Source: Streptomyces qinzhouensis
Lineage (GTDB): Bacteria > Actinomycetota > Actinomycetes > Streptomycetales > Streptomycetaceae
Length of the DNA stretch: 64,000 nt
Reading direction: 5' to 3'
Assembly: GCF_007856155.1 (NCBI RefSeq)
Contig: NZ_CP042266.1
Coordinates: 3,782,001 to 3,846,000 of the forward strand
Shown: positions 1-64,000 of the stretch, in pieces
Position numbering within the stretch: position 1 is the first letter of the stretch
Layout of the letters: each line of letters opens with the position of its first letter
Program-made: the position numbers and the translations under genes
Notes under the pieces: generated by a model
The model's database searches: none
Seen by the model: the letters and a program-made list of their open reading frames with translations, nothing else
What the model was told of the DNA's origin: nothing

Positions 1-430
1 GACCTCCTCGCAGCGCCGCTCCCCGCGGACCACCGTCAGCCCGCCGCGCTCCCCCGCGCCCGACTAGACCGGCTCCCGGCCCCGTCCGCGCAACGCCCGG
101 GAGGCGGCCCGTGGACGGCGGCCGGCCCGGCCCCGGGAGCCGCCCGGGGGCACTCCGTCGCGCCGGCGAAGCGTCCGGGCCGGCCCCCGGACCGTCACCG
201 GTGGGTCACCGATACGTCCCCGGTCGATATCCGGCGTGACACCGGGCATCCCCAATTGGGGCCCTATTGGGGCGAAACAGCTGACGTGTCAGGGGTACGG
301 CGGGATTCACCACCCCTGGTGCGTCACACAGCGCGGACCTCATTCCTATGATGGGCGGACGACACCGCGGACCACCCCGACCAGGCTGGGCCGAGAGGTG
401 AACGGCGGCGCGACGGTGGTGGAGGGGTCG
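1..430. other. Upstream region without a convincing gene
   Basis: No open frame here has a ribosome-binding site or recognisable product. CCCCAATTGGGG at 250-261 is a perfect 12-bp palindrome, followed by a partial copy. TATGAT at 347-352 lies 17 bases after TCACAC (324-329) and could be a weak vegetative promoter for the phosphoesterase gene downstream. The window begins inside this stretch, so the end of a preceding gene may be cut off. Confidence 0.4.
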
Positions 431-1921
431 ATGACTCAGGGGGCCGGTCAAGGACCCGTGGTGCGCACGGCGACGTTGCGCGATTTCCGCGTTCCGCCGT
501 ATGCGCGGATGCCCGTGCAGTCGGAGACGCCGCAGGACGACGAGCGCCCCGAGAGCATCCCGGCACCGCGCGCGCCCGAGGCCACGACACCGCGGCCGGC
601 CGGGCCCGTACCCGGGCAAGAAATGCCTGCACCCGAGCAGGGGATGGCCGTACCCGAGCGGGGAATGCCCGTACCCGAGCAGGGGATGGCCGTACCCGAG
701 CGGGGAATGCCCGTACCCGATCCGCACCACCGGACGCACCCGGCCGTCCAGGAGTACCCGGCCGCCGCCGTGCCGCAGCACGAGCGGGAGCACGAGCGGG
801 AGCACGACCAGGAGCGGGAGCAGGAGCAGGAGCCGACGGTGTACCGGCAGGAGGCCCCGGCGTACGACCAGGAGCCCGCCGCGTACCCCGTACCGCGGCA
901 GAGCCACCCGCATCCCGGGCAGCCGGACACCGGGCAGCCGCCCGCCGCGCCGGGGCATCCCGGGAACGCCGTCCCCGACGACGAACTGCCCGAGGGCTAC
1001 ACCCCCACCGAGCGCGATCTCCCCGTCATCGGCCGCGCCGAGCCCGAGGCCGAGGCCCTCACCCGGCCGGGTGCCGCGGAGGCCCCCGGACCGGACGAAC
1101 GCGGACCGCTGTACGTCGTCGGCGACGTCCACGGCTATCTCGACCAGCTCGTCGAGGCCCTCGCGGCCCAGGGCCTGATCGATGCCGAAGGGAACTGGTC
1201 GGCGGGCAATGCCCGGCTCTGGTTCCTCGGCGACTTCACCGACCGCGGCCCCGACGGAATCGGCGTCATCGACCTGGTGATGCGGCTCTCGGCCGAGGCC
1301 GCCGCCGCGGGCGGCTACTGCAAGGCCCTGATGGGCAATCACGAACTGCTGCTGCTCGGCGCCAAACGCTTCGTCGACACCCCGGTGAACTCGGGCGCGG
1401 GCACCGCCACCTTCCAGGCCGCCTGGCTGCTCAACGGCGGCCAGAAGTCCGATATGGACCGGCTCCAGGACGTCCACGTCCAGTGGATGTCCCGGCTCGA
1501 CGCGGTCGCCGTCGAGGACGGTCATCTGCTGCTGCACTCCGACACCACGGCCTACCTCGACTACGGCGGCACCGCCGAGGACGTCAACGAGGCCGTCCAC
1601 GAGATCCTCACCCGCAACGACCCCGACGAATGCTGGGATCTCTTCCGCAAGATGACCAAGCGGTTCTCCTTCCGCGACGAGGAGGCCGGCCCCGGGGCGG
1701 TGCGCGAACTGCTCGACGCCTACGGCGGCAGCCGGGTCGTCCACGGCCACAGCCCCATTCCGTATCTGCTCGGCGAAGTCGGCACGGAGAACGGCGAGGA
1801 CGGCGAACGCCCGGTCGTCGAAGGGCCGCATATCTACGCGGGCGGACTGGCGATCGCCATGGACGGCGGAGTCACCATGGCCGGAAAGCTCCTTGTCGTC
1901 CGGTTGCCCGTGGCCGGCTGA
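431..1921 (+). CDS. Metallophosphoesterase (calcineurin-like / Ser-Thr phosphatase fold)
   Basis: A protein of about 496 residues. The catalytic half carries the metallophosphatase signature: GDVHGYLDQL, then LGDFTDRGPDGIG, GNHE, and near the C-terminus VHGHSPIP. These supply the Asp, His and Asn ligands of a dinuclear metal centre. The physiological substrate is unknown. The first ~210 residues are low complexity: a 7-residue repeat of PE(Q/R)GM(A/P)V type, then Glu/Arg/His-rich and Pro-rich tracts. ATG at 431 is preferred over an in-frame ATG at 236 because GGAGGGG lies just upstream (421-427). No signal peptide is visible, so it is probably cytoplasmic. Confidence 0.85.
   Translation: MTQGAGQGPVVRTATLRDFRVPPYARMPVQSETPQDDERPESIPAPRAPEATTPRPAGPVPGQEMPAPEQGMAVPERGMPVPEQGMAVPERGMPVPDPHHRTHPAVQEYPAAAVPQHEREHEREHDQEREQEQEPTVYRQEAPAYDQEPAAYPVPRQSHPHPGQPDTGQPPAAPGHPGNAVPDDELPEGYTPTERDLPVIGRAEPEAEALTRPGAAEAPGPDERGPLYVVGDVHGYLDQLVEALAAQGLIDAEGNWSAGNARLWFLGDFTDRGPDGIGVIDLVMRLSAEAAAAGGYCKALMGNHELLLLGAKRFVDTPVNSGAGTATFQAAWLLNGGQKSDMDRLQDVHVQWMSRLDAVAVEDGHLLLHSDTTAYLDYGGTAEDVNEAVHEILTRNDPDECWDLFRKMTKRFSFRDEEAGPGAVRELLDAYGGSRVVHGHSPIPYLLGEVGTENGEDGERPVVEGPHIYAGGLAIAMDGGVTMAGKLLVVRLPVAG
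631..714 (+). repeat. Two perfect 42-bp tandem copies in the phosphoesterase gene
   Basis: Copies at 631-672 and 673-714 are identical. Each encodes two 7-residue units (PEQGMAV, PERGMPV). A degenerate unit precedes them. Identity at the DNA level suggests a recent duplication. Confidence 0.85.
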
Positions 1922-2070
1922 GCGAAGCCGGATACGCGTTTTACCGAAAGCCTCTGTCACCCCGTGCCGTAACGGCTCTACCATCTGCTTATCCGTTGCA
2001 GGCTCTCCTCCGTTTACCACCGGCAGTGCCGTGTCCTTACGGTCCTTCCGGGCGTACGGAGCATCGGGGG

Positions 2071-2898
2071 ATGCACATGAACAGCGCTCCGCACCTGCTG
2101 AGCGAGGACCGCGCCGAATTCCAGCGGCTCCTCGACGAAGCACTGCGCACCGCCCATGAACGACCGGATCTGGCCGCGATCGGCGAGCGGCTCAACGCCA
2201 CCCAGCTGCGGACGATGGCGCTGAACGCCACCGCGCTGATCACCGCCTCCGCCGCGCCCGAGTACACGCACTATGTGAGGATCCGCGAGGAGGCGCGCTC
2301 CCCCTCACCCCCGGCCGCCGCGCGGTCGGGGCCCCCCGACCCCGGGGGCGAGGACACCGACGGCACGGGCGCCGGCCTGGGCGCCGTCTTCACCGTGCTC
2401 GCACCGGTGTTGGCCGGTACGGCGGCCCTGATCTTCCTGCTCGTCGGCCATCTGCTGAAAACGCTGGACCCCGCCCCCTCCTTCGCCTCGCCACTGGTCT
2501 CCGCGGGCTGGTTCTTCGCCGCCCTGACCGCGGCGGCGATCCTGGCGGCGGCGATCGGACTGCTGATCACCGCCATACGCAACAGCGCCACCCAGGTGCC
2601 CGCCACGGAGCGCTCCGAGGAACTCCCCGACGAAGTGGCACGTGCCAAGGACGCCTGGCTCCATGCCGTACTGGAGCGCGGTCTGCTGCCCTTCCTCCGG
2701 ATAACACTGGAGGACCCCAGCGTCGATCCGCTCTCCCCGGCACCGCCGCGGCAGGTGCGCCGGATTCCGAAGGTCGGCTACGACAGCCCGGACTTCTCCA
2801 GCCCCGGTGACGGCGCCACGGCAGGTCAGCGCCCCACCTTCACCAGCCCCGACTTCACCAGCCCGGACTTCGGCGGCCCCGACCACACCCCCGAGTGA
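2071..2898 (+). CDS. Predicted membrane protein, function unknown
   Basis: About 275 residues beginning MHMNSAPHLL. The N-terminal ~80 residues are hydrophilic. Two hydrophobic segments follow, around residues 105-130 (AVFTVLAPVLAGTAALIFLL) and 145-170, and a cytoplasmic-like C-terminal half ends in Ser-Pro-Asp-Phe repeats (DSPDFSSP, TSPDFTSPDF). An in-frame ATG at 2077 is an alternative start. The gene lies 150 bases after the phosphoesterase on the same strand and converges on thiC. I do not recognise a family; the C-terminal repeats look like an exposed flexible tail. Confidence 0.7.
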   Translation: MHMNSAPHLLSEDRAEFQRLLDEALRTAHERPDLAAIGERLNATQLRTMALNATALITASAAPEYTHYVRIREEARSPSPPAAARSGPPDPGGEDTDGTGAGLGAVFTVLAPVLAGTAALIFLLVGHLLKTLDPAPSFASPLVSAGWFFAALTAAAILAAAIGLLITAIRNSATQVPATERSEELPDEVARAKDAWLHAVLERGLLPFLRITLEDPSVDPLSPAPPRQVRRIPKVGYDSPDFSSPGDGATAGQRPTFTSPDFTSPDFGGPDHTPE

Positions 2899-2909
2899 CC
2901 GGGGCCCCT

Positions 2910-2944
2910 GGGCCTCCCTTCCGGTTCCGGAGAAGGAGAGGCCC
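2910..2944. terminator. Bidirectional terminator hairpin
   Basis: GGGCCTC (2910-2916) pairs with GAGGCCC (2938-2944), with CCTTC/GAAGG pairing inside. It sits between the convergent membrane-protein gene and thiC. Confidence 0.6.
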
Positions 2945-2953
2945 TGGGCACCC

Positions 2954-2989
2954 GTGGCCGGTGTCAGTGGCCGGTGTCAGTGGCCGGTG

Positions 2990-2992
<3 letters not shown>
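2954..2992. repeat. Triplicated 13-bp repeat at the thiC stop codon
   Basis: GTGGCCGGTGTCA occurs three times head to tail (2954-2966, 2967-2979, 2980-2992). The last three bases of the third copy are the thiC stop codon read on the minus strand. Confidence 0.9.
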
Positions 2993-4804
<1,812 letters not shown>

Positions 4805-4809
4805 CTACT

Positions 4810-4957
4810 CCCTACGCCGGCATTACCCGGTAACAGGTTCGGCGGTCGACGCAGCGATTCCCGTGACGGCACCTTCGGCGCGTATATGTCCCGCATATAC
4901 GTCCGGTGGTGCGTCGACGGAGGTCAGCGCCCTCTCAGCCCGGTGCTCCGAGCTCCC
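4810..4957 (-). promoter_or_regulatory. TPP riboswitch (THI element) of thiC
   Basis: Read on the minus strand, the 5' core GGGAGCTCGGAGCACC then GGCTGAGAGG (4933-4956) and the 3' core GAACCTGTTACC, GGGTAATGCC, GGCGTAGGGA (4810-4840) are the conserved THI-box halves (CUGAGA and the ACCUG...GGRUAAUGCC...GNAGGGA blocks). Between them is an unusually long variable arm: 9-bp outer arms (4845-4853 with 4910-4918) and an inner perfect hairpin of 8-bp arms (4881-4888 with 4894-4901). Confidence 0.95.
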
Positions 4958-5040
4958 GCGTGTGCAAATGTGACACCACGCTAGCGTCATTTCTGGCGTG
5001 CTGAACAGGGGCCCCCGGCCGTTCTTGCGATGATCGGTCG

Positions 5041-6771
5041 GTGACGTCATCAGCGCCCGGTCCCCAGGGGGGTCCCGATTCCCGGTTCGCGTACGGTGCG
5101 GCGGACGGCGGCGGGGGAGGTGGCCAGGGGTACGGCCCCGGCCACGACCCCGCCCCGGCCGCCGCCGCGGCACCTCCGCCGACGCCCGCCCGGGCACCCG
5201 CTCGTGGCCATGAACACGCGCACGCGCCCCCGGCGCCGACGCCCACCCCTCACGTACACGAACACGGGCACGGACACGGACACGGGCACGACACCGGGCC
5301 GCCCGCCCCTGTGCACGGACACGGGCACGGACACGGACACGGACACGGACACAGCCATGGTCACGGCCCGGCCGCCCCCGTCTCGCGCCATCTGCGCCGC
5401 ATCATCGCCGCGGTGCTGATTCCCTTCGCCGCGGCCGTCGTCGTGGGTCTGGCGGTCCTCTGGCCCGGCTCCGCCCCCGGTCACGAGCGCACCGGAGTCG
5501 GCTTCGACCGCCAAACCGAGCAGGCGGTCGTCACCCGTGTCGACCCGATCGACTGCAAGTCGGTGAACTCCGCCCAGGTACCGCCGACCGGTGACACCAG
5601 TACGCCCCAGGGCCGGGCGGCGGTCGCGGCACAAAAGGGCGACTGTTCGAAGGCGACCATCAGAATCACCTCCGGACCGCATATGGACCGGATCTTCGCC
5701 GAAATCGTCCAGCCGGACGCGTCACGGCAGTTGGAACGGGGACAGCAGCTCGTGGTGGCGTACGCCCCCGATGCCCCTCGCGACCTCCAGTACTCGGTCA
5801 TCGACGTGAACCGCCGGTTCCCGCTCGCGGTGGTGGCCGGAGTCTTCGCCCTGGTGGTGGTGCTGGTGGGGCGGATGCGCGGGGTGATGGCGCTGATCGC
5901 GCTGGCCGCCTCCTTCGCCGTACTGACGCTGTTCATCCTTCCCGCGATCCTGGAGGGTTCCAATCCGCTGGTCGTCGCGGTGGTCGGGGCGAGCGCGATC
6001 ATGCTCGTCGCGCTCTACGCCTGTCATGGCATCACCGCCCGGACCTCGGTCGCGGTCCTCGGCACCCTGATCTCCCTGCTGCTGATCGGGCTGCTGGGCT
6101 CGGTCTTCATCGACTGGGCGGCACTGTCGGGCAATACCGACGACAACACCGGACTCATCCACGGGCTCTATCCGGGCATCGACATGAGCGGACTCCTGCT
6201 GGCCGGTGTGATCATCGGTTCGCTCGGTGTGCTCGACGATGTGACGGTCACCCAGACATCGGCGGTGTGGGAGCTGCGGCAGGCGGATCCGGGCATGGGG
6301 CCGCGCGCGCTGTACCGCGCCGCCATCCGGATCGGCCGCGATCACATCGCCTCCGTGGTCAACACCCTCGTCCTCGCCTACGCGGGCGCCGCACTGCCGT
6401 TGCTGCTGCTGTTCAGCATCGCGCAGAGCGGGATGGGGACGGTCGCCAACAGCGAGTTGGTGGCGGAGGAGATCGTCCGGACCCTGATCGGGTCGATCGG
6501 TCTGGTCGCCTCGGTACCGGTGACCACGGCACTGGCCGCGCTGGTCGTCTCCGCGGACCGGCCCGCCGACCGCGCCTCCCCGGACCTTGCCGAAGGCACT
6601 TCCGGGCGCGCGGCCGAAGGCTCCGGGGTACGGCCGCCGCACACGGCCGCCGAGCCGGGTCGGGCCGGTGCGCCGATTCCGGACGGACGGCCGGTGCCGG
6701 ACGGACGCCCGGCGGGCCGGACCGGGCTGCCGGGCCTGGGCGGCGGCAAGGGACGGCGCCGCAAGCGGTAA
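5041..6771 (+). CDS. YibE/F family multi-pass membrane protein with His-rich N-terminus
   Basis: 576 residues from GTG at 5041. The N-terminal ~120 residues are cytoplasmic-looking and contain 19 histidines between residues 57 and 109, mainly in (His-Gly)n runs. A first membrane segment follows at about 121-145, then an extracytoplasmic stretch with a Cys pair (DPIDCKSV, KGDCSKA), then about seven membrane helices typical of YibE/F (DDVTVTQTSAVWELR motif, around residue 400). The C-terminus is a Gly/Pro/Arg-rich tail. YibE/F proteins have no firm function; transport has been suggested. The His tract may bind Ni, Zn or Co. It is transcribed away from thiC. Confidence 0.85.
   Translation: MTSSAPGPQGGPDSRFAYGAADGGGGGGQGYGPGHDPAPAAAAAPPPTPARAPARGHEHAHAPPAPTPTPHVHEHGHGHGHGHDTGPPAPVHGHGHGHGHGHGHSHGHGPAAPVSRHLRRIIAAVLIPFAAAVVVGLAVLWPGSAPGHERTGVGFDRQTEQAVVTRVDPIDCKSVNSAQVPPTGDTSTPQGRAAVAAQKGDCSKATIRITSGPHMDRIFAEIVQPDASRQLERGQQLVVAYAPDAPRDLQYSVIDVNRRFPLAVVAGVFALVVVLVGRMRGVMALIALAASFAVLTLFILPAILEGSNPLVVAVVGASAIMLVALYACHGITARTSVAVLGTLISLLLIGLLGSVFIDWAALSGNTDDNTGLIHGLYPGIDMSGLLLAGVIIGSLGVLDDVTVTQTSAVWELRQADPGMGPRALYRAAIRIGRDHIASVVNTLVLAYAGAALPLLLLFSIAQSGMGTVANSELVAEEIVRTLIGSIGLVASVPVTTALAALVVSADRPADRASPDLAEGTSGRAAEGSGVRPPHTAAEPGRAGAPIPDGRPVPDGRPAGRTGLPGLGGGKGRRRKR
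5209..5367 (+). repeat. GGACAC/GGGCAC hexanucleotide repeat encoding the His-Gly tract
   Basis: Runs of ggacac and gggcac hexamers encode alternating Gly-His. Two blocks (about 5251-5290 and 5314-5352) are separated by a short Pro-rich segment. Such tracts are prone to length change by slippage. Confidence 0.8.
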
Positions 6772-6822
6772 CCGAGCCGGCTACCCGACGGAGTTCGGGG
6801 TCCCGGCCGCCGTACGAGGCAC

Positions 6823-6851
6823 GGGGTCCCCGGCCCGCGCCCGGGGACCCC
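6823..6851. terminator. Bidirectional terminator hairpin
   Basis: GGGGTCCCCGG (6823-6833) pairs perfectly with CCGGGGACCCC (6841-6851) across a 7-base loop, between the convergent yibE/F-type gene and ssgA. Confidence 0.75.
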
Positions 6852-6864
6852 CGCTTCCGTACCC

Positions 6865-7299
6865 TCAGCCCGCGTTCTCCTCCGCCAGAATGCTCCGCAA
6901 CACCTGCTCCAGTTCGGTACCGAAGTCCCCGAACGCCTGCTCCTGGCCCAGCGGAACGAGCCGGTCCGTACGGTCGAGGAATGCCACCACGGGCGCGGCG
7001 CTCACCTGGAAGAGCGCGAGGTCCCCGCCGACCTGGAGCCGGATCCCCAGGTCCGCCGAATCGTCCGGCCCCAGCGGGGCGATGTGCACATCCCCGTCAC
7101 CGCTCGGCCCGGCGATCCCGTCGAGCAGCAGATCCCGGCTGAAGGCCCAGGTCACCGGCGCGTCCCCGGGCAGATGGAAGGTCATCCGCACCGCATACGG
7201 ATCCGCCACCGCATAGCGGAGCTCCACCGGGATCCGGAACGAGAGCTCCTCGGAGACAAGGAAACTCATCAGTACCTCGGCTTGGACCGACTCGTGCAT
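6865..7299 (-). CDS. ssgA: SsgA, sporulation-specific cell division activator (SALP family)
   Basis: 144 residues. The body, with FLVSEELSFRIPVELRY, PYAVRMTFHLPGDAPVTW and VVAFLDRTDRLVPLGQE, is the SsgA-like protein fold, which is restricted to morphologically complex actinomycetes. SsgA marks sites of septum formation and germ-tube emergence and, with SsgB, positions FtsZ in aerial hyphae. Start ATG 7299 gives the N-terminus MHESVQAEV. A second ATG at 7269 (MSFLVSEEL) has a better ribosome-binding site (GAGG five bases upstream), so the N-terminus is uncertain by ten residues. The activator gene ssgR lies immediately upstream on the same strand. Confidence 0.95.
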   Translation of the reverse strand: MHESVQAEVLMSFLVSEELSFRIPVELRYAVADPYAVRMTFHLPGDAPVTWAFSRDLLLDGIAGPSGDGDVHIAPLGPDDSADLGIRLQVGGDLALFQVSAAPVVAFLDRTDRLVPLGQEQAFGDFGTELEQVLRSILAEENAG

Positions 7300-7480
7300 C
7301 GTGTACCCCGCAGTGACGAAAGCCCGGATGGGCCTGGTGGGCAGCCTTCTTGATGAGGCCTGGCGAAACGGGTCAGGAAGGATTCCCCTGACGCTCTTCT
7401 CGCAATCGTGCGCTAAGTAACCAGAGAACTACAAGGAGTGATTTTTCAGATACTGATAGACGCCGAGGGGAGACGGGGCG

Positions 7481-8536
7481 TCAAGTCCCCGGCAGACGGT
7501 CGGCGAAGGTGGTCGAACCGAACGGCCCACCTCTTCCCGACCGGAGCCGCCCGATCGCCGGAAGCAACCGTTCCGCCTGGTCGAGGGGGAGGGATATCGC
7601 CATCGCCGCGGCATCGGCACCCGCGGGCGGCGGTACGGCGATCGCGGCACAGACCGTGTCGAGCGCGTACTCCTGCCGCTCCACGACGGGTTCCCCGCGC
7701 CCCCGGGCCGCCAACCGTTCGAGCAGCGCCCTCCGGTTCCGTACCGAATACGGAGTCAGGGCGCGCACCGGATGGCGGTCGAGGTGGTCGTGGAGATCGG
7801 CGGCGCCGAGCCCGCCGAGCAGACACTGGCCGACGGCATGGGCATGACCGGTCGCGCGGAAATCCGCCCATTCGCCGACGGCGGGGGCGTACGGGGTGTC
7901 CGAGACGGCGACCAGGTGAATCTCGCCTCCGCGATAGACGCCGAAGTACACCGGGACGCCGATCGCGTCCCGCCGGTGTTCCAGGGACGCCGTCAGCTTC
8001 GGGCCGGAGCCGCTGCCGGTGCCTGGGCCGGAACCGGTGTCTGGGCAGGAGTCAGGGCCGGAACCGGTGTCTGGGCCGGTGTCAGGGCCGGGCTCCGGTC
8101 GCGGACCGGTCCGGGTGCCCGCCCGCGGACCCGTCCCCGGGTCCGGACCCGGGTCCGGCCGGGTGCCCCCGCCCGGCCCGGCGGCCGTTTCCGGCGCCGC
8201 CGTGCCCGCTTCCGGACTGCTGCGACGATTCTGCACAGCCTGCCCGGGCGCTTCGGCGCCCAGCCGTCCCACCGCGTCGCCGAGGACGAACACGCCGTTC
8301 TCCCGGCGGAGATAGCCCTCGTGGACGAGGGTGCGCAGCAGGTGGTACGCGGTGGGGAGCGGGATCGTCGCCACCCGGGCCAGCACCTTGGCGGGCGCGC
8401 CCGCGGGGTACGAGGAGGCGGCCTCCAGCAGCCGCAGGGCCCGCTGCACCGAGGTGATCAAGGTGGGGGGTGTGGCGCCGACCGCGGGCAGGGGGTCACG
8501 GGCCGTCCCGCCGGTGCCGCGCTCGTCCGGTGTCAT
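7481..8536 (-). CDS. ssgR: SsgR, IclR-family activator of ssgA
   Basis: 351 residues. Residues ~25-95 form the IclR winged helix (SVQRALRLLEAASSYP, LPTAYHLLRTLVHEGYLRREN). Residues ~185-345 are the IclR effector domain (GVYRGGEIHLVAVSDT, AVGQCLLGG, ALDTVCAAIAVP). From knowledge of S. coelicolor, SsgR is the specific transcriptional activator of ssgA, and the tandem arrangement here matches. Unusually, residues ~106-179 are a Pro/Gly/Thr/Asp-rich repeat linker between the domains, making the protein about 100 residues longer than I remember for S. coelicolor SsgR. The 181-bp gap to ssgA (7300-7480) should hold the SsgR-dependent ssgA promoter. Confidence 0.93.
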   Translation of the reverse strand: MTPDERGTGGTARDPLPAVGATPPTLITSVQRALRLLEAASSYPAGAPAKVLARVATIPLPTAYHLLRTLVHEGYLRRENGVFVLGDAVGRLGAEAPGQAVQNRRSSPEAGTAAPETAAGPGGGTRPDPGPDPGTGPRAGTRTGPRPEPGPDTGPDTGSGPDSCPDTGSGPGTGSGSGPKLTASLEHRRDAIGVPVYFGVYRGGEIHLVAVSDTPYAPAVGEWADFRATGHAHAVGQCLLGGLGAADLHDHLDRHPVRALTPYSVRNRRALLERLAARGRGEPVVERQEYALDTVCAAIAVPPPAGADAAAMAISLPLDQAERLLPAIGRLRSGRGGPFGSTTFADRLPGT

Positions 8537-8839
8537 GGCCGTGGATCACCCCCTGACGTGGTGGCGGGTCGGCGCCCGCCCGCGGGGTCGGTCCCCGTGC
8601 GCTCGCCGCCGCACCGGGACAACCGGCCTTCCCGGACCCGGTACCGGTGGTCCGCACCCGTACCGGGCGGCCCCACAGGGGGCGCTCGCAGGCGTACAAG
8701 AGGGCGCACAAGGGTGGTGAATCCGGATAACCAGCGGCGGACTGCCACTGTAATGGCCATTCAACCGAGTGTGACCAGCTAAGGCCCGGGGTTCCCCCGG
8801 CCGGGTTAACGCCGGGCCCGAACGACTACCAGTCCCCGA
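8537..8839. other. Intergenic region upstream of ssgR
   Basis: No gene recognised in about 300 bases. It should contain the minus-strand ssgR promoter, probably in the less GC-rich stretch around 8715-8780. The right end holds a terminator hairpin (8783-8818) for the gene beyond. Confidence 0.5.
8783..8818 (-). terminator. Terminator of the DUF5326 gene
   Basis: GGCCCGG (8783-8789) pairs with CCGGGCC (8812-8818), with further CCCGG/CCGGG pairing inside. It starts about 20 bases beyond the stop codon of the minus-strand gene. Confidence 0.55.
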
Positions 8840-8850
8840 CTACCAGTCCC
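8823..8850. repeat. 14-bp tandem duplication at a stop codon
   Basis: CGACTACCAGTCCC is present twice (8823-8836, 8837-8850). The second copy contains the end of the DUF5326 coding region, Asp-Trp-stop. Confidence 0.85.
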
Positions 8851-9058
8851 CGCGGGACTTCGACGACCCCTTGGCCTTCCGCACGACGAACACCAGCCCG
8901 CCGATCAGGGCGACCAGGGCGAGCGCCTTGAAGAGCAGCCCGATCAGAACTCCGACGACATGGGCGACCAGTCCGCCGAAGAGCAGCAGCACCAGCACCG
9001 GTGCGACCACCCACTTCACCCACCACGGCAGCCCCGTGACGATCTCCCGTACAGCCAT
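8840..9058 (-). CDS. DUF5326-like small membrane protein
   Basis: 72 residues. A short N-terminal stretch (MAVREIVTGLPWWVKW) is followed by two hydrophobic segments, about residues 14-34 and 38-60, and a basic tail (RKAKGSSKSRGDW). This matches my memory of the streptomycete DUF5326 family, whose function is unknown. GAGG lies about ten bases upstream of ATG 9058. The gene is monocistronic-looking, between a cupin gene and ssgR. Confidence 0.75.
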   Translation of the reverse strand: MAVREIVTGLPWWVKWVVAPVLVLLLFGGLVAHVVGVLIGLLFKALALVALIGGLVFVVRKAKGSSKSRGDW

Positions 9059-9201
9059 GGCCCTACCTCGTCTCTCCCTCGGCTCCCCCGGCGGTATCCC
9101 GCGCTTTCCGCCCTCGATGCTAGGCGGGCCGGAGGCGGTGCGGGGCGCTCCTAGCCCTTGATCTCCCCTGAACCGCCCCTTAGGGATCCGGGGCCGCCGG
9201 C

Positions 9202-9519
9202 TCAGCTCTCGGGCGGAGAGAAGACCACCATGACCCGGAGGTCCTCGGTGATGTGGTGGAACTTGTGGGGCACTCCGGCGGGTACATAGACCACACTGCC
9301 GCGGGCGACCGGTGTCGTCTCCGTACCGACGGTGATCGCGGCCCGCCCGCTGACCACGAAGTAGACCTCGTCCTGGCGATGGGGCTGCTGGGGGTCGAGC
9401 GCCCCGGCGTCGAGCGCGTACAGACCGACGGACATGTTCCGCTCACGCAGGAACTGCAGATACGCGCCGTCGTTGGCGGCGCGCTCCGCCTCCAGTTCGT
9501 CCAGCCGGAATGCCTTCAT
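9202..9519 (-). CDS. Small cupin-domain protein
   Basis: 105 residues forming a single cupin barrel. The metal-ligand motifs are visible: QPHRQDEVYFVVSGRAAITVG (motif 1, with one His and a Glu) and VVYVPAGVPHKFHHI (motif 2, with a His). Single-domain cupins can be dioxygenases, isomerases or sugar-binding regulators, and the sequence alone does not decide which. It is divergent from the cystathionine gamma-lyase-like gene, about 270 bases away, so a shared regulatory region is possible. Confidence 0.8.
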   Translation of the reverse strand: MKAFRLDELEAERAANDGAYLQFLRERNMSVGLYALDAGALDPQQPHRQDEVYFVVSGRAAITVGTETTPVARGSVVYVPAGVPHKFHHITEDLRVMVVFSPPES

Positions 9520-9791
9520 CGTGCGCCGCCCCTGCTCTCGTTCCGATCACGTCTGCCACGATCAGACACAGGAAGGATTTGCCTCGTCAAGGGCGCCGGA
9601 GCGGCGGTCCGCCGGCCCGTCCGGAAGGGCGGGGCCGTCCCACCTGGCGGGCGGAGGAGGAACGGAAGCCTCCGGGGAACGTACGGTCGGGGCACGAACC
9701 GACGATGGACGGCCGCGTACGGCCGGTCAACGGGCGACCGGCGGCGAGCGGACCCGTGCGGAGCCCGGCGGACGAGAGGAGCACCACGGCC

Positions 9792-10928
9792 ATGGACGCG
9801 GGTATCGGAGACGGCACCAGAGCGGTACGAGCGGGTCTTCCCGAGCCGGTCAAGTACGAGCCCACCCTGCCGGGCCCGGCCTTCGCCGCCCACTTCCATC
9901 TGCCGGGCGAGCCCACCGGGCCCTACACCTACGGGCGCGACACCAACCCGTCCTGGACGCTGCTGGAGCGGGCCATCGGGGAGCTGGAGGCGCCGGGGGA
10001 GCCGGTCGAGACCACGGTGTTCGCGTCCGGCATGGCCGCCGTCTCGGCCGTGCTGTTCTCCACGCTGCGCGCCGGTGACACGGTCGTCCTGCCGAGCGAC
10101 GGCTATCAGGCGCTGCCCCTGGTCCGTGACCAGCTGGAGGCGTACGGGGTCGAGGTACGCACCGCGCCGACCGGCGGCGACGCCCAGTTGTCGGTCCTGG
10201 AGGGGGCCAGGCTGCTCTGGATCGAGAGCCCGTCGAATCCGGGGCTCGACGTCTGCGACATCCGCCGCATGGTGCGGGTCGCCCATGAACAGGGTGTCCT
10301 GGTCGCCGTCGACAACACCCTGGCCACCCCACTCGCCCAGCGTCCGCTGTCGCTGGGCGCCGATTTCTCGGTGGCCAGTGACACCAAGGGCATGACCGGT
10401 CACGGCGATCTGCTGCTCGGGCATGTGACCTGCCGCGATGCCGCACTGGCGGCGGATGTACGGCGCTGGCGGAAGGTGGTCGGGGCGATCCCCGGCCCCA
10501 TGGAGACCTGGCTGGCCCATCGATCGCTGGCCACCCTGCATCTGCGGATCGACCGGCAGTGCGTCAACGCCCTGGCCCTGGCCCGGGCGCTGAGCGAGCG
10601 GGCGGAGGTGACGGGGCTGCGCTATCCGGGGCTGCCCACGGACCCCTCGTACACCCTGGCCGGACGGCAGATGCGGCGGTACGGCGGGGTGCTCTCGTTC
10701 GTCCTGCCCGACCGCGACCACGCCGAACGCTTCCTCGACGCGCTGCGCCTGGTCGACGACGCGACCAGCTTCGGCGGGGTGCGTTCGTCGGCGGAGCGGC
10801 GCGGACGGTGGGGCGGGGACGCGGTCCCGGAGGGTTTCATCCGTCTGTCGGCGGGCGCCGAGGACACCGAGGATCTGGTCGCCGACGTCCTGCGGGCGCT
10901 GGACGAAGCCGCAGGCCCGGGCCGTTGA
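9792..10928 (+). CDS. Cystathionine gamma-lyase-like PLP enzyme (Cys/Met metabolism family)
   Basis: About 378 residues of the Cys/Met-metabolism PLP family. Visible features are the N-terminal TRAVRAGLPEP, the substrate-binding YGRDTNPSW, FASGMAAVSAV near the phosphate site, VAVDNTLATP (Asp binding the pyridine nitrogen) and SDTKGMTGHGD, whose Lys forms the Schiff base. Cystathionine gamma-lyase (cysteine from cystathionine) is the likeliest activity. Gamma-synthase or methionine gamma-lyase cannot be excluded. ATG at 9792 is chosen because family similarity begins there; GAGAGGA lies about 11 bases upstream. In-frame starts further upstream would add low-complexity sequence. Confidence 0.85.
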   Translation: MDAGIGDGTRAVRAGLPEPVKYEPTLPGPAFAAHFHLPGEPTGPYTYGRDTNPSWTLLERAIGELEAPGEPVETTVFASGMAAVSAVLFSTLRAGDTVVLPSDGYQALPLVRDQLEAYGVEVRTAPTGGDAQLSVLEGARLLWIESPSNPGLDVCDIRRMVRVAHEQGVLVAVDNTLATPLAQRPLSLGADFSVASDTKGMTGHGDLLLGHVTCRDAALAADVRRWRKVVGAIPGPMETWLAHRSLATLHLRIDRQCVNALALARALSERAEVTGLRYPGLPTDPSYTLAGRQMRRYGGVLSFVLPDRDHAERFLDALRLVDDATSFGGVRSSAERRGRWGGDAVPEGFIRLSAGAEDTEDLVADVLRALDEAAGPGR

Positions 10929-10957
10929 GAGGCGTCTTCCGGGCAGACCTGGGCGGA

Positions 10958-10990
10958 CGGCCCGAGCCTCCCCCCTCGTGGCTCGGACCG
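10958..10990 (+). terminator. Terminator after the PLP lyase gene
   Basis: CGGCCCGAGCC (10958-10968) pairs with GGCTCGGACCG (10980-10990) with one mismatch, 30 bases after the stop codon. Confidence 0.55.
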
Positions 10991-11129
10991 CCCCGGTTCC
11001 TCCCCGAAGAACCGCCCCACAAGGCTAATTGACTCTGTGTCAGTGTCCAATCACAGTAGCGACAGCAGGCTATCGACTTATTTATCGTTGTCCGATCTGC
11101 GGACACGTCGGTAGAGGAGGCGCTCGGCA

Positions 11130-12020
11130 ATGGATCTGGCCCTGCTGCGGACGTTCGTCACGGTGCACCGGGCCGGTTCATTCACCCGCGCCGCGGCCCT
11201 CCTCGGGCTCTCCCAGCCCGCGGTGACCGGCCAGATACGCACCCTGGAACGGCAACTGGGCAAACCCCTCTTCCTGCGGCAGGCCCGGGGAGTCACCCCC
11301 ACCAGTGTCGGCGACGAACTCGCCCACCGAGCCGCCCCGCATCTCGACGCCCTGGTGGAGATCGCCGAATCCGGACTCGACGAGGAGGCGGGCGTACGGA
11401 CCCTCCATCTGGTCGGCCCGCCCGAATTCACCTCCCTGCGCGCCCTGCCCGCGCTCACCCCGCTGCTCTCCCAGGGGCTCGCGCTGCGCGCCGCGTTCGG
11501 CAAGGCCGAGGAGTCCCTGGAGGGGCTCGCGGCCGGACACCACGATCTGGCCATCACCACGGCCCGGCCGCGCGGCGGGCTCCTCACCTCGACTCCGCTC
11601 TGCGACGAGGAGCACGTTCTGGTCGCGTCACCCCGCTGGGCGGCCCGACTGGGGCCGGACGTCCTCCGCGGCGGCCAGGTAGTGCTGGAGCAGCTGCCGG
11701 TCGTCGAGGTCCATGAATCGCTGCCCCTGGTCTCCCGCTACTGGTCCACCGTCTTCGACTCCCCGCCCGCCGCCGCGGGCACCGTCATCGCCCCCGATCT
11801 GCGGGCCGTCCTGGAGAGCGCCGCCGCGGGCGCCGGGCTGGCCGTCCTGCCGCGCTATCTGTGCGAGGAGGCACTGGACCGCGGACGGGTGGTGACCCTG
11901 CTGGAACCCCCGGTGCCCCCGCTGCGGACCTACTTCCTCGTCGTACGGGCCGGGACGCTGGCCCTTCCTCATATCGCCCGGGCGCACGACTGGCTGATGC
12001 GAGCCGCCGCGGACTGGTGA
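11130..12020 (+). CDS. LysR-family transcriptional regulator
   Basis: 296 residues, the usual LTTR length. Residues 1-60 are the winged helix-turn-helix (LALLRTFVTVHRAGSFTRAAALLGLSQPAVTGQIRTLE). The remainder is the periplasmic-binding-like effector domain. GAGGAGG at 11114-11120 is well placed before ATG 11130. The preceding ~110 bases (11020-11100) are distinctly AT-rich for this chromosome (ctatcgacttatttatcg) and likely hold the promoter and operator. The target is not evident: no divergent neighbour exists, since the PLP lyase gene is upstream in the same direction. Confidence 0.9.
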   Translation: MDLALLRTFVTVHRAGSFTRAAALLGLSQPAVTGQIRTLERQLGKPLFLRQARGVTPTSVGDELAHRAAPHLDALVEIAESGLDEEAGVRTLHLVGPPEFTSLRALPALTPLLSQGLALRAAFGKAEESLEGLAAGHHDLAITTARPRGGLLTSTPLCDEEHVLVASPRWAARLGPDVLRGGQVVLEQLPVVEVHESLPLVSRYWSTVFDSPPAAAGTVIAPDLRAVLESAAAGAGLAVLPRYLCEEALDRGRVVTLLEPPVPPLRTYFLVVRAGTLALPHIARAHDWLMRAAADW

Positions 12021-12072
12021 CCGGGCTCCGGTACGGCCCGCCCCGGGACCGCCCGGCACTTCGGGACGGACC

Positions 12073-12136
12073 ACCCGAGGCCACCCGGAGTTTCAGGACG
12101 GTCTACCCGAGGCCGCCCGGAGTTTCAGGACGGACC
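12073..12136. repeat. 32-bp tandem duplication upstream of the Nudix gene
   Basis: Copies at 12073-12104 and 12105-12136 differ at three positions. Each contains CCCGGAGTTTCAGGACGG. The array ends 20 bases before the Nudix start codon, so it lies in the likely promoter or leader. Confidence 0.85.
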
Positions 12137-12156
12137 GTACGGGCCATGGTCCAGGC

Positions 12157-12636
12157 ATGACCGAACGTCCCGTGGTCAAGCGCACCGCCCGTGCCGTACT
12201 CCTCGACGGCGACGATCTCATCCTGATCAAACGCACCCGGCCCGGAGTGGATCCGTACTGGCTCACCCCCGGAGGCGGGGTGGAGGCGGCGGACGGCAGT
12301 GTCGTCGACGCGCTCCACCGGGAGATGAACGAAGAGCTGGGCGCCCTGGTCACCGATGTCGTGCCCTGTTTCGTCGACACCGTGGAGCACCACACGGGCA
12401 GCGGTGTCACCGGGGTCAAGGTGCAGCACTTCTTCGTCTGCCGGCTGGTGTCCATGGACCCGGCCCAGCGGCACGGCCCGGAGATCGACGAGCCCCAGGG
12501 CGAGTACGAGATCGTCCGGGTGCCCTTCAGCAGAATGGGGATCGCCGGGGTCCATCTGGTGCCGCTCTCCCTCCGCCACTACCTCGACGGCAATATCGAG
12601 GGCGTGCGGGCCCTGCACGCACCCGACCTCGGCTGA
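12157..12636 (+). CDS. Nudix hydrolase-like protein
   Basis: 159 residues. Nudix enzymes hydrolyse nucleoside diphosphates linked to another group. The Nudix box is at about residues 44-66: GGGVEAADG then DALHREMNEELGALV. The REx2EExG half that binds metal is intact. In the spacing I count, the first conserved Glu of Gx5Ex7REUxEExGU is replaced by Gly, with a nearby Glu after GGGV. The protein may therefore be active with an irregular loop. The start ATG 12157 lacks a strong ribosome-binding site and could be leaderless. Confidence 0.85.
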   Translation: MTERPVVKRTARAVLLDGDDLILIKRTRPGVDPYWLTPGGGVEAADGSVVDALHREMNEELGALVTDVVPCFVDTVEHHTGSGVTGVKVQHFFVCRLVSMDPAQRHGPEIDEPQGEYEIVRVPFSRMGIAGVHLVPLSLRHYLDGNIEGVRALHAPDLG

Positions 12637-12645
12637 GTCCCTTCC

Positions 12646-12665
12646 TGAGGGGCGAGGCCCCCTCA
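12646..12665 (+). terminator. Terminator after the Nudix gene
   Basis: TGAGGGG (12646-12652) pairs with CCCCTCA (12659-12665), ten bases after the stop codon. Confidence 0.5.
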
Positions 12666-12792
12666 CGGCCCGGCCACCCGGCCCGGGCTGACGTACGTCG
12701 CCGCCGGGCCGGAGCCGCCCCGGCTACTCCCGGGCTCGTACCGCAGGGGCCTCCCGGCGGCGGACGCGGAGTTCCGCCCTACCCGGCACGGT

Positions 12793-12806
12793 GTTTCACG
12801 TGAAAC
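12793..12806. promoter_or_regulatory. parS site, overlapping a start codon
   Basis: Perfect GTTTCACGTGAAAC, the Streptomyces ParB-binding palindrome. The internal GTG at 12800 is the best start for the membrane-protein gene that follows; GTG at 12791 also reads through the site (FHVKP). Confidence 0.93.
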
Positions 12807-13369
12807 CACTCAGCCGCCCCGCCCGCCGTACTCTGCTCGTCGTCCATGTCTCCGCCTCCGCAAGCTGGCTCGGGCTCACCCTCGGACTGCTCGCCCTCGC
12901 CGTCACCGCCGTCACCACGGATCCCCCGGCCGGTACGGCGGACGGCGGCCCCGGCGGCATCGTCGAGGCCGCCGTCCGGTCGATGAAGGTGTTCACGGAC
13001 TGGCTGGTCCTCCCCCTCGCCCTGGTGACCCTGGGCAGCGGTCTGCTGCTGGCTCTCGGTACGCCCTGGGGTCTGGCCCGCCACCGCTGGGTGCTCATCA
13101 AGTTCTGGCTCACCCTGATCACACTGACCGCCACGGCGCTCGCACTGCGTCCGGGCGTCGACGCCACGGTCGAGACCGTGACGTCCGGCGCCGGTCCTGC
13201 CCCGGTGGATCTGATGGCCGGACCGATTGTCTCGTTCTGTACCTATCTGTTCATGACGGCCGTCTCCGTACTCAAGCCCTGGGGACCGACACGGCGCGGC
13301 CGTCGGTTGCGGGCAGAGATCAGTTCCCGGAAAGCACTGGACGAGCGATCACCACGGCGTACAGTCTGA
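12800..13369 (+). CDS. DUF2269-like integral membrane protein
   Basis: About 189 residues, MKPLSRPARRTLLVVHVSAS onward, with four hydrophobic segments at roughly residues 10-40, 70-95, 100-120 and 140-160. The spacing of the first helix (His and Trp within LLVVHVSASASWLG) resembles DUF2269/YndA-type integral membrane proteins; function unknown. Both possible starts (GTG 12800 and GTG 12791) lie in or against a parS palindrome, and no Shine-Dalgarno sequence is seen. The stop codon is six bases before the next gene, so the two are probably co-transcribed. Confidence 0.7.
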   Translation: MKPLSRPARRTLLVVHVSASASWLGLTLGLLALAVTAVTTDPPAGTADGGPGGIVEAAVRSMKVFTDWLVLPLALVTLGSGLLLALGTPWGLARHRWVLIKFWLTLITLTATALALRPGVDATVETVTSGAGPAPVDLMAGPIVSFCTYLFMTAVSVLKPWGPTRRGRRLRAEISSRKALDERSPRRTV

Positions 13370-13374
13370 CCCCT

Positions 13375-14235
13375 ATGTCGACAGCGCTCCCCGAACTGCC
13401 CATCCGCCGACTCACCAGGGGCGACCTCGCAGACTGCGCCGACCTCTCCGAGGACCGCGGCTGGTCCCGGGAGGAAAACACCTGGGGACTGCTCCTGGCG
13501 GCGGGAACGGCCTTCGGGATCGACGACCCCGAGGGCAAGGGACTGGCGGCCTGCTGTGTCCTGACCCCGTACGGCAGCGACCTCGCGGCGGTCGGCAAAC
13601 TGCTCGTCGCCCGCCGGTACGGCCACCAGGGCATCGGCCGCCGGCTCATGGGCCGGGTCCTGGAGGCGGCGGGCGGGACCCCGCTCGTGCTGTACGCGAC
13701 GCCGTACGGCCAGCCGCTCTACCAGAAGCTCGGCTTCACCGACATCGGCCATGTGGAACGGCTCAGGGGCCGGCTCTCCGCGGACGCGGCCGACTCGGTC
13801 GCGGACGTGAGCACCCGGCGGGCGACCGCCGAGGACATCCCCTCCATCGTGAAGCTGGATGCCGAGTGTTTCGGCCTGGACCGCACCTCGATGATCACCC
13901 GGCTGCCCGCCATGACCGAACGGTTGTGGGTGGCGGAGGACAGCCATGGCCTCAGTGGCTTCACCGCGGTCTGGGACGGCTCCGAACAGCACAAGATCGG
14001 GCCGCTGACCGCGAAGGACTCCCGGACGGCCCGGGCGCTGCTCGTCGCGGCGTCCGGGGCCGCCGAAGGGCCGGTACGGACCGATATCGACGGACGCCAC
14101 CGGTCCCTGCTGGACTGGGCCGTCGGACACGGCATGGAACCGGTCGGGTCGACCGTCCTCATGACCTACGGCATCGACGGGCTCCCCGGCGACTGGCGGC
14201 GGTCCTTCGCACCCCTGTCCGTCGCGACCGGCTGA
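13375..14235 (+). CDS. GNAT-family N-acetyltransferase, probably with two GNAT domains
   Basis: 286 residues. The N-terminal half contains a canonical acetyl-CoA loop (KLLVARRYGHQGIGRRLMGRVLEAA, about residues 75-100). The C-terminal half (residues ~145-280) resembles a second, more diverged GNAT domain with ATAEDIPSIVKLDAECFG and KDSRTARALLVAASG. Two-domain GNATs act on small molecules or peptides; the substrate cannot be predicted. The start ATG lies five bases after the preceding stop, indicating an operon. Confidence 0.85.
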   Translation: MSTALPELPIRRLTRGDLADCADLSEDRGWSREENTWGLLLAAGTAFGIDDPEGKGLAACCVLTPYGSDLAAVGKLLVARRYGHQGIGRRLMGRVLEAAGGTPLVLYATPYGQPLYQKLGFTDIGHVERLRGRLSADAADSVADVSTRRATAEDIPSIVKLDAECFGLDRTSMITRLPAMTERLWVAEDSHGLSGFTAVWDGSEQHKIGPLTAKDSRTARALLVAASGAAEGPVRTDIDGRHRSLLDWAVGHGMEPVGSTVLMTYGIDGLPGDWRRSFAPLSVATG

Positions 14236-14328
14236 TCCACTCGCCCCCCGCCGATTGCCTGCGCGGAACATTGCAGATGTCACCTGCCCCGGCGCCCCGG
14301 GCCCGGACGGGTACCGGAGGAGGATTCC

Positions 14329-14787
14329 TTGCCCGCCACCGATCCCGCATCCGCCGGCCTCGCCCGGAGCTGGTGCACTCTCTCCATGCTGCACGGAAGA
14401 ATCGAGGGCCGTGTTGAGCGCGCCCTCCAGAGCGGCCACGGGCTGAGCGTGCGCGAGTACTCCCTGCTGGATCTACTCAGCCGACAGCACGACGGTCCTG
14501 GCGGCCACCTCCGGATGAAGGAGGTCGCGGACGCCGTCGCGCTGAGCCAGAGCGCCACGACCCGGCTGGTGACCCGGCTGGCGGACCGCGGGCTGCTGAA
14601 CCGCTGTCTCTGCGACACCGACCGCCGCGGGGTCTACACCGAGGTGACCGAAGCCGGACTGGCCCTGCTCGGCGAGGCCCGCCCCACCAACGACGCGGCT
14701 CTGCGGCGGGCCTTCGCCGAGGCCGCGGAGGACCCCGTGCTCGCCCCACTGGTGCGTACCGTCGAGGAACTGAACGGCTCCGCTTAG
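14329..14787 (+). CDS. MarR-family transcriptional regulator
   Basis: 152 residues, normal for MarR. The winged helix is around residues 60-100 (MKEVADAVALSQSATTRLVTRLADRGLLNR, DRRGVYTEVTEAG). The start is TTG at 14329, supported by a strong GGAGGAGGA at 14316-14324 at good spacing and the absence of a better ATG or GTG. MarR proteins bind palindromes as dimers and are released by small phenolics or oxidants. The ligand and targets are unknown. It converges on the serine hydrolase gene across a parS-containing hairpin. Confidence 0.88.
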   Translation: MPATDPASAGLARSWCTLSMLHGRIEGRVERALQSGHGLSVREYSLLDLLSRQHDGPGGHLRMKEVADAVALSQSATTRLVTRLADRGLLNRCLCDTDRRGVYTEVTEAGLALLGEARPTNDAALRRAFAEAAEDPVLAPLVRTVEELNGSA

Positions 14788-14830
14788 TCTGCCGCTCACG
14801 ACGTCGTGGAGCCGTCGCTCCGCCGCGGTG

Positions 14831-14864
14831 AAGTGCCTCTGTTTCACGTGAAACAGAGGCACTT
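14831..14864. terminator. 34-bp perfect palindrome: parS inside a bidirectional terminator
   Basis: Arms AAGTGCCTCT (14831-14840) and AGAGGCACTT (14855-14864) flank a perfect parS (14841-14854). The whole is one uninterrupted palindrome between two convergent genes, with a short T run after it. Confidence 0.85.
14841..14854. promoter_or_regulatory. parS site in a terminator palindrome
   Basis: Perfect GTTTCACGTGAAAC in the gap between the marR-type gene and the serine hydrolase gene. Confidence 0.95.
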
Positions 14865-14884
14865 TTCGCTGTTCCGCCCCCGGT

Positions 14885-16270
14885 TCAGGGCATACCGCGC
14901 CAGCCCGCGGCGTCGATGTCCCCCGGGACCCCGGCATCGGGCTCATAGGGCTCACGGGTGAGGACGAAGGAGCCGAGGTCGAGATGGCGGACCGAACCGT
15001 CGGCCCGGCGGACCACCCTCAGCGTCTCCCCCGCGTAGTAGCCGTCGAGCCCGGTCCAGGTACCGTCCCGCTCCGCCCGCAAACGCGCCCCGCGCCCGTA
15101 CCCCCCGACGGGAGCGAGCAGCAGACCCCGCTCCGGAAGGAGGCTCAGGACATGCGGCTTCGCCCCCCAGTACCAGGAACCGGTGAGGGCCAGCAGCTCC
15201 GGATCCACGTCCGGCAGCGGGCGCCAGGGCGCGGGCATCCGCGGCTCGGCCTCCGCCACGGTCCGGACGAGTTCGGCGGCGACGGCCCAGGGCTGGGGTC
15301 CGGAGGTGGCATTGGCCAGGGTCACCGCTGCCACCCCGTCGGCAGGACTCACCCACAGCCCGGCCACGTACCCCGGCAGTGAACCCGTATGACCGACCAT
15401 GGTCCGGCCGTACAGCCGCGCCACCTGCACTCCGAGACCGTAGGTGCCGTCCCACTCACCGTTCTCCAGCGGCGCGGCCGGGGTGGCCATCTCCCGTACG
15501 GAGGCGGCGCAGAGCACCCGGTCGTCGCCCTCGGCGAGGAATCCGGCGAACCGGCACAGGTCTCGGGCGGTCGACCACAGCTGTCCCGCGGGGGCCATCA
15601 CCCCGAGGTCCTCGACGGGCTCCGGGAGCAGGACATCGGCGAAGGGGTGGACGGCCCATCCCTCCGCATACGGCGCCCGGGGCCGTACACCGGTCCGCTC
15701 CAGGCCCAGCGGCTCCAGGATCTCCCTCTGTACGGCCTCGGCCCAGTCGACCCCGCGCACGGCCTCGACCAGGGAGCCCAGCACCGTGTAACCGGGATTG
15801 GAGTAGTGGAAGCGGCGCCCCACGGGGTGTTTGAACGGAGCGTCTCCGAGGACCTCCGCCAGACCGGGCCGCAGGGCGGCGGGGGTCCGCTCCCACCAGG
15901 GGCCGGGTGGCTCGGCGGCCAGACCGGCGGTGTGGGAGAGGAGTTGTGCGATCGTCGCCTCGCCGAGGTCCGTACCGGGCAGATGTTTCTCCAGCGGATC
16001 ACCGAGTTCCAGCAGCCCCTCGTCGCGCAGCCGCATCACCAGGACCGCCGTGAAGGTCTTGGTGATCGACCCGATGCGGTACTGCGGATCGGGGTCCGGC
16101 GCCGGACCCTCGCCGGAGGGCAGGACAGCGCTCCAGACGACCCGGCCCTCGCGGGCCACCGCCGCGGAGAGCGACGGCGTCCGCCCCTCCGACTGCGCCA
16201 CGGCCACGCTGTGCAGCAGAGCCCTCTCGGTGGTGGGCAGCAGACTTTCCGTCAGAGATGAGGAGATCAT
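14885..16270 (-). CDS. Serine hydrolase (class C beta-lactamase / D-alanyl-D-alanine peptidase fold)
   Basis: 461 residues. The penicillin-recognition motifs are present: SITK (Ser68 nucleophile, Lys71), YSN in FHYSNPGYTVLG near residue 148, and HTG in VGHTGSLPGYVAG. No signal peptide is visible, so it may be a cytoplasmic esterase or D-aminopeptidase rather than a secreted beta-lactamase. A C-terminal ~120-residue domain resembles the beta-barrel extension of such hydrolases. The start is ATG 16270; the open frame continues upstream but opposite a GNAT gene and without family similarity. Confidence 0.88.
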   Translation of the reverse strand: MISSSLTESLLPTTERALLHSVAVAQSEGRTPSLSAAVAREGRVVWSAVLPSGEGPAPDPDPQYRIGSITKTFTAVLVMRLRDEGLLELGDPLEKHLPGTDLGEATIAQLLSHTAGLAAEPPGPWWERTPAALRPGLAEVLGDAPFKHPVGRRFHYSNPGYTVLGSLVEAVRGVDWAEAVQREILEPLGLERTGVRPRAPYAEGWAVHPFADVLLPEPVEDLGVMAPAGQLWSTARDLCRFAGFLAEGDDRVLCAASVREMATPAAPLENGEWDGTYGLGVQVARLYGRTMVGHTGSLPGYVAGLWVSPADGVAAVTLANATSGPQPWAVAAELVRTVAEAEPRMPAPWRPLPDVDPELLALTGSWYWGAKPHVLSLLPERGLLLAPVGGYGRGARLRAERDGTWTGLDGYYAGETLRVVRRADGSVRHLDLGSFVLTREPYEPDAGVPGDIDAAGWRGMP

Positions 16271-16366
16271 GGGTACTAGGTCTACCAACCCCGGCCCGGC
16301 CGGCCTTACGGCACCCGGTTGAATTACGTGATGCGTCCGGCCCCCGGCACGTGCTACGCCATGCTC

Positions 16367-16885
16367 ATGGAAGATCTTGTGACCGAGCGACTCGTCCTCC
16401 ATCCGCTGACCTTCGAGGAGGCCGAGCAGTTGGCGGAGGGCATCCCGTTCCCTGGGGCGGCGTGGGCACCGGGCTATCCGATGACGGACGACCGCAACGC
16501 GGCCCGGCGCTTCCTCGACACCCGCACCCGTGCCGCCGCCGGACGGCCGCACCCCGGCGCCTTCGAGATAAGGCTCCGGTCCGACGGCCGGGCCATCGGC
16601 GGAGTGGACTTCCACGGCCCCGCCGACCACACCGGCAGCGTCACCGTCGGCTACGGCCTGATCCCCTCGGCCCGGGGCCGCGGCTATGCCTCCGAGGCCC
16701 TCCGCGCCGTGCTCGGCCATGCCCGGGCCCTGGGCATCACCCGGGTCAAGGGCGATGCCGACCACAACAACACCCCGTCCCACCATGTGATGGCCGCCGC
16801 GGGCATGCATCTGACCGGCGAGGACCACCGCGTCCGCTACTACGAGACCGTCTGGCACCGCCCCGGGCCGGGCACTCCGCGGTGA
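16367..16885 (+). CDS. GNAT acetyltransferase, RimJ/RimL type
   Basis: About 172 residues beginning MEDLVTERLVLHPLTFEEAEQL, the classic RimJ/RimL opening. The acetyl-CoA site is YGLIPSARGRGYASEALRAVLGHA. It may acetylate a protein N-terminus or a small molecule; the specificity is not predictable. ATG at 16361 is an equally possible start, and neither has a clear ribosome-binding site. The stop codon (16883-16885) abuts the dnaB stop codon (16886-16888) on the other strand, with no spacer. Confidence 0.85.
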   Translation: MEDLVTERLVLHPLTFEEAEQLAEGIPFPGAAWAPGYPMTDDRNAARRFLDTRTRAAAGRPHPGAFEIRLRSDGRAIGGVDFHGPADHTGSVTVGYGLIPSARGRGYASEALRAVLGHARALGITRVKGDADHNNTPSHHVMAAAGMHLTGEDHRVRYYETVWHRPGPGTPR

Positions 16886-18400
16886 TCAGGTCTGGGCCAT
16901 GTCCACGAAGCGGGAGTAGTGGCCCTGGAAGGCGACCGTGATCGTGGCCGTCGGGCCGTTACGGTGCTTGGCGACGATCAGGTCGGCCTCACCGGCCCGG
17001 GGGGATTCCTTCTCGTAGGCATCCTCGCGGTGCAGCAGGATCACCATGTCCGCATCCTGCTCGATGGATCCCGATTCACGCAGGTCGGAGACCATCGGCT
17101 TCTTGTCGGTGCGCTGCTCGGGGCCACGGTTCAGCTGGGAGAGCGCGATCACCGGGAGCTCCAGCTCCTTCGCCAGCAGCTTGAGGTTACGCGACATGTC
17201 CGAGACCTCCTGCTGGCGGCTCTCGGCGCGCTTGGAGCCGCCGGACTGCATGAGCTGGAGGTAGTCGATGACGACCAGCCGCAGGTCGTTGCGCTGCTTG
17301 AGCCGGCGGCATTTCGCCCGGATCTCCATCATCGACAGATTGGGGGAGTCGTCGATGTACAGCGGCGCCTGGGAGACGTCCGGCATCCGGCGGGCCAGCC
17401 GGGTCCAGTCGTCGTCGGTCATGGTGCCGGAGCGCATATGGTGCAGCGCGACCCGGGCCTCCGCCGACAGCAGACGCATCGCGATCTCGTTCCGCCCCAT
17501 TTCGAGGGAGAAGATGACGCTCGGCAGATTGTTCTTGATCGAGGCGGCCCGGGCGAAGTCCAGCGCCAGGGTGGACTTTCCCATGGCGGGCCGGGCCGCG
17601 ATGACGATCATCTGACCGGGGTGAAGTCCGTTGGTCAGGGAGTCGAAGTCCGTGAAACCGGTCGGCACCCCGGTCATCTCACCGCTGCGGGAGCCGATCG
17701 CCTCGATCTCGTCGAGGGCGCCCTCCATGATGTCCCCGAGGGGGAGGTAGTCCTCGCTGGTCCGCTGCTCGGTGACGGCGTAGATCTCGGCCTGGGCGGA
17801 GTTGACGATCTCGTCGACGTCGCCGTCCGCCGCATATCCCATCTGGGTGATCTTGGTGCCCGCCTCCACGAGCCTGCGCAGCACCGCCCGCTCATGGACG
17901 ATCTCCGCGTAGTACGAGGCATTGGCCGCGGTGGGAACCGACTGGACCAGGGTGTGAAGATAGGACGCACCGCCGACGCGGGTGATCTCACCGCGCTTGA
18001 CCAGCTCGGCCGCGACCGTGATGGGGTCCGCGGGCTCCCCGCGCGCATACAGGTCCAGGATCGCCGTATAGACGGTCTCATGGGCGGGGCGGTAGAAATC
18101 ATGGCCCTTGATGATCTCCACGACGTCCGCGATGGCGTCCTTGGAGAGCAGCATGCCGCCGAGGACCGACTGTTCGGCGTCCAGGTCCTGGGGCGGTACC
18201 CGCTCGAAGCCTCCTCCGCCGCCGCCACCGCCGTCCCAGCCGGCGCCGTCCCGGCCGCGCTCGTGCTGGTCGTCCCGGCCGCCGCGGCGGTCCGGGCCGC
18301 GGTCGTCACGGCGGGAACGGGAGACGGGCAGACGGTCACCGGGGATTCCGTCGGCCGCCCACGGGTCGTCCAAGGGCTCGGAAATGCTCACCCGGGCCAC
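16886..18400 (-). CDS. dnaB: Replicative DNA helicase DnaB
   Basis: 504 residues from GTG 18400, preceded by GGGAGGAAG. DnaB is the hexameric 5'-3' helicase at the replication fork. The N-terminal domain starts near residue 68 (VPPQDLDAEQSVLGGMLLS), after a Gly/Asp/Arg-rich disordered tail containing eight consecutive Gly. The RecA-like C-terminal domain carries the Walker A ARPAMGKSTLAL (around residue 270), Walker B LVVIDYLQLM and the DnaB motif DLRESGSIEQDADMVILLHRE. No intein is present. Helicase loading probably involves the DciA homologue encoded at 58.2 kb. A cluster of DnaA boxes lies upstream. Confidence 0.98.
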   Translation of the reverse strand: MARVSISEPLDDPWAADGIPGDRLPVSRSRRDDRGPDRRGGRDDQHERGRDGAGWDGGGGGGGGFERVPPQDLDAEQSVLGGMLLSKDAIADVVEIIKGHDFYRPAHETVYTAILDLYARGEPADPITVAAELVKRGEITRVGGASYLHTLVQSVPTAANASYYAEIVHERAVLRRLVEAGTKITQMGYAADGDVDEIVNSAQAEIYAVTEQRTSEDYLPLGDIMEGALDEIEAIGSRSGEMTGVPTGFTDFDSLTNGLHPGQMIVIAARPAMGKSTLALDFARAASIKNNLPSVIFSLEMGRNEIAMRLLSAEARVALHHMRSGTMTDDDWTRLARRMPDVSQAPLYIDDSPNLSMMEIRAKCRRLKQRNDLRLVVIDYLQLMQSGGSKRAESRQQEVSDMSRNLKLLAKELELPVIALSQLNRGPEQRTDKKPMVSDLRESGSIEQDADMVILLHREDAYEKESPRAGEADLIVAKHRNGPTATITVAFQGHYSRFVDMAQT

Positions 18401-18817
18401 CTTCCTCCCGTCCGCTCAGCGGACCTCGCCGTGCCCCATCTTTCTACGGCACAGCACTGACAAAACGAGTGGCCCGACCCGGCTTCCGGCGCGTCGAGCA
18501 ACGGTCCACGTTAGGCCGCTCGCCACCGTCAGCCAATCTGGTTATCCACAGGCCATGTGGATGAGCGACCAGATGCTGTGGAGAACTCGCCAGAACCTGT
18601 GCACGGAGTGGGGGACAGCACTGTGGACAACCGGCCCCTCTCGCGGACACATCACCTCTGACCTGCACCTTTTCCATCCACTGGCTGTGGGGGAGAAAAA
18701 GTTTCCCAACCGGAGCACGAACGGAACAAACGGCCCAGCGCCAAGCCGTCACCCTGAGTAGAGGTAAGGATCACGCATGGGTTGCATCTCTTACCTGTGG
18801 ACGATTACCTTGTCACC
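18401..18817. other. dnaB / MATE divergent intergenic region
   Basis: 417 bases with no gene. It should contain the divergent promoters of dnaB (minus) and the MATE gene (plus). Its notable content is a set of four DnaA boxes (listed separately) and AT-richer stretches near 18535-18600 and 18660-18780. Confidence 0.7.
18542..18804. promoter_or_regulatory. DnaA-box cluster upstream of dnaB
   Basis: Four 9-mers fit the Streptomyces DnaA-box consensus: TTATCCACA at 18542-18550, and on the minus strand TTCTCCACA (18577-18585), TTGTCCACA (18622-18630, perfect) and TCGTCCACA (18796-18804). The first three fall within 90 bases. Confidence 0.75.
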
Positions 18818-20155
18818 ATGACCCAGGCACCCGCGCCGCCGAAGGCGATCCGCCGACGCCATGACCGAGAGATCATCACCCTCGCCGTTCCCGCCTTCGG
18901 CGCCCTCGTCGCCGAACCTCTCTTCGTCATGGTCGACAGTGCCGTTGTCGGCCATCTCGGCACCGCCCAGCTCGCCGGGCTCGCCATCGCGGCCGCCCTG
19001 CTGATGACCGCGGTGAGTGTCTTCGTCTTCCTCGCCTACGCCACCACATCCGCCGTGGCCCGCCGGATCGGGGCGGGCGATCTGCCGGGGGCGATCCGGC
19101 AGGGGATGGACGGCATCTGGCTCGCGGTCATTCTGGGTATGGCTGTCGTTGCCGTCACCCTTCCCCTGGCGCCCCGGCTCATCAGCGCCTTCGGAGCCTC
19201 CGACACCGCCTTCCCCTACGCCGTCACCTATCTGCGCATCTCCCTCATCGGCATTCCCGCCATGCTGATCGTGCTGGCCGCCACCGGCGTTCTCCGCGGC
19301 CTCCAGGACACCCGCACCCCGCTCTATGTCGCGATCGGTGGCTTCACCGCCAACGCGGTACTGAACGTTCTGCTGGTCTACGGCGCCGGCCTCGGGATCG
19401 CCGGATCCGCCTGGGGCACCGTTATCGCCCAGTACGCCATGGCCGCCGTCTATCTGATCGTCGTCGTCCGAGGCGCCCGACGGCACCGGGCGTCGCTCCG
19501 CCCCAACGCCGCGGGCATACGCGCCAGCGCCCGGGCCGGGGTCCCCTTGCTGATCCGCACGCTCTCCTTGCGCGCCGTACTGATGATCGCCACCGCCGTC
19601 GCCACCCGCCTCGGCGACACCGAGATCGCCGCCCATCAGATCGTGCTCTCCCTGTGGAGTCTGATGGCCTTCGCCCTGGACGCCATCGCGATAGCCGGTC
19701 AGGCGATCATCGGCCGGTATCTCGGCGCCGGAGACACCGAAGGAGCCCGTCAGGTCTGCCGCCGGATGGTGCAGTGGGGTCTTGCCTCGGGCCTGATCTT
19801 CGGCCTGCTGCTGGTGCTTATGCGCCCGCTCTTCCTGCCCCTGTTCAGCAGTGATCCCGCCGTCCATGACGCGCTGCTGCCGGCCCTGCTGGTCATGGCG
19901 CTCACCCAGCCGATCGCCGGGATCGTCTTCGTCCTCGACGGAGTCCTGATGGGCGCCGGTGACGGCCCCTATCTCGCCGGTGCCATGCTGGTGACCCTGG
20001 CGGTCTTCGCCCCGGTCGCTCTGCTGATCCCCGTCTTCGGCGGTGGCCTCACCGCCCTGTGGTGGGCCATGGGCCTGATGATGGCCGTACGGATGGCGAC
20101 CCTCTGGGTACGAGCCCGCTCCGGACGCTGGCTCGTCACCGGAGCGACCCGCTGA
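18818..20155 (+). CDS. MATE-family efflux transporter (DinF-like)
   Basis: About 445 residues with twelve hydrophobic segments in two pseudo-symmetric halves. It opens with PAFGALVAEPLFVMVDSAVVGHLGTAQLAGLAIA, the MATE N-terminal signature of DinF-type members, and includes RGLQDTRTPLY and IAAHQIVLSLWSL. MATE transporters export cationic or oxidised small molecules using Na+ or H+ gradients. ATG 18818 is used; an in-frame start at 18782 has no support. No Shine-Dalgarno sequence is visible, so the mRNA may be leaderless. Confidence 0.93.
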   Translation: MTQAPAPPKAIRRRHDREIITLAVPAFGALVAEPLFVMVDSAVVGHLGTAQLAGLAIAAALLMTAVSVFVFLAYATTSAVARRIGAGDLPGAIRQGMDGIWLAVILGMAVVAVTLPLAPRLISAFGASDTAFPYAVTYLRISLIGIPAMLIVLAATGVLRGLQDTRTPLYVAIGGFTANAVLNVLLVYGAGLGIAGSAWGTVIAQYAMAAVYLIVVVRGARRHRASLRPNAAGIRASARAGVPLLIRTLSLRAVLMIATAVATRLGDTEIAAHQIVLSLWSLMAFALDAIAIAGQAIIGRYLGAGDTEGARQVCRRMVQWGLASGLIFGLLLVLMRPLFLPLFSSDPAVHDALLPALLVMALTQPIAGIVFVLDGVLMGAGDGPYLAGAMLVTLAVFAPVALLIPVFGGGLTALWWAMGLMMAVRMATLWVRARSGRWLVTGATR

Positions 20156-20161
20156 GCCGCT

Positions 20162-20175
20162 GTTTCACGTGAAAC
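20162..20175. promoter_or_regulatory. parS site
   Basis: Perfect GTTTCACGTGAAAC, seven bases after the MATE stop codon, in the gap before the rplI terminator. Confidence 0.95.
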
Positions 20176-20246
20176 GGTCAGCACAACCCTCACCGACCAC
20201 CAAGCCATCCGTCCGGGGGGCACCACACCCGGCTCAGGACAGCGCA

Positions 20247-20275
20247 GAGGGCCGTACCCAGCGGGTACGGCCCTC
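20247..20275. terminator. Terminator of the rpsF-ssb-rpsR-rplI operon
   Basis: GAGGGCCGTACCC (20247-20259) pairs perfectly with GGGTACGGCCCTC (20263-20275) across a 3-base loop, about 25 bases beyond the rplI stop codon. It can serve the MATE gene on the other strand as well. Confidence 0.85.
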
Positions 20276-20300
20276 CGTCAGCTCAGTCGAAGACTGCCGG

Positions 20301-20747
20301 TCAGCCGGCGATGACCTCGACACCGAGCTTGGCGTCGACCTCGGGGTGCAGACGCACGGACACCTGGTGCGAGCCCAGGGTCTTGATCGGCGAACCGAGC
20401 TCGACACGGCGCTTGTCGACCTCCGGGCCACCGGCGGTCTTGATCGCCGAGGCGATGTCGGCCGGGGTCACGGAGCCGAAGAGACGGCCGGCGTCGCCGG
20501 AGCGAACAGCCAGACGCACCTTCACGGCCTCGAGCTTGGCCTTGACCTCGTTGGCCTGCTCGATGGTCGCAATCTCGTGGATCTTGCGGGCGCGGCGGAT
20601 CTGCGCCACGTCCTTCTCGCCGCCCTTGGTCCAGCGGATCGCGAAACCGCGCGGAACCAGGTAGTTGCGAGCGTATCCGTCCTTGACCTCGACGACGTCT
20701 CCCGCGGCACCGAGCCCGGAGACTTCCTGGGTGAGGATGATCTTCAT
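20301..20747 (-). CDS. rplI: 50S ribosomal protein L9
   Basis: 148 residues. The bL9 signature is at the N-terminus: [25 protein letters not shown], followed by the long central helix and the C-terminal RNA-binding domain ([35 protein letters not shown]). L9 binds 23S rRNA at the base of the L1 stalk and helps maintain reading frame. It is the last gene of the four-gene operon, 18 bases after rpsR, and is followed by a strong hairpin. Confidence 0.98.
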
Positions 20748-20765
20748 TGTGCGGTCACCCTTCCC

Positions 20766-21002
20766 TTATCGCGCGGTGGACGTGTAGGGCAGCAGCGCCA
20801 TCTCACGGCTGTTCTTCACGGCCGTGGCGACGTCACGCTGGTGCTGCGTGCAGTTGCCGGTAACGCGGCGGGCACGGATCTTGCCGCGGTCGGAAATGTA
20901 CTTCCGCAGCATGTTCGTGTCCTTGTAGTCCACGTACACGGTCTTGTCCTTGCAGAACGCGCAGACCTTCTTCTTCGGCTTGCGCACAGGCGGCTTCGCC
21001 AT
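20766..21002 (-). CDS. rpsR: 30S ribosomal protein S18 (zinc-ligand containing type)
   Basis: 78 residues. bS18 pairs with S6 on the 30S platform. The body [53 protein letters not shown] is typical. [10 protein letters not shown] plus a later Cys and His keep the potential zinc ligands, so this is a C+ form. Many streptomycetes carry a second zinc-independent paralogue elsewhere (established knowledge, not seen here). AGGAGATA precedes the start. Confidence 0.97.
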
Positions 21003-21068
21003 GGTGTATCTCCTGTGTGATCAAGAATGGGGAGTAACGAGCACCCCTGGTGTCCCGGCGAGGGACGC

Positions 21069-21671
21069 CTAGAAGGGAGGCTCGTCCGAGTAGCCGCCGC
21101 CGGAGTTGGCGGAACCGCCGGAACCGCTGGAGCCACCGGAGTTTCCACCCCAGTTGCCCCCGCCGCCCTGCTGACCGCCGCCGGCGGGAGCGCTGGTGGC
21201 CCAGGGGTCGTCGGCGGGAGCCCCGCCACCCTGCTGGCCGCCGGGACCGGAGCCCCAGTTGCCGCCACCCTGCTGACCGCCGCCGTAGCCGCCCTGGCCA
21301 CCGCGGCCGGCGGTCTTGGTGACCTTGGCCGTGGCGTTCCTGAGGCTGGGGCCGACTTCCTCGACATCCAGCTCGAAGACCGTGCGCTTCACACCTTCGC
21401 GGTCCTCGTAGGACCGCTGCTTCAGCCGGCCCTGCACGACGACACGCATGCCGCGCTGGAGCGACTCGGCGACGTTCTCCGCCGCCTGCCGCCAGACCGA
21501 GCAGGTCAGGAACAGGCTCTCGCCGTCCTTCCACTCATTGGTCTGACGGTCGAAGGTGCGCGGGGTGGACGCGACACGGAACTTCGCGACCGCCGCACCG
21601 GAGTTGGTGAAGCGCAGCTCGGGGTCGTCGACGAGATTGCCGACGACCGTGATGACGGTCTCGCCTGCCAT
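21069..21671 (-). CDS. ssb: Single-stranded DNA-binding protein SSB
   Basis: 200 residues. The OB fold occupies residues 1-115 ([57 protein letters not shown]). A Gly/Gln/Ser-rich linker follows, and the protein ends in the acidic tip SDEPPF, which recruits replication and repair partners. GAGAGG precedes the ATG. Its place between rpsF and rpsR is the common bacterial arrangement. Streptomycetes often have a second SSB used in chromosome segregation; this operon copy is the essential one by context. Confidence 0.98.
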
Positions 21672-21742
21672 GGGTGAACCTCTCGGCGGGGATTGCTTGG
21701 CTGCTTGCTGCTACTCGAACCCGTTGACCTCTGAGCGGATGC

Positions 21743-22033
21743 TCAGTGGGTCTCGGGGCGGAGGACCTTGGTCCGGAGGACCGACTCGTTCAGGTTCATC
21801 TGGCGGTCGAGCTCCTTGACGACCGCAGGCTCGGCCTGCAGGTCGATGACCGAGTAGATGCCCTCGGGCTTCTTCTTGATCTCGTACGAGAGACGACGGC
21901 GACCCCAGGTGTCGACCTTCTCGACCTTTCCGTTGCCCTCACGGACGACGGAGAGGAAGTTCTCGATCAGGGGAGCGACAGCGCGCTCCTCCAGCTCGGG
22001 GTCGAGGATGACCATCACTTCGTAGTGACGCAT
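21743..22033 (-). CDS. rpsF: 30S ribosomal protein S6
   Basis: 96 residues from [19 protein letters not shown], the standard bS6 opening; ATG 22033 has an ideal AAGGAGGT nine bases upstream. S6 forms a heterodimer with S18 on the small subunit. First gene of the operon rpsF-ssb-rpsR-rplI. An upstream in-frame start would add 76 residues with no S6 similarity, so it is rejected. Confidence 0.98.
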
Positions 22034-22315
22034 GTGGAACCCACCTCCTTTGGACTCAGCGGCCACGGTCGTTCCGTGGCAGGAGGGTCGTGATGCGTTG
22101 ATGCAACGGTGTCGAGTAAAGCAGGGCCCACTGACACTCACCGGCCGTCGAAGCCGGATCGGGTCCGCAGCCTGGGCAGACACCGGTGCAGACCGTACAG
22201 AGTACCCGGAGAGGTGCTTGCGGTTGAAATCCGGTGGCCGGGGGGCGCAATCTGTACACATCGGGTGTGCGCGGCACTACGATGCGCCGCGCTCGGCAAC
22301 GCCAGGAGGTGCCGT
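22034..22315. other. Divergent region between rpsF and a small membrane-protein gene
   Basis: 282 bases with no gene. On the minus strand it holds the rpsF ribosome-binding site (22043-22050) and a leader hairpin (22062-22080). On the plus strand AGGAGGT at 22304-22310 serves the gene at 22316. Promoters are not obvious. Confidence 0.5.
22062..22080 (-). promoter_or_regulatory. rpsF leader hairpin, possible S6:S18 autoregulatory site
   Basis: GCCACGG (22062-22068) and CCGTGGC (22074-22080) form a 7-bp stem with a 5-base loop, about 30-45 bases upstream of the rpsF start. In many bacteria a leader hairpin with a CCG element binds the S6:S18 dimer. CCG occurs at the stem here, but a true match was not established. 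Confidence 0.35.
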
Positions 22316-22624
22316 ATGGCACAGGCAGCGCAACGTCAGACATCCCTCTTCGCCACGGACGGCAAGCCTCATCCCCTTCAGGACACCCTGGCCGGGGTGA
22401 CCCTGGTCCTGGGTGTGCTCGCCTTTGTGTCCGCGTGGTTCCCCAGCCTCCATCTGCTCAGCTCGTGGACGGGCCTGGTCGGCATCCTCACGGGTGGCTA
22501 CGGACAGTTCATCTCCGAGACGACCCGTGAGCGGTTCGTCCTGATTCTGGGGCTCGGGGCGTCCGCCGCGGGCTTCTTCCTGGGCATGGCCCACGGAGGC
22601 CTCTTCGGCGGCCTCATCGGCTGA
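22316..22624 (+). CDS. Small predicted membrane protein
   Basis: 102 residues. After a ~23-residue hydrophilic start, three hydrophobic segments follow: about residues 24-40 (LAGVTLVLGVLAFVSAWF), 47-63 (LVGILTGGYG) and 74-100 (FVLILGLGASAAGFFLGMAHGGLFGGLIG). A perfect AGGAGGT at 22304-22310, five bases before the ATG, supports translation. I do not recognise the family. It precedes femX but is separated from it by 265 bases containing two hairpins, so co-transcription is unlikely. Confidence 0.8.
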   Translation: MAQAAQRQTSLFATDGKPHPLQDTLAGVTLVLGVLAFVSAWFPSLHLLSSWTGLVGILTGGYGQFISETTRERFVLILGLGASAAGFFLGMAHGGLFGGLIG

Positions 22625-22638
22625 CCCGCCGCACACCG

Positions 22639-22670
22639 CCGGGGCCGGCCGGTGATCGACCGGTCCCCGG
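22639..22670 (+). terminator. Terminator after the small membrane-protein gene
   Basis: CCGGGG (22639-22644) pairs with CCCCGG (22665-22670), with inner CCGGT/ACCGG pairing. It begins 15 bases after the stop codon. Confidence 0.6.
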
Positions 22671-22705
22671 CCACGGGCCACGCGTGCCACCGGCCCGCTG
22701 TCCCC

Positions 22706-22752
22706 GGTCCACCGGTCTCCCGGCCCCGAAGCGGTCCGGAGACCGGTGGACC
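22706..22752. repeat. Inverted repeat with perfect 15-bp arms upstream of femX
   Basis: GGTCCACCGGTCTCC (22706-22720) and GGAGACCGGTGGACC (22738-22752) are exact reverse complements across 17 bases. It is either a second terminator or an operator for femX, whose start is 137 bases on. Confidence 0.85.
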
Positions 22753-22889
22753 ACTCCAACAGCCGATACGGGACGTCGAACAGCCACATCGAACGCGGCC
22801 ATTCGGGGCGCTCCCCCAGCCCAGTAGGCTTCGGCGCGAGAGCCGGAGCCCCTGACCCATGGGGACACACCTGCCGAGGAGCGCCCCAT

Positions 22890-24008
22890 ATGAGCCTGAC
22901 ACTGAGGACCATCAGCCGAGAGCAGCATCTGGCGTACATCCAGTCCCTGCCGTCGGCAAGCCACTGCCAGGTCCCCGCATGGTCGGATGTGAAGACCGAG
23001 TGGCGCTCGGAGAACCTGGGGTGGTTCGACAAGCACGGTCAGCTCGTCGGTGCCGGGCTGGTCCTCTACCGCCAGCTCCCCAAGATCAAGCGGTATCTGG
23101 CCTATCTCCCCGAGGGCCCGGTCATCAACTGGTACGCCCCCAATCTGGACGACTGGCTCCAGCCGATGCTCGCCCACCTCAAGCAGCAGGGCGCCTTCTC
23201 CGTGAAGATGGGCCCGCCGGTCGTCATCCGGCGCTGGGACGCTCCCGCCATCAAGTCCGGTATCCAGGACCCCGACGTCAAGCGGCTGCGGGATGTCGAG
23301 GCCACCCATATCGAGCCCCGTGCCTTCGAGGTCGCCGACCGGCTGCGCAAGATGGGCTGGCAGCAGGGCGAGGACGGCGGTGCCGGCTTCGGCGACGTCC
23401 AGCCCCGGTACGTCTACCAGGTGCCGCTGGCCAACCGCTCCCTCGACGATGTCCTCAAGGGCTTCAACCAGCTCTGGCGCCGGAACATCAAGAAGGCCGA
23501 GAAGGCCGGGGTGGAGGTCGTCCAGGGCGGCTACTACGACCTGGAGGAGTGGCAGCGGCTGTACGAGATCACCGCGGTCCGCGACCGGTTCCGCCCGCGC
23601 CCGCTCTCGTACTTCCAGCGGATGTGGACCGTCCTCAACAACGAGGACCCCAACCGCATGCGCCTCTACTTCGCCCGTCACAACGGCGTCAACCTGTCCG
23701 CGGCGACGATGCTCGTCGTCGGCGGCCATGTCTGGTACTCCTACGGGGCCTCCGACAACATCGGCCGCGAGGTCCGGCCCTCGAACGCGATGCAGTGGCG
23801 GATGCTCCGCGACGCCTACGCCATGGGAGCCACGGTCTACGACCTGCGCGGTATCAGCGACTCCCTCGACGAGACCGACCATCTCTTCGGCCTGATCCAG
23901 TTCAAGGTCGGCACCGGCGGCGAGGCCGTCGAGTACGTCGGCGAGTGGGACTTCCCGCTCAACAAGCTGCTGCACAAGGCCCTGGACATGTATATGTCGC
24001 GCCGCTGA
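22890..24008 (+). CDS. femX: FemX-type lipid II glycyltransferase (FemAB family)
   Basis: 372 residues of the FemAB superfamily, which has two GNAT-like domains. Visible landmarks are WSDVKTEWRSENLGWFDKHGQLVGAGLVLYRQLPK, then LWRRNIKKAEKAGVEV, and WYSYGASDNIGREVRPSNAMQWRMLRDAYAMGATVYDLRGISDSLDETDHLFGLIQFKVGTGG, the tRNA- and substrate-binding C-terminal block. In S. coelicolor the orthologue (SCO3904, from memory) adds the single glycine bridge residue to lipid II using glycyl-tRNA. GAGGAG eight bases before ATG 22890 supports the start. It is followed by a hairpin and an alanine-racemase-fold gene. Confidence 0.9.
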   Translation: MSLTLRTISREQHLAYIQSLPSASHCQVPAWSDVKTEWRSENLGWFDKHGQLVGAGLVLYRQLPKIKRYLAYLPEGPVINWYAPNLDDWLQPMLAHLKQQGAFSVKMGPPVVIRRWDAPAIKSGIQDPDVKRLRDVEATHIEPRAFEVADRLRKMGWQQGEDGGAGFGDVQPRYVYQVPLANRSLDDVLKGFNQLWRRNIKKAEKAGVEVVQGGYYDLEEWQRLYEITAVRDRFRPRPLSYFQRMWTVLNNEDPNRMRLYFARHNGVNLSAATMLVVGGHVWYSYGASDNIGREVRPSNAMQWRMLRDAYAMGATVYDLRGISDSLDETDHLFGLIQFKVGTGGEAVEYVGEWDFPLNKLLHKALDMYMSRR

Positions 24009-24015
24009 CGCCGGC

Positions 24016-24057
24016 GGGACCACCGGTGCCCCGGCCGCTTCCGCCGCCGGTGGTCCC
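24016..24057 (+). terminator. Terminator after femX
   Basis: GGGACCACCGG (24016-24026) pairs perfectly with CCGGTGGTCCC (24047-24057), eight bases after the femX stop codon. Confidence 0.65.
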
Positions 24058-24145
24058 CACCCCGTAATCTCGTAGATCACGCAACCCCCCGTTCCCGTCC
24101 ACACCTTCAATACACCGCAGCCACCAGAAAGGTTCCGGGCCGGCC

Positions 24146-25177
24146 ATGGCGCTCTCCCTGTACGTCGACACCAACCGCTGGCGGATGCACCAGAAGTCGG
24201 TGACCGACCAGTTCCCCGGTCTCGTACCGGTCTGCAAGGGCAATGGGTACGGCTTCGGACACGAGCGGCTGGCGGAGGAGGCGACCCGCTTCGGCTCCGA
24301 CATGCTGGCCGTCGGCACGACGTACGAGGCCGCCCGTATCAAGGACTGGTTCAGCGGCGATCTGCTGGTCCTGACCCCCTTCCGCCGAGGCGAGGAGCCG
24401 GTGCCGCTGCCGGACCGGGTGATCCGCTCCGTATCGTCGGTCGACGGGGTGCACGCCCTGGTCGGCGCGCGCGTCGTCATCGAGTGCATGAGCACCATGA
24501 AGCGCCACGGCGTCTCCGAGCAGGATCTGGCCAGGCTGACGACCGCCATCGAGGACGTCCGGCTGGAGGGTTTCGCGCTCCATCTGCCCCTCGACCGCAC
24601 CGACGGCTCCGACGCCGTCGAGGAGGTCATCACCTGGATGGACCGGCTGCGGTCCGCGCGGCTGCCGCTGCACACCATGTTCGTCAGCCATCTGCGCGCC
24701 GAGGAGCTGGCCAAGCTGCGCCATCAGTTCCCGCAGACCCGGTTCCGGGCCCGGATCGGCACCCGCCTCTGGCTCGGCGACCACGACTCCACCGAGTACC
24801 GCGGCTCCGTCCTCGATGTCACCCGCGTCGCCAAGGGCGACCGGTTCGGCTACCGCCAGCAGAAGGCCGCGTCCGACGGCTGGCTGGTAGTCGTCGCCGG
24901 GGGTACGTCCCACGGCGTCGGTCTGGAGGCGCCCAAGGCGCTGCACGGAATGATGCCGCGGGCCAAGGGCGTGGCCCGGGCCGGTCTGGCGACCGTGAAC
25001 CGCAATCTGTCGCCCTTCGTCTGGGCCGGGAAGCAGCGCTGGTTCGCCGAGCCGCCGCATATGCAGGTGTCGATTCTGTTCGTCCCGGCGGACGCGCAGG
25101 AGCCGCGAGTCGGTGACGAGCTGGTGGCCCATCTGCGGCACACCACGACCCAGTTCGACCGCATCGTGGAGCGCTGA
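24146..25177 (+). CDS. Alanine-racemase-fold PLP protein
   Basis: 343 residues. The N-terminal PLP barrel has VPVCKGNGYGFGHERLAEEA, where the Lys of CKGNGYG is the expected Schiff-base lysine (canonical form K-A-N-A-Y-G). Also seen are AVGTTYEAARIKDWF, MSTMKRHGVSEQDL and a C-terminal domain with RIGTRLWLGD and GDRFGYRQQKAASDGW. It departs from standard Alr at several motif positions, so activity on alanine is not assured. An amino-acid racemase for cell-wall precursors is plausible next to femX. ATG 24146 has AAAGG about 12 bases upstream. Confidence 0.75.
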   Translation: MALSLYVDTNRWRMHQKSVTDQFPGLVPVCKGNGYGFGHERLAEEATRFGSDMLAVGTTYEAARIKDWFSGDLLVLTPFRRGEEPVPLPDRVIRSVSSVDGVHALVGARVVIECMSTMKRHGVSEQDLARLTTAIEDVRLEGFALHLPLDRTDGSDAVEEVITWMDRLRSARLPLHTMFVSHLRAEELAKLRHQFPQTRFRARIGTRLWLGDHDSTEYRGSVLDVTRVAKGDRFGYRQQKAASDGWLVVVAGGTSHGVGLEAPKALHGMMPRAKGVARAGLATVNRNLSPFVWAGKQRWFAEPPHMQVSILFVPADAQEPRVGDELVAHLRHTTTQFDRIVER

Positions 25178-25238
25178 CCGGCCACCCCGTCGGGCCTTCC
25201 CGGGAACGGTGTACGAGCGCTCCCGGGGCGGCGTCCGG

Positions 25239-26780
25239 CTACGGGCCGCTCGGCGGCGCCTCGCCGTCCTTGAGGCCGTCGGAGTCCTCGGACGGCCCCG
25301 GTCCGGCCCCCCAGCGCACCTTCGGCGCTTCCGCTTCGCCGCGGGCGGCGCCGTACCCCCTCTGCCGTCCGAGGGCGAAGACGTCGTCCGCCCGGTCGAG
25401 CACCCCGCCCGACGGGTCGTCCGATCCGTCCTGGCGTACGACGTCCCGCTCGGGCCGCAGAATGTCCCGGACGACGATCGCGCACAGATACAGCGTCCCC
25501 AGCAGATGCAGGGCGATCGCGAAGTGGTACCCCTCCGGGGGCAGGCCCTGCCGCTGGTTGCCGCTGGTGGTGTAGGCGAGGTACATCCAGATGCCGAGGA
25601 AGTACGCCGCCTCGCACGCCTGCCAGATCAGGAAGTCCCGCCAGCGCGGCCGGGCCAGTACCGCCAGGGGAATCAGCCAGAGCACGTACTGCGGTGAGTA
25701 GACCTTGTTGGTCAGGATGAACGCGGCCACGACCAGGAACGCGACCTGGGCGAACCGGGGCCGCCGGGGCGCGCTCAGCGTCAGCCAGGCGATGCCCGCG
25801 CAGGCCAGCACCGCCAGGAACAGGGAGTAGCGGTTGACCTCCTCGGGCGTGATCGTGACCTCGAAGCGCTGGACGATGATCAGCCAGAAGGACCCGAAGT
25901 CGATGTCCCGTTCCTGGTTGAAGGTGTAGAACTTCCGCCAGCCCTCCGGCGCCGCCTGCATCACATACAGATTCGCCAGCAGCCAGGAGCCCGCGGCGCC
26001 CAGGACCGCCAGTCCGTATTCTCGCCATTTACCGGCCCGCCAGCACAGCACCAGCAGCGGCCCGAGCAGGAAGAGGGCGTACAGCTTGGCCGCGGTCGCC
26101 AGCCCGATCAGCACCCCGAAGGCCAGCGGGCGGCTGCGGGACCACATCAGCATCGCCGCGGCGGTCAGGGCCACGGCGAGCAGATCCCAGTTGATGGTGG
26201 CGGTCAGGGCGAAGGCGGGGGCCAGGGCGACCAGGAGGGCGTCCCAGGGGCGGCGGGCGTGGGTCCGTGAGACACAGACCGCGATGATCACGGCGCAGAC
26301 CATGAGCATGCCCGCGTTGACCATCCAGTAGAGCTGCTGCTGGTCCTGGAGGGGCCCGCCCGAGGGGGTGAGCCAGGCGGCGATCTGCATGAAGAGACCG
26401 GTCAGTACGGGGTACTCCAGGTACTCCATATCGCCGGGGAGCCGGTCGAAGTACGGAATCAGCCCCTCCGAGAAGCCGCGCCCGACGAAGAGGTGCGGAA
26501 TGTCGGAGTAGCAGGCGTGGGTGTACTGGGAACTGGCGCCGCGGAACCAGGCCCAGTCGTAGCACGGCATCTTCTGGACCATGCCCAGGGCGAACATCCC
26601 GATGGCGGTCAGGGCGATCACGCGTACGGGGGTCAGATAACCGCTGCGGACGCGCAGGGCCCAGCGGCCGGCCGGGCCGCCGATCAGCTCGCTGCCGGCC
26701 GCCGCGACGGAATCGCGCCGGGTGGGCCGTACATCCGGCCGGTCGTCCCGGGGCACGGTCGTCTCTTCTGCGCTGGGCAT
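25239..26780 (-). CDS. GT87-type polyprenyl-sugar-dependent glycosyltransferase
   Basis: About 513 residues with ten or more hydrophobic segments, first at ~38-58 (LTPVRVIALTAIGMFALGMVQ). The first extracytoplasmic loop has acidic residues (YDWAWFRG, YSDIPHLFVGRGF, YFDRLPGDMEYLEYPVLTGLFM), typical of GT-C enzymes of family 87 (alpha-mannosyl- or arabinofuranosyltransferases using lipid-linked donors). Acceptor unknown; lipoglycan or cell-wall glycan is likely. Start MPSAEETTV at 26780; an ATG at 26789 is an alternative. It lies downstream of the PBP gene on the same strand, with 131 bases between. Confidence 0.8.
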   Translation of the reverse strand: MPSAEETTVPRDDRPDVRPTRRDSVAAAGSELIGGPAGRWALRVRSGYLTPVRVIALTAIGMFALGMVQKMPCYDWAWFRGASSQYTHACYSDIPHLFVGRGFSEGLIPYFDRLPGDMEYLEYPVLTGLFMQIAAWLTPSGGPLQDQQQLYWMVNAGMLMVCAVIIAVCVSRTHARRPWDALLVALAPAFALTATINWDLLAVALTAAAMLMWSRSRPLAFGVLIGLATAAKLYALFLLGPLLVLCWRAGKWREYGLAVLGAAGSWLLANLYVMQAAPEGWRKFYTFNQERDIDFGSFWLIIVQRFEVTITPEEVNRYSLFLAVLACAGIAWLTLSAPRRPRFAQVAFLVVAAFILTNKVYSPQYVLWLIPLAVLARPRWRDFLIWQACEAAYFLGIWMYLAYTTSGNQRQGLPPEGYHFAIALHLLGTLYLCAIVVRDILRPERDVVRQDGSDDPSGGVLDRADDVFALGRQRGYGAARGEAEAPKVRWGAGPGPSEDSDGLKDGEAPPSGP

Positions 26781-26911
26781 GGTGCACATCCTGCCGTACG
26801 GGTGGGGGTACGCCACGAGGGCCGTGGAATCCGGGGCGGGCCGTGTACGGGACACGGAACCGCGGGCGCCGGATGCCACGGCCCTCGCAGGAGGCATGGA
26901 CGGGCCGGGAG

Positions 26912-29683
26912 CTACTCCTCCTGTGGCCCGCCGATCACCAGGCCGTTGCTGTTGCTGCCGTTCTGGCCGTTGCCTCCGTTGTTGGCCGCGCCGCCGTTGT
27001 TGGCGGCACCTCCGTTGTTGGCCGCGCCGCCGTTATTGGCGTTGTCGCCGTTGCCGCCGTTGTTGTTGGCCGCGCCGCCGTTATTGGCGTTGTCGCCGTT
27101 GCCGCCGTTGTTGTTGGCACCGTTGTTGGTGCCGCAGCTCCAGTTGTCCCACGGGTTGCAGGAGTTGCTGGCGTCGGGCGAGTTGCCGGTGGCCGGCGGA
27201 GAATTCGACTCCTTCTGGGTCGACTCCTCGTTCGTCGGTTCCTTGGTCGTGGCGTCTTCCGACGGCTCCGTGGACTTCGACGGCGGCGGGCTGGAGGCGC
27301 CGCCGCCCCAGTACGCCTCGCCGATCGGCTCCGGCTCGGGGAACTTCAGCACCTTCGTGCCCTTGAGGGCCTTCTTCATGTAGTCCGCGAAGATGTCGGA
27401 CGGGAACGACGAACCGTGGATCTTCTCCTGGCCGCCGGTGCCGAACATCTTCTCGAACTCACGCTTGGTGTTCTTCTCGTTGTCGTCGAGGCGGTACATA
27501 TCGATCGCGGTCGACAGCTGCGGGGTGTAGCCGACGAACCACGCCGACCTGTTGCCGTCGGTGGTACCCGTCTTGCCGGCCACCTGGCGGCCCGGGACCT
27601 GGGCGTTGGTGCCGGTGCCCTTCTCGACGACGTCGACCAGCACATCGGTGACATTGTTGGCCACGACGGGGCTGAAGCCGCTGGTCGGCTTGTCCTCGTG
27701 CCGGTAGATCTCCCGGCCGCCCCGCTTCACGAACTCCACGGAGTACGGATCCCGCTGCTGGCCCTCGGCGGCGAAGGTGCCGTACGAGCTGGCCATACGG
27801 ATGGCGCTCGGCGTGGAGATGCCGATGGAGAAGGAGGGCACATCGGACTTGTTGAGCGAGCTCTCCAGCAGTCCGGCCTTGACGGCCGCCTTGCGGACCT
27901 CCGGGACGCCGATGTCCATGCCGAGCTGCACGAAGGGGCTGTTCGCGGAGTCGATCATCGCCTCGCGCAGATTGATGTTCTTGTACGACTTGTCACCGTC
28001 GTTGACCTGGAGCCACTCCTTGCCCTCCTCGTTGCGCCAGATCGACCCGTCGTAATTCTTGATCTTGAGTTTGTTCTTGCCGTTGTAGACCGCCTTGTCG
28101 GGGTCCAGCTTGGTGCGCTGGGACGCCGACTGGACCCGGTCGCCCTTCGGATCGCGCACCCCGTCCTCCATCGCGGAGGCCAGCACGAACGGCTTGAAGG
28201 TCGAGCCGACCTGGGCACCGGTGCTGTCGGCGTTGTTCGTGAAGTGCTTGGTCGCGTCGGCTCCGCCGTAGATCGCGACGATCTTCCCGGTCTTCGGCTC
28301 CACCGAGGCACCGCCGAACTGGACATGGGTGTCCGTGTCGGGGCGCTTCTTCGGGTCGATGTTCTTGTCGTAGACCTTCTTGACGGACGCTTCGAGCTCC
28401 TTGATCTTGTACTCGTCGAAGGTCGTGTGGATCTCGTAGCCGCCGAGAGCGAGGTCCGCCTCGGTGATCTGCTTGTTGTTCGCGAGGAAGTTCGCCTTGG
28501 CGAGAGCCACGAGATAGCCGCGCTGGCCGCCGAGCTTGGCCTGCGTGGAAGGGGGGAGCACGTTGGGGAAGACGGTCTTGTCCCGCTCCGCCTTGTCGAG
28601 GTGGCCGTCCTTGACCATCTCGTCGAGGACCCAGTTCCAGCGCTCGGTCACCCGCTTGGTGTTGGCCTCACGAGTCGCCGCCGGGTCGAAGTCGGTGGCC
28701 CCGGCCGGATCGTAGTAGGTCGCGCCCTTGAGCAGGGTGGTCAGGAACGCGGACTGGGCGACGGTCAGGTCCTTGGCGTCGGTGTCGAAGTAGGTACGCG
28801 CCGCCGCCTGGATCCCGTAGGAGCTGCGCCCGTAGAAGGAGGTGTTCAGATAGCCGGCCATGATCTCCGGCTTCTTCATCTCCGTGCCGACCTTTATGGA
28901 GATGAACAGTTCCTTGAACTTACGGCTGACGGTCTGCGACTGGTCACCGAGCCGGGCGTTCTTCACATACTGCTGGGTGATCGTGGAACCACCCTGGGTC
29001 TGCTGCCCTCGGGCCATGTTCACCAGCGCCCGGCTGATGCCCTTGGGGTCGATGCCGGAGTCCGAGTCGAAGGTCTTGTTCTCCGCCGACTTCACGGCGT
29101 TCTGCAGATGCATGGGAATCTGGTCGATCCCCACGTTCTGCCGGTTGTACTCACCGCCGGTCGCGGCCAGCTGGGTGCCGTCTCTGTAGTAGTAGACGTT
29201 GTTCTGGGCCTCGGCCTGCTTACGGGGGTCGGGGACGTCCACCCAGGCGTACGCCAGCGTCGCCGCGCCCATCAGCGTGCCGAAGAAGGCCAGCGCGAGC
29301 CCGCTCACCAGCTTCCAGGAGGGCATCCAGCGGCGCCAGCCGTCCTTGCCGTACCGCGGGTAGTCGATCAGTCGCCGCTTACGGGGCCCGCCGCCGGGGT
29401 CATGATGGCCCGCACCCCCGCCGCGGCGGCCACCGCGCCCGCCGCGGCCGCCCCCGGCAGCGCCGGGAGCGCCGGGATCCACCCGGCGGCGGCCGCCGCG
29501 CTGGGCGGCCCGCCGGGCCTCGGCGCGGCCGCCGTAGGAATGCTCCTCGCCGTGGGAGGCGGAAGGGGAGACGGAGCCGGTGTCCCCGGCGGGGGCGGCA
29601 CGGCGGCCGGATGGCTGCTGGGCAGCGCGTCTGGCAGCCGCCCGTCCGCCGGTCTGCGGCGGTTTGCGACGGTGCTCGCTCAT
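26912..29683 (-). CDS. Bifunctional class A penicillin-binding protein
   Basis: About 923 residues. A cytoplasmic basic, Gly-rich tail of ~120 residues precedes one membrane helix at ~121-145 (VSGLALAFFGTLMGAATLAYAW). The GT51 glycosyltransferase domain follows (SAENKTFDSDSGIDPKGI, GGSTITQQYVKNA, KFKELFISIKVG). The transpeptidase domain has STFK (about residue 493), SAN in DSANSPF, and KTG (VAGKTGTTDGN, about 703). It polymerises and cross-links peptidoglycan outside the membrane. The last ~75 residues are an Asn/Gly/Ala repeat tail. Start MSEHRRKPPQ at 29683 with GAGGAG upstream; the longer frame is not supported. Confidence 0.93.
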   Translation of the reverse strand: MSEHRRKPPQTGGRAAARRAAQQPSGRRAAPAGDTGSVSPSASHGEEHSYGGRAEARRAAQRGGRRRVDPGAPGAAGGGRGGRGGRRGGGAGHHDPGGGPRKRRLIDYPRYGKDGWRRWMPSWKLVSGLALAFFGTLMGAATLAYAWVDVPDPRKQAEAQNNVYYYRDGTQLAATGGEYNRQNVGIDQIPMHLQNAVKSAENKTFDSDSGIDPKGISRALVNMARGQQTQGGSTITQQYVKNARLGDQSQTVSRKFKELFISIKVGTEMKKPEIMAGYLNTSFYGRSSYGIQAAARTYFDTDAKDLTVAQSAFLTTLLKGATYYDPAGATDFDPAATREANTKRVTERWNWVLDEMVKDGHLDKAERDKTVFPNVLPPSTQAKLGGQRGYLVALAKANFLANNKQITEADLALGGYEIHTTFDEYKIKELEASVKKVYDKNIDPKKRPDTDTHVQFGGASVEPKTGKIVAIYGGADATKHFTNNADSTGAQVGSTFKPFVLASAMEDGVRDPKGDRVQSASQRTKLDPDKAVYNGKNKLKIKNYDGSIWRNEEGKEWLQVNDGDKSYKNINLREAMIDSANSPFVQLGMDIGVPEVRKAAVKAGLLESSLNKSDVPSFSIGISTPSAIRMASSYGTFAAEGQQRDPYSVEFVKRGGREIYRHEDKPTSGFSPVVANNVTDVLVDVVEKGTGTNAQVPGRQVAGKTGTTDGNRSAWFVGYTPQLSTAIDMYRLDDNEKNTKREFEKMFGTGGQEKIHGSSFPSDIFADYMKKALKGTKVLKFPEPEPIGEAYWGGGASSPPPSKSTEPSEDATTKEPTNEESTQKESNSPPATGNSPDASNSCNPWDNWSCGTNNGANNNGGNGDNANNGGAANNNGGNGDNANNGGAANNGGAANNGGAANNGGNGQNGSNSNGLVIGGPQEE
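26942..27125 (-). repeat. Asn-Gly-Ala codon repeats in the PBP C-terminus
   Basis: Reiterated triplets encode NNGGAANNGG and NNGGNGDNANNGG units. One block of about 48 bases (NNNGGNGDNANNGGAA) is repeated almost exactly. Confidence 0.85.
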
Positions 29684-30041
29684 CGAACGACTACTCCTCG
29701 GGCAGGCGAAACGCCTGGAAGCGGCAGTTGACTTCCGGTCCCCCCGGCAGGGATACGGACCGGCCGCGTGAAGGGCTCGTCCGCAGTGCACCCACCGCGA
29801 TGACGACTGGGGCCGTCATGTGGTTCCCGGTGGTCTGCATCCGCACAGACTACGCACGAACAAATCCATCCCGACGCTGAAGTTCATCCCAAAACAGGCA
29901 AGTTGGCCAGAACGAATTGGCGATGTGACCCCGTTCACCATGACCCCCCTTGTCGTGGGAGCCTCGCCGTCCTATCGTGCTGATGTATCGAGTCGATACA
30001 TCAGCACGTCATAGAGAGTCGGGGCAGCACGAAGGGAGGCC
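29684..30041. other. Divergent region between the PBP gene and the padR-type gene
   Basis: 358 bases with no gene. The left part carries the PBP ribosome-binding site (GAGGAG on the minus strand near 29695) and presumably its promoter. The right part has AT-richer sequence (29860-29930) and a 31-bp palindromic operator (29977-30007) before the regulator gene. Confidence 0.6.
29977..30007 (+). promoter_or_regulatory. PadR-type operator, 31-bp palindrome
   Basis: Perfect 15-bp arms (GTGCTGATGTATCGA and its complement) around a single central base. It contains ATGT and ACAT half-sites, the core of PadR operators. It lies 34 bases before the regulator's start codon, so autoregulation is expected. 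Confidence 0.85.
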
Positions 30042-30746
30042 ATGGTGAGCAGGCGCTCGGGAATTCTTGAGTTCGCTGTGCTCGGTCTCCTCCGTGAAGC
30101 CCCGATGCACGGGTACGAGCTGCGGAAACGGCTCAACACTTCGTTGGGGATCTTCCGGGCCTTCAGTTACGGAACCCTGTATCCCTGCCTCAAGACGCTG
30201 GTCGCCAACGGCTGGTTGATCGAGGAACCGGGAAATGCTCCCGACGACGCCCTGGCCGCTCCACTCTCAGGGCGCCGCGCCAAGATCGTCTACCGGTTGA
30301 CGGCGGAAGGAAAAGATCACTTCGAGGAGCTGCTCGCGCATACCGGCCCCGACAGCTGGGAGGACGAGCACTTCGCGGCTCGCTTCGCCTTCTTCGGGCA
30401 GACGGAGCGCGAGGTGCGGATGCGGGTGCTGGAAGGCCGCCGCAGCCGGCTGGAGGAGCGTCTGGAGAAGATGCGCGCCTCCCTCGCCCGGACCCGTGAG
30501 CGCCTCGACGACTACACGCTGGAGCTCCAGCGCCACGGAATGGAGTCCGTGGAGCGCGAAGTGCGCTGGCTGAACGAGCTCATCGAGAGCGAGCGGGCGG
30601 GACGGGATCAGCGACGCTCCTCCCCCGGCTCCGCATCACAGCAGCAGAACAGCGCGGGGCCCGTGGACGGCCTGCCCCGGCGTGGAGACGCGGAGACCTC
30701 CGGGCCCGCCACCCCGCCGGATCCGTCCGACGGCACCGCCAACTGA
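30042..30746 (+). CDS. PadR-family transcriptional regulator
   Basis: 234 residues. The winged helix occupies residues 1-90 ([55 protein letters not shown]). Residues ~115-190 form the helical dimerisation domain, and the last ~40 are disordered. AAGGGAGG precedes ATG 30042; GTG 30045 is possible. The palindromic operator just upstream and the inositol-1-phosphate synthase gene 60 bases downstream suggest one autoregulated unit. I recall the S. coelicolor pair SCO3900-SCO3899 being described as such; the effector was not inferred from sequence. Confidence 0.9.
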
Positions 30747-30805
30747 GACCCCGCGGTCCGCAGGGTCTCATCCGGAATACCGAAATCACACAGGGAGCAA
30801 CCGGA

Positions 30806-31888
30806 ATGGGTTCGGTTCGCGTAGCCATCGTCGGCGTGGGCAACTGCGCCGCCTCGCTGGTGCAGGGCGTCGAGTACTACAAGGACGCCGACCCGGCCGG
30901 CAAGGTGCCGGGTCTGATGCACGTCCAGTTCGGGGAGTACCACGTCCGGGACGTCGAGTTCGTGGCCGCCTTCGACGTGGACGCCAAGAAGGTCGGCCTC
31001 GACCTGTCGGACGCCATCGGCGCCAGCGAGAACAACACCATCAAGATCTGCGACGTGCCGAACACCGGTGTCACGGTGCAGCGCGGCCACACCCTCGACG
31101 GTCTGGGCAAGTACTACCGCGAGACCATCGAGGAGTCGCCGGAGGCTCCGGTCGACGTCGTACAGATCCTCAAGGACAAGCAGGTCGACGTCCTGGTCTG
31201 CTACCTCCCCGTCGGCTCCGAGGACGCTGCGAAGTTCTACGCGCAGTGCGCCATCGACGCCAAGGTCGGCTTCGTCAACGCGCTCCCCGTCTTCATCGCG
31301 GGCACCAAGGAGTGGGCGGACAAGTTCACCGAGGCGGGCGTCCCGATCGTCGGCGACGACATCAAGTCTCAGGTCGGCGCCACCATCACGCACCGTGTGA
31401 TGGCGAAGCTCTTCGAGGACCGGGGCGTCGTCCTCGACCGCACGATGCAGCTGAACGTCGGCGGCAACATGGACTTCAAGAACATGCTGGAGCGCGACCG
31501 GCTGGAGTCCAAGAAGATCTCGAAGACGCAGGCCGTCACCTCGCAGATCCCCGACCGCGAGCTGGGCGAGAAGAACGTCCACATCGGTCCGTCCGACTAT
31601 GTCGCGTGGCTCGACGACCGCAAGTGGGCGTACGTCCGCCTGGAGGGCCGTGCCTTCGGTGACGTCCCGCTGAACCTGGAGTACAAGCTCGAGGTCTGGG
31701 ACTCCCCGAACTCGGCCGGCGTCATCATCGACGCCCTGCGCGCCGCGAAGATCGCCAAGGACCGCGGTATCGGCGGCCCGATCCTCTCGGCCAGCAGCTA
31801 CTTCATGAAGAGCCCGCCGGTCCAGTACTTCGACGACGAGGCCCGCGAGAGCGTCGAGAAGTTCATCAAGGGCGAGGTCGAGCGCTGA
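30806..31888 (+). CDS. ino1: myo-Inositol-1-phosphate synthase
   Basis: 360 residues, the compact actinobacterial and archaeal form. The enzyme converts glucose 6-phosphate to inositol 1-phosphate with bound NAD, the first step towards phosphatidylinositol and mycothiol. The NAD-binding [12 protein letters not shown] is at residues ~8-20. Catalytic blocks include [34 protein letters not shown] and [37 protein letters not shown] eight bases before the ATG supports the start. A strong hairpin follows. Confidence 0.97.
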
Positions 31889-31919
31889 TCCCTGCCCGCG
31901 AGGGCAATCACGCAAGACC

Positions 31920-31956
31920 GCGGAGGGTCCCCGGTGGTTCACCGGGGACCCTCCGC
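31920..31956 (+). terminator. Terminator after ino1
   Basis: A 17-bp stem: GCGGAGGGTCCCCGGTG (31920-31936) with its exact complement (31940-31956) across a 3-base loop, 31 bases after the ino1 stop codon. Confidence 0.88.
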
Positions 31957-31990
31957 AGGTGTGTGGGGCCGGTGTGTGACGCTTGACCCC

Positions 31991-33283
31991 ATGCCCGTCG
32001 TAGGTGATCTGCGCGTACTCCTGCGCCTGAAGAACTTCCGCCGACTGCTGACGGTCCGGCTGCTGTCCCAAGCAGCGGACGGCGTCTACCAGGTCGCACT
32101 CGCCACATACGTGGTGTTCTCGCCGGAGAAGCAGACCTCGCCCGCGGCCATCGCCTCGGCCATGGCCGTTCTCCTGCTGCCGTACTCCCTGATCGGCCCC
32201 TTCGCCGGGGTGCTGCTGGACCGCTGGCGCCGCCGTCAGGTCCTGTTCTACGGCAATCTCCTGCGGGCACTGCTCGCGTGCGGCACCGCCCTGCTGATCC
32301 TGGCCTCCGTACCCGACTGGCTTTTCTATGTCTCGGCCCTGTCGGTCACGGCCATCAACCGCTTCGTCCTGGCCGGGCTCTCCGCCGCCCTGCCCCGGGT
32401 GGTGGACGACGAGCGGCTGGTGATCGCCAACGCCCTCTCACCCACGGCCGGCACCCTGGCCGCGACCGCGGGCGGAGGGCTCGCCTTCGTCGTACGGCTG
32501 GTCGTCGCCGACTCCGACGCGGCGGTCGTCCTGCTGGGAGCCGCGCTCTACCTCTGCGCCGGATTGGCCTCGCTGCGGATGGGCCGCGATCTCCTCGGTC
32601 CCGACCCGGAGCGCGTTCAGCCCCATCTGCAGGCCGCCCTCGCCTCCACGGCCCGTGGTCTGACGGACGGGCTGCGCCATCTGGCCCGGCGACCGGCCGC
32701 GGCCCGGACACTGACCGCGATCACCCTGATGCGGTTCTGCTACGGCGCCCTGCTGGTGACCGTGCTGATGCTCTGCCGGTACGCCTGGTACACGGACGAG
32801 CGGGACGGCCTGGCGCTGCTCGGGGTGGCCGTCGCCGTCTCGGGGGCCGGCTTCTTCATCGCCGCCGTGATCACCCCCTGGACCATCGGACGGTTCGGCC
32901 CGTACCAGTGGATGATCTTCTGTGCCGCGACCGCGGCCATTCTCGTCCCGGCGCTCGGGCTCTCCTTCGCACCGGCCCCGATACTCGTCGCCGCCTTCGT
33001 TCTGGGTCTGGTCACCCAGGGCGTGAAGATCACGACCGATACCGTCGTCCAGACCTCGGTGGACGACGCCTACCGGGGCCGGGTCTTCTCCCTCTACGAC
33101 GTTCTGTTCAATGTCTCGTTCGTCGCCGCGGCGGCCGTCGCCGCACTGATACTGCCGCCCGACGGCCGCTCGGCCGTGCTGGTTGTACTGATCGGCGTGA
33201 TCTACGCCGGGATCGCCCTGATGCTCCGGTACTGGAGCAGGCGCCCGCCCGCCCTTCTCCGTTCGACCGAGCAGGCGGACTGA
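31991..33283 (+). CDS. Major facilitator superfamily transporter
   Basis: About 430 residues with roughly twelve hydrophobic segments. MFS landmarks include the loop 2-3 motif GVLLDRWRRRQVLFYGNLLRA and VQTSVDDAYRGRVFSLYDVLFNVSFVAAAA, typical of the MFS_3/enterobactin-exporter-like group. Substrate unknown. Start MPVVGDLRVLL at 31991; no ribosome-binding site is visible and the upstream terminator ends only 35 bases earlier, so a leaderless transcript is possible. It converges on cca across two parS palindromes. Confidence 0.85.
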   Translation: MPVVGDLRVLLRLKNFRRLLTVRLLSQAADGVYQVALATYVVFSPEKQTSPAAIASAMAVLLLPYSLIGPFAGVLLDRWRRRQVLFYGNLLRALLACGTALLILASVPDWLFYVSALSVTAINRFVLAGLSAALPRVVDDERLVIANALSPTAGTLAATAGGGLAFVVRLVVADSDAAVVLLGAALYLCAGLASLRMGRDLLGPDPERVQPHLQAALASTARGLTDGLRHLARRPAAARTLTAITLMRFCYGALLVTVLMLCRYAWYTDERDGLALLGVAVAVSGAGFFIAAVITPWTIGRFGPYQWMIFCAATAAILVPALGLSFAPAPILVAAFVLGLVTQGVKITTDTVVQTSVDDAYRGRVFSLYDVLFNVSFVAAAAVAALILPPDGRSAVLVVLIGVIYAGIALMLRYWSRRPPALLRSTEQAD

Positions 33284-33296
33284 GCCGGCAGCACGA

Positions 33297-33326
33297 CGGG
33301 CGATGTTTCACGTGAAACATCGCCCG
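33297..33326. terminator. 30-bp perfect palindrome with embedded parS
   Basis: Arms CGGGCGAT (33297-33304) and ATCGCCCG (33319-33326) flank parS 33305-33318. It begins 13 bases after the MFS stop codon. Confidence 0.8.
33305..33318. promoter_or_regulatory. parS site in a palindrome
   Basis: Perfect GTTTCACGTGAAAC; 78 bases centre to centre from the next parS. Confidence 0.95.
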
Positions 33327-33372
33327 CGCACCACGCCCCCTCGGGCCCTTCCGGAGGCCGGATTCTCAATGA

Positions 33373-33406
33373 AGCGGGGCATGTTTCACGTGAAACATGC
33401 CCCGCT
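33373..33406. terminator. 34-bp perfect palindrome with embedded parS
   Basis: Arms AGCGGGGCAT (33373-33382) and ATGCCCCGCT (33397-33406) flank parS 33383-33396. It lies 25 bases beyond the cca stop codon on the minus strand, fitting a cca terminator. Confidence 0.82.
33383..33396. promoter_or_regulatory. parS site in a palindrome
   Basis: Perfect GTTTCACGTGAAAC between the convergent MFS and cca genes. Confidence 0.95.
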
Positions 33407-33430
33407 CGATCCGCCGGCCGACCGCAGCGG

Positions 33431-34873
33431 CTAACTCTGATCCGCCCACCACTCAGTGAGTGCCTTGACAGCGTCGTCGTGCTCCATCGGCCCGTGCTCC
33501 AGCCTCAGCTCCAGCAGATGCGCATACGCCTTGCCGATGACCGGGCCGGGGCCGATCCCGAGGATCTGCTGAATCTCGTTGCCATCGAGGTCGGGCCGGA
33601 TGGCATCCAGCTGCTCCTGCTGCTGCAACTGCTCGATGCGCTCCTCCAGACCGTCATAGGTACGGGAGAGGGCAGCCGCTTTCCGCTTGTTCCGGGTGGT
33701 GCAGTCCGAGCGGGTCAGCTTGTGGAGCCGAGCGAGCAGCGGTCCGGCGTCGCGTACATAGCGGCGCACCGCCGAGTCGGTCCATTCACCGTCCCCGTAC
33801 CCGTGGAAGCGCAGATGCAGCTCCACGAGCCGGGAAACATCCCTCACCAGCTCATTGGAGTACTTGAGCGCGGTCATCCGCTTCTTGGTCATCTTGGCGC
33901 CCACCACCTCGTGGTGGTGGAAGGAGACCCGGCCGTCCTTCTCGAAGCGGCGGGTACGCGGCTTGCCGATGTCATGGAGCAGTGCGGCGAGCCGGAGCAC
34001 CAGGTCCGGGCCTTCGCTCTCCAGGGCGATCGCCTGCTCCAGCACGGTCAGGGAGTGCTCGTACACATCCTTGTGCCGGTGGTGCTCGTCGCTCTCCAGC
34101 CGCAGGGCGGGCAGCTCGGGAAGGACCCTGGCGGCCAGCCCGGAATCGACGAGCAGGGCCAGCCCGGTACGGGGGTGCCGGGAGAGCAGCAGCTTGTTCA
34201 GCTCGTCCCTGACCCGCTCGGCGGAGACGATCTCGATGCGCTCGGACATCTCCGTCATGGCGCGGACGACCTCGGGCGCCACCTCGAAGTCGAGCTGGGC
34301 CGAGAAGCGGGCGGCGCGCATCATCCGCAGCGGATCGTCCGAGAAGGACGCCTCGGGGGTGCCCGGAGTGCGCAGCACCTTCGCCGCGAGGTCCTCCAGA
34401 CCGTTGTGCGGGTCGATGAACTCCTTCTCCGGGAGAGCGACGGCCATCGCGTTCACCGTGAAGTCCCGGCGGACCAGATCGTCCTCGATGGAGTCGCCGT
34501 AGGACACCTCGGGCTTGCGGGAGGTTCGGTCGTAGGCCTCGGAGCGGTAGGTGGTGATCTCGATCTGATAACCGCTCTTCTGCGCCCCGACGGTGCCGAA
34601 GGCAATTCCGACGTCCCAGACCGAATCCGCCCAGGGGCGGACGATTCCCAGGATGTCCTGGGGGCGGGCGTCCGTGGTGAAGTCGAGGTCGTTGCCGAGC
34701 CGGCCGAGGAGCGCGTCCCGTACCGAGCCACCGACCAGGGCAAGGCGGAAGCCCGCTTCCTGGAAGCGGCAGGCGAGATCGTCCGCGACGGGGGCTACCC
34801 GCAGTAGCTCCGTCACCGCGCGGCGTTGTACCTGATTCAGTGCGGAGGGAGTGTCTTCATTGGCGTTCGGCAC
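33431..34873 (-). CDS. cca: CCA-adding tRNA nucleotidyltransferase
   Basis: 480 residues from GTG 34873 (PNANEDTPSALNQVQRRAVTELL). The nucleotidyltransferase head has LALVGGSVRDALLGRLGNDLDFTTDARP, with the DxD metal ligands, and RRDFTVNAMAV. The tRNA-binding middle follows, then an HD domain (LAALLHDIGKPRTR, FHHHEVVGA). It builds or repairs the 3' CCA end of tRNAs. In mycobacteria the equivalent gene occupies the same place near murJ. The open frame extends a further 878 codons upstream antisense to the next gene; that extension is not real. Confidence 0.95.
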   Translation of the reverse strand: MPNANEDTPSALNQVQRRAVTELLRVAPVADDLACRFQEAGFRLALVGGSVRDALLGRLGNDLDFTTDARPQDILGIVRPWADSVWDVGIAFGTVGAQKSGYQIEITTYRSEAYDRTSRKPEVSYGDSIEDDLVRRDFTVNAMAVALPEKEFIDPHNGLEDLAAKVLRTPGTPEASFSDDPLRMMRAARFSAQLDFEVAPEVVRAMTEMSERIEIVSAERVRDELNKLLLSRHPRTGLALLVDSGLAARVLPELPALRLESDEHHRHKDVYEHSLTVLEQAIALESEGPDLVLRLAALLHDIGKPRTRRFEKDGRVSFHHHEVVGAKMTKKRMTALKYSNELVRDVSRLVELHLRFHGYGDGEWTDSAVRRYVRDAGPLLARLHKLTRSDCTTRNKRKAAALSRTYDGLEERIEQLQQQEQLDAIRPDLDGNEIQQILGIGPGPVIGKAYAHLLELRLEHGPMEHDDAVKALTEWWADQS

Positions 34874-35038
34874 AACAGAGAAGGGTACGTCCCCCGGGCC
34901 CGCGGAGGTCCCCCGAAGCCCGTGACGATCATGTGTGGCAGTCCGCGGCACTTCCGCCCGGCGCACCTCGTTACCATGCGTGGACGCAATGAGCGACAGC
35001 GACCTGACGACAGCAGACGACGAGGGACGGACGAGCGC

Positions 35039-37396
35039 GTGGCCGAGGCGGCAGACTTCCGGAGGATGACCCCCGCGCCTGCCCGTCGGTGGCTCCGCAG
35101 GGCCGTCTGTGCCCTCGCCACCGCCCCCATGATCGCGGGGCTTCTCGGAGCCTCCGCGCCGGTCGCTCAGGCCGCTCCGGCCGCCTCGAGCCCCCGCTCG
35201 GTCGATGTGAGTCTCACCACAGTCTCCCCGAGCGTGCCGGAGGAGGACGGGAATCTCACCGTATCCGGGACGGTGGTCAACAAGACCAAGGGACCGGTCA
35301 CGAGCCCCGAGATCGACCTCCATGTGGGGCAGCCGCTGAACGGCCGTACCGGGATAGACCGGGCCGCGAAGCGAACGGGGTACGACAGAAGCGTCGACGG
35401 CCCGGCCGTGGGCGGCAAGTACACCGTGAAGCTGCCCTCCCTGGCCCCGGGGATCAGCCGGGACTTCACCGTGTCGGTTCCCGTGGAGGAGCTCGGGTTC
35501 GGCAAGGAGGGCGTCTACCAGCTCGGGGTCAGCCTCTCGGGGCGCAGCCGGGACGCGTCCTACCGACAGGTTCTGGGCATCGAACGGACCTTCCTCCCCT
35601 GGCAGCCCGACACCCTGGAGAAGCGGACCCGCCTCACCTACCTCTGGCCGCTGATCTCCTCCACGCATCTGACGTCCGAGGTCGGCTCCGACGAACAGCG
35701 CACCCCGGTCTTCGAGGACGAGTCGCTGGCCAAGGAGATCGCCCCCGAGGGCCGGCTGGGACAGATGGTGTCCCTGGGCCGGGAGCTGCCGGTCACCTGG
35801 GTCATCGACCCCGACCTTCTGGCCACCGTGGACGCCATGACCCGGAACTACCGGGTCAAGGACGGCCGGGGCGGCGAGGAGACCGTGCCGGGCCGGAACC
35901 AGGCGGTGGCCAAGCAGTGGCTCAGCTCCCTGGAGACCGCGATCCAGAACCGCAAGGTGATCGCCCTCCCGTACGCGGACCCGGATCTGGCGTCCCTGGC
36001 CCACCGCGGCACCCAGGTCTCCGGCACCCTCGGACGGCTGGTGGACGCCACCGAGGTGGCGAGCCTGACCGTGGAGACGATCCTGCACGTCAAGCCGTCC
36101 GTGGACTTCGCCTGGCCCGTCGACGGGGCGATCGACTCGTCGATCGTGAACGTCGCCACTTCCGCGGGCGCCGACCATGTGATCGCCCGCAGCGACAGCC
36201 TCCGCGACGACCTTCCGTACACGGCCTCGGCCGCCCGCCCGATCGGCGGCGGGACCACCGCGGTGGTCGCCGACGCCCGGCTGTCGAAGGCGTTCGAAGG
36301 GAACATGCTGGACAGCGGCGAGTCCACCCTCGCCGTGCAGCGCTTCCTGGCGCAGACCCTGGCGGTGGCCCGCCAGGGCGAGGCCCCGGGAGCCCGCAGC
36401 ATCGTCGTGGCCCCCCAGCGGATGCCCACCACATCGCAGGCCCAGACCATGGCGCGCGCCCTCCAGGGGCTCGCCGGACAGCGCTGGACCCAGCAGATCG
36501 ACCTGCTCGCGGCGGCGGAGGCCAGGCCGGACAGCGGGGCGACCCGCCAGGTGCCGCCGGGGTCGCAGTACCCCGAGAAGCTGCGCAAGCGCGAGCTGCC
36601 CGAGAGTGCTTTCGAGGAGATCCGGGACACCCAGGAGACCCTCGACAACTTCACACTCATCCTCACCGCCCGGGACCGGGTGGAGCCCCCGTTCTCCCGG
36701 GCGATCGACCGGGAGATGTCCACGTCGTGGCGGGGTCATCGCCAGGCTGCCGAGACCTACCGCGCCGGCGTGCGCGAGAACCTCGGGCGGCTCGTGGGCG
36801 AGGTCCAGCTCATCGAGAAGTCGCAGATCACCCTCTCGGGCCGCAGCGCCACCATCCCGGTGACCGTCCAGAACCGGCTGGTCCAGGACATCGACCATCT
36901 GGTTCTGCGGCTCAGCTCCGACAACGGAGCCCGGCTCAGCCTCGACGGCGGCCGGGGAGTCGCCGAACGCCCGATCGAGATCAAGGGCGGTCACAGCCAG
37001 TCGGTGAAGTTCGACGCCAAGGCCAACGCCAACGGCCAGGTGCGGATGACGGCACAGCTCTACACCGAGGACGGCAAGGTCTACGGCCCGGCCATGCAGT
37101 TCACGGTGAAGGTCTCCGAGGCCACCCCCACCGTGCTGCTGGTCATCGCGGGCGGCGTCCTGCTCCTGGTGCTCGCCGGGGTCCGGATGTACACCCAGCG
37201 CAAGCGGGCGGCGGCCCGTGACACCCCCGCCGACGGCCCGGGCACCGAGCCCGGCGGGGACGGCGACCCCGACGGTACGGAACCCCCCGGGAGCAGCGGC
37301 GACGGCGCCGATCCCGGGCAGCCGAGTGACCCGACACCGGACACCCGTCCGGAAAGCGGCAACGGATCGCGCGCGGGTGAGAAAGTGGACCGTTGA
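35039..37396 (+). CDS. DUF6049-type membrane-anchored envelope protein
   Basis: About 785 residues. N-terminal signal peptide (RRWLRRAVCALATAPMIAGLLGASAPVAQA), a large extracytoplasmic region with immunoglobulin-like stretches (VDVSLTTVSPSVPEEDGNLTVSGTVVNKTKGPV, residues ~55-85; a second near 600-700), then one membrane helix (PTVLLVIAGGVLLLVLAGVRMY) and a short Gly/Pro/Asp tail. Function unknown; the same family precedes murJ in mycobacteria (Rv3909-type), suggesting a role with lipid II export. GTG 35039 is the chosen start; ATG 35066 has GGAGG too close. It lies 44 bases before murJ, same operon. Confidence 0.82.
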   Translation: MAEAADFRRMTPAPARRWLRRAVCALATAPMIAGLLGASAPVAQAAPAASSPRSVDVSLTTVSPSVPEEDGNLTVSGTVVNKTKGPVTSPEIDLHVGQPLNGRTGIDRAAKRTGYDRSVDGPAVGGKYTVKLPSLAPGISRDFTVSVPVEELGFGKEGVYQLGVSLSGRSRDASYRQVLGIERTFLPWQPDTLEKRTRLTYLWPLISSTHLTSEVGSDEQRTPVFEDESLAKEIAPEGRLGQMVSLGRELPVTWVIDPDLLATVDAMTRNYRVKDGRGGEETVPGRNQAVAKQWLSSLETAIQNRKVIALPYADPDLASLAHRGTQVSGTLGRLVDATEVASLTVETILHVKPSVDFAWPVDGAIDSSIVNVATSAGADHVIARSDSLRDDLPYTASAARPIGGGTTAVVADARLSKAFEGNMLDSGESTLAVQRFLAQTLAVARQGEAPGARSIVVAPQRMPTTSQAQTMARALQGLAGQRWTQQIDLLAAAEARPDSGATRQVPPGSQYPEKLRKRELPESAFEEIRDTQETLDNFTLILTARDRVEPPFSRAIDREMSTSWRGHRQAAETYRAGVRENLGRLVGEVQLIEKSQITLSGRSATIPVTVQNRLVQDIDHLVLRLSSDNGARLSLDGGRGVAERPIEIKGGHSQSVKFDAKANANGQVRMTAQLYTEDGKVYGPAMQFTVKVSEATPTVLLVIAGGVLLLVLAGVRMYTQRKRAAARDTPADGPGTEPGGDGDPDGTEPPGSSGDGADPGQPSDPTPDTRPESGNGSRAGEKVDR

Positions 37397-37440
37397 GCGA
37401 TGTCGTGGCCACCGGCCGGGGACGATGAGGTGGGGTAGCA

Positions 37441-39726
37441 ATGAACGCGCCGTACGACGGTGACCGCGGTCAGGGCGCCGGGACGAACCCGGCGGACCAG
37501 CCGCCACCGCCGCAGCCCCCGTATGCCCACGACCCGGCCCAGCACCCCTACGCCCACGACGCGGGCGCCCAGCCCTACGCCTACGACCCCGCCCAGTACC
37601 AGCAGCAGGCCCCCTACCCGTACGACCAGGCGGGGCAGCAGCCCGGCTACGACCCCGTCCACGATCCGTATCTGCGGGACGCCTACGCCCAGGACCCCTA
37701 CCGGGCCCAGGACCTGTCCGCCCAGGACCCGGTGGCCGAGGCGCTCTACGACCGCGCCTCCCACCCTCCGCCGCCGCCCGGCACCTACCCCGACCAGCAG
37801 CCGCTCTACCAGCAGCCCCCGCCCTCGGAGTACGCGCCGGACCCCCGGGTCTGGGCCCACACCCCGCCTCCGGAGCCCGCGGGCCCGTCCCGTCATCTGC
37901 CGTACGGCGACGACGCCCGGACGACGCAGTACACCGGAGTCGACGACCTGGTCAGCAACGCGGCCGACGAACAGCCGCAGCAGGACGCCTTCGCCCATCT
38001 CTTCCGGGACCAGCAGGGCACCGGCAAGACCGTCCCGGCCCCCGCGCCCGAGCCGCTCCCGGCCCCGGCCGCCCCCAAGCGGTCCGGGGGACGGGTGGCC
38101 GGTCTGGCGAAGTCCAGCGCGGTCATGGCCGCGGGCACGATGGTCTCCCGCCTCACCGGTTTCCTGCGCAACCTCGTGATGGCCGCGGCCATCGGTGTCG
38201 GCGTCCTCAGCGACACCTACCAGGTCGCCAACGTCCTACCGACGATGATCTACGTCCTGGTCGGCGGCGGGGCCCTGAACGCGGTCTTCATCCCCCAGCT
38301 CGTGCGGGCGATGAAGAACGACGACGACGGGGGCGAGGCCTATGCCAACCGGCTGCTCACCCTGGTGGTCGTGCTGCTGGCGGGCGTCACCGTGTTCTGT
38401 GTGGTGGCCGCGCCGTTCCTCGTCACCATGATGTCGCCGACGATCGCCTCCGACCCGCAGAAGAAGGAGGTGGCCGTCGCTTTCGCCCGCTACTGCCTGC
38501 CCACCATCTTCTTCATGGGCATCCATGTGGTGCTCGGGCAGATCCTCAACGCCCGTGGCCGCTTCGGAGCGATGATGTGGACCCCGGTCCTCAACAACGT
38601 GGTGATCATCGCCTCGTTCGCCGCCTTCATCTGGGCCTTCGGCAGCTTCACCGAATCGGGCGTCAACACCGCCACCATCACCCCGGAGGGCATCCGCCTC
38701 CTCGGCCTCGGCACCATGCTCGGACTGGTGGTCCAGGCAGTGGCGATGCTCCCGTACCTACGGGACGCGGGCTTCCGGATGAAGTTGCGGTTCGACTGGC
38801 GCGGCCAGGGACTGGGCAAGGCCGCCGGGCTCGCGAAGTGGACCCTCTTCTTCGTCCTCGCCAACCAGCTCGGCATGATCGTCGTCACCCAGCTCGCCAC
38901 CTCGGCGGGAGCGACCGCCGAGAAGCACGGCTTCACCGGTACCGGTATCACCGCCTACAACTACGCCCTGTTGCTCTGGCAGCTTCCCCAGGCCATCATC
39001 ACGGTCTCCGTGATGACCGCCGTCCTGCCCCGCATCTCCCGCTCCGCCCACGACGGCGACGCCGCCGCGGTCCGGGACGACATCTCCTACGGGCTGCGCA
39101 CCTCCGCCGTCGCGATCGTGCCCTCGGCCTTCGCCTTCTTCGCCCTCGGTGTCCCGATGGCGGGCCTGATGTACGCCGGATCGGGCGCCGAAGGCGCCAG
39201 GAACATCGGATTCACTCTGATGGCCTTCGGGCTCGGACTGATTCCGTACTCCGTGCAGTACGTCGTCCTCCGCGGCTTCTACGCCTACGAGGACACCCGG
39301 ACGCCCTTCTACAACACCGTCATCGTCGCCCTGATCAACGCGGGCGCGGCCGGTCTCAGCTTCGTTCTGCTGCCCGCCCGCTGGGCGGTCGTCGGCATGG
39401 CCGCCTCCTACGGCCTGGCCTACATGATCGGAGTCGGTGTCGCCTGGAGCCGGCTGCGGAAGCGGCTGGGCGGCGATCTGGACGGCGCGCACATCATGCG
39501 CACGTACACCAGGCTGTGCATCGCCTCGCTGCCCGCCGCGATCCTCGGCGGCGGCGCGGCCTTCGGCATCATCAAGCTCCTCGGCAGCGGTGCTCTCGCA
39601 TCCCTGGCCGCGCTCACCGGTGGTGGTGTCGTCCTCCTCGGAGTGTTCTTCCTCGCGGCTCGCCGGATGCGCATCGAAGAGCTGAACTCCATGGTCGGCA
39701 TGGTCCGGGGGCGGCTCGGCCGCTGA
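37441..39726 (+). CDS. murJ: Lipid II flippase MurJ (MviN family)
   Basis: 761 residues. The C-terminal ~540 residues hold the MurJ fold, with about 14 membrane helices from residue ~220: KSSAVMAAGTMVSRLTGFLRNLVMAAAIG, GGALNAVFIPQLVRAM, and LLLWQLPQAIITVSVMTAVLPRIS. MurJ moves lipid II to the outer face for peptidoglycan assembly. The first ~215 residues are a cytoplasmic Pro/Gln/Tyr-rich tail with repeats of PYAHDPAQ and PYAYDPAQY type. GAGGTGGGG precedes ATG 37441. The next gene encodes a pseudokinase that in mycobacteria is fused to the MurJ C-terminus. Confidence 0.95.
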   Translation: MNAPYDGDRGQGAGTNPADQPPPPQPPYAHDPAQHPYAHDAGAQPYAYDPAQYQQQAPYPYDQAGQQPGYDPVHDPYLRDAYAQDPYRAQDLSAQDPVAEALYDRASHPPPPPGTYPDQQPLYQQPPPSEYAPDPRVWAHTPPPEPAGPSRHLPYGDDARTTQYTGVDDLVSNAADEQPQQDAFAHLFRDQQGTGKTVPAPAPEPLPAPAAPKRSGGRVAGLAKSSAVMAAGTMVSRLTGFLRNLVMAAAIGVGVLSDTYQVANVLPTMIYVLVGGGALNAVFIPQLVRAMKNDDDGGEAYANRLLTLVVVLLAGVTVFCVVAAPFLVTMMSPTIASDPQKKEVAVAFARYCLPTIFFMGIHVVLGQILNARGRFGAMMWTPVLNNVVIIASFAAFIWAFGSFTESGVNTATITPEGIRLLGLGTMLGLVVQAVAMLPYLRDAGFRMKLRFDWRGQGLGKAAGLAKWTLFFVLANQLGMIVVTQLATSAGATAEKHGFTGTGITAYNYALLLWQLPQAIITVSVMTAVLPRISRSAHDGDAAAVRDDISYGLRTSAVAIVPSAFAFFALGVPMAGLMYAGSGAEGARNIGFTLMAFGLGLIPYSVQYVVLRGFYAYEDTRTPFYNTVIVALINAGAAGLSFVLLPARWAVVGMAASYGLAYMIGVGVAWSRLRKRLGGDLDGAHIMRTYTRLCIASLPAAILGGGAAFGIIKLLGSGALASLAALTGGGVVLLGVFFLAARRMRIEELNSMVGMVRGRLGR

Positions 39727-39828
39727 GGCACGAGCCGGGGCGCATTTGCGCCGTGTCCGCACAACCATCGCCAGGGGCCGTGTGTCGTGCATAGCAGTGG
39801 ACTGTGGGCACAATTGGCATGGCTGTTG

Positions 39829-39840
39829 GTTGTGCACAAC
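39829..39840. repeat. 12-bp palindrome upstream of the pseudokinase gene
   Basis: GTTGTGCACAAC is a perfect palindrome in the 136-bp gap between murJ and the pseudokinase gene. A related TGTGCACAAC occurs at the right end of oriC (54681). It could be a regulator site; no assignment is possible. Confidence 0.5.
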
Positions 39841-39862
39841 GGATGGGGAGGCAGGAACGACG

Positions 39863-41599
39863 GTGGCGGAACGTAGCACGGCTGCCGTCGACGTGGCCGA
39901 CAACGGCGGGAACGAACCGCCGACCGCGCAGGCGGACGAGGCCACGGCCGACGGCTCTGCCGGATCCGAGAAGACCGCGGAACTGCCCGTACCCGGCGAC
40001 CAGGACACCGAGGACGCCGCGGAGAAGGGCGAGGAGCCCGTCCTTGCCGCGCCCGAGTTGCACAGCGGCCACAAGCTCGCCAAGCGTTACCGCCTCGAAG
40101 AGTGCATCACCCGACTGGACGGTTTCAGCAGTTGGCGTGCCGTGGACGAGAAGCTGCGCCGGGCGGTCGGGGTCCATCTGCTCCCCGCCGGCCACGCCCG
40201 GGCCCGCTCCGTGCTCGCAGCCGCCCGCTCCGCCGCGCTCCTGGGCGATCCCCGGTTCGTCATGGTGCTGGACGCGGTCGAGGAGAACGATCTCGTCTAT
40301 GTCGTTCACGAGTGGCTGCCGGACGCCACCGAGCTGACCACCCTGCTGGCCATGGGCCCCCTGGAACCGCATGAGGCCTACCGTCTCGTCGATCAGCTCT
40401 CCCAGGCCATGGCCGCGGCCCACCGCGAGGGACTCTCCCACCTCAAGCTCACCCCCGGCGCCGTGCTGCGCACCTCCAGCGGCCAGTACCGCATCCGCGG
40501 CCTCGCGGTGAACGCCGCACTGCGTGGTATCACCGCCGACCGCCCGCAGCGCACCGACACCGAGTCGATCGGCGCTCTGCTCTACGCCGCCCTGACCCAG
40601 CGCTGGCCGTACGAGAACGACGCCCACGGCCTCTCGGGCCTGCCCAAGGGCGTCGGACTGCTGCCTCCCGACCAGGTACGGGCCGGTGTGCACCGGGGGC
40701 TCTCCGAACTCTCCATGCGCGCCCTGGTCAACAACGGCGCCACGGCGTCCCGCCAGGACCCCCCCTGCACCACTCCTGAGGAGCTGGTCAAGGCCGTCGC
40801 GGAGATGCCGCGCATCAAGCCGCCAGAGCCCGCGTTCGCCGCCCCGCCGGAGTATCAGCGCACCACCTACCAGCAGGGCAGCTACGGACGTCCCGGCGCC
40901 GTCCGGCCGGGTGGGCCCCTGCCTCCGCACTCGGTTCCGGTTCCGCCCGCGCCGCTGGAGAGCCGGGCCGGCAAGGCACTCAAGTGGACGGTCGCCGCGC
41001 TCCTGATCGCCGCCCTGGGGTTGGGTAGCTGGCAGATCTCGGAGGAGCTGCTGGACCGCGACAAGAAGGGCCCGGGCTCCACGCCCGAGGCCCCGCCCCA
41101 AGGCGGCGACGAGAAGCCGAAGGCCCCGGCCGAACCGCTCACCATCGACCATGCCTCGGAGTTCAGGCCCAGCGGCTCCGGCATACAGCAACACGAGGCA
41201 CCCCTCACCGTCGACGGCGACCCCGGGACGTCCTGGGTGACACCCGAGTACCGGAACTATCCGAACTTCGGGAACTACCCCAACCGCCGCCAGGGCAGCG
41301 GAATCATCGTCGACCTCGGCACCGTACGGGAGGTTTCCGGGATCGATGTCGACCTGTACCGCACGGGGCACAAGGCGGAAGTACTGGCGGCGGGAGAGAA
41401 CGCCTCGGACCCGGATTCGCTCATGGACTTCGACCGGCGGCTCACCCCCGAGCAGACCGTGGGACAGCGGCTCAAGGCGGACTTCGACACTCCCACCCGC
41501 ACCCGCTACGTACTGATCCGTATCACCGAACTCCCGCCCGCCGCAGAGGCGAACCGCTATCGAGGCGGTATCTCGGAGATCAGGATCCTCGGGCGCTGA
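39863..41599 (+). CDS. Membrane pseudokinase, separate counterpart of the mycobacterial MviN C-terminus
   Basis: 578 residues from GTG 39863 with GGGGAGG upstream. Residues ~70-310 have a kinase-like layout (LAKRYRLEECITRLDGFSSWRAVDEKLRRAVGVHLL, LVYVVHEWL, LSQAMAAAHREGLSHLKLTPGAVL), but the catalytic residues are gone: the VAVK lysine is His105, HRD is HLK (193-195), the Asn of the catalytic loop is Val, and DFG is GLA (213-215). One membrane helix lies at ~375-393. The outer domain (~430-578) resembles a discoidin-like carbohydrate-binding fold (DGDPGTSWVTPEYRNYPNFG, GIIVDLGTVREVSGIDVDLY). It is predicted to scaffold or regulate MurJ. Confidence 0.88.
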   Translation: MAERSTAAVDVADNGGNEPPTAQADEATADGSAGSEKTAELPVPGDQDTEDAAEKGEEPVLAAPELHSGHKLAKRYRLEECITRLDGFSSWRAVDEKLRRAVGVHLLPAGHARARSVLAAARSAALLGDPRFVMVLDAVEENDLVYVVHEWLPDATELTTLLAMGPLEPHEAYRLVDQLSQAMAAAHREGLSHLKLTPGAVLRTSSGQYRIRGLAVNAALRGITADRPQRTDTESIGALLYAALTQRWPYENDAHGLSGLPKGVGLLPPDQVRAGVHRGLSELSMRALVNNGATASRQDPPCTTPEELVKAVAEMPRIKPPEPAFAAPPEYQRTTYQQGSYGRPGAVRPGGPLPPHSVPVPPAPLESRAGKALKWTVAALLIAALGLGSWQISEELLDRDKKGPGSTPEAPPQGGDEKPKAPAEPLTIDHASEFRPSGSGIQQHEAPLTVDGDPGTSWVTPEYRNYPNFGNYPNRRQGSGIIVDLGTVREVSGIDVDLYRTGHKAEVLAAGENASDPDSLMDFDRRLTPEQTVGQRLKADFDTPTRTRYVLIRITELPPAAEANRYRGGISEIRILGR

Positions 41600-41751
41600 C
41601 ACCGGTCCGGCGGGCGGCTGTGCCCGCCGCCCGGTGGCGGCCCGGGGGATTCTCCGGCGCTCTGCCTCTCCCCGCGGGAATCGTGATAGACAGACCGGGC
41701 CGGAGCTGATGCTTCCAGGTACCGAACGGGACCGACCAGAGGGTGGAGGCC

Positions 41752-42456
41752 GTGACGACGGGGGCGTCCCACACAGTCAGCGACTCCGAGCTTCTGGCCC
41801 GCCATGTCGCGGGGCACCCCGACGCCTTCGGTGAACTGGTCCGGCGCCACCGCGACCGGCTCTGGGCCGTCGCCCTGCGCACCCTGGGGGACCGCGAAGA
41901 GGCCGCGGACGCCGTACAGGACGCCCTGGTCTCCGCCTTCAGAGCCGCCCACACCTTCCGGGGCCAGTCCGCCGTCACCACCTGGCTGCACCGCATCACG
42001 GTCAACGCCTGTCTCGACCGGGCCCGGAAGACCGCTTCCCGGAAGACCTCACCCGTCGAAGACACCGAACGGCTGGAGCAGCTGCTCGAACCCCACGAGT
42101 CCGCGGAAGCACCGGCGGAGCGCCGGGATCTGAACCGCGAACTGCTGGCCGCCCTGGGCAAGCTTCCGGCGGAGCAGCGGGCCGCCCTGATCCTGGTGGA
42201 CATGCAGGGGTACTCCGTCGCGGAGGCCGCGAAAGTCCTCGATGTACCCCCGGGAACGGTGAAAAGCCGCTGCGCACGGGGCCGGGCCAGGCTGCTCCCA
42301 CTCGTCACCCATCTGCGCGGTGGCTCCGGGGATAGCGATGATCTCGACCGGGGAAGGAACCGGACGCCGGGGGCAGCCGTCCCACCGGCGACGGGCCGAA
42401 GGAACGCAGGGCCGACCGATCCTGCTGCTGTGAAGGGCGGAGGTGGACGCACGTGA
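41752..42456 (+). CDS. sigM: ECF RNA polymerase sigma factor SigM
   Basis: 234 residues. Region 2 (ELLARHVAGHPDAFGELVRRHRDRLWAVALRTLGDREEAADAVQDALVSAFRAAHTFRG) and region 4 (LLAALGKLPAEQRAALILVDMQGYSVAEAAKVLDVPPGTVKSRCARGRARLL) are clear. A disordered tail of ~40 residues follows. By synteny (murJ upstream, anti-sigma and trxB downstream) this matches actinobacterial SigM. GTG 41752 has AGAGG nine bases upstream; GTG 41743 is an alternative. The stop codon overlaps the anti-sigma start (GTGA), indicating translational coupling. Confidence 0.9.
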   Translation: MTTGASHTVSDSELLARHVAGHPDAFGELVRRHRDRLWAVALRTLGDREEAADAVQDALVSAFRAAHTFRGQSAVTTWLHRITVNACLDRARKTASRKTSPVEDTERLEQLLEPHESAEAPAERRDLNRELLAALGKLPAEQRAALILVDMQGYSVAEAAKVLDVPPGTVKSRCARGRARLLPLVTHLRGGSGDSDDLDRGRNRTPGAAVPPATGRRNAGPTDPAAVKGGGGRT

Positions 42457-43373
42457 CATCCACGGCCGACATGACTCAGCATCCTGATGTCTCCGAGATC
42501 TCCGACCTCACGGAGGGGCTGCTCTCCCCCGCACAGGCTGTCCCGCTGCGGCAGCATCTGGCCGACTGTGAACTGTGCGCGGACATCCGGGCGTCCTTGG
42601 AAGAGATCCGCACTCTGCTGGGGGCCGTCCCCGGCACGCCCCGGATGCCCACCGATGTGGCCGAGCGGATTGATGCCGCACTGGCTGCCGAGGCGCTGCT
42701 GGATGCCGAGCGCCCCGAGCATGTTTCACGTGAAACATCGGCCTCCTCCACGCCCGCCGATCCGGGTGAGAATGCCGCCCCCGGCGCAGTGACCCGCCCG
42801 GCAGGTCATGCTCGCGGCTCCACCGGCCCGGGCCGGACAGCCGCACAGCGCCGCAGGCGCCGGCATTCGGTTCTGGGGGCCATCGTCGGCGTTACCGCCG
42901 TGGGGGTGGGCGTGTTCCTCTTCCAGAGCGGGGACTCCGACAGTGCCCCGTCCCTGAACCGGACCCTCGCCTCCCCCTCGGACCGGCCGAGAGACTATTC
43001 CGCCTCCACACTGGAGACCCGGGTCCGGGATCTGCTCACCCGTCCTGCCACCAGGGAGGACACCGGGACTGCCATGACCGCCGATGAACAGCCGGGCTCA
43101 CCGCCCGCCGGCGTTCCGGGTACGGAACTGGGTGGGCATACCGGAACCGACCCCGAGGTGCCTCCCTGTGTTCAGCAGGGCACCGGCCGTGCCACGACCC
43201 CGATCGCGGTCGAGCAGGGCCGTTATCAGGGTACGGATGCCTATCTCCTGGTCCTTCCTGTCATCGGGGACATCCAGCAGGTCGAGGCGTTCGTCGTCGA
43301 CGCCGGTTGCACGAGCAGCTCGCCCTCGGCCACCGGAAAGCTTCTGCTGACGGACTCCTTCTCCCGCCGCTGA
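42453..43373 (+). CDS. Zinc-binding anti-sigma factor (ZAS type), membrane bound
   Basis: 306 residues, GTG start overlapping the sigM stop codon. The N-terminal anti-sigma domain has the H-x3-C-x2-C motif in RQHLADCELCADI (about residues 31-41). One membrane helix follows at ~147-167 (HSVLGAIVGVTAVGVGVFLF), then an exported domain with two or three Cys (VPPCVQQG, DAGCTSSS). It should hold SigM at the membrane and release it on an outside signal. A parS site lies inside the gene (42723-42736), read as VSRET in the linker between the zinc domain and the membrane helix. Confidence 0.9.
   Translation: MTSTADMTQHPDVSEISDLTEGLLSPAQAVPLRQHLADCELCADIRASLEEIRTLLGAVPGTPRMPTDVAERIDAALAAEALLDAERPEHVSRETSASSTPADPGENAAPGAVTRPAGHARGSTGPGRTAAQRRRRRHSVLGAIVGVTAVGVGVFLFQSGDSDSAPSLNRTLASPSDRPRDYSASTLETRVRDLLTRPATREDTGTAMTADEQPGSPPAGVPGTELGGHTGTDPEVPPCVQQGTGRATTPIAVEQGRYQGTDAYLLVLPVIGDIQQVEAFVVDAGCTSSSPSATGKLLLTDSFSRR
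42723..42736. promoter_or_regulatory. parS site inside the anti-sigma gene
   Basis: Perfect GTTTCACGTGAAAC, translated as Val-Ser-Arg-Glu-Thr in a disordered linker. Confidence 0.95.
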
Positions 43374-43402
43374 CCGTTCCGAGCGCGCTGCGCGTCAGTA
43401 CG

Positions 43403-43428
43403 GGAATGCATCCCCCGTAGGATCCGTT
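43403..43428 (+). promoter_or_regulatory. SigR-type promoter of trxBA
   Basis: GGAAT (43403-43407), an 18-base spacer, then GTT (43426-43428). This is the Streptomyces sigma-R consensus GGAAT-N18-GTT. Its position 68 bases before the trxB start agrees with the known control of trxBA by the thiol-oxidative-stress sigma factor. Confidence 0.85.
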
Positions 43429-43496
43429 GGGTGGGGTGAGAGCCATTGCCCCGGCCAACAGCCAGCAGGCAGCCTGCAGAGACGAGGAAGAGACCC

Positions 43497-44447
43497 GTGA
43501 GCGACGTCCGAAACGTGATCATCATCGGCTCCGGACCCGCCGGTTATACGGCGGCGCTCTACACCGCCCGGGCCTCCCTGAAGCCGCTGGTCTTCGAGGG
43601 AGCCGTGACCGCCGGTGGCGCATTGATGAACACCACCGACGTCGAGAACTTCCCCGGTTTCCGCGACGGCATCATGGGGCCGGACCTCATGGACAATATG
43701 CGGGCCCAGGCCGAGCGCTTCGGTGCCGAACTGATCCCCGACGATGTGGTCTCCGTCGACCTCAGCGGTGAGATCAAGACCGTCACCGACACCGCGGGCA
43801 CCGTCCACCGGGCCAAGGCCGTCATCGTCACCACCGGCTCTCAGCACCGCAAGCTCGGCCTGCCGAACGAGGACGCCCTCTCCGGCCGTGGAGTCTCCTG
43901 GTGCGCCACCTGCGACGGCTTCTTCTTCAAGGACCAGGACATCGCCGTGGTCGGCGGTGGCGACACCGCGATGGAGGAGGCCACCTTCCTCTCCCGGTTC
44001 GCCAAGTCGGTGACGATCGTCCACCGGCGTGACAGCCTGCGGGCCTCGAAGGCCATGCAGGACCGTGCCTTCGCCGACCCGAAGATCAAGTTCGCCTGGG
44101 ACAGTGAGGTGGCGGAGATCCACGGTGACCAGAAGCTCACCGGTCTGACCCTGCGCAACACCAAGACGGGGGAGACCTCCGAGCTGCCGGTCACAGGACT
44201 GTTCATCGCCGTGGGCCACGACCCGCGGACCGAACTGTTCAAGGGCCAGCTCGACCTGGACGACGAGGGGTACCTCAAGGTCGAGGCGCCTTCCACTCGT
44301 ACCAACCTCACCGGCGTCTTCGCCGCGGGCGATGTCGTCGACCACACCTACCGTCAGGCCATCACCGCCGCAGGCACCGGCTGCTCCTCGGCACTGGACG
44401 CCGAGCGTTTCCTTGCCGCGCTGGCCGATGCCGAGAAGTCCAACTGA
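43497..44447 (+). CDS. trxB: Thioredoxin reductase
   Basis: 316 residues from GTG 43497 ([26 protein letters not shown]). The enzyme reduces thioredoxin with NADPH. Visible are the FAD motif [10 protein letters not shown], the redox pair in [10 protein letters not shown], the NADPH motif [18 protein letters not shown] with HRRDSLRA, and the C-terminal [32 protein letters not shown] lies upstream of the start. trxA follows after 73 bases, and a SigR-type promoter precedes. Confidence 0.98.
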
Positions 44448-44520
44448 CCGGAGCAGACCCCCAAGGTCCGCTCGGGCGCTGCCCTCACCCCCCACCCCAG
44501 ATGATCAAAGGAGGCCCGCC

Positions 44521-44853
44521 GTGGCCGGCGCGCTGAAGAATGTAACGGATGCCACCTTCGAAGAAGAGGTCCTCAAGAGCGACAAGCCCGTTCTGGTGGA
44601 CTTCTGGGCGGCCTGGTGCGGCCCGTGCCGTCAGATCGCGCCGTCCCTTGAGGCCATCGCCGCCGAGCACGGCGACAAGATCGAGGTCGTCAAGCTCAAC
44701 ATCGACGAGAACCCGGCCACCGCTGCCAAGTACGGCGTCATGTCCATCCCGACCCTGAACGTCTACAAGGACGGCGAGGTCGCGCAGACGATCGTCGGTG
44801 CCAAGCCGAAGGCCGCCATCGTTCGCGATCTGGAGAACTTCCTCGGCGAGTGA
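44521..44853 (+). CDS. trxA: Thioredoxin
   Basis: 110 residues from GTG 44521. The active site is WAAWCGPCRQIAPSLE, with the cis-Pro in MSIPTLNVYKDGE. It is the dithiol reductant for ribonucleotide reductase, methionine sulfoxide reductase and other targets. An excellent AAAGGAGG sits eight bases upstream. It forms an operon with trxB and is followed by a parS and a strong hairpin. Confidence 0.98.
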   Translation: MAGALKNVTDATFEEEVLKSDKPVLVDFWAAWCGPCRQIAPSLEAIAAEHGDKIEVVKLNIDENPATAAKYGVMSIPTLNVYKDGEVAQTIVGAKPKAAIVRDLENFLGE

Positions 44854-44872
44854 ACGGCGCTCAGGCGCCCAT

Positions 44873-44886
44873 GTTTCACGTGAAAC
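44873..44886. promoter_or_regulatory. parS site after trxA
   Basis: Perfect GTTTCACGTGAAAC with flanks that extend the palindrome to 20 bp (44870-44889), directly before the terminator. Confidence 0.95.
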
Positions 44887-44890
44887 ATGA

Positions 44891-44922
44891 CGGAGGGCCC
44901 ACCCCATCGGGTGGGCCCTCCG
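44891..44922. terminator. Bidirectional terminator between trxA and the GNAT gene
   Basis: CGGAGGGCCCACCC (44891-44904) pairs perfectly with GGGTGGGCCCTCCG (44909-44922) across a 4-base loop, between convergent genes. Confidence 0.9.
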
Positions 44923-44934
44923 TTGTTCGTCAGG

Positions 44935-45552
44935 TCAGAGCGGTCGCAGTACCGGCTCCTTCTGTACCGCACCGAGCAGCCGGTCCAGCGCCTGTTCGAC
45001 GTCCTCTTTCCAGGAGAGCGTGTTTCTCAGTTCCAGCCTCAGCCGCGGATACGAGAAGTGCGGGCGGACCGTCTTGAACCCCACTGCGGTCAGATGGTCG
45101 GCCGGGAGGAGGCAGGCGGGCTCCTGCCAGCGGGCATCGCCGAAGGCCTCGATGGCTTTGAAGCCCCGGCGCAGTACATCCTTCGCGACGGTCTGCACCA
45201 GGACCCGGCCGAGCCCCTGCCCCTGAAACCCCGGGTTGACCCAGGACATCATCAGCTGGACGGCGTCCGGTGATACCGGACTGGTCGGGAAGGCCAGAGA
45301 GCGTGGCACATAGGCCGGCGGGGCGTAGAGAACGAAACCGACCGCAGCCTCATCGACATAGACGACCCGGCCACAGGATCCCCACTCCAACAAGACCGCG
45401 GAGATCCATGCCTCTTTCTCCAGCTCGGGCCGGCCCGCCTTCACCGCGGCATCACCGCTGACCGAATCCAGCTCCCAGAAGACACAGGAACGGCAGCGCT
45501 TGGGGAGGTCCGACAGATTGTCCAGGGTGAGGGGTACCAGCCGACGCCCCAT
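44935..45552 (-). CDS. GNAT-family protein with N-terminal Cys motif
   Basis: 205 residues. The GNAT core includes VQLMMSWVNPGFQGQGLGRVLVQTVAKDVLRRGFKAIEAFGD, with the acetyl-CoA loop GFQGQGLG. Ahead of it is KRCRSCVFWELD (about residues 18-29), a Cys-x2-Cys next to Phe-Trp-Glu, suggesting a metal or redox site. No specific substrate can be inferred. It lies 48 bases downstream of parB on the same strand and converges on trxA, matching S. coelicolor SCO3888 in position (from memory). It may be co-transcribed with parAB. Confidence 0.82.
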   Translation of the reverse strand: MGRRLVPLTLDNLSDLPKRCRSCVFWELDSVSGDAAVKAGRPELEKEAWISAVLLEWGSCGRVVYVDEAAVGFVLYAPPAYVPRSLAFPTSPVSPDAVQLMMSWVNPGFQGQGLGRVLVQTVAKDVLRRGFKAIEAFGDARWQEPACLLPADHLTAVGFKTVRPHFSYPRLRLELRNTLSWKEDVEQALDRLLGAVQKEPVLRPL

Positions 45553-45579
45553 AGAGGCCGCTCCTCCGTTCTGTCCCCG

Positions 45580-45596
45580 GCCGCCCGGCGGGCGGC
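45580..45596 (-). terminator. Possible hairpin after parB
   Basis: GCCGCCCG (45580-45587) and CGGGCGGC (45589-45596) are complementary almost without a loop, so only the outer pairs can form. It begins five bases beyond the parB stop codon and is weak as a terminator. Confidence 0.35.
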
Positions 45597-45600
45597 AGCC

Positions 45601-46698
45601 TCAGTCGTCGCCGTCCTGGCCGCCCTGGACGAGCCCCCGCTCCAGAACTCGGTCCTCACCGGGGGCGAGGGTGCCGAGGATGCGCTCCAGATCCTCCATC
45701 GAGGCGAACTCGACGACGATCTTTCCCCGCTTCTGGCCCAGATCGACCTTCACCCTGGTCTCGAAGCGGTCCGAGAGCCGGGAGGCGAGATCGGTCAGTG
45801 CGGGGGAGACCCGGGCACCGGCGCGGGGACCCTTCTTGGGCTTGACCGTGCTCTTGGGGTCGGAGCCGAGCAGGGTGACGATCTCTTCGACCGAACGCAC
45901 CGACAGTCCTTCGGCCACGATCCGACGGGCCAGCCGGTCCTGCTCCTCGTGGTCCTCCACCGACAACAGGGCGCGGGCATGTCCGGCCGTCAGCACTCCG
46001 GCGGCCACCCGCCGCTGAACCGTCGGGGCCAGCTTCAGCAGCCGCAGCGTGTTGGAGACCTGAGGGCGCGAACGCCCGATCCGGTCGGCGAGCTGATCGT
46101 GGGTGCAGCTGAAGTCCCTCAGCAACTGGTCGTAAGCAGCAGCTTCTTCCAGCGGATTGAGCTGGGCGCGGTGGAGGTTCTCCAGCAGCGCGTCCAGCAG
46201 CAGCTTGTCGTCCTCCGTCTCCCGGACGATCGCGGGGATCCGCTCCAGTCCGGCCTCACGGCAGGCTCGCCAGCGACGCTCACCCATGATGAGCTCAAAG
46301 CGCTCCGGGCCGGTCTGCCGGACGACGACCGGCTGAAGCAGTCCGACCTCCTTGATGGAGGTGACCAGCTCGGCCAGGGCGTCCTCGTCGAAGATCTCAC
46401 GAGGCTGCTGCGGATTGGGGGTAATCGCATCCAGCAGCACTTCGGCGAAGTGGGCACCGGAAGGCGTCACCAGTGCGGATGTCTCCTCGGGCCCGGTGGA
46501 GCCGATGGTGGCATCAGGAGCAACGGCCGCCGGCGGCAGAGTGGTCACCTTCGCCGCCGCGATACCACGCTGTTCGGTCAGCACCGGAATCGTCCCGGGT
46601 GATCCCAGCACGGAACCGGAAGAAGCCGGCCTTTCCTGGGGAGCGCCAGGGATCAGGGCACCGAGCCCACGACCCAACCCTCTACGTCGCTCGCTCAC
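45601..46698 (-). CDS. parB: Chromosome-partitioning protein ParB
   Basis: 365 residues from GTG 46698, overlapping the parA stop codon (GTGA). ParB binds parS and spreads along DNA as a CTP-dependent clamp, gathering origins into a segregation complex. The N-terminal ParA-contact motif [14 protein letters not shown] opens the protein. The CTP-binding domain is around residues 85-150 ([46 protein letters not shown]). The parS-reading helix-turn-helix is in [24 protein letters not shown], and the C-terminal dimerisation zipper closes it. Confidence 0.98.
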
Positions 46699-47771
46699 TG
46701 GATCCCCTCCGAGATGTTCTGCCGGCTGTTCTCTGTGCCCACATGGGCGTTGTGCGGGTCGTACTGAAGGCCCACCCCGCGCAGGGCGATCTCACGGGCC
46801 GCTTCCAGATAGGACAGAGCCCCGCTGGAGCCCGGGTCGTAGGTCAGCACTGTCTGCCCATAGCTCGGAGCCTCCGAGATCCGGACGGACCGCGGAATGT
46901 TGGTCCGCAGCACCTCCTCACCGAAGTGGCTGCGGACTTCGTCGGCCACCTGGGAGGCAAGCCGGGTCCGGCCGTCGTACATGGTGAGAAGGATCGTCGA
47001 CACATGGAGCGTGGGATTGAGATGCCCCCGCACCAGATCCACGTTCCGCAGCAACTGGCCCAGCCCCTCCAGTGCGTAGTACTCGCACTGGATAGGGATC
47101 AGCACCTCGGCGCCGGCGACCAGGGCATTGACCGTCAGCAGACCGAGCGACGGCGGACAGTCGATGAGGATGTAGTCCAGCGGCTGCTCATAGGCCTGGA
47201 TCGCCCGCTGAAGTCTGCTCTCCCGCGCCACCAGCGACACCAGTTCGATCTCCGCACCGGCGAGATCGATCGTGGCGGGGGCGCAGAAGAGTCCTTCGAC
47301 GTCCGGAACCGGCTGGACCACCTCCGAGAGCGGTTTGCTCTCCACCAGAACGTCGTAAATCGAGGGGACCTCGGCGTGATGGTCGATGCCCAGTGCTGTG
47401 GAGGCATTGCCCTGGGGGTCGAGGTCGACCACCAGCACACGGGCGCCGTGCAAGGCGAGGGAGGCGGCCAGATTGACCGTGGAGGTGGTCTTGCCCACCC
47501 CACCCTTCTGGTTGGCGACCACCATGATCCGGGTCTGCTCCGGCCGGGGCAGACCTTCACCGGCCCGTCCCAGTGCCTGGACGGCAAGCTGGGCAGCTCG
47601 ACCGATGGGGGTGTCATCCATCGGGGCCGGTGTTTCACGTGAAACATCGTCTCCGGGCGACTCGGTACGGGGACCGGGGACCGGATCGGTCATCGGTCCC
47701 GCGATGTTTGCGTCGGACCGCAAGGATTCACTCTCCTCGACTTCAGGCTCGCGATGAACAGAGCCTGCCAT
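46695..47771 (-). CDS. parA: Chromosome-partitioning ATPase ParA
   Basis: 358 residues. The deviant Walker A is [17 protein letters not shown] (about residue 105), followed by [16 protein letters not shown] and [17 protein letters not shown]. In Streptomyces ParA assembles along aerial hyphae and aligns ParB complexes before septation. The first ~95 residues are a non-conserved acidic extension containing a parS site read as VSRET. Start [11 protein letters not shown] at 47771 is chosen because the upstream frame is low quality, although no clear ribosome-binding site precedes it; MTDPVPGP at 47693 is another option. It forms an operon with parB. Confidence 0.95.
47632..47645. promoter_or_regulatory. 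parS site inside parA
   Basis: Perfect GTTTCACGTGAAAC in the N-terminal extension of ParA, read as Val-Ser-Arg-Glu-Thr. Confidence 0.95.
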
Positions 47772-47920
47772 GCTTTCGGGGTCATGAACCAGCGAGGCCC
47801 GTGCTTCTGTGGATGAATCCACCTCTGTGGACAACTTCGTGACCCCTGCGAGGGGTCTCCGGTTCCGAATCGGGGCGGCGGCACGCCCGCGGCTGATGAT
47901 TCCGTGCAGCAGTGAGCGAT

Positions 47921-47934
47921 GTTTCACGTGAAAC
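47921..47934. promoter_or_regulatory. parS site upstream of parA
   Basis: Perfect GTTTCACGTGAAAC in the 226-bp rsmG-parA gap, 150 bases before the parA start codon, in the expected promoter region. Confidence 0.95.
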
Positions 47935-47997
47935 ACGATGCCCGGACCGCGGAGCGGCGCCCGGCCGACACTCCGGCATACGTACGTACGGGAGCCC

Positions 47998-48723
47998 TCA
48001 GCGACGCCGTCGGGTGCGGCTGGTGCGGGCGGCCTTGGCACGCTTCGCCGCGAATCGCACGCCACCGGGGCTCTCTCCGACCTCCACCCGAACCACGGTG
48101 GAAAGCGGGTCGACCAGACCCTCACCGACCTGGAGCACGGATGTCTCCACCACACCGAGCTTGCTCAGTGCGGCACGGGCTCCGCGCAGCTCCTCCTCGG
48201 CGGTATCACCCTTGAGCGCCAGCATCTCGCCGTAAGGACGGAGCAACGGAACACCCCAGCCGGCCAGCCGGTCGAGAGGGGCTACCGCCCGGGCCGTCAC
48301 CACATGGACCGGGGGCACCGACCCGAGCACTTCCTCGGCCCGGCCCCGGACGACGGTCACATGATCGAGGCCCAGCAGTTCGACGACTTCCTGGAGGAAG
48401 TTGGTACGCCGCAGCAGCGGCTCCAGCAGGGTGATCTTCAGATCGGGGCGGACCAGTGCCAGCGGGATACCGGGCAGACCTGCTCCCGACCCCACATCGC
48501 AGACCGTGACACCCTCCGGCACCACTTCGGAGAGCACCGCGCAGTTCAGCAGATGGCGCTCCCACAACCGGGGCACCTCGCGGGGGCCGATCAGACCGCG
48601 CTTGACCCCGGCATCGGCCAGCAGCTCCGCATAGCGCACGGCTTCCGGAAAGTACTCTCCGAAGACCCTTCGCGCCGCTTCGGGCGCCTGGGGAAGCTCC
48701 GCTGCCTCCGTCACGGGAACCAT
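47998..48723 (-). CDS. rsmG: 16S rRNA (guanine-N7) methyltransferase RsmG (GidB)
   Basis: 241 residues. RsmG methylates G527 of 16S rRNA (E. coli numbering) with SAM; loss gives low-level streptomycin resistance. The SAM site is VTVCDVGSGAGLPGIPLALVRPDLKITLLEPLLRRTNFLQEV. The lead-in AELLADAGVKRGLIGPREVPRLWERHLLNCAVLSE and VVTARAVAPLDRLAGWGVPLLRPYGEMLALKG are standard. ATG 48723 (MVPVTEAAEL) is preferred; GTG 48738 would add five residues. The C-terminus is unusually basic (AAKRAKAARTSRTRRRR). Confidence 0.96.
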   Translation of the reverse strand: MVPVTEAAELPQAPEAARRVFGEYFPEAVRYAELLADAGVKRGLIGPREVPRLWERHLLNCAVLSEVVPEGVTVCDVGSGAGLPGIPLALVRPDLKITLLEPLLRRTNFLQEVVELLGLDHVTVVRGRAEEVLGSVPPVHVVTARAVAPLDRLAGWGVPLLRPYGEMLALKGDTAEEELRGARAALSKLGVVETSVLQVGEGLVDPLSTVVRVEVGESPGGVRFAAKRAKAARTSRTRRRR

Positions 48724-48784
48724 CCTTCCGTACCGCACTATCGCTTCGTGGACCGTGGTGGCTGACTATCAGGCTGACAAAGAT

Positions 48785-48813
48785 CGGCCCCGTCTGCGCT
48801 ACAGACGGGGCCG
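48785..48813 (-). terminator. Terminator of the rpmH-to-jag gene string
   Basis: CGGCCCCGTCTG (48785-48796) pairs perfectly with CAGACGGGGCCG (48802-48813), 16 bases beyond the jag stop codon. It separates this transcript from rsmG-parAB. Confidence 0.85.
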
Positions 48814-48828
48814 AGGGAACGATCGGAG

Positions 48829-49341
48829 TCAGGCGGGGAGGACGACGACGAAGCGCTGCGGCTCCTCGCCCTCCGACTCACTGCGCAGACCCGCCGCGGC
48901 GACCGCGTCATGCACAACCTTGCGCTCGAACGGCGTCATCGGCTGGAGCTTCACCGGCTCACCGGTGCTCTTCACCTCGTCGGCGGCCTTGGCACCGAGC
49001 TCGGCGAGCTCGGTGCGCTTCTTCGCCCGGAAGCCCGCGATGTCCAGCATCAGCCGGCTGCGGTCCCCGGTCTCGCGGTGCACGGCGAGGCGGGTCAGCT
49101 CCTGGAGAGCTTCCAGAACCTCGCCGTCCCGTCCCACCAGCTTCTGAAGGTCGCGGCCGCCCGATTCACTGATGATCGAGACAGCGGCCCGGTCGGCCTC
49201 GACGTCCATGTCGATGTCGCCGTCGAGATCGGCGATGTCGAGCAGACCCTCAAGGTAGTCGGCGGCGATCTCCCCCTCCTGCTCAAGGCGGGTCAGGGTG
49301 TCGCCTTCCTCGGCGGCGGCGGGGATGGTGCCTTCCGTCAC
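48829..49341 (-). CDS. jag: Jag/KhpB RNA-binding protein (KH-R3H)
   Basis: 170 residues from GTG 49341 with AAGGAG eight bases upstream. It is a single-stranded nucleic-acid binding protein usually encoded next to yidC. The KH-like domain is at ~40-95 (DLQKLVGRDGEVLEALQELTRLAVHRETGDRSRLMLDIAGFRAKKR). The R3H domain follows, with EPVKLQPMTPFERKVVHDAVAAAGLRSESEGEEPQRFVVVLP. In firmicutes homologues affect cell elongation; the role in Streptomyces is unproven. Confidence 0.95.
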   Translation of the reverse strand: MTEGTIPAAAEEGDTLTRLEQEGEIAADYLEGLLDIADLDGDIDMDVEADRAAVSIISESGGRDLQKLVGRDGEVLEALQELTRLAVHRETGDRSRLMLDIAGFRAKKRTELAELGAKAADEVKSTGEPVKLQPMTPFERKVVHDAVAAAGLRSESEGEEPQRFVVVLPA

Positions 49342-49357
49342 GGATGGACTCCTTCTA

Positions 49358-50629
49358 CTACTTCTTGGACGACGGGTGCTTGGGGCGCTGCGGGCCCTTG
49401 CGCTGTCCGGACTTGGGCTGCTGACGGCCCGAGTTGGCCCGGGGCTGCTTGGACTTGGCGCTCTGCGACGAATCCTTCCGGAGCGAGGGCTTCGACTCTG
49501 CGTCGTCGGAGCCGGATTCGTCCTCGGTCTCCTCCTTGCCCGCGGGCTGCTGGGCACTGGTGGACTGACGCTGGGACTTGCTCTGCCGCTTCGGCTGCTG
49601 GCGCCGGGTGGTGCCGCCCTCGGTCTCGGTCTCGACGGTCTCGCTCTTCGCGATCGAGCCGTCCGCCTGGGCGGCGAATCCGGCCTTGGCCAGACCGGTG
49701 ATGAACTTGCGCTCGTTGTCGTTGCGGTCCGAGCCCTTGGCGACGAGGGCCTGGACGACCTTGCGACGACGGCGGGAGCTGATCTCACCACGGTGCGTGG
49801 CGGTCTTCAGCAGCCGGGTGAGGTACTGGTCCTGAGCCTTGCTGCCCGGCGTCGGGTTCTGGTTGATCACGTACATCTGCTGACCCATGGTCCAGACGTT
49901 GGTGGTCAGCCAGTAGACGAGGACACCGACGGGGAAGTTGATGCCCATGACCGCGAAGATCACCGGGAAGATGTACATCAGCATCTTCTGCTGCTGCATG
50001 TACGGGGTCTTCACCGTCAGGTCGACGTTCTTCTGCATGAGCTGGCGCTGCGTGTAGAACTGCGACGCCGACATCAGAATGATCATGATCGCGGTGACAA
50101 CACGCACATCGGTCAGCGAGGCCTGCAGTGCCTCGACCTTCTCGGTGCTGTCCGTGAACTTGGCCGCCAGCGGGGCGCCGAAGATATGCGCCTGCCGGGC
50201 ACTTGCCAGCAGCGGCTCGTTGATGACACCGACGACATCACCGGATGCGATCTTGGAGAGCACGTAGTAGAGCGCGAAGAAGAACGGCGACTGCGCGAGG
50301 ATGGGCAGACACGAGGAGAGCGGGTTGGTACCCGTCTCCTTGTACAGCTTCATCATCTCTTCGGACTGACGCTGCCGGTCGTTCTTGTAGCGCTCCTGGA
50401 TGGCCTTCATCTTCGGCTGGAGCGCCTGCATGTTCCGCATCGACTTGATCTGCTTCACGAAGAGCGGGATCAGGCAGATACGGATGAGGACCACCAGCGA
50501 CACGATGGACAGTCCCCAGGCCCAGCCCGTGTCGGGGCCGAAGATCGCCCCGTAGAGCTTGTGGAACTGGACGATGATCCACGAGACGGGCGTGGTGATA
50601 AAACTGAAGAGACTGGCAATCGTGTCCAC
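49358..50629 (-). CDS. yidC: Membrane protein insertase YidC
   Basis: 423 residues, GTG start at 50629. YidC/Oxa1 inserts and folds membrane proteins alone or with SecYEG. The core has five membrane helices ([22 protein letters not shown] at the N-terminus; [66 protein letters not shown]; and [52 protein letters not shown]). The last ~150 residues are a highly charged, disordered Lys/Arg/Gln/Ser tail that may contact ribosomes. Start is four bases from the yidD stop. Confidence 0.97.
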
Positions 50630-50632
50630 TAA

Positions 50633-51013
50633 TCAGGCTCCTTGAGCTTTGGGCGAGGTCTCTGCGGCCGGACTCGGGGGTGCGGATTCCCCTCCCGACG
50701 GCACCGAAGGCTCTCCGGAACCGTGCCCGCCCTCCGTACCGGCATGGGCGTCCTTGCCCCGCAGGGCATTGCGCAGCATCTCGTGCCACCGTGGACGCTT
50801 CCGCGGGGGCACATGATCCACTCCGCCCGGTGACCACGGATTGCACCGCAGGATCCGCCAGGCGGTGAGCACCGTGCCTTTCACCGCACCGTGCCGGTCG
50901 ATGGCCGTGAACCCATAGTGGGAACACGACGGGTAGTACCGGCAGACGGGCCCCAGCATGGGGCTGATCGTCCACTGGTACAGCTTGATCAGAGCCAGCA
51001 GCGGGTACTTCAT
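50633..51013 (-). CDS. yidD: Membrane protein insertion factor YidD
   Basis: 126 residues; the conserved part is residues 1-80: [24 protein letters not shown] and [18 protein letters not shown] sequence (here [22 protein letters not shown]), with three conserved Cys. It assists YidC-dependent insertion. A Pro/Gly/Ser-rich tail of ~45 residues is extra. The ATG overlaps the rnpA stop codon (ATGA). Confidence 0.95.
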
Positions 51014-51381
51014 CGCGCGCCCCCTCCCAGGAGCCGCTGAAAGGCGGCGTCCAGGTCCCGGGCCAACTGTGCGTGATCGGCGTCGCCCGCTCCGGGCAGC
51101 GCCCGTACGACCACCAGGCTACCGGCGGGAAGCTCGGCAAGCCGGTCGCGTATCAGATGCCGCAGCCTGCGCTTGACCTTGTTACGCACCACCGCGCCAC
51201 CCACTGCCTTGCTCACGACGAAACCCGCACACGTCGGGGGAGCGCTCTCCCCAGGCGCGTGCGGGTCCGGTGAACCGCTGCGTAGATGGACGACGAGAAG
51301 CGGGCGTCCGGCCCTGCGCCCTCGTCGTACCGCGGCCGCGAAGTCCTCGCGCCGCCTCAGCCGATTCTCGGTAGGCAGCAC
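51010..51381 (-). CDS. rnpA: Ribonuclease P protein component
   Basis: 123 residues from GTG 51381. RnpA helps the RNA subunit of RNase P bind tRNA precursors. It opens with [24 protein letters not shown]; the RNR signature is [18 protein letters not shown]. It follows rpmH by 18 bases in the universal rpmH-rnpA-yidD-yidC order. The RNA subunit gene is not in this window. Confidence 0.96.
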
Positions 51382-51399
51382 GTCATGACCTGTAAGCGA

Positions 51400-51537
51400 T
51401 CAGGCGGACAGGCTCGCGCGACCCTTGCTGCGGCGAGACGCGAGAATCGCGCGGCCGGCACGGGTACGCATGCGCAGACGGAAACCGTGGGTCTTCGCCC
51501 GGCGACGGTTGTTCGGCTGGAAGGTGCGCTTGCTCAC
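51400..51537 (-). CDS. rpmH: 50S ribosomal protein L34
   Basis: 45 residues, GTG start at 51537: [24 protein letters not shown], then [19 protein letters not shown], the complete bL34 sequence. GGAG lies eight bases upstream. First gene of the leftward rpmH-rnpA-yidD-yidC-jag string, divergent from dnaA. Confidence 0.97.
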
Positions 51538-51704
51538 TCGGGGGCTCCAGAAGAAGATTCGTAGGTGGCGGGACATCGCCTGGCTGTCACCGTGCGCCCA
51601 CGAGAAGCTCGCGTTTCGCCCGATTGCACCGCTTCACAACCACGGAAAGTGGTCTTTGCCCATCGGAGGCAGGCGGCAGCAGCCATCGACAACTCGACCT
51701 CGTT

Positions 51705-51734
51705 ACGGTACGCGCGGCTACGCCATCCGGTCAA
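51705..51734 (-). promoter_or_regulatory. Candidate rpmH promoter
   Basis: On the minus strand TTGACC (51729-51734), an 18-base spacer and TACCGT (51705-51710), a good vegetative sigma-70-type match. Confidence 0.6.
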
Positions 51735-51791
51735 ACCAGCCTCTGCCGGCCCCCCGGTCCGCCCGCCGTACAGGGCTCTCTGTGCACAGGC

Positions 51792-51800
51792 TGTGGACAA
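51792..51800 (-). promoter_or_regulatory. DnaA box in the dnaA promoter region
   Basis: TGTGGACAA, the complement of the perfect box TTGTCCACA. It lies four bases upstream of the candidate dnaA -35 element, suited to autorepression by DnaA. Confidence 0.8.
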
Positions 51801-51804
51801 CAAC

Positions 51805-51834
51805 TTGAACCACCCGGGTCGCGCTGACTACCTT
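51805..51834 (+). promoter_or_regulatory. Candidate dnaA promoter
   Basis: TTGAAC (51805-51810), an 18-base spacer and TACCTT (51829-51834). Confidence 0.6.
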
Positions 51835-51935
51835 GGCTGAACTCCGGAACTTTCCTTTCTGTCCTTGACTGTCCATCCCCCACCGCCCGGATCACCCTTT
51901 CGGGAGCGTGCGGGATCTTCGAGAGAGCGTGGCTC

Positions 51936-53735
51936 GTGGCTGACGTACCTGCCGATCTTGCCGCAGTGTGGCCACGAGTGCTGGAGCAGCTTCTCGCCGA
52001 AGGCCAGCAGGGCATCGAACCCAAAGACAAGCAGTGGGTCGAGCGCTGCCAGCCGCTGGCGCTGGTCGCCGACACCGCACTGCTCGCCGTCCCCAACGAG
52101 TGGGGCAAGCGGGTGCTCGAAGGCCGGCTGGCGCCGCTGATCAGCGAGACGCTCAGCCGGGAGTGCGGCCGTCCGATCCGGATCGCGATCACGGTCGACG
52201 ACTCGGCGGCCGAGCCGACGGCCCCGCACCAGCCGCCCCCGTCCGCCGGACCGCTCTACGACGAACCCGGCGAGCCGGGCCCCGAGCGCTATCGCCAGAG
52301 CGATCCCTACGGGGGGTACGGCCACCGTCCCGCCGAGGACGGATTGCCGGAGATCCGGCCCGCCTACCCCGAGTACCCGCAGCAGCGCCCCGAGCCGGGC
52401 GCCTGGCCGCGCACCGCGGAGGATCTGTCCTGGCAGCAGCCGCGCCTCGGCGGGTTCCAGGACCGGGATCCGTACGCCACGCCGCGTACCCACCGGATGC
52501 CGCACGACTACCGCGGCCCGCAGCAGTCCGAGCGCCAGGCCTACGAGCCGCGTCAGGAGCGGCGGGAGCCCGAGTCCCCTCAGCAGCCGCACCGGACCGG
52601 ACCGGCGGGCCTTCAGGGGCCCTCGCGGCCGTCGGGCGGAGTCGACGGCCCGGGGGGATCCCTGGGCGGGTCGCCGCCGGTGCCCGGCGGTCCCGGGGAG
52701 CCGCATGCCCGGCTGAACCCCAAGTACCTCTTCGACACCTTCGTCATCGGCGCCTCCAACCGGTTCGCCCACGCGGCCGCCGTCGCGGTGGCGGAGGCCC
52801 CGGCCAAGGCGTACAACCCCCTGTTCATCTACGGGGAGTCCGGGCTCGGCAAAACGCATCTGCTGCATGCCATCGGGCACTACGCGCGCAGCCTCTATCC
52901 GGGCACCCGGGTGCGGTACGTGAGCTCGGAGGAGTTCACCAACGAGTTCATCAACTCGATCCGCGACGGCAAGGGCGACACCTTCCGCAAGCGGTACCGC
53001 GATGTGGACATCCTGCTCGTCGACGACATCCAGTTCCTGGCGAGCAAGGAGTCGACGCAGGAGGAGTTCTTCCACACCTTCAACACGCTCCACAACGCCA
53101 ACAAGCAGATCGTGCTCTCCTCCGACCGGCCGCCCAAGCAGCTGATGACGCTGGAGGACCGGCTGCGGAACCGTTTCGAGTGGGGCCTCACGACCGACGT
53201 CCAGCCGCCGGAGCTGGAGACCCGGATCGCGATCCTGCGGAAGAAGGCGGTCCAGGAGCAGCTCAACGCACCGCCGGAGGTGCTGGAGTTCATCGCCTCC
53301 CGGATCTCCCGCAACATCCGCGAGCTGGAGGGCGCCCTGATCCGGGTCACCGCCTTCGCGTCGCTGAACCGGCAGCCGGTCGACCTCGGGCTGACCGAGA
53401 TCGTGCTGAAGGACCTCATCCCCGGTGGAGAGGACTCGGCGCCCGAGATCACGGCGGGCGCGATCATGGCGGCGACGGCGGACTACTTCGGGCTGACGGT
53501 GGAGGACCTCTGCGGCTCCTCCCGCAGCCGGGTGCTGGTCACGGCCCGGCAGATCGCCATGTACCTCTGCCGTGAGCTGACCGATCTGTCGCTGCCGAAG
53601 ATCGGCGCGCAGTTCGGCGGCCGGGACCATACGACGGTGATGCACGCGGACCGCAAGATCCGGGCGCTGATGGCCGAGCGCCGCTCCATCTACAACCAGG
53701 TCACCGAGCTGACCAACCGCATCAAGAACGGCTGA
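51936..53735 (+). CDS. dnaA: Chromosomal replication initiator DnaA
   Basis: 599 residues from GTG 51936. Domain I is residues 1-90 ([30 protein letters not shown]). Domain II is a long Pro/Arg/Tyr-rich linker (~90-265), as in other Streptomyces DnaA proteins. Domain III is the AAA+ core with Walker [15 protein letters not shown], Walker [15 protein letters not shown] and sensor regions. Domain IV has the DnaA-box reader [23 protein letters not shown]. It binds the boxes in oriC and melts the origin. A T-tailed hairpin follows the gene. Confidence 0.99.
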
Positions 53736-53783
53736 CCGCGGCCGCCGGGCCAAGCCCGCGGTCCTTTCCACGGCAGTGGGCGA

Positions 53784-53813
53784 AGCGCCCCCGGACTCCG
53801 CTCCCGGGGCGCT
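53784..53813 (+). terminator. Rho-independent terminator of dnaA
   Basis: AGCGCCCCCGG (53784-53794) pairs with CCCGGGGCGCT (53803-53813) with slight register slack, followed by TTTT, about 50 bases after the stop codon. Confidence 0.85.
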
Positions 53814-54606
53814 TTTCCATGGGGTACGGAGGGTGTACGGAGCCTTCCCGGCCGTACGGGAGGCCTCCCCGCCCTCCGGCGGGCAACCCCCGCCGGAGCA
53901 GCGTCCCGGGGCCGCTGGTGCCCGCTGCCGACGACGGCTCTGCCGGGCCGCTGCGGAGCCTCTGCCGACGTCCCCGGCGGGCGTCTCCGGCGGCTCCGGC
54001 GGCATCTCTCCGGTGGCTTCCGAAGCCTTCGGAACGCCGCCGGCCGGGCCCCGGGAGGCCCACGGCGGGGGACAGCGGGCCGACGGCGACGCGGCCGGTG
54101 TTCGATTACGGGGCCGGACGGCGGGGTTCTCCACAGAACACGGGAGAATCCACCGTCCACACCCTGGGGACCGGGGAGTTGTCCCTACGGTGTCCACAGG
54201 CGGACCGACCCTCTGATGATCACAGCAGGTCAGTGGGTTGGGGATTTGTGGCAAACCGTAATCCACAGACTGTGGACAACGGATCCGTCCACAGGAGGCC
54301 GGAAAAGTTGTCCACTGGTCACCCACAGGCAGGACCGGGTTGCCCACAGCTTGTCCACACCGCTGTCCACTGTTCGGCAACACAACACCCCCTCTCACCG
54401 GGTCGAGTGAAAGCCGTCACACCAAGGAGGCGGATTGGGCTGTGGGGAACCTGGGTAAAGCTGGGGACAGGGCTGGGGAGAACTACCCCTGGGCTGTGCA
54501 TCGCCTGTGCAGAACTTTCCGGTGTCCACAGAGACCGCCGGTTATCCACTGCCTCCACCCACAGGCCCGGTGGACAAAAAACCGCTGCTGACCTGCGAAA
54601 ACGGGG

Positions 54607-54640
54607 TTATCCACGGTATCCACAGGACCTACTACTACTC
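54607..54640 (+). promoter_or_regulatory. Candidate origin-unwinding element: DnaA boxes plus DnaA-trios
   Basis: Two adjacent boxes, TTATCCACG (54607-54615) and GTATCCACA (54616-54624), are followed by GGAC and then CTACTACTA (54629-54637). The complementary strand reads as three 3'-GAT-5' triplets, the DnaA-trio motif, in the orientation and spacing known from the B. subtilis origin. Confidence 0.65.
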
Positions 54641-54840
54641 CCACTTAGAGTTACCGGGGAATTCGTTTCGAAGTGGGTCCTGTGCACAACTCGACCCGAC
54701 GGCCCGGCACGCCCGTGGTCACGACTTGACCCCGAGGCGCACCCGCTGTCAGCGCCGTACGTCAGACTGGTCCCCGGCGACACAGCCGACGACAAGAGCC
54801 AGCAAGGGCGAGACGGCGACAGCAGCAGGAGGCGGTTCCG

Positions 54841-55971
54841 GTGAAGATCCGGGTTGAGCGCGATGTACTCGCGGAGGCGGTGGCCTGGGTGGCCCGGAGC
54901 CTCCCGGCCCGTCCCCCGGCACCCGTGCTCGCGGGTCTGCTGCTGAAGGCCGAGGACGGCGCGCTGAGCTTCTCCAGCTTCGACTACGAGGTCTCGGCGA
55001 GGGTCTCGGTCGAGGCGGAGGTCGAGGAGGACGGCACGGTCCTGGTCTCCGGCCGGCTGCTGGCCGATATCTGCCGCGCCCTGCCCAACCGCCCGGTGGA
55101 GATCTCCACCGACGGTGTACGGGCGACCGTGGTCTGCGGTTCCTCCCGCTTCACCCTGCACACCCTGCCGGTGGAGGAATATCCCGCACTGCCGCAGATG
55201 CCGACCGCGACCGGGACCGTCCCCGGTGAGATCTTCGCCGCCGCCGCCGCCCAGGTCGCCATCGCCGCGGGCCGCGACGACACCCTTCCCGTCCTCACCG
55301 GCGTCCGGATCGAGATCGAGGGCGACACGGTCACCCTCGCCTCCACCGACCGCTACCGCTTCGCGGTCCGCGAGTTCCTCTGGAAGCCCGAGGACTCCGG
55401 CACCTCCGCGGTCGCCCTGGTGCCCGCGAAGACTCTGCTGGACACCGCCAAGGCGCTGACCAGCGGCGACACCGTCACTCTCGCGCTGTCCGGCAGCGGT
55501 GCCGGTGAGGGGCTGATCGGTTTCGAGGGCGCCGGACGGCGGACCACCACCCGCCTTCTCGAAGGCGATCTGCCGAAGTACCGCACGCTCTTCCCCACCG
55601 AGTTCAACTCCGTGGCCGTGATCGAGACCGCGCCCTTCGTCGAGGCCGTCAAGCGAGTCGCCCTCGTCGCCGAGCGGAACACCCCGGTCCGGCTGACCTT
55701 CGAGCAGGGTGTGCTGATCCTGGAAGCGGGTTCCAGCGACGACGCACAGGCTGTGGAGCGCGTCGACGCCCAGCTCGACGGCGACGACATCTCGATCGCC
55801 TTCAACCCGACGTTCCTGCTCGACGGACTGAGCGCGATCGACTCCCCGGTCGCCCAGCTGTCCTTCACCACGTCGACCAAGCCCGCGCTGCTCAACGGCA
55901 AGCCGGCCGTCGATGTCGACGCCGACGAGGCGTACAAGTACCTGATCATGCCGGTGCGGCTCTCCGGCTGA
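54841..55971 (+). CDS. dnaN: DNA polymerase III beta subunit (sliding clamp)
   Basis: 376 residues from GTG 54841. Three repeated clamp domains: residues ~1-120 (MKIRVERDVLAEAVAWVARSLPARPPAPVLAGLLL), ~130-250 (VLTGVRIEIEGDTVTLASTDRYRFAVRE) and ~255-376, ending in LIMPVRLSG, the canonical C-terminus. The dimeric ring tethers polymerase III and other partners to DNA. It lies directly right of oriC. Confidence 0.98.
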   Translation: MKIRVERDVLAEAVAWVARSLPARPPAPVLAGLLLKAEDGALSFSSFDYEVSARVSVEAEVEEDGTVLVSGRLLADICRALPNRPVEISTDGVRATVVCGSSRFTLHTLPVEEYPALPQMPTATGTVPGEIFAAAAAQVAIAAGRDDTLPVLTGVRIEIEGDTVTLASTDRYRFAVREFLWKPEDSGTSAVALVPAKTLLDTAKALTSGDTVTLALSGSGAGEGLIGFEGAGRRTTTRLLEGDLPKYRTLFPTEFNSVAVIETAPFVEAVKRVALVAERNTPVRLTFEQGVLILEAGSSDDAQAVERVDAQLDGDDISIAFNPTFLLDGLSAIDSPVAQLSFTTSTKPALLNGKPAVDVDADEAYKYLIMPVRLSG

Positions 55972-55989
55972 TCACCACCCCGGACCACG

Positions 55990-56041
55990 GGTGAGCCCCG
56001 GGCCGGTCGATACGACGACGCCGTGCTCCGGCGGGCTCACC
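55990..56041 (+). terminator. Hairpin after dnaN
   Basis: GGTGAGCCC (55990-55998) pairs with GGGCTCACC (56033-56041), with GGCCGG/CCGGCG pairing inside, 19 bases after the dnaN stop codon. Confidence 0.55.
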
Positions 56042-56141
56042 GGTGTCCCCGGTGGACCCGCCGGGCCTCGGAGGTCCCCCCGGCGTAGGCTCGACCCAGG
56101 TCAGGTACGGAAATCGTCGGACTATGTGTAAGGACAGTGAG

Positions 56142-57020
56142 ATGCAGCTCGGCCTCGTCGGCCTCGGCAAAATGGGCGGCAACATGCGCGAGCGCATCCG
56201 CCGCGCGGGCCACACCGTCGTCGGATACGACCGGAACCCCGATCTCGCCGATGTTCACAGCCTCGCGGAGCTTGTGGAGAAGCTTCCGGCCCCTCGGGTG
56301 GTCTGGGTGATGGTCCCGGCCGGTGCCGCGACCCAGTCCACCGTCGACGAGCTGGCCGAGCTGCTCTCCCCCGGCGACATCGTCGTCGACGGCGGCAACT
56401 CCCGCTGGACCGACGACCAGAAGCACGCGGTCGAGCTGGGCATCAAGGGCATCGGCTTCGTCGACTGCGGCGTCTCCGGTGGCGTCTGGGGCCTGGAGAA
56501 CGGCTATGCGCTGATGTACGGCGGCGATGCCGAGAACGTCGCCAAGGTCCAGCCGATCTTCGACGCGCTCAAGCCCGAGGGCGACTTCGGCTCCGTCCAC
56601 GCCGGCAAGGTCGGTGCCGGCCACTTCGCCAAGATGGTCCACAACGGCATCGAGTACGCGATGATGCAGGCCTACGCCGAGGGCTGGGAGCTGCTGGAGA
56701 AGGTCGACGCCGTCACCGATGTGCGCGAGGTCTTCCGCTCCTGGCAGGAGGGCACCGTCATCCGCTCCTGGCTGCTCGACCTGGCGGTCAACGCCCTCGA
56801 CGACGACGAGCACCTCGACAAGCTGCGCGGCTACGCGGAGGACAGCGGCGAGGGCCGGTGGACGGTCGAGGCCGCCATCGACCACTCCGTACCGCTCCCG
56901 GCGATCACCGCGTCCCTCTTCGCGCGCTTCGCCTCCCGTCAGGACGACTCCCCGCAGATGAAGATGATCGCCGCGCTGCGCAACCAGTTCGGCGGCCATG
57001 CGGTGGAGACCAAGAAGTAA
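56142..57020 (+). CDS. gnd: 6-Phosphogluconate dehydrogenase (decarboxylating, short form)
   Basis: 292 residues, the shorter Gnd/YqeC type. It oxidises 6-phosphogluconate to ribulose 5-phosphate and CO2. MQLGLVGLGKMGGNMRERIRRAGHTVVGYDRNP is the cofactor fold; DGGNSRWTDD, DCGVSGGVWGLENGYALMYGG and GAGHFAKMVHNGIEYAMMQAYAEG hold the substrate and catalytic residues (Lys in HFAKMVHN). AAGGA precedes ATG 56142. A gnd gene between dnaN and recF is a standard actinobacterial arrangement. Confidence 0.95.
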   Translation: MQLGLVGLGKMGGNMRERIRRAGHTVVGYDRNPDLADVHSLAELVEKLPAPRVVWVMVPAGAATQSTVDELAELLSPGDIVVDGGNSRWTDDQKHAVELGIKGIGFVDCGVSGGVWGLENGYALMYGGDAENVAKVQPIFDALKPEGDFGSVHAGKVGAGHFAKMVHNGIEYAMMQAYAEGWELLEKVDAVTDVREVFRSWQEGTVIRSWLLDLAVNALDDDEHLDKLRGYAEDSGEGRWTVEAAIDHSVPLPAITASLFARFASRQDDSPQMKMIAALRNQFGGHAVETKK

Positions 57021-57074
57021 CGGCCTTCGGCCGGAAAGCAAGACGGCTTCGGCCGGGGAGGTCGGCGTACACCC

Positions 57075-58226
57075 ATGCACGTCACGCATCTGTCGTTGGC
57101 CGACTTCCGCTCGTACGCCCGGGTCGAGGTTCCGCTCGACCCGGGCGTCACCGCGTTCGTGGGGGCGAACGGACAGGGCAAGACCAATCTGGTCGAGGCC
57201 GTCGGCTATCTCGCCACCCTCGCCAGTCACCGGGTCTCCTCCGATGCCCCCCTGGTGCGCTCCGGGGCCGAGCGGGCCGTGATCCGGGCCGCGGTCACCC
57301 AGGGCGAGCGTTCCCAGCTGGTGGAGCTGGAACTCAACCCCGGCCGGGCCAACCGCGCCAGGGTCAACCGGTCGTCGCAGGTCAGACCACGTGATGTGCT
57401 CGGGATAGTGCGGACCGTGCTCTTCGCGCCCGAGGATCTGGCGCTGGTCAAGGGAGACCCCGGGGACCGCCGCCGCTTCCTCGACGAGCTGATCACCGCG
57501 CGTTCACCCCGGATGGCGGGCGTCCGCTCCGACTACGAGCGGGTGCTCAAACAGCGCAACACCCTGTTGAAGTCGGCGGCGCTGGCCCGGCGGCACGGCG
57601 GCCGCGGGGCCGATCTGTCCACCCTCGACGTCTGGGACCAGCATCTGGCCCAGACCGGCGCCGAGCTGCTCGCCCGGCGCGGAGAGCTGATCGCCGCCCT
57701 CCAGCCACTGACGGACAAGGCGTACGAGTCCCTGGCACCGGGCGGCGGTCCGGTCACTCTGGAGTACCGTTCCTCCGCCGCTGCCGCGGCCGGTGACGAG
57801 CCGGGCGCCGAACCGCTGCCGCACCACCGCGAAGAGCTGTACACCCTGCTGATGACGGCCCTGGGCGAATCCCGCAAGCAGGAGATCGAACGCGGTGTGA
57901 CACTGGTCGGCCCGCACCGCGACGATCTGGTGCTCCGGCTCGGGAGCCTGCCCGCGAAGGGGTACGCCAGCCACGGCGAGTCCTGGTCGTACGCGCTGGC
58001 GCTCCGGCTTGCCTCGTACGATCTGCTGCGGGCCGAGGGCAACGAGCCCGTCCTGGTGCTCGACGACGTCTTCGCGGAACTGGACGCGCGGCGCCGGGAG
58101 CGGCTCGCGGAGCTGGTGGCTCCGGGTGAGCAGGTGCTGGTGACCGCGGCGGTGGCCGAGGACGTACCCGAGGTACTGACCGGGGCGCGGTACGCGGTCG
58201 CGGAGGGCGAGGTGACCCGGCTGTGA
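57075..58226 (+). CDS. recF: DNA repair and replication protein RecF
   Basis: 383 residues. RecF is an SMC-like ATPase that helps load RecA at single-strand gaps. It opens [46 protein letters not shown], with the Walker A in GANGQGKTN. The [24 protein letters not shown] block and the C-terminal ABC signature and Walker B region ([35 protein letters not shown]) are present. The stop codon overlaps the dciA GTG (GTGA). Confidence 0.97.
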
Positions 58227-58837
58227 GCGAAAGCACACCATTGCCGTTGCCGGGTGCGGGCGGTCCGGGGCTGCCGGGCGGACCCGCCGCCGGTTTCCCG
58301 GGGCTTCCCGGGGCGCCCGCCGGCGCCCGTACTCCGGAGGCGTCCGGGGTGGATCTGGCCCGGGTCGCGCTGCGCGCCGCCAAGGAGCAGGCGCGGGCCC
58401 GCGGGGCCGCGGCCCAGGAGCGGCGGCAGGCCCGCCGGGGCGGCGGGCTGCGCTCCGGTGCCCGCGCGGACGGCCGCGATCCGCTGCCGTTGGGTGCCGC
58501 GATCAACAGGCTGATCACCGAGCGCGGCTGGGAGACGCCCGCCGCGGTGGGCGGGGTGATGGGCCGCTGGCCGCAGATCGTCGGCGAGGGGCTGGCCAAT
58601 CACTGCGTACCGCAGCGCTACGACGAGGACGAGCGCGTACTGACGGTCCAGTGCGACTCCACGGCGTGGGCGACCCAACTGCGGCTGCTCGCGCCCCGGC
58701 TGGTGGCCCGGCTCAACGAGGATCTCGGACAGGGCACCGTCAAGCTGATCAAGGTGCTGGGCCCGGGGGCGCCGCGCCGGGGGTTCGGCCCGCTGCGGGC
58801 GCCCGGAAGCACCGGCCCCGGCGACACCTACGGCTGA
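58223..58837 (+). CDS. dciA: DciA-family (DUF721) helicase-loading protein
   Basis: 204 residues, GTG start overlapping the recF stop codon. The DUF721/DciA domain is at ~85-185: [96 protein letters not shown]. DciA interacts with DnaB and helps load it in bacteria lacking DnaC or DnaI. The first ~75 residues are a Gly/Pro-rich then Arg/Ala-rich extension. Position between recF and gyrB is conserved in actinobacteria. Confidence 0.92.
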
Positions 58838-61428
<2,591 letters not shown>

Positions 61429-61478
61429 GTCGGTCCCAGCCGTCCGAGCTGACCGTACGAAAGGACAGAAGACCGGCT

Positions 61479-64000
61479 ATGGCCGACGAGAACAATCCCG
61501 CCACCACCGAGGAGCCCGCGGACGCCGCCGCTGCCGCGGAGGAGCCGCAGATGCGGATCGAGCCCGTCGGGCTCGAGACCGAGATGCAGCGCTCGTACCT
61601 CGACTACGCGATGTCCGTCATCGTCTCGCGTGCGCTGCCCGACGTCCGCGACGGGCTCAAGCCCGTCCACCGCCGGGTGCTCTACGCGATGTACGACGGC
61701 GGCTACCGGCCCGAGAAGGGCTTCTACAAGTGCGCCCGCGTCGTCGGCGACGTCATGGGTACGTACCACCCCCACGGCGACTCCTCCATCTACGACGCCC
61801 TGGTCCGGCTGGCCCAGACCTGGTCGATGCGGATGCCGCTGGTCGACTCCAACGGCAACTTCGGTTCCCCGGGCAACGACCCGGCCGCCGCCATGCGGTA
61901 CACCGAGTGCAAGATGATGCCGCTGTCCATGGAGATGCTCCGGGACATCGACGAGGAGACCGTCGACTTCCAGGACAACTACGACGGCCGCAACCAGGAG
62001 CCGACGGTCCTCCCGGCGCGCTTCCCGAATCTGCTGGTCAACGGCTCCGCGGGAATCGCGGTCGGCATGGCGACCAATATCCCGCCGCACAATCTGCGCG
62101 AGGTCGCGTCCGGTGCCCAGTGGGCGCTGGAGCACCCCGACGCCACGCACGAGGAGCTGCTCGACGCGCTGATCGAGCGGATCAAGGGCCCGGACTTCCC
62201 GACCGGCGCGCTGGTCGTGGGCCGTAAGGGCATCGAGGAGGCGTACCGTACCGGCCGCGGCTCCATCACGATGCGCGCGGTCGTCGAGGTCGAGGAGATC
62301 CAGAACCGCCAGTGCCTGGTGGTCACGGAGCTGCCGTACCAGGTCAACCCGGACAACCTCGCGCAGAAGATTGCCGACCTGGTCAAGGACGGCAAGGTCG
62401 GCGGGATCGCCGATGTCCGGGACGAGACCTCGTCCCGGACCGGCCAGCGCCTGGTCATCGTCCTCAAGCGGGACGCGGTCGCCAAGGTCGTCCTCAACAA
62501 CCTCTACAAGCACACCGACCTCCAGACCAACTTCGGCGCGAACATGCTGGCGCTGGTCGACGGTGTGCCGCGGACTCTCTCCCTGGACGCGTTCATCCGG
62601 CACTGGGTGACCCACCAGATCGAGGTCATCGTTCGGCGGACCCGCTTCCGGCTGCGCAAGGCGGAGGAGCGGGCGCATATCCTGCGCGGTCTGCTCAAGG
62701 CGCTGGACGCGATCGACGAGGTCATCGCGCTGATCCGGCGCAGCGACACCGTCGAGATCGCGCGCGGCGGCCTGATGGACCTGCTGGCGATCGACGAGCT
62801 CCAGGCGAACGCGATCCTGGAGATGCAGCTGCGCCGGCTGGCGGCCCTGGAGCGACAGAAGATCGTCCAGGAGCACGACGAGCTCCAAGCCAAGATCAAC
62901 GAGTACAACGGGATCCTGGCCTCGCCCGCCAAGCAGCGGGGGATCGTCAGCGACGAGCTGGCCGTCCTGGTCGACAAGTACGGGGACGACCGGCGCTCGC
63001 AGCTGGTGCCCTTCGACGGTGATATGTCCATCGAGGACCTCATCGCCGAGGAGGACATCGTCGTCACCATCTCGCGCGGCGGCTATGTGAAGCGCACCAA
63101 GACCGACGACTACCGCTCCCAGAAGCGCGGCGGCAAGGGGGTGCGGGGCACGAAGCTGAAGGAGGACGACATCGTCGACCACTTCTTCGTCTCCACCACC
63201 CACCACTGGCTGCTCTTCTTCACCAACAAGGGCCGGGTCTACCGGGCCAAGGCCTATGAGCTGCCGGACGCGGGCCGGGACGCCCGTGGCCAGCATGTCG
63301 CCAATCTGCTGGCCTTCCAGCCGGACGAGCAGATCGCGGAGATCCTCGCCATCCGGGACTACGCGGCCGCCCCGTACCTGGTGCTCGCCACCAAGGGCGG
63401 ACTGGTCAAGAAGACCCCGCTGAAGGACTACGACTCGCCGCGCTCCGGCGGTGTCATCGCGATCAACCTCCGGGAGACCGAGGACGGGAGCGACGACGAG
63501 CTGATCGGTGCCGAGCTGCTGTCCGCCGAGGACGATCTGCTGCTGATCAGCAAGAAGGCGCAGTCGATCCGGTTCACCGCGACGGACGAGGCGCTGCGGC
63601 CGATGGGCCGGGCCACCTCGGGCGTCAAGGGGATGAGTTTCCGCGAGGGCGACGAGCTGCTCTCGATGAATGTCGTCCGGCCGGGTACGTTCGTCTTTAC
63701 CGCCACCGACGGCGGGTACGCGAAGCGGACCGCGGTCGACGAGTACCGCGTCCAGGGTCGCGGTGGCCTCGGTATCAAGGCCGCCAAGATCGTGGAGGAC
63801 CGCGGATCGCTCGTGGGCGCGCTGGTGGTCGAGGAAACCGACGAGATTCTGGCCATCACCCTCGGCGGTGGTGTGATTCGTACGCGAGTCAATGAAGTCA
63901 GGGAGACCGGCCGTGACACCATGGGTGTCCAGTTGATCAACCTGGGCAAGCGCGATGCCGTCGTCGGGATCGCACGCAACGCCGAGGCCGGTCGGGAGGC
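61479..64000 (+). CDS. gyrA: DNA gyrase subunit A, truncated by the window end
   Basis: 840 codons are visible from ATG 61479 and the frame is open at 64000; the family is usually about 860-870 residues, so only the tail is missing. The breakage-reunion domain has the catalytic Tyr in [11 protein letters not shown]. The quinolone region [24 protein letters not shown] keeps the Ser and Asp typical of quinolone-sensitive enzymes. The C-terminal DNA-wrapping domain starts near residue 520 with the GyrA box [10 protein letters not shown]. No intein. AAGGA lies upstream; gyrB ends 50 bases earlier, so the pair is an operon. Confidence 0.98.

Follow-up and report, generated by a model that had tools for sequence, protein, structure and literature searches.

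How bacteria throttle the export of lipid II is, to our knowledge, an open question. In mycobacteria, MviN is phosphorylated on T947 and FhaA is recruited as a result. The window analyzed here, the whole stretch of 64,000 nucleotides from Streptomyces qinzhouensis, raises the question of what a kinase-like gene directly behind the flippase gene murJ contributes to such control and how far the mycobacterial arrangement can account for it. In this study, we compared the gene and its neighborhood with relatives in Streptomyces, the class Actinomycetes, and the wider phylum, and we conclude that a dead sensor kinase is likely to be a control part for cell-wall export.

The gene begins 136 bp downstream of murJ, and the description in the initial annotation, a dead kinase with one membrane helix and a discoidin-like outer domain carried as a gene of its own, was confirmed (Table 1). 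The same annotation gave MurJ a long tail rich in Tyr, Gln, and Pro; the composition is as described, but the stretch is an N-terminal extension that lies before the MurJ domain match. Conserved short segments (approximately DDARTTQ and DAFAHLxRDQ) occur in this extension ahead of the first helix. A gene for a DUF6049 protein of 856 amino acids (34826-37396) lies just upstream of murJ; 74 of 80 Streptomyces loci have a match to it, and in the other six the upstream stretches are short. Two more MurJ-family genes are present in the S. qinzhouensis genome (C1:7600213-7601616, locus L002; C1:5029547-5031070, loci L003 and L004), and no pseudokinase match was found in these three short loci.

Table 1. 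Features of the murJ-pseudokinase locus (positions in the window; residues of the encoded protein)
Feature	Position	Strand	Remark
murJ, lipid II flippase, 761 aa	37441..39726	+	Pfam MurJ E 3.7e-114; NCBIfam TIGR01695 above cut-off
MurJ N-terminal Tyr/Gln/Pro-rich extension, about residues 1-205	37441..38055	+	Precedes MurJ domain match 247-707
Pseudokinase/membrane helix/CBM32-like gene	39863..41599	+	Separate gene, 578 aa
Pseudokinase domain, residues 66-318	40058..40816	+	
His105 replacing ATP-binding Lys	40175..40177	+	81/81 Streptomyces
Hinge Trp151, equivalent of MviN W789	40313..40315	+	81/81 Streptomyces; equivalence from alignment
HLK replacing HRD, residues 193-195	40439..40447	+	
GLA replacing DFG, residues 213-215	40499..40507	+	
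Juxtamembrane YQRTTYQQGSY, residues 331-341	40853..40885	+	Conserved in Streptomyces
Single membrane helix, residues 369-398	40967..41056	+	Structure model helix; hydropathy
Outer domain, CBM32/discoidin (galactose-binding-like) fold, residues 432-577	41156..41593	+	
ECF sigma factor gene, next downstream	41743..42456	+	Pfam Sigma70_r2 and r4_2 above cut-off

The outer domain gave no significant match in a phmmer search against the PDB, and a fold search was required to place it. The matches were CBM32 and chitosan-binding modules, and these (4ZZ5, 4ZXE) share only 17-18% identity with the Streptomyces domain. No outer-domain match was present in any of the 24 other kinases scored in the S. 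qinzhouensis genome, and Pfam gave no match to PASTA repeats in the pseudokinase protein up to an E value of 1. PknB-type PASTA receptor kinases carry both catalytic residues and PASTA repeats, whereas the Streptomyces protein has neither and carries the CBM32-like domain instead. No relative turned up in viral contigs.

A search for relatives found 362 among 402 stretches, and the best 80 of these, all from Streptomyces, were used. The pseudokinase gene follows murJ on the same strand, with a gap of 107-293 nt, in 80 of 80 loci (best 80 of 362 relatives). Across 600 random pairs, mean pairwise identity in Streptomyces was 0.91 for the kinase domain, the highest of any stretch measured, 0.86 for the juxtamembrane segment (residues 319-343), and 0.84 for the membrane helix; the corresponding values were 0.81 for the MurJ core, 0.70 for the MurJ N-terminal extension, and 0.46 for the outer domain. 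That a dead kinase domain is more conserved than the flippase argues that it is under selective constraint rather than decaying. In the juxtamembrane motif YQRT(T)YQQG, Thr334 and Tyr336 are present in 81 of 81 Streptomyces proteins and Thr335 in 76 of 81.

The S. qinzhouensis domain has a kinase fold in the structure model, with the Lys, the HRD Asp, the HRDxxxxN Asn, and the DFG Asp all lost, and in the alignment its activation loop is shortened, the SPE region of PknB being without a counterpart. We also aligned 58 class rows, made up of the S. qinzhouensis protein, four further Streptomyces proteins, and 53 class loci. The catalytic Lys is kept in L129 only, an Asp at the HRD place in L111 only (as HGD), and the DFG Asp in six rows; none has the full catalytic set, nor Lys and the HRD Asp together. 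Of the 49 dead class members, 44 have the hinge Trp (41 out of the 46 class rows and all three mycobacterial rows). It is found in none of 22 intact relatives, in 2 of 7 partly degraded ones, in none of four from families f13 and f15, and in none of eight active kinases of the S. qinzhouensis genome. For the numbering we added 678 to the chain residue; in an alignment of 3otv with L086, the literature positions F724, W789, and T947 then coincide with an F, a W, and a T of the 3otv chain. According to the available portion of PMC12599244, the hinge Trp fills the MviN pocket. The high identity of the kinase domain and the invariance of His105 and His193 in Streptomyces would be in keeping with an unusual enzymatic activity, such as another kind of nucleotide transfer, but with all four catalytic residues gone and the pocket-filling Trp in place, we regard such an activity as very improbable.

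The known protein that most resembles this design is MviN (Rv3910; PDB 3OTV, 3OUK, 3OUN, and 3UQC; ActPs3), which is likewise dead in three motifs and shares the hinge Trp, one helix, a carbohydrate-binding-like outer domain, and a tie to MurJ. MviN differs in being one chain with MurJ, whereas the Streptomyces pseudokinase is a separate gene. In addition, the F724 place of MviN is occupied by Ser90 in 81 of 81 Streptomyces proteins, and T947 has no clear equivalent there. M. tuberculosis MurJ has a C-terminal linker, the essential CwlM-binding part in the available text of PMC6180346, and Streptomyces MurJ has no such linker. The same partial source describes the MviN pseudokinase as dispensable for growth and as having been proposed to down-regulate flipping, and the accessible part of PMC12599244 presents ActPs3 proteins as mainly actinobacterial and often equipped with a C-terminal membrane helix.

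We built a careful kinase-domain tree of 73 rows and 282 columns, with five active kinases of the S. qinzhouensis genome as the outgroup. MviN and the split kinase domains fall together in a 47-row class clade (support 100/98), and the mycolata lie inside it on a long branch (1.57). A quick tree of 90 rows, superseded by this one, agrees on the class clade (SH-aLRT 99); an outer-domain tree of 139 columns was too short for most deep forks, and no claims rest on it. The Streptomyces outer-domain profile matches the fused loci L086-L088 at 4e-18, 2e-17, and 6e-20, and these loci appear to be mycobacterial, because L086 matches the Rv3910 structures with 504 bits and the three share a family code. 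MviN was rejected as the nearest solved relative by score: PknB and PknA score higher both by sequence and by fold, a result that weighs against the link to MviN. The homology is drawn not from search scores but from the tree and the shared parts, namely the hinge Trp, the outer domain, and the murJ linkage. These support the proposal, made from the window alone, that the S. qinzhouensis protein is a homologue of the pseudokinase part of MviN, with its outer domain, carried separately.

How widely the two-gene arrangement occurs was assessed with a class-wide MurJ search of 196 genomes, 195 of which gave a match, and with a phylum-wide MurJ search. We hand-picked 60 loci to span families, four from other classes (L135, L136, L137, and L143) and 56 from the class, L138-L140 being from the genus Streptomyces. 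The pseudokinase is tied to murJ in 53 of the 56 class loci, as a separate downstream gene in 46 and fused to MurJ in seven (L086-L088, L114-L116, and L134). As for the remaining three, L085 shows a remnant that resembles an N-lobe, in an open frame containing masked bases (one count by script takes it as split), and L120 and L139 hold none. L139 is a second, close murJ copy of a Streptomyces genome (G322) whose other murJ is linked (L140). The outer domain lies outside the kinase frame in 3 of the 46 split loci: L094, L105, where the contig end cuts it, and L111, where it is in another frame. In L105 and L106 (f67), a tandem pair of murJ genes precedes the pseudokinase gene. A whole-protein profile at 1e-60 found a match in 99 of 118 class genomes, some covering the kinase part only; the 19 without a match were ten of f73 (small genomes), five of f81, and one each of f2, f59, f76, and f83. 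The initial annotation had presented the split as a matter for study in Streptomyces; these data do not bear it out as a special Streptomyces arrangement, since most of the class loci compared here are split and the fused rows lie inside the same clade as the split ones.

The fused forms are informative in their own right. A fused protein of f69, used as a query, returned 44 proteins, among them ones from Jiangella, Haloactinopolyspora, Phytoactinopolyspora, Tessaracoccus, Microlunatus, Cellulomonas hominis, and Rhodococcus. Fifteen of the 16 long proteins examined from this search are built in the order MurJ, kinase, outer domain; the exception (P0279) has no MurJ match. Fusions of the same order occur in the mycolata, in Jiangellaceae, in Tessaracoccus/Microlunatus, and in Cellulomonas P0280 and P0285; Jiangella, Tessaracoccus, and Microlunatus are not mycolata. 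On the kinase-domain tree, the split or fused state changed at least five times for 12 fused rows, or at least three times without P0280 and P0285, whose placement is uncertain, and such minimal counts read the same for fusion and for fission. Because the split state is far commoner, fusion is the likelier direction of change, and in our reading the module was fused to MurJ several times. Repeated joining of the same two neighbors is classical indirect evidence for physical partnership, and we take the repeated fusion as the strongest indirect evidence for an interaction with MurJ.

The fusions also bear on another explanation, in which the pseudokinase serves the downstream ECF sigma/anti-sigma genes or some other envelope pathway and its adjacency to murJ is just an old locus order. 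The sigma factor gene, presumably sigM, runs in the same direction and has a match in every one of the 80 Streptomyces loci (best 80 of 362 relatives), lying within 750 bp after the pseudokinase gene in 79 of them. Moreover, in 11 of the split loci of the class the kinase domain lies 1.5-2.9 kb away from murJ, and an NlpC/P60 wall hydrolase occupies the gap in the three that were checked with Pfam (L095, L100, and L104). We nevertheless consider this explanation improbable, as the fusions found join the module to MurJ, and linkage to a MurJ-family gene recurs in f7, f43, f13, f15, f18, and f29 of other classes. A gene for a small one-helix protein precedes the hydrolase in L095, L100, and L104, and eight more class loci have similar gaps.

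If the protein is a partner of MurJ, it could work exactly as in mycobacteria, with PknB phosphorylating the pseudokinase tail, FhaA binding the phospho-Thr, and MurJ being slowed. The players are present: 47 kb away from the pseudokinase gene, at about C1:3870976, is fhaA (N-domain plus FHA domain), in a cluster that also encodes a PASTA kinase, a PP2C phosphatase, an FtsW/RodA protein, and a transpeptidase. The stretches VSRRH and STNG in the FHA part of the encoded FhaA match the M. tuberculosis protein. The phosphosite tells against this mode. In L086-L088, the kinase domain is directly followed by DRTE or DRTD, whose Thr corresponds to T947; in Rhodococcus P0283 the motif reads QKTE. At the corresponding place in Streptomyces, about residues 316-322 by residue count in a loosely aligned tail, 0 of 81 proteins have Thr or Ser. 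A few residues further on, 29 of 81 proteins carry Thr at 324 and 59 of 81 carry it at 326, but the S. qinzhouensis protein has Ala at both positions, and in it no Thr follows residue 304 until Thr334. Since T947 is without a clear counterpart in the 81 Streptomyces proteins, the FHA step, which the initial annotation had brought in from mycobacteria, cannot simply be carried over despite the nearby fhaA, and we judge the exact mycobacterial mode unlikely.

According to the available portion of PMC6180346, the MurJ linker of M. tuberculosis has CwlM as its partner. We scored a locus as informative when it extended 1500 bp beyond trxA or cwlM was seen, which held for 114 of 182 stretches and favors finding cwlM. 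In 78 of 78 informative Streptomyces stretches, made up of S. qinzhouensis, L140, and 76 further loci, cwlM was not found at the locus, and the sole Amidase_3 match in the S. qinzhouensis genome is a distant protein with 26% identity. The site searched in S. qinzhouensis lies after trxA (44853-44935), where many other class families carry cwlM. The idea that CwlM occurs only where MurJ has the linker was rejected, as cwlM follows trxA in split lineages (f65, f61, three of four f76, and others); a tie of CwlM to the fusion is also contradicted by two of three Jiangella-type fused loci, in which cwlM was not found.

Relatives with intact catalytic residues point to an origin of the dead module. 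A phylum-wide profile search of 197 genomes returned full-length matches adjoining murJ in other classes too, and we took 40 of these phylum matches, 20 mostly beside a murJ and 20 mostly not. In f7, a receptor kinase of the same architecture lies right after murJ in 11 of 12 genomes (L177-L187), the 12 being all those of this family in the phylum sample; the twelfth (L196) has the kinase and no MurJ in its 5-kb stretch. These f7 kinases, known from sequence alone, match the Streptomyces protein in domain order and in place after murJ but differ in that all 12 keep Lys, HRD, DFG, and an APE-like motif. The linked f7 murJ is the copy closest to S. qinzhouensis MurJ in 10 of 11 genomes and second by a hair in G179, and it is possible that these are kinases dedicated to lipid II export. 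The source labels seen for L177-L187 name them no further than "protein kinase."

Between the intact and the dead forms lie various intermediates. In f43, L195 is intact and L188-L190 are partly degraded (Lys kept, HGN or HGD, DFA); in f18 (L137 and L194), Lys is retained, with HRN or HGS in place of HRD and DFS in place of DFG; in f29, L199 is intact and L202 degraded; and the kinase domains of f13 (L192 and L203) and f15 (L191 and L193) are dead. Where the stretch contained no MurJ match (18 loci), Lys and a catalytic Asp are kept throughout (L201 as HGD), and no such kinase gene was found beside murJ in the f13 loci L136 and L143 and the f39 locus L135. On the tree, f13 and f15 stand next to the 47-row class clade (95/80 and 99/88), and possession of all four catalytic residues changed at least five times; one outgroup row (og_L151) falls among other-class rows, which makes the deepest branching order unsure. 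The simplest history seems to be that a MurJ-linked, apparently active sensor kinase died, partly more than once, and kept its place. More specifically, we lean slightly toward a history in which an active, MurJ-dedicated CBM32-type receptor kinase, still intact in f7, first watched lipid II export in Actinomycetota. Catalysis would have been lost before or early in the diversification of the class, making the kinase a dead allosteric subunit of the flippase in the ancestor of Actinomycetes, and the protein would later have been welded to MurJ in several lineages. Mycobacterial MviN would then be a late, unusual branch of an older two-gene system.

We think it rather probable that the Streptomyces protein is a receptor-type, glycan-sensing pseudokinase that acts as a regulatory partner of MurJ. 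The homology, the architecture, the dead motifs, the linkage, and the fused and intact relatives are established at the level of sequence comparison, and from them we infer the contact with MurJ, glycan binding, phosphorylation, the direction of control, and the order of events. The CBM32-like outer domain would bind a wall- or lipid-II-derived glycan, and the single helix would relay this state inward. The dead kinase domain would not phosphorylate anything but may serve as a scaffold or an allosteric clamp that touches MurJ, while juxtamembrane Thr334/335 could provide a docking and phosphorylation platform for an active PASTA-type kinase. The outcome would be lipid II export matched to wall synthesis.

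These results bear on what has been written about the family. In the available text of PMC10166564, the extended pseudokinase domain is restricted to organisms with an arabinogalactan layer, the regulation is said to have been reported until then only in Mycobacterium, and S. coelicolor MurJ is named for comparison in a figure legend. The fused and split forms outside the mycolata conflict with that restriction. They also speak, by virtue of their outer domain, against the statement in the accessible part of PMC12599244 that other ActPs3 proteins lack a carbohydrate-binding domain. A separate gene after murJ is not mentioned in the available portions of these two papers, and no title or abstract found in the open-licence PMC literature treats the split gene or the Streptomyces protein. 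Among 120 listed proteins, the names, where given, are mostly "serine/threonine protein kinase" or "protein kinase family protein," labels that conceal the dead state of the gene product. The repeated joining with MurJ suggests that Streptomyces and much of the class possess a separate, genetically accessible regulator. Unlike in mycobacteria, this regulator could be deleted there without touching the flippase, and the intact f7 kinases may offer a model of its active ancestor.
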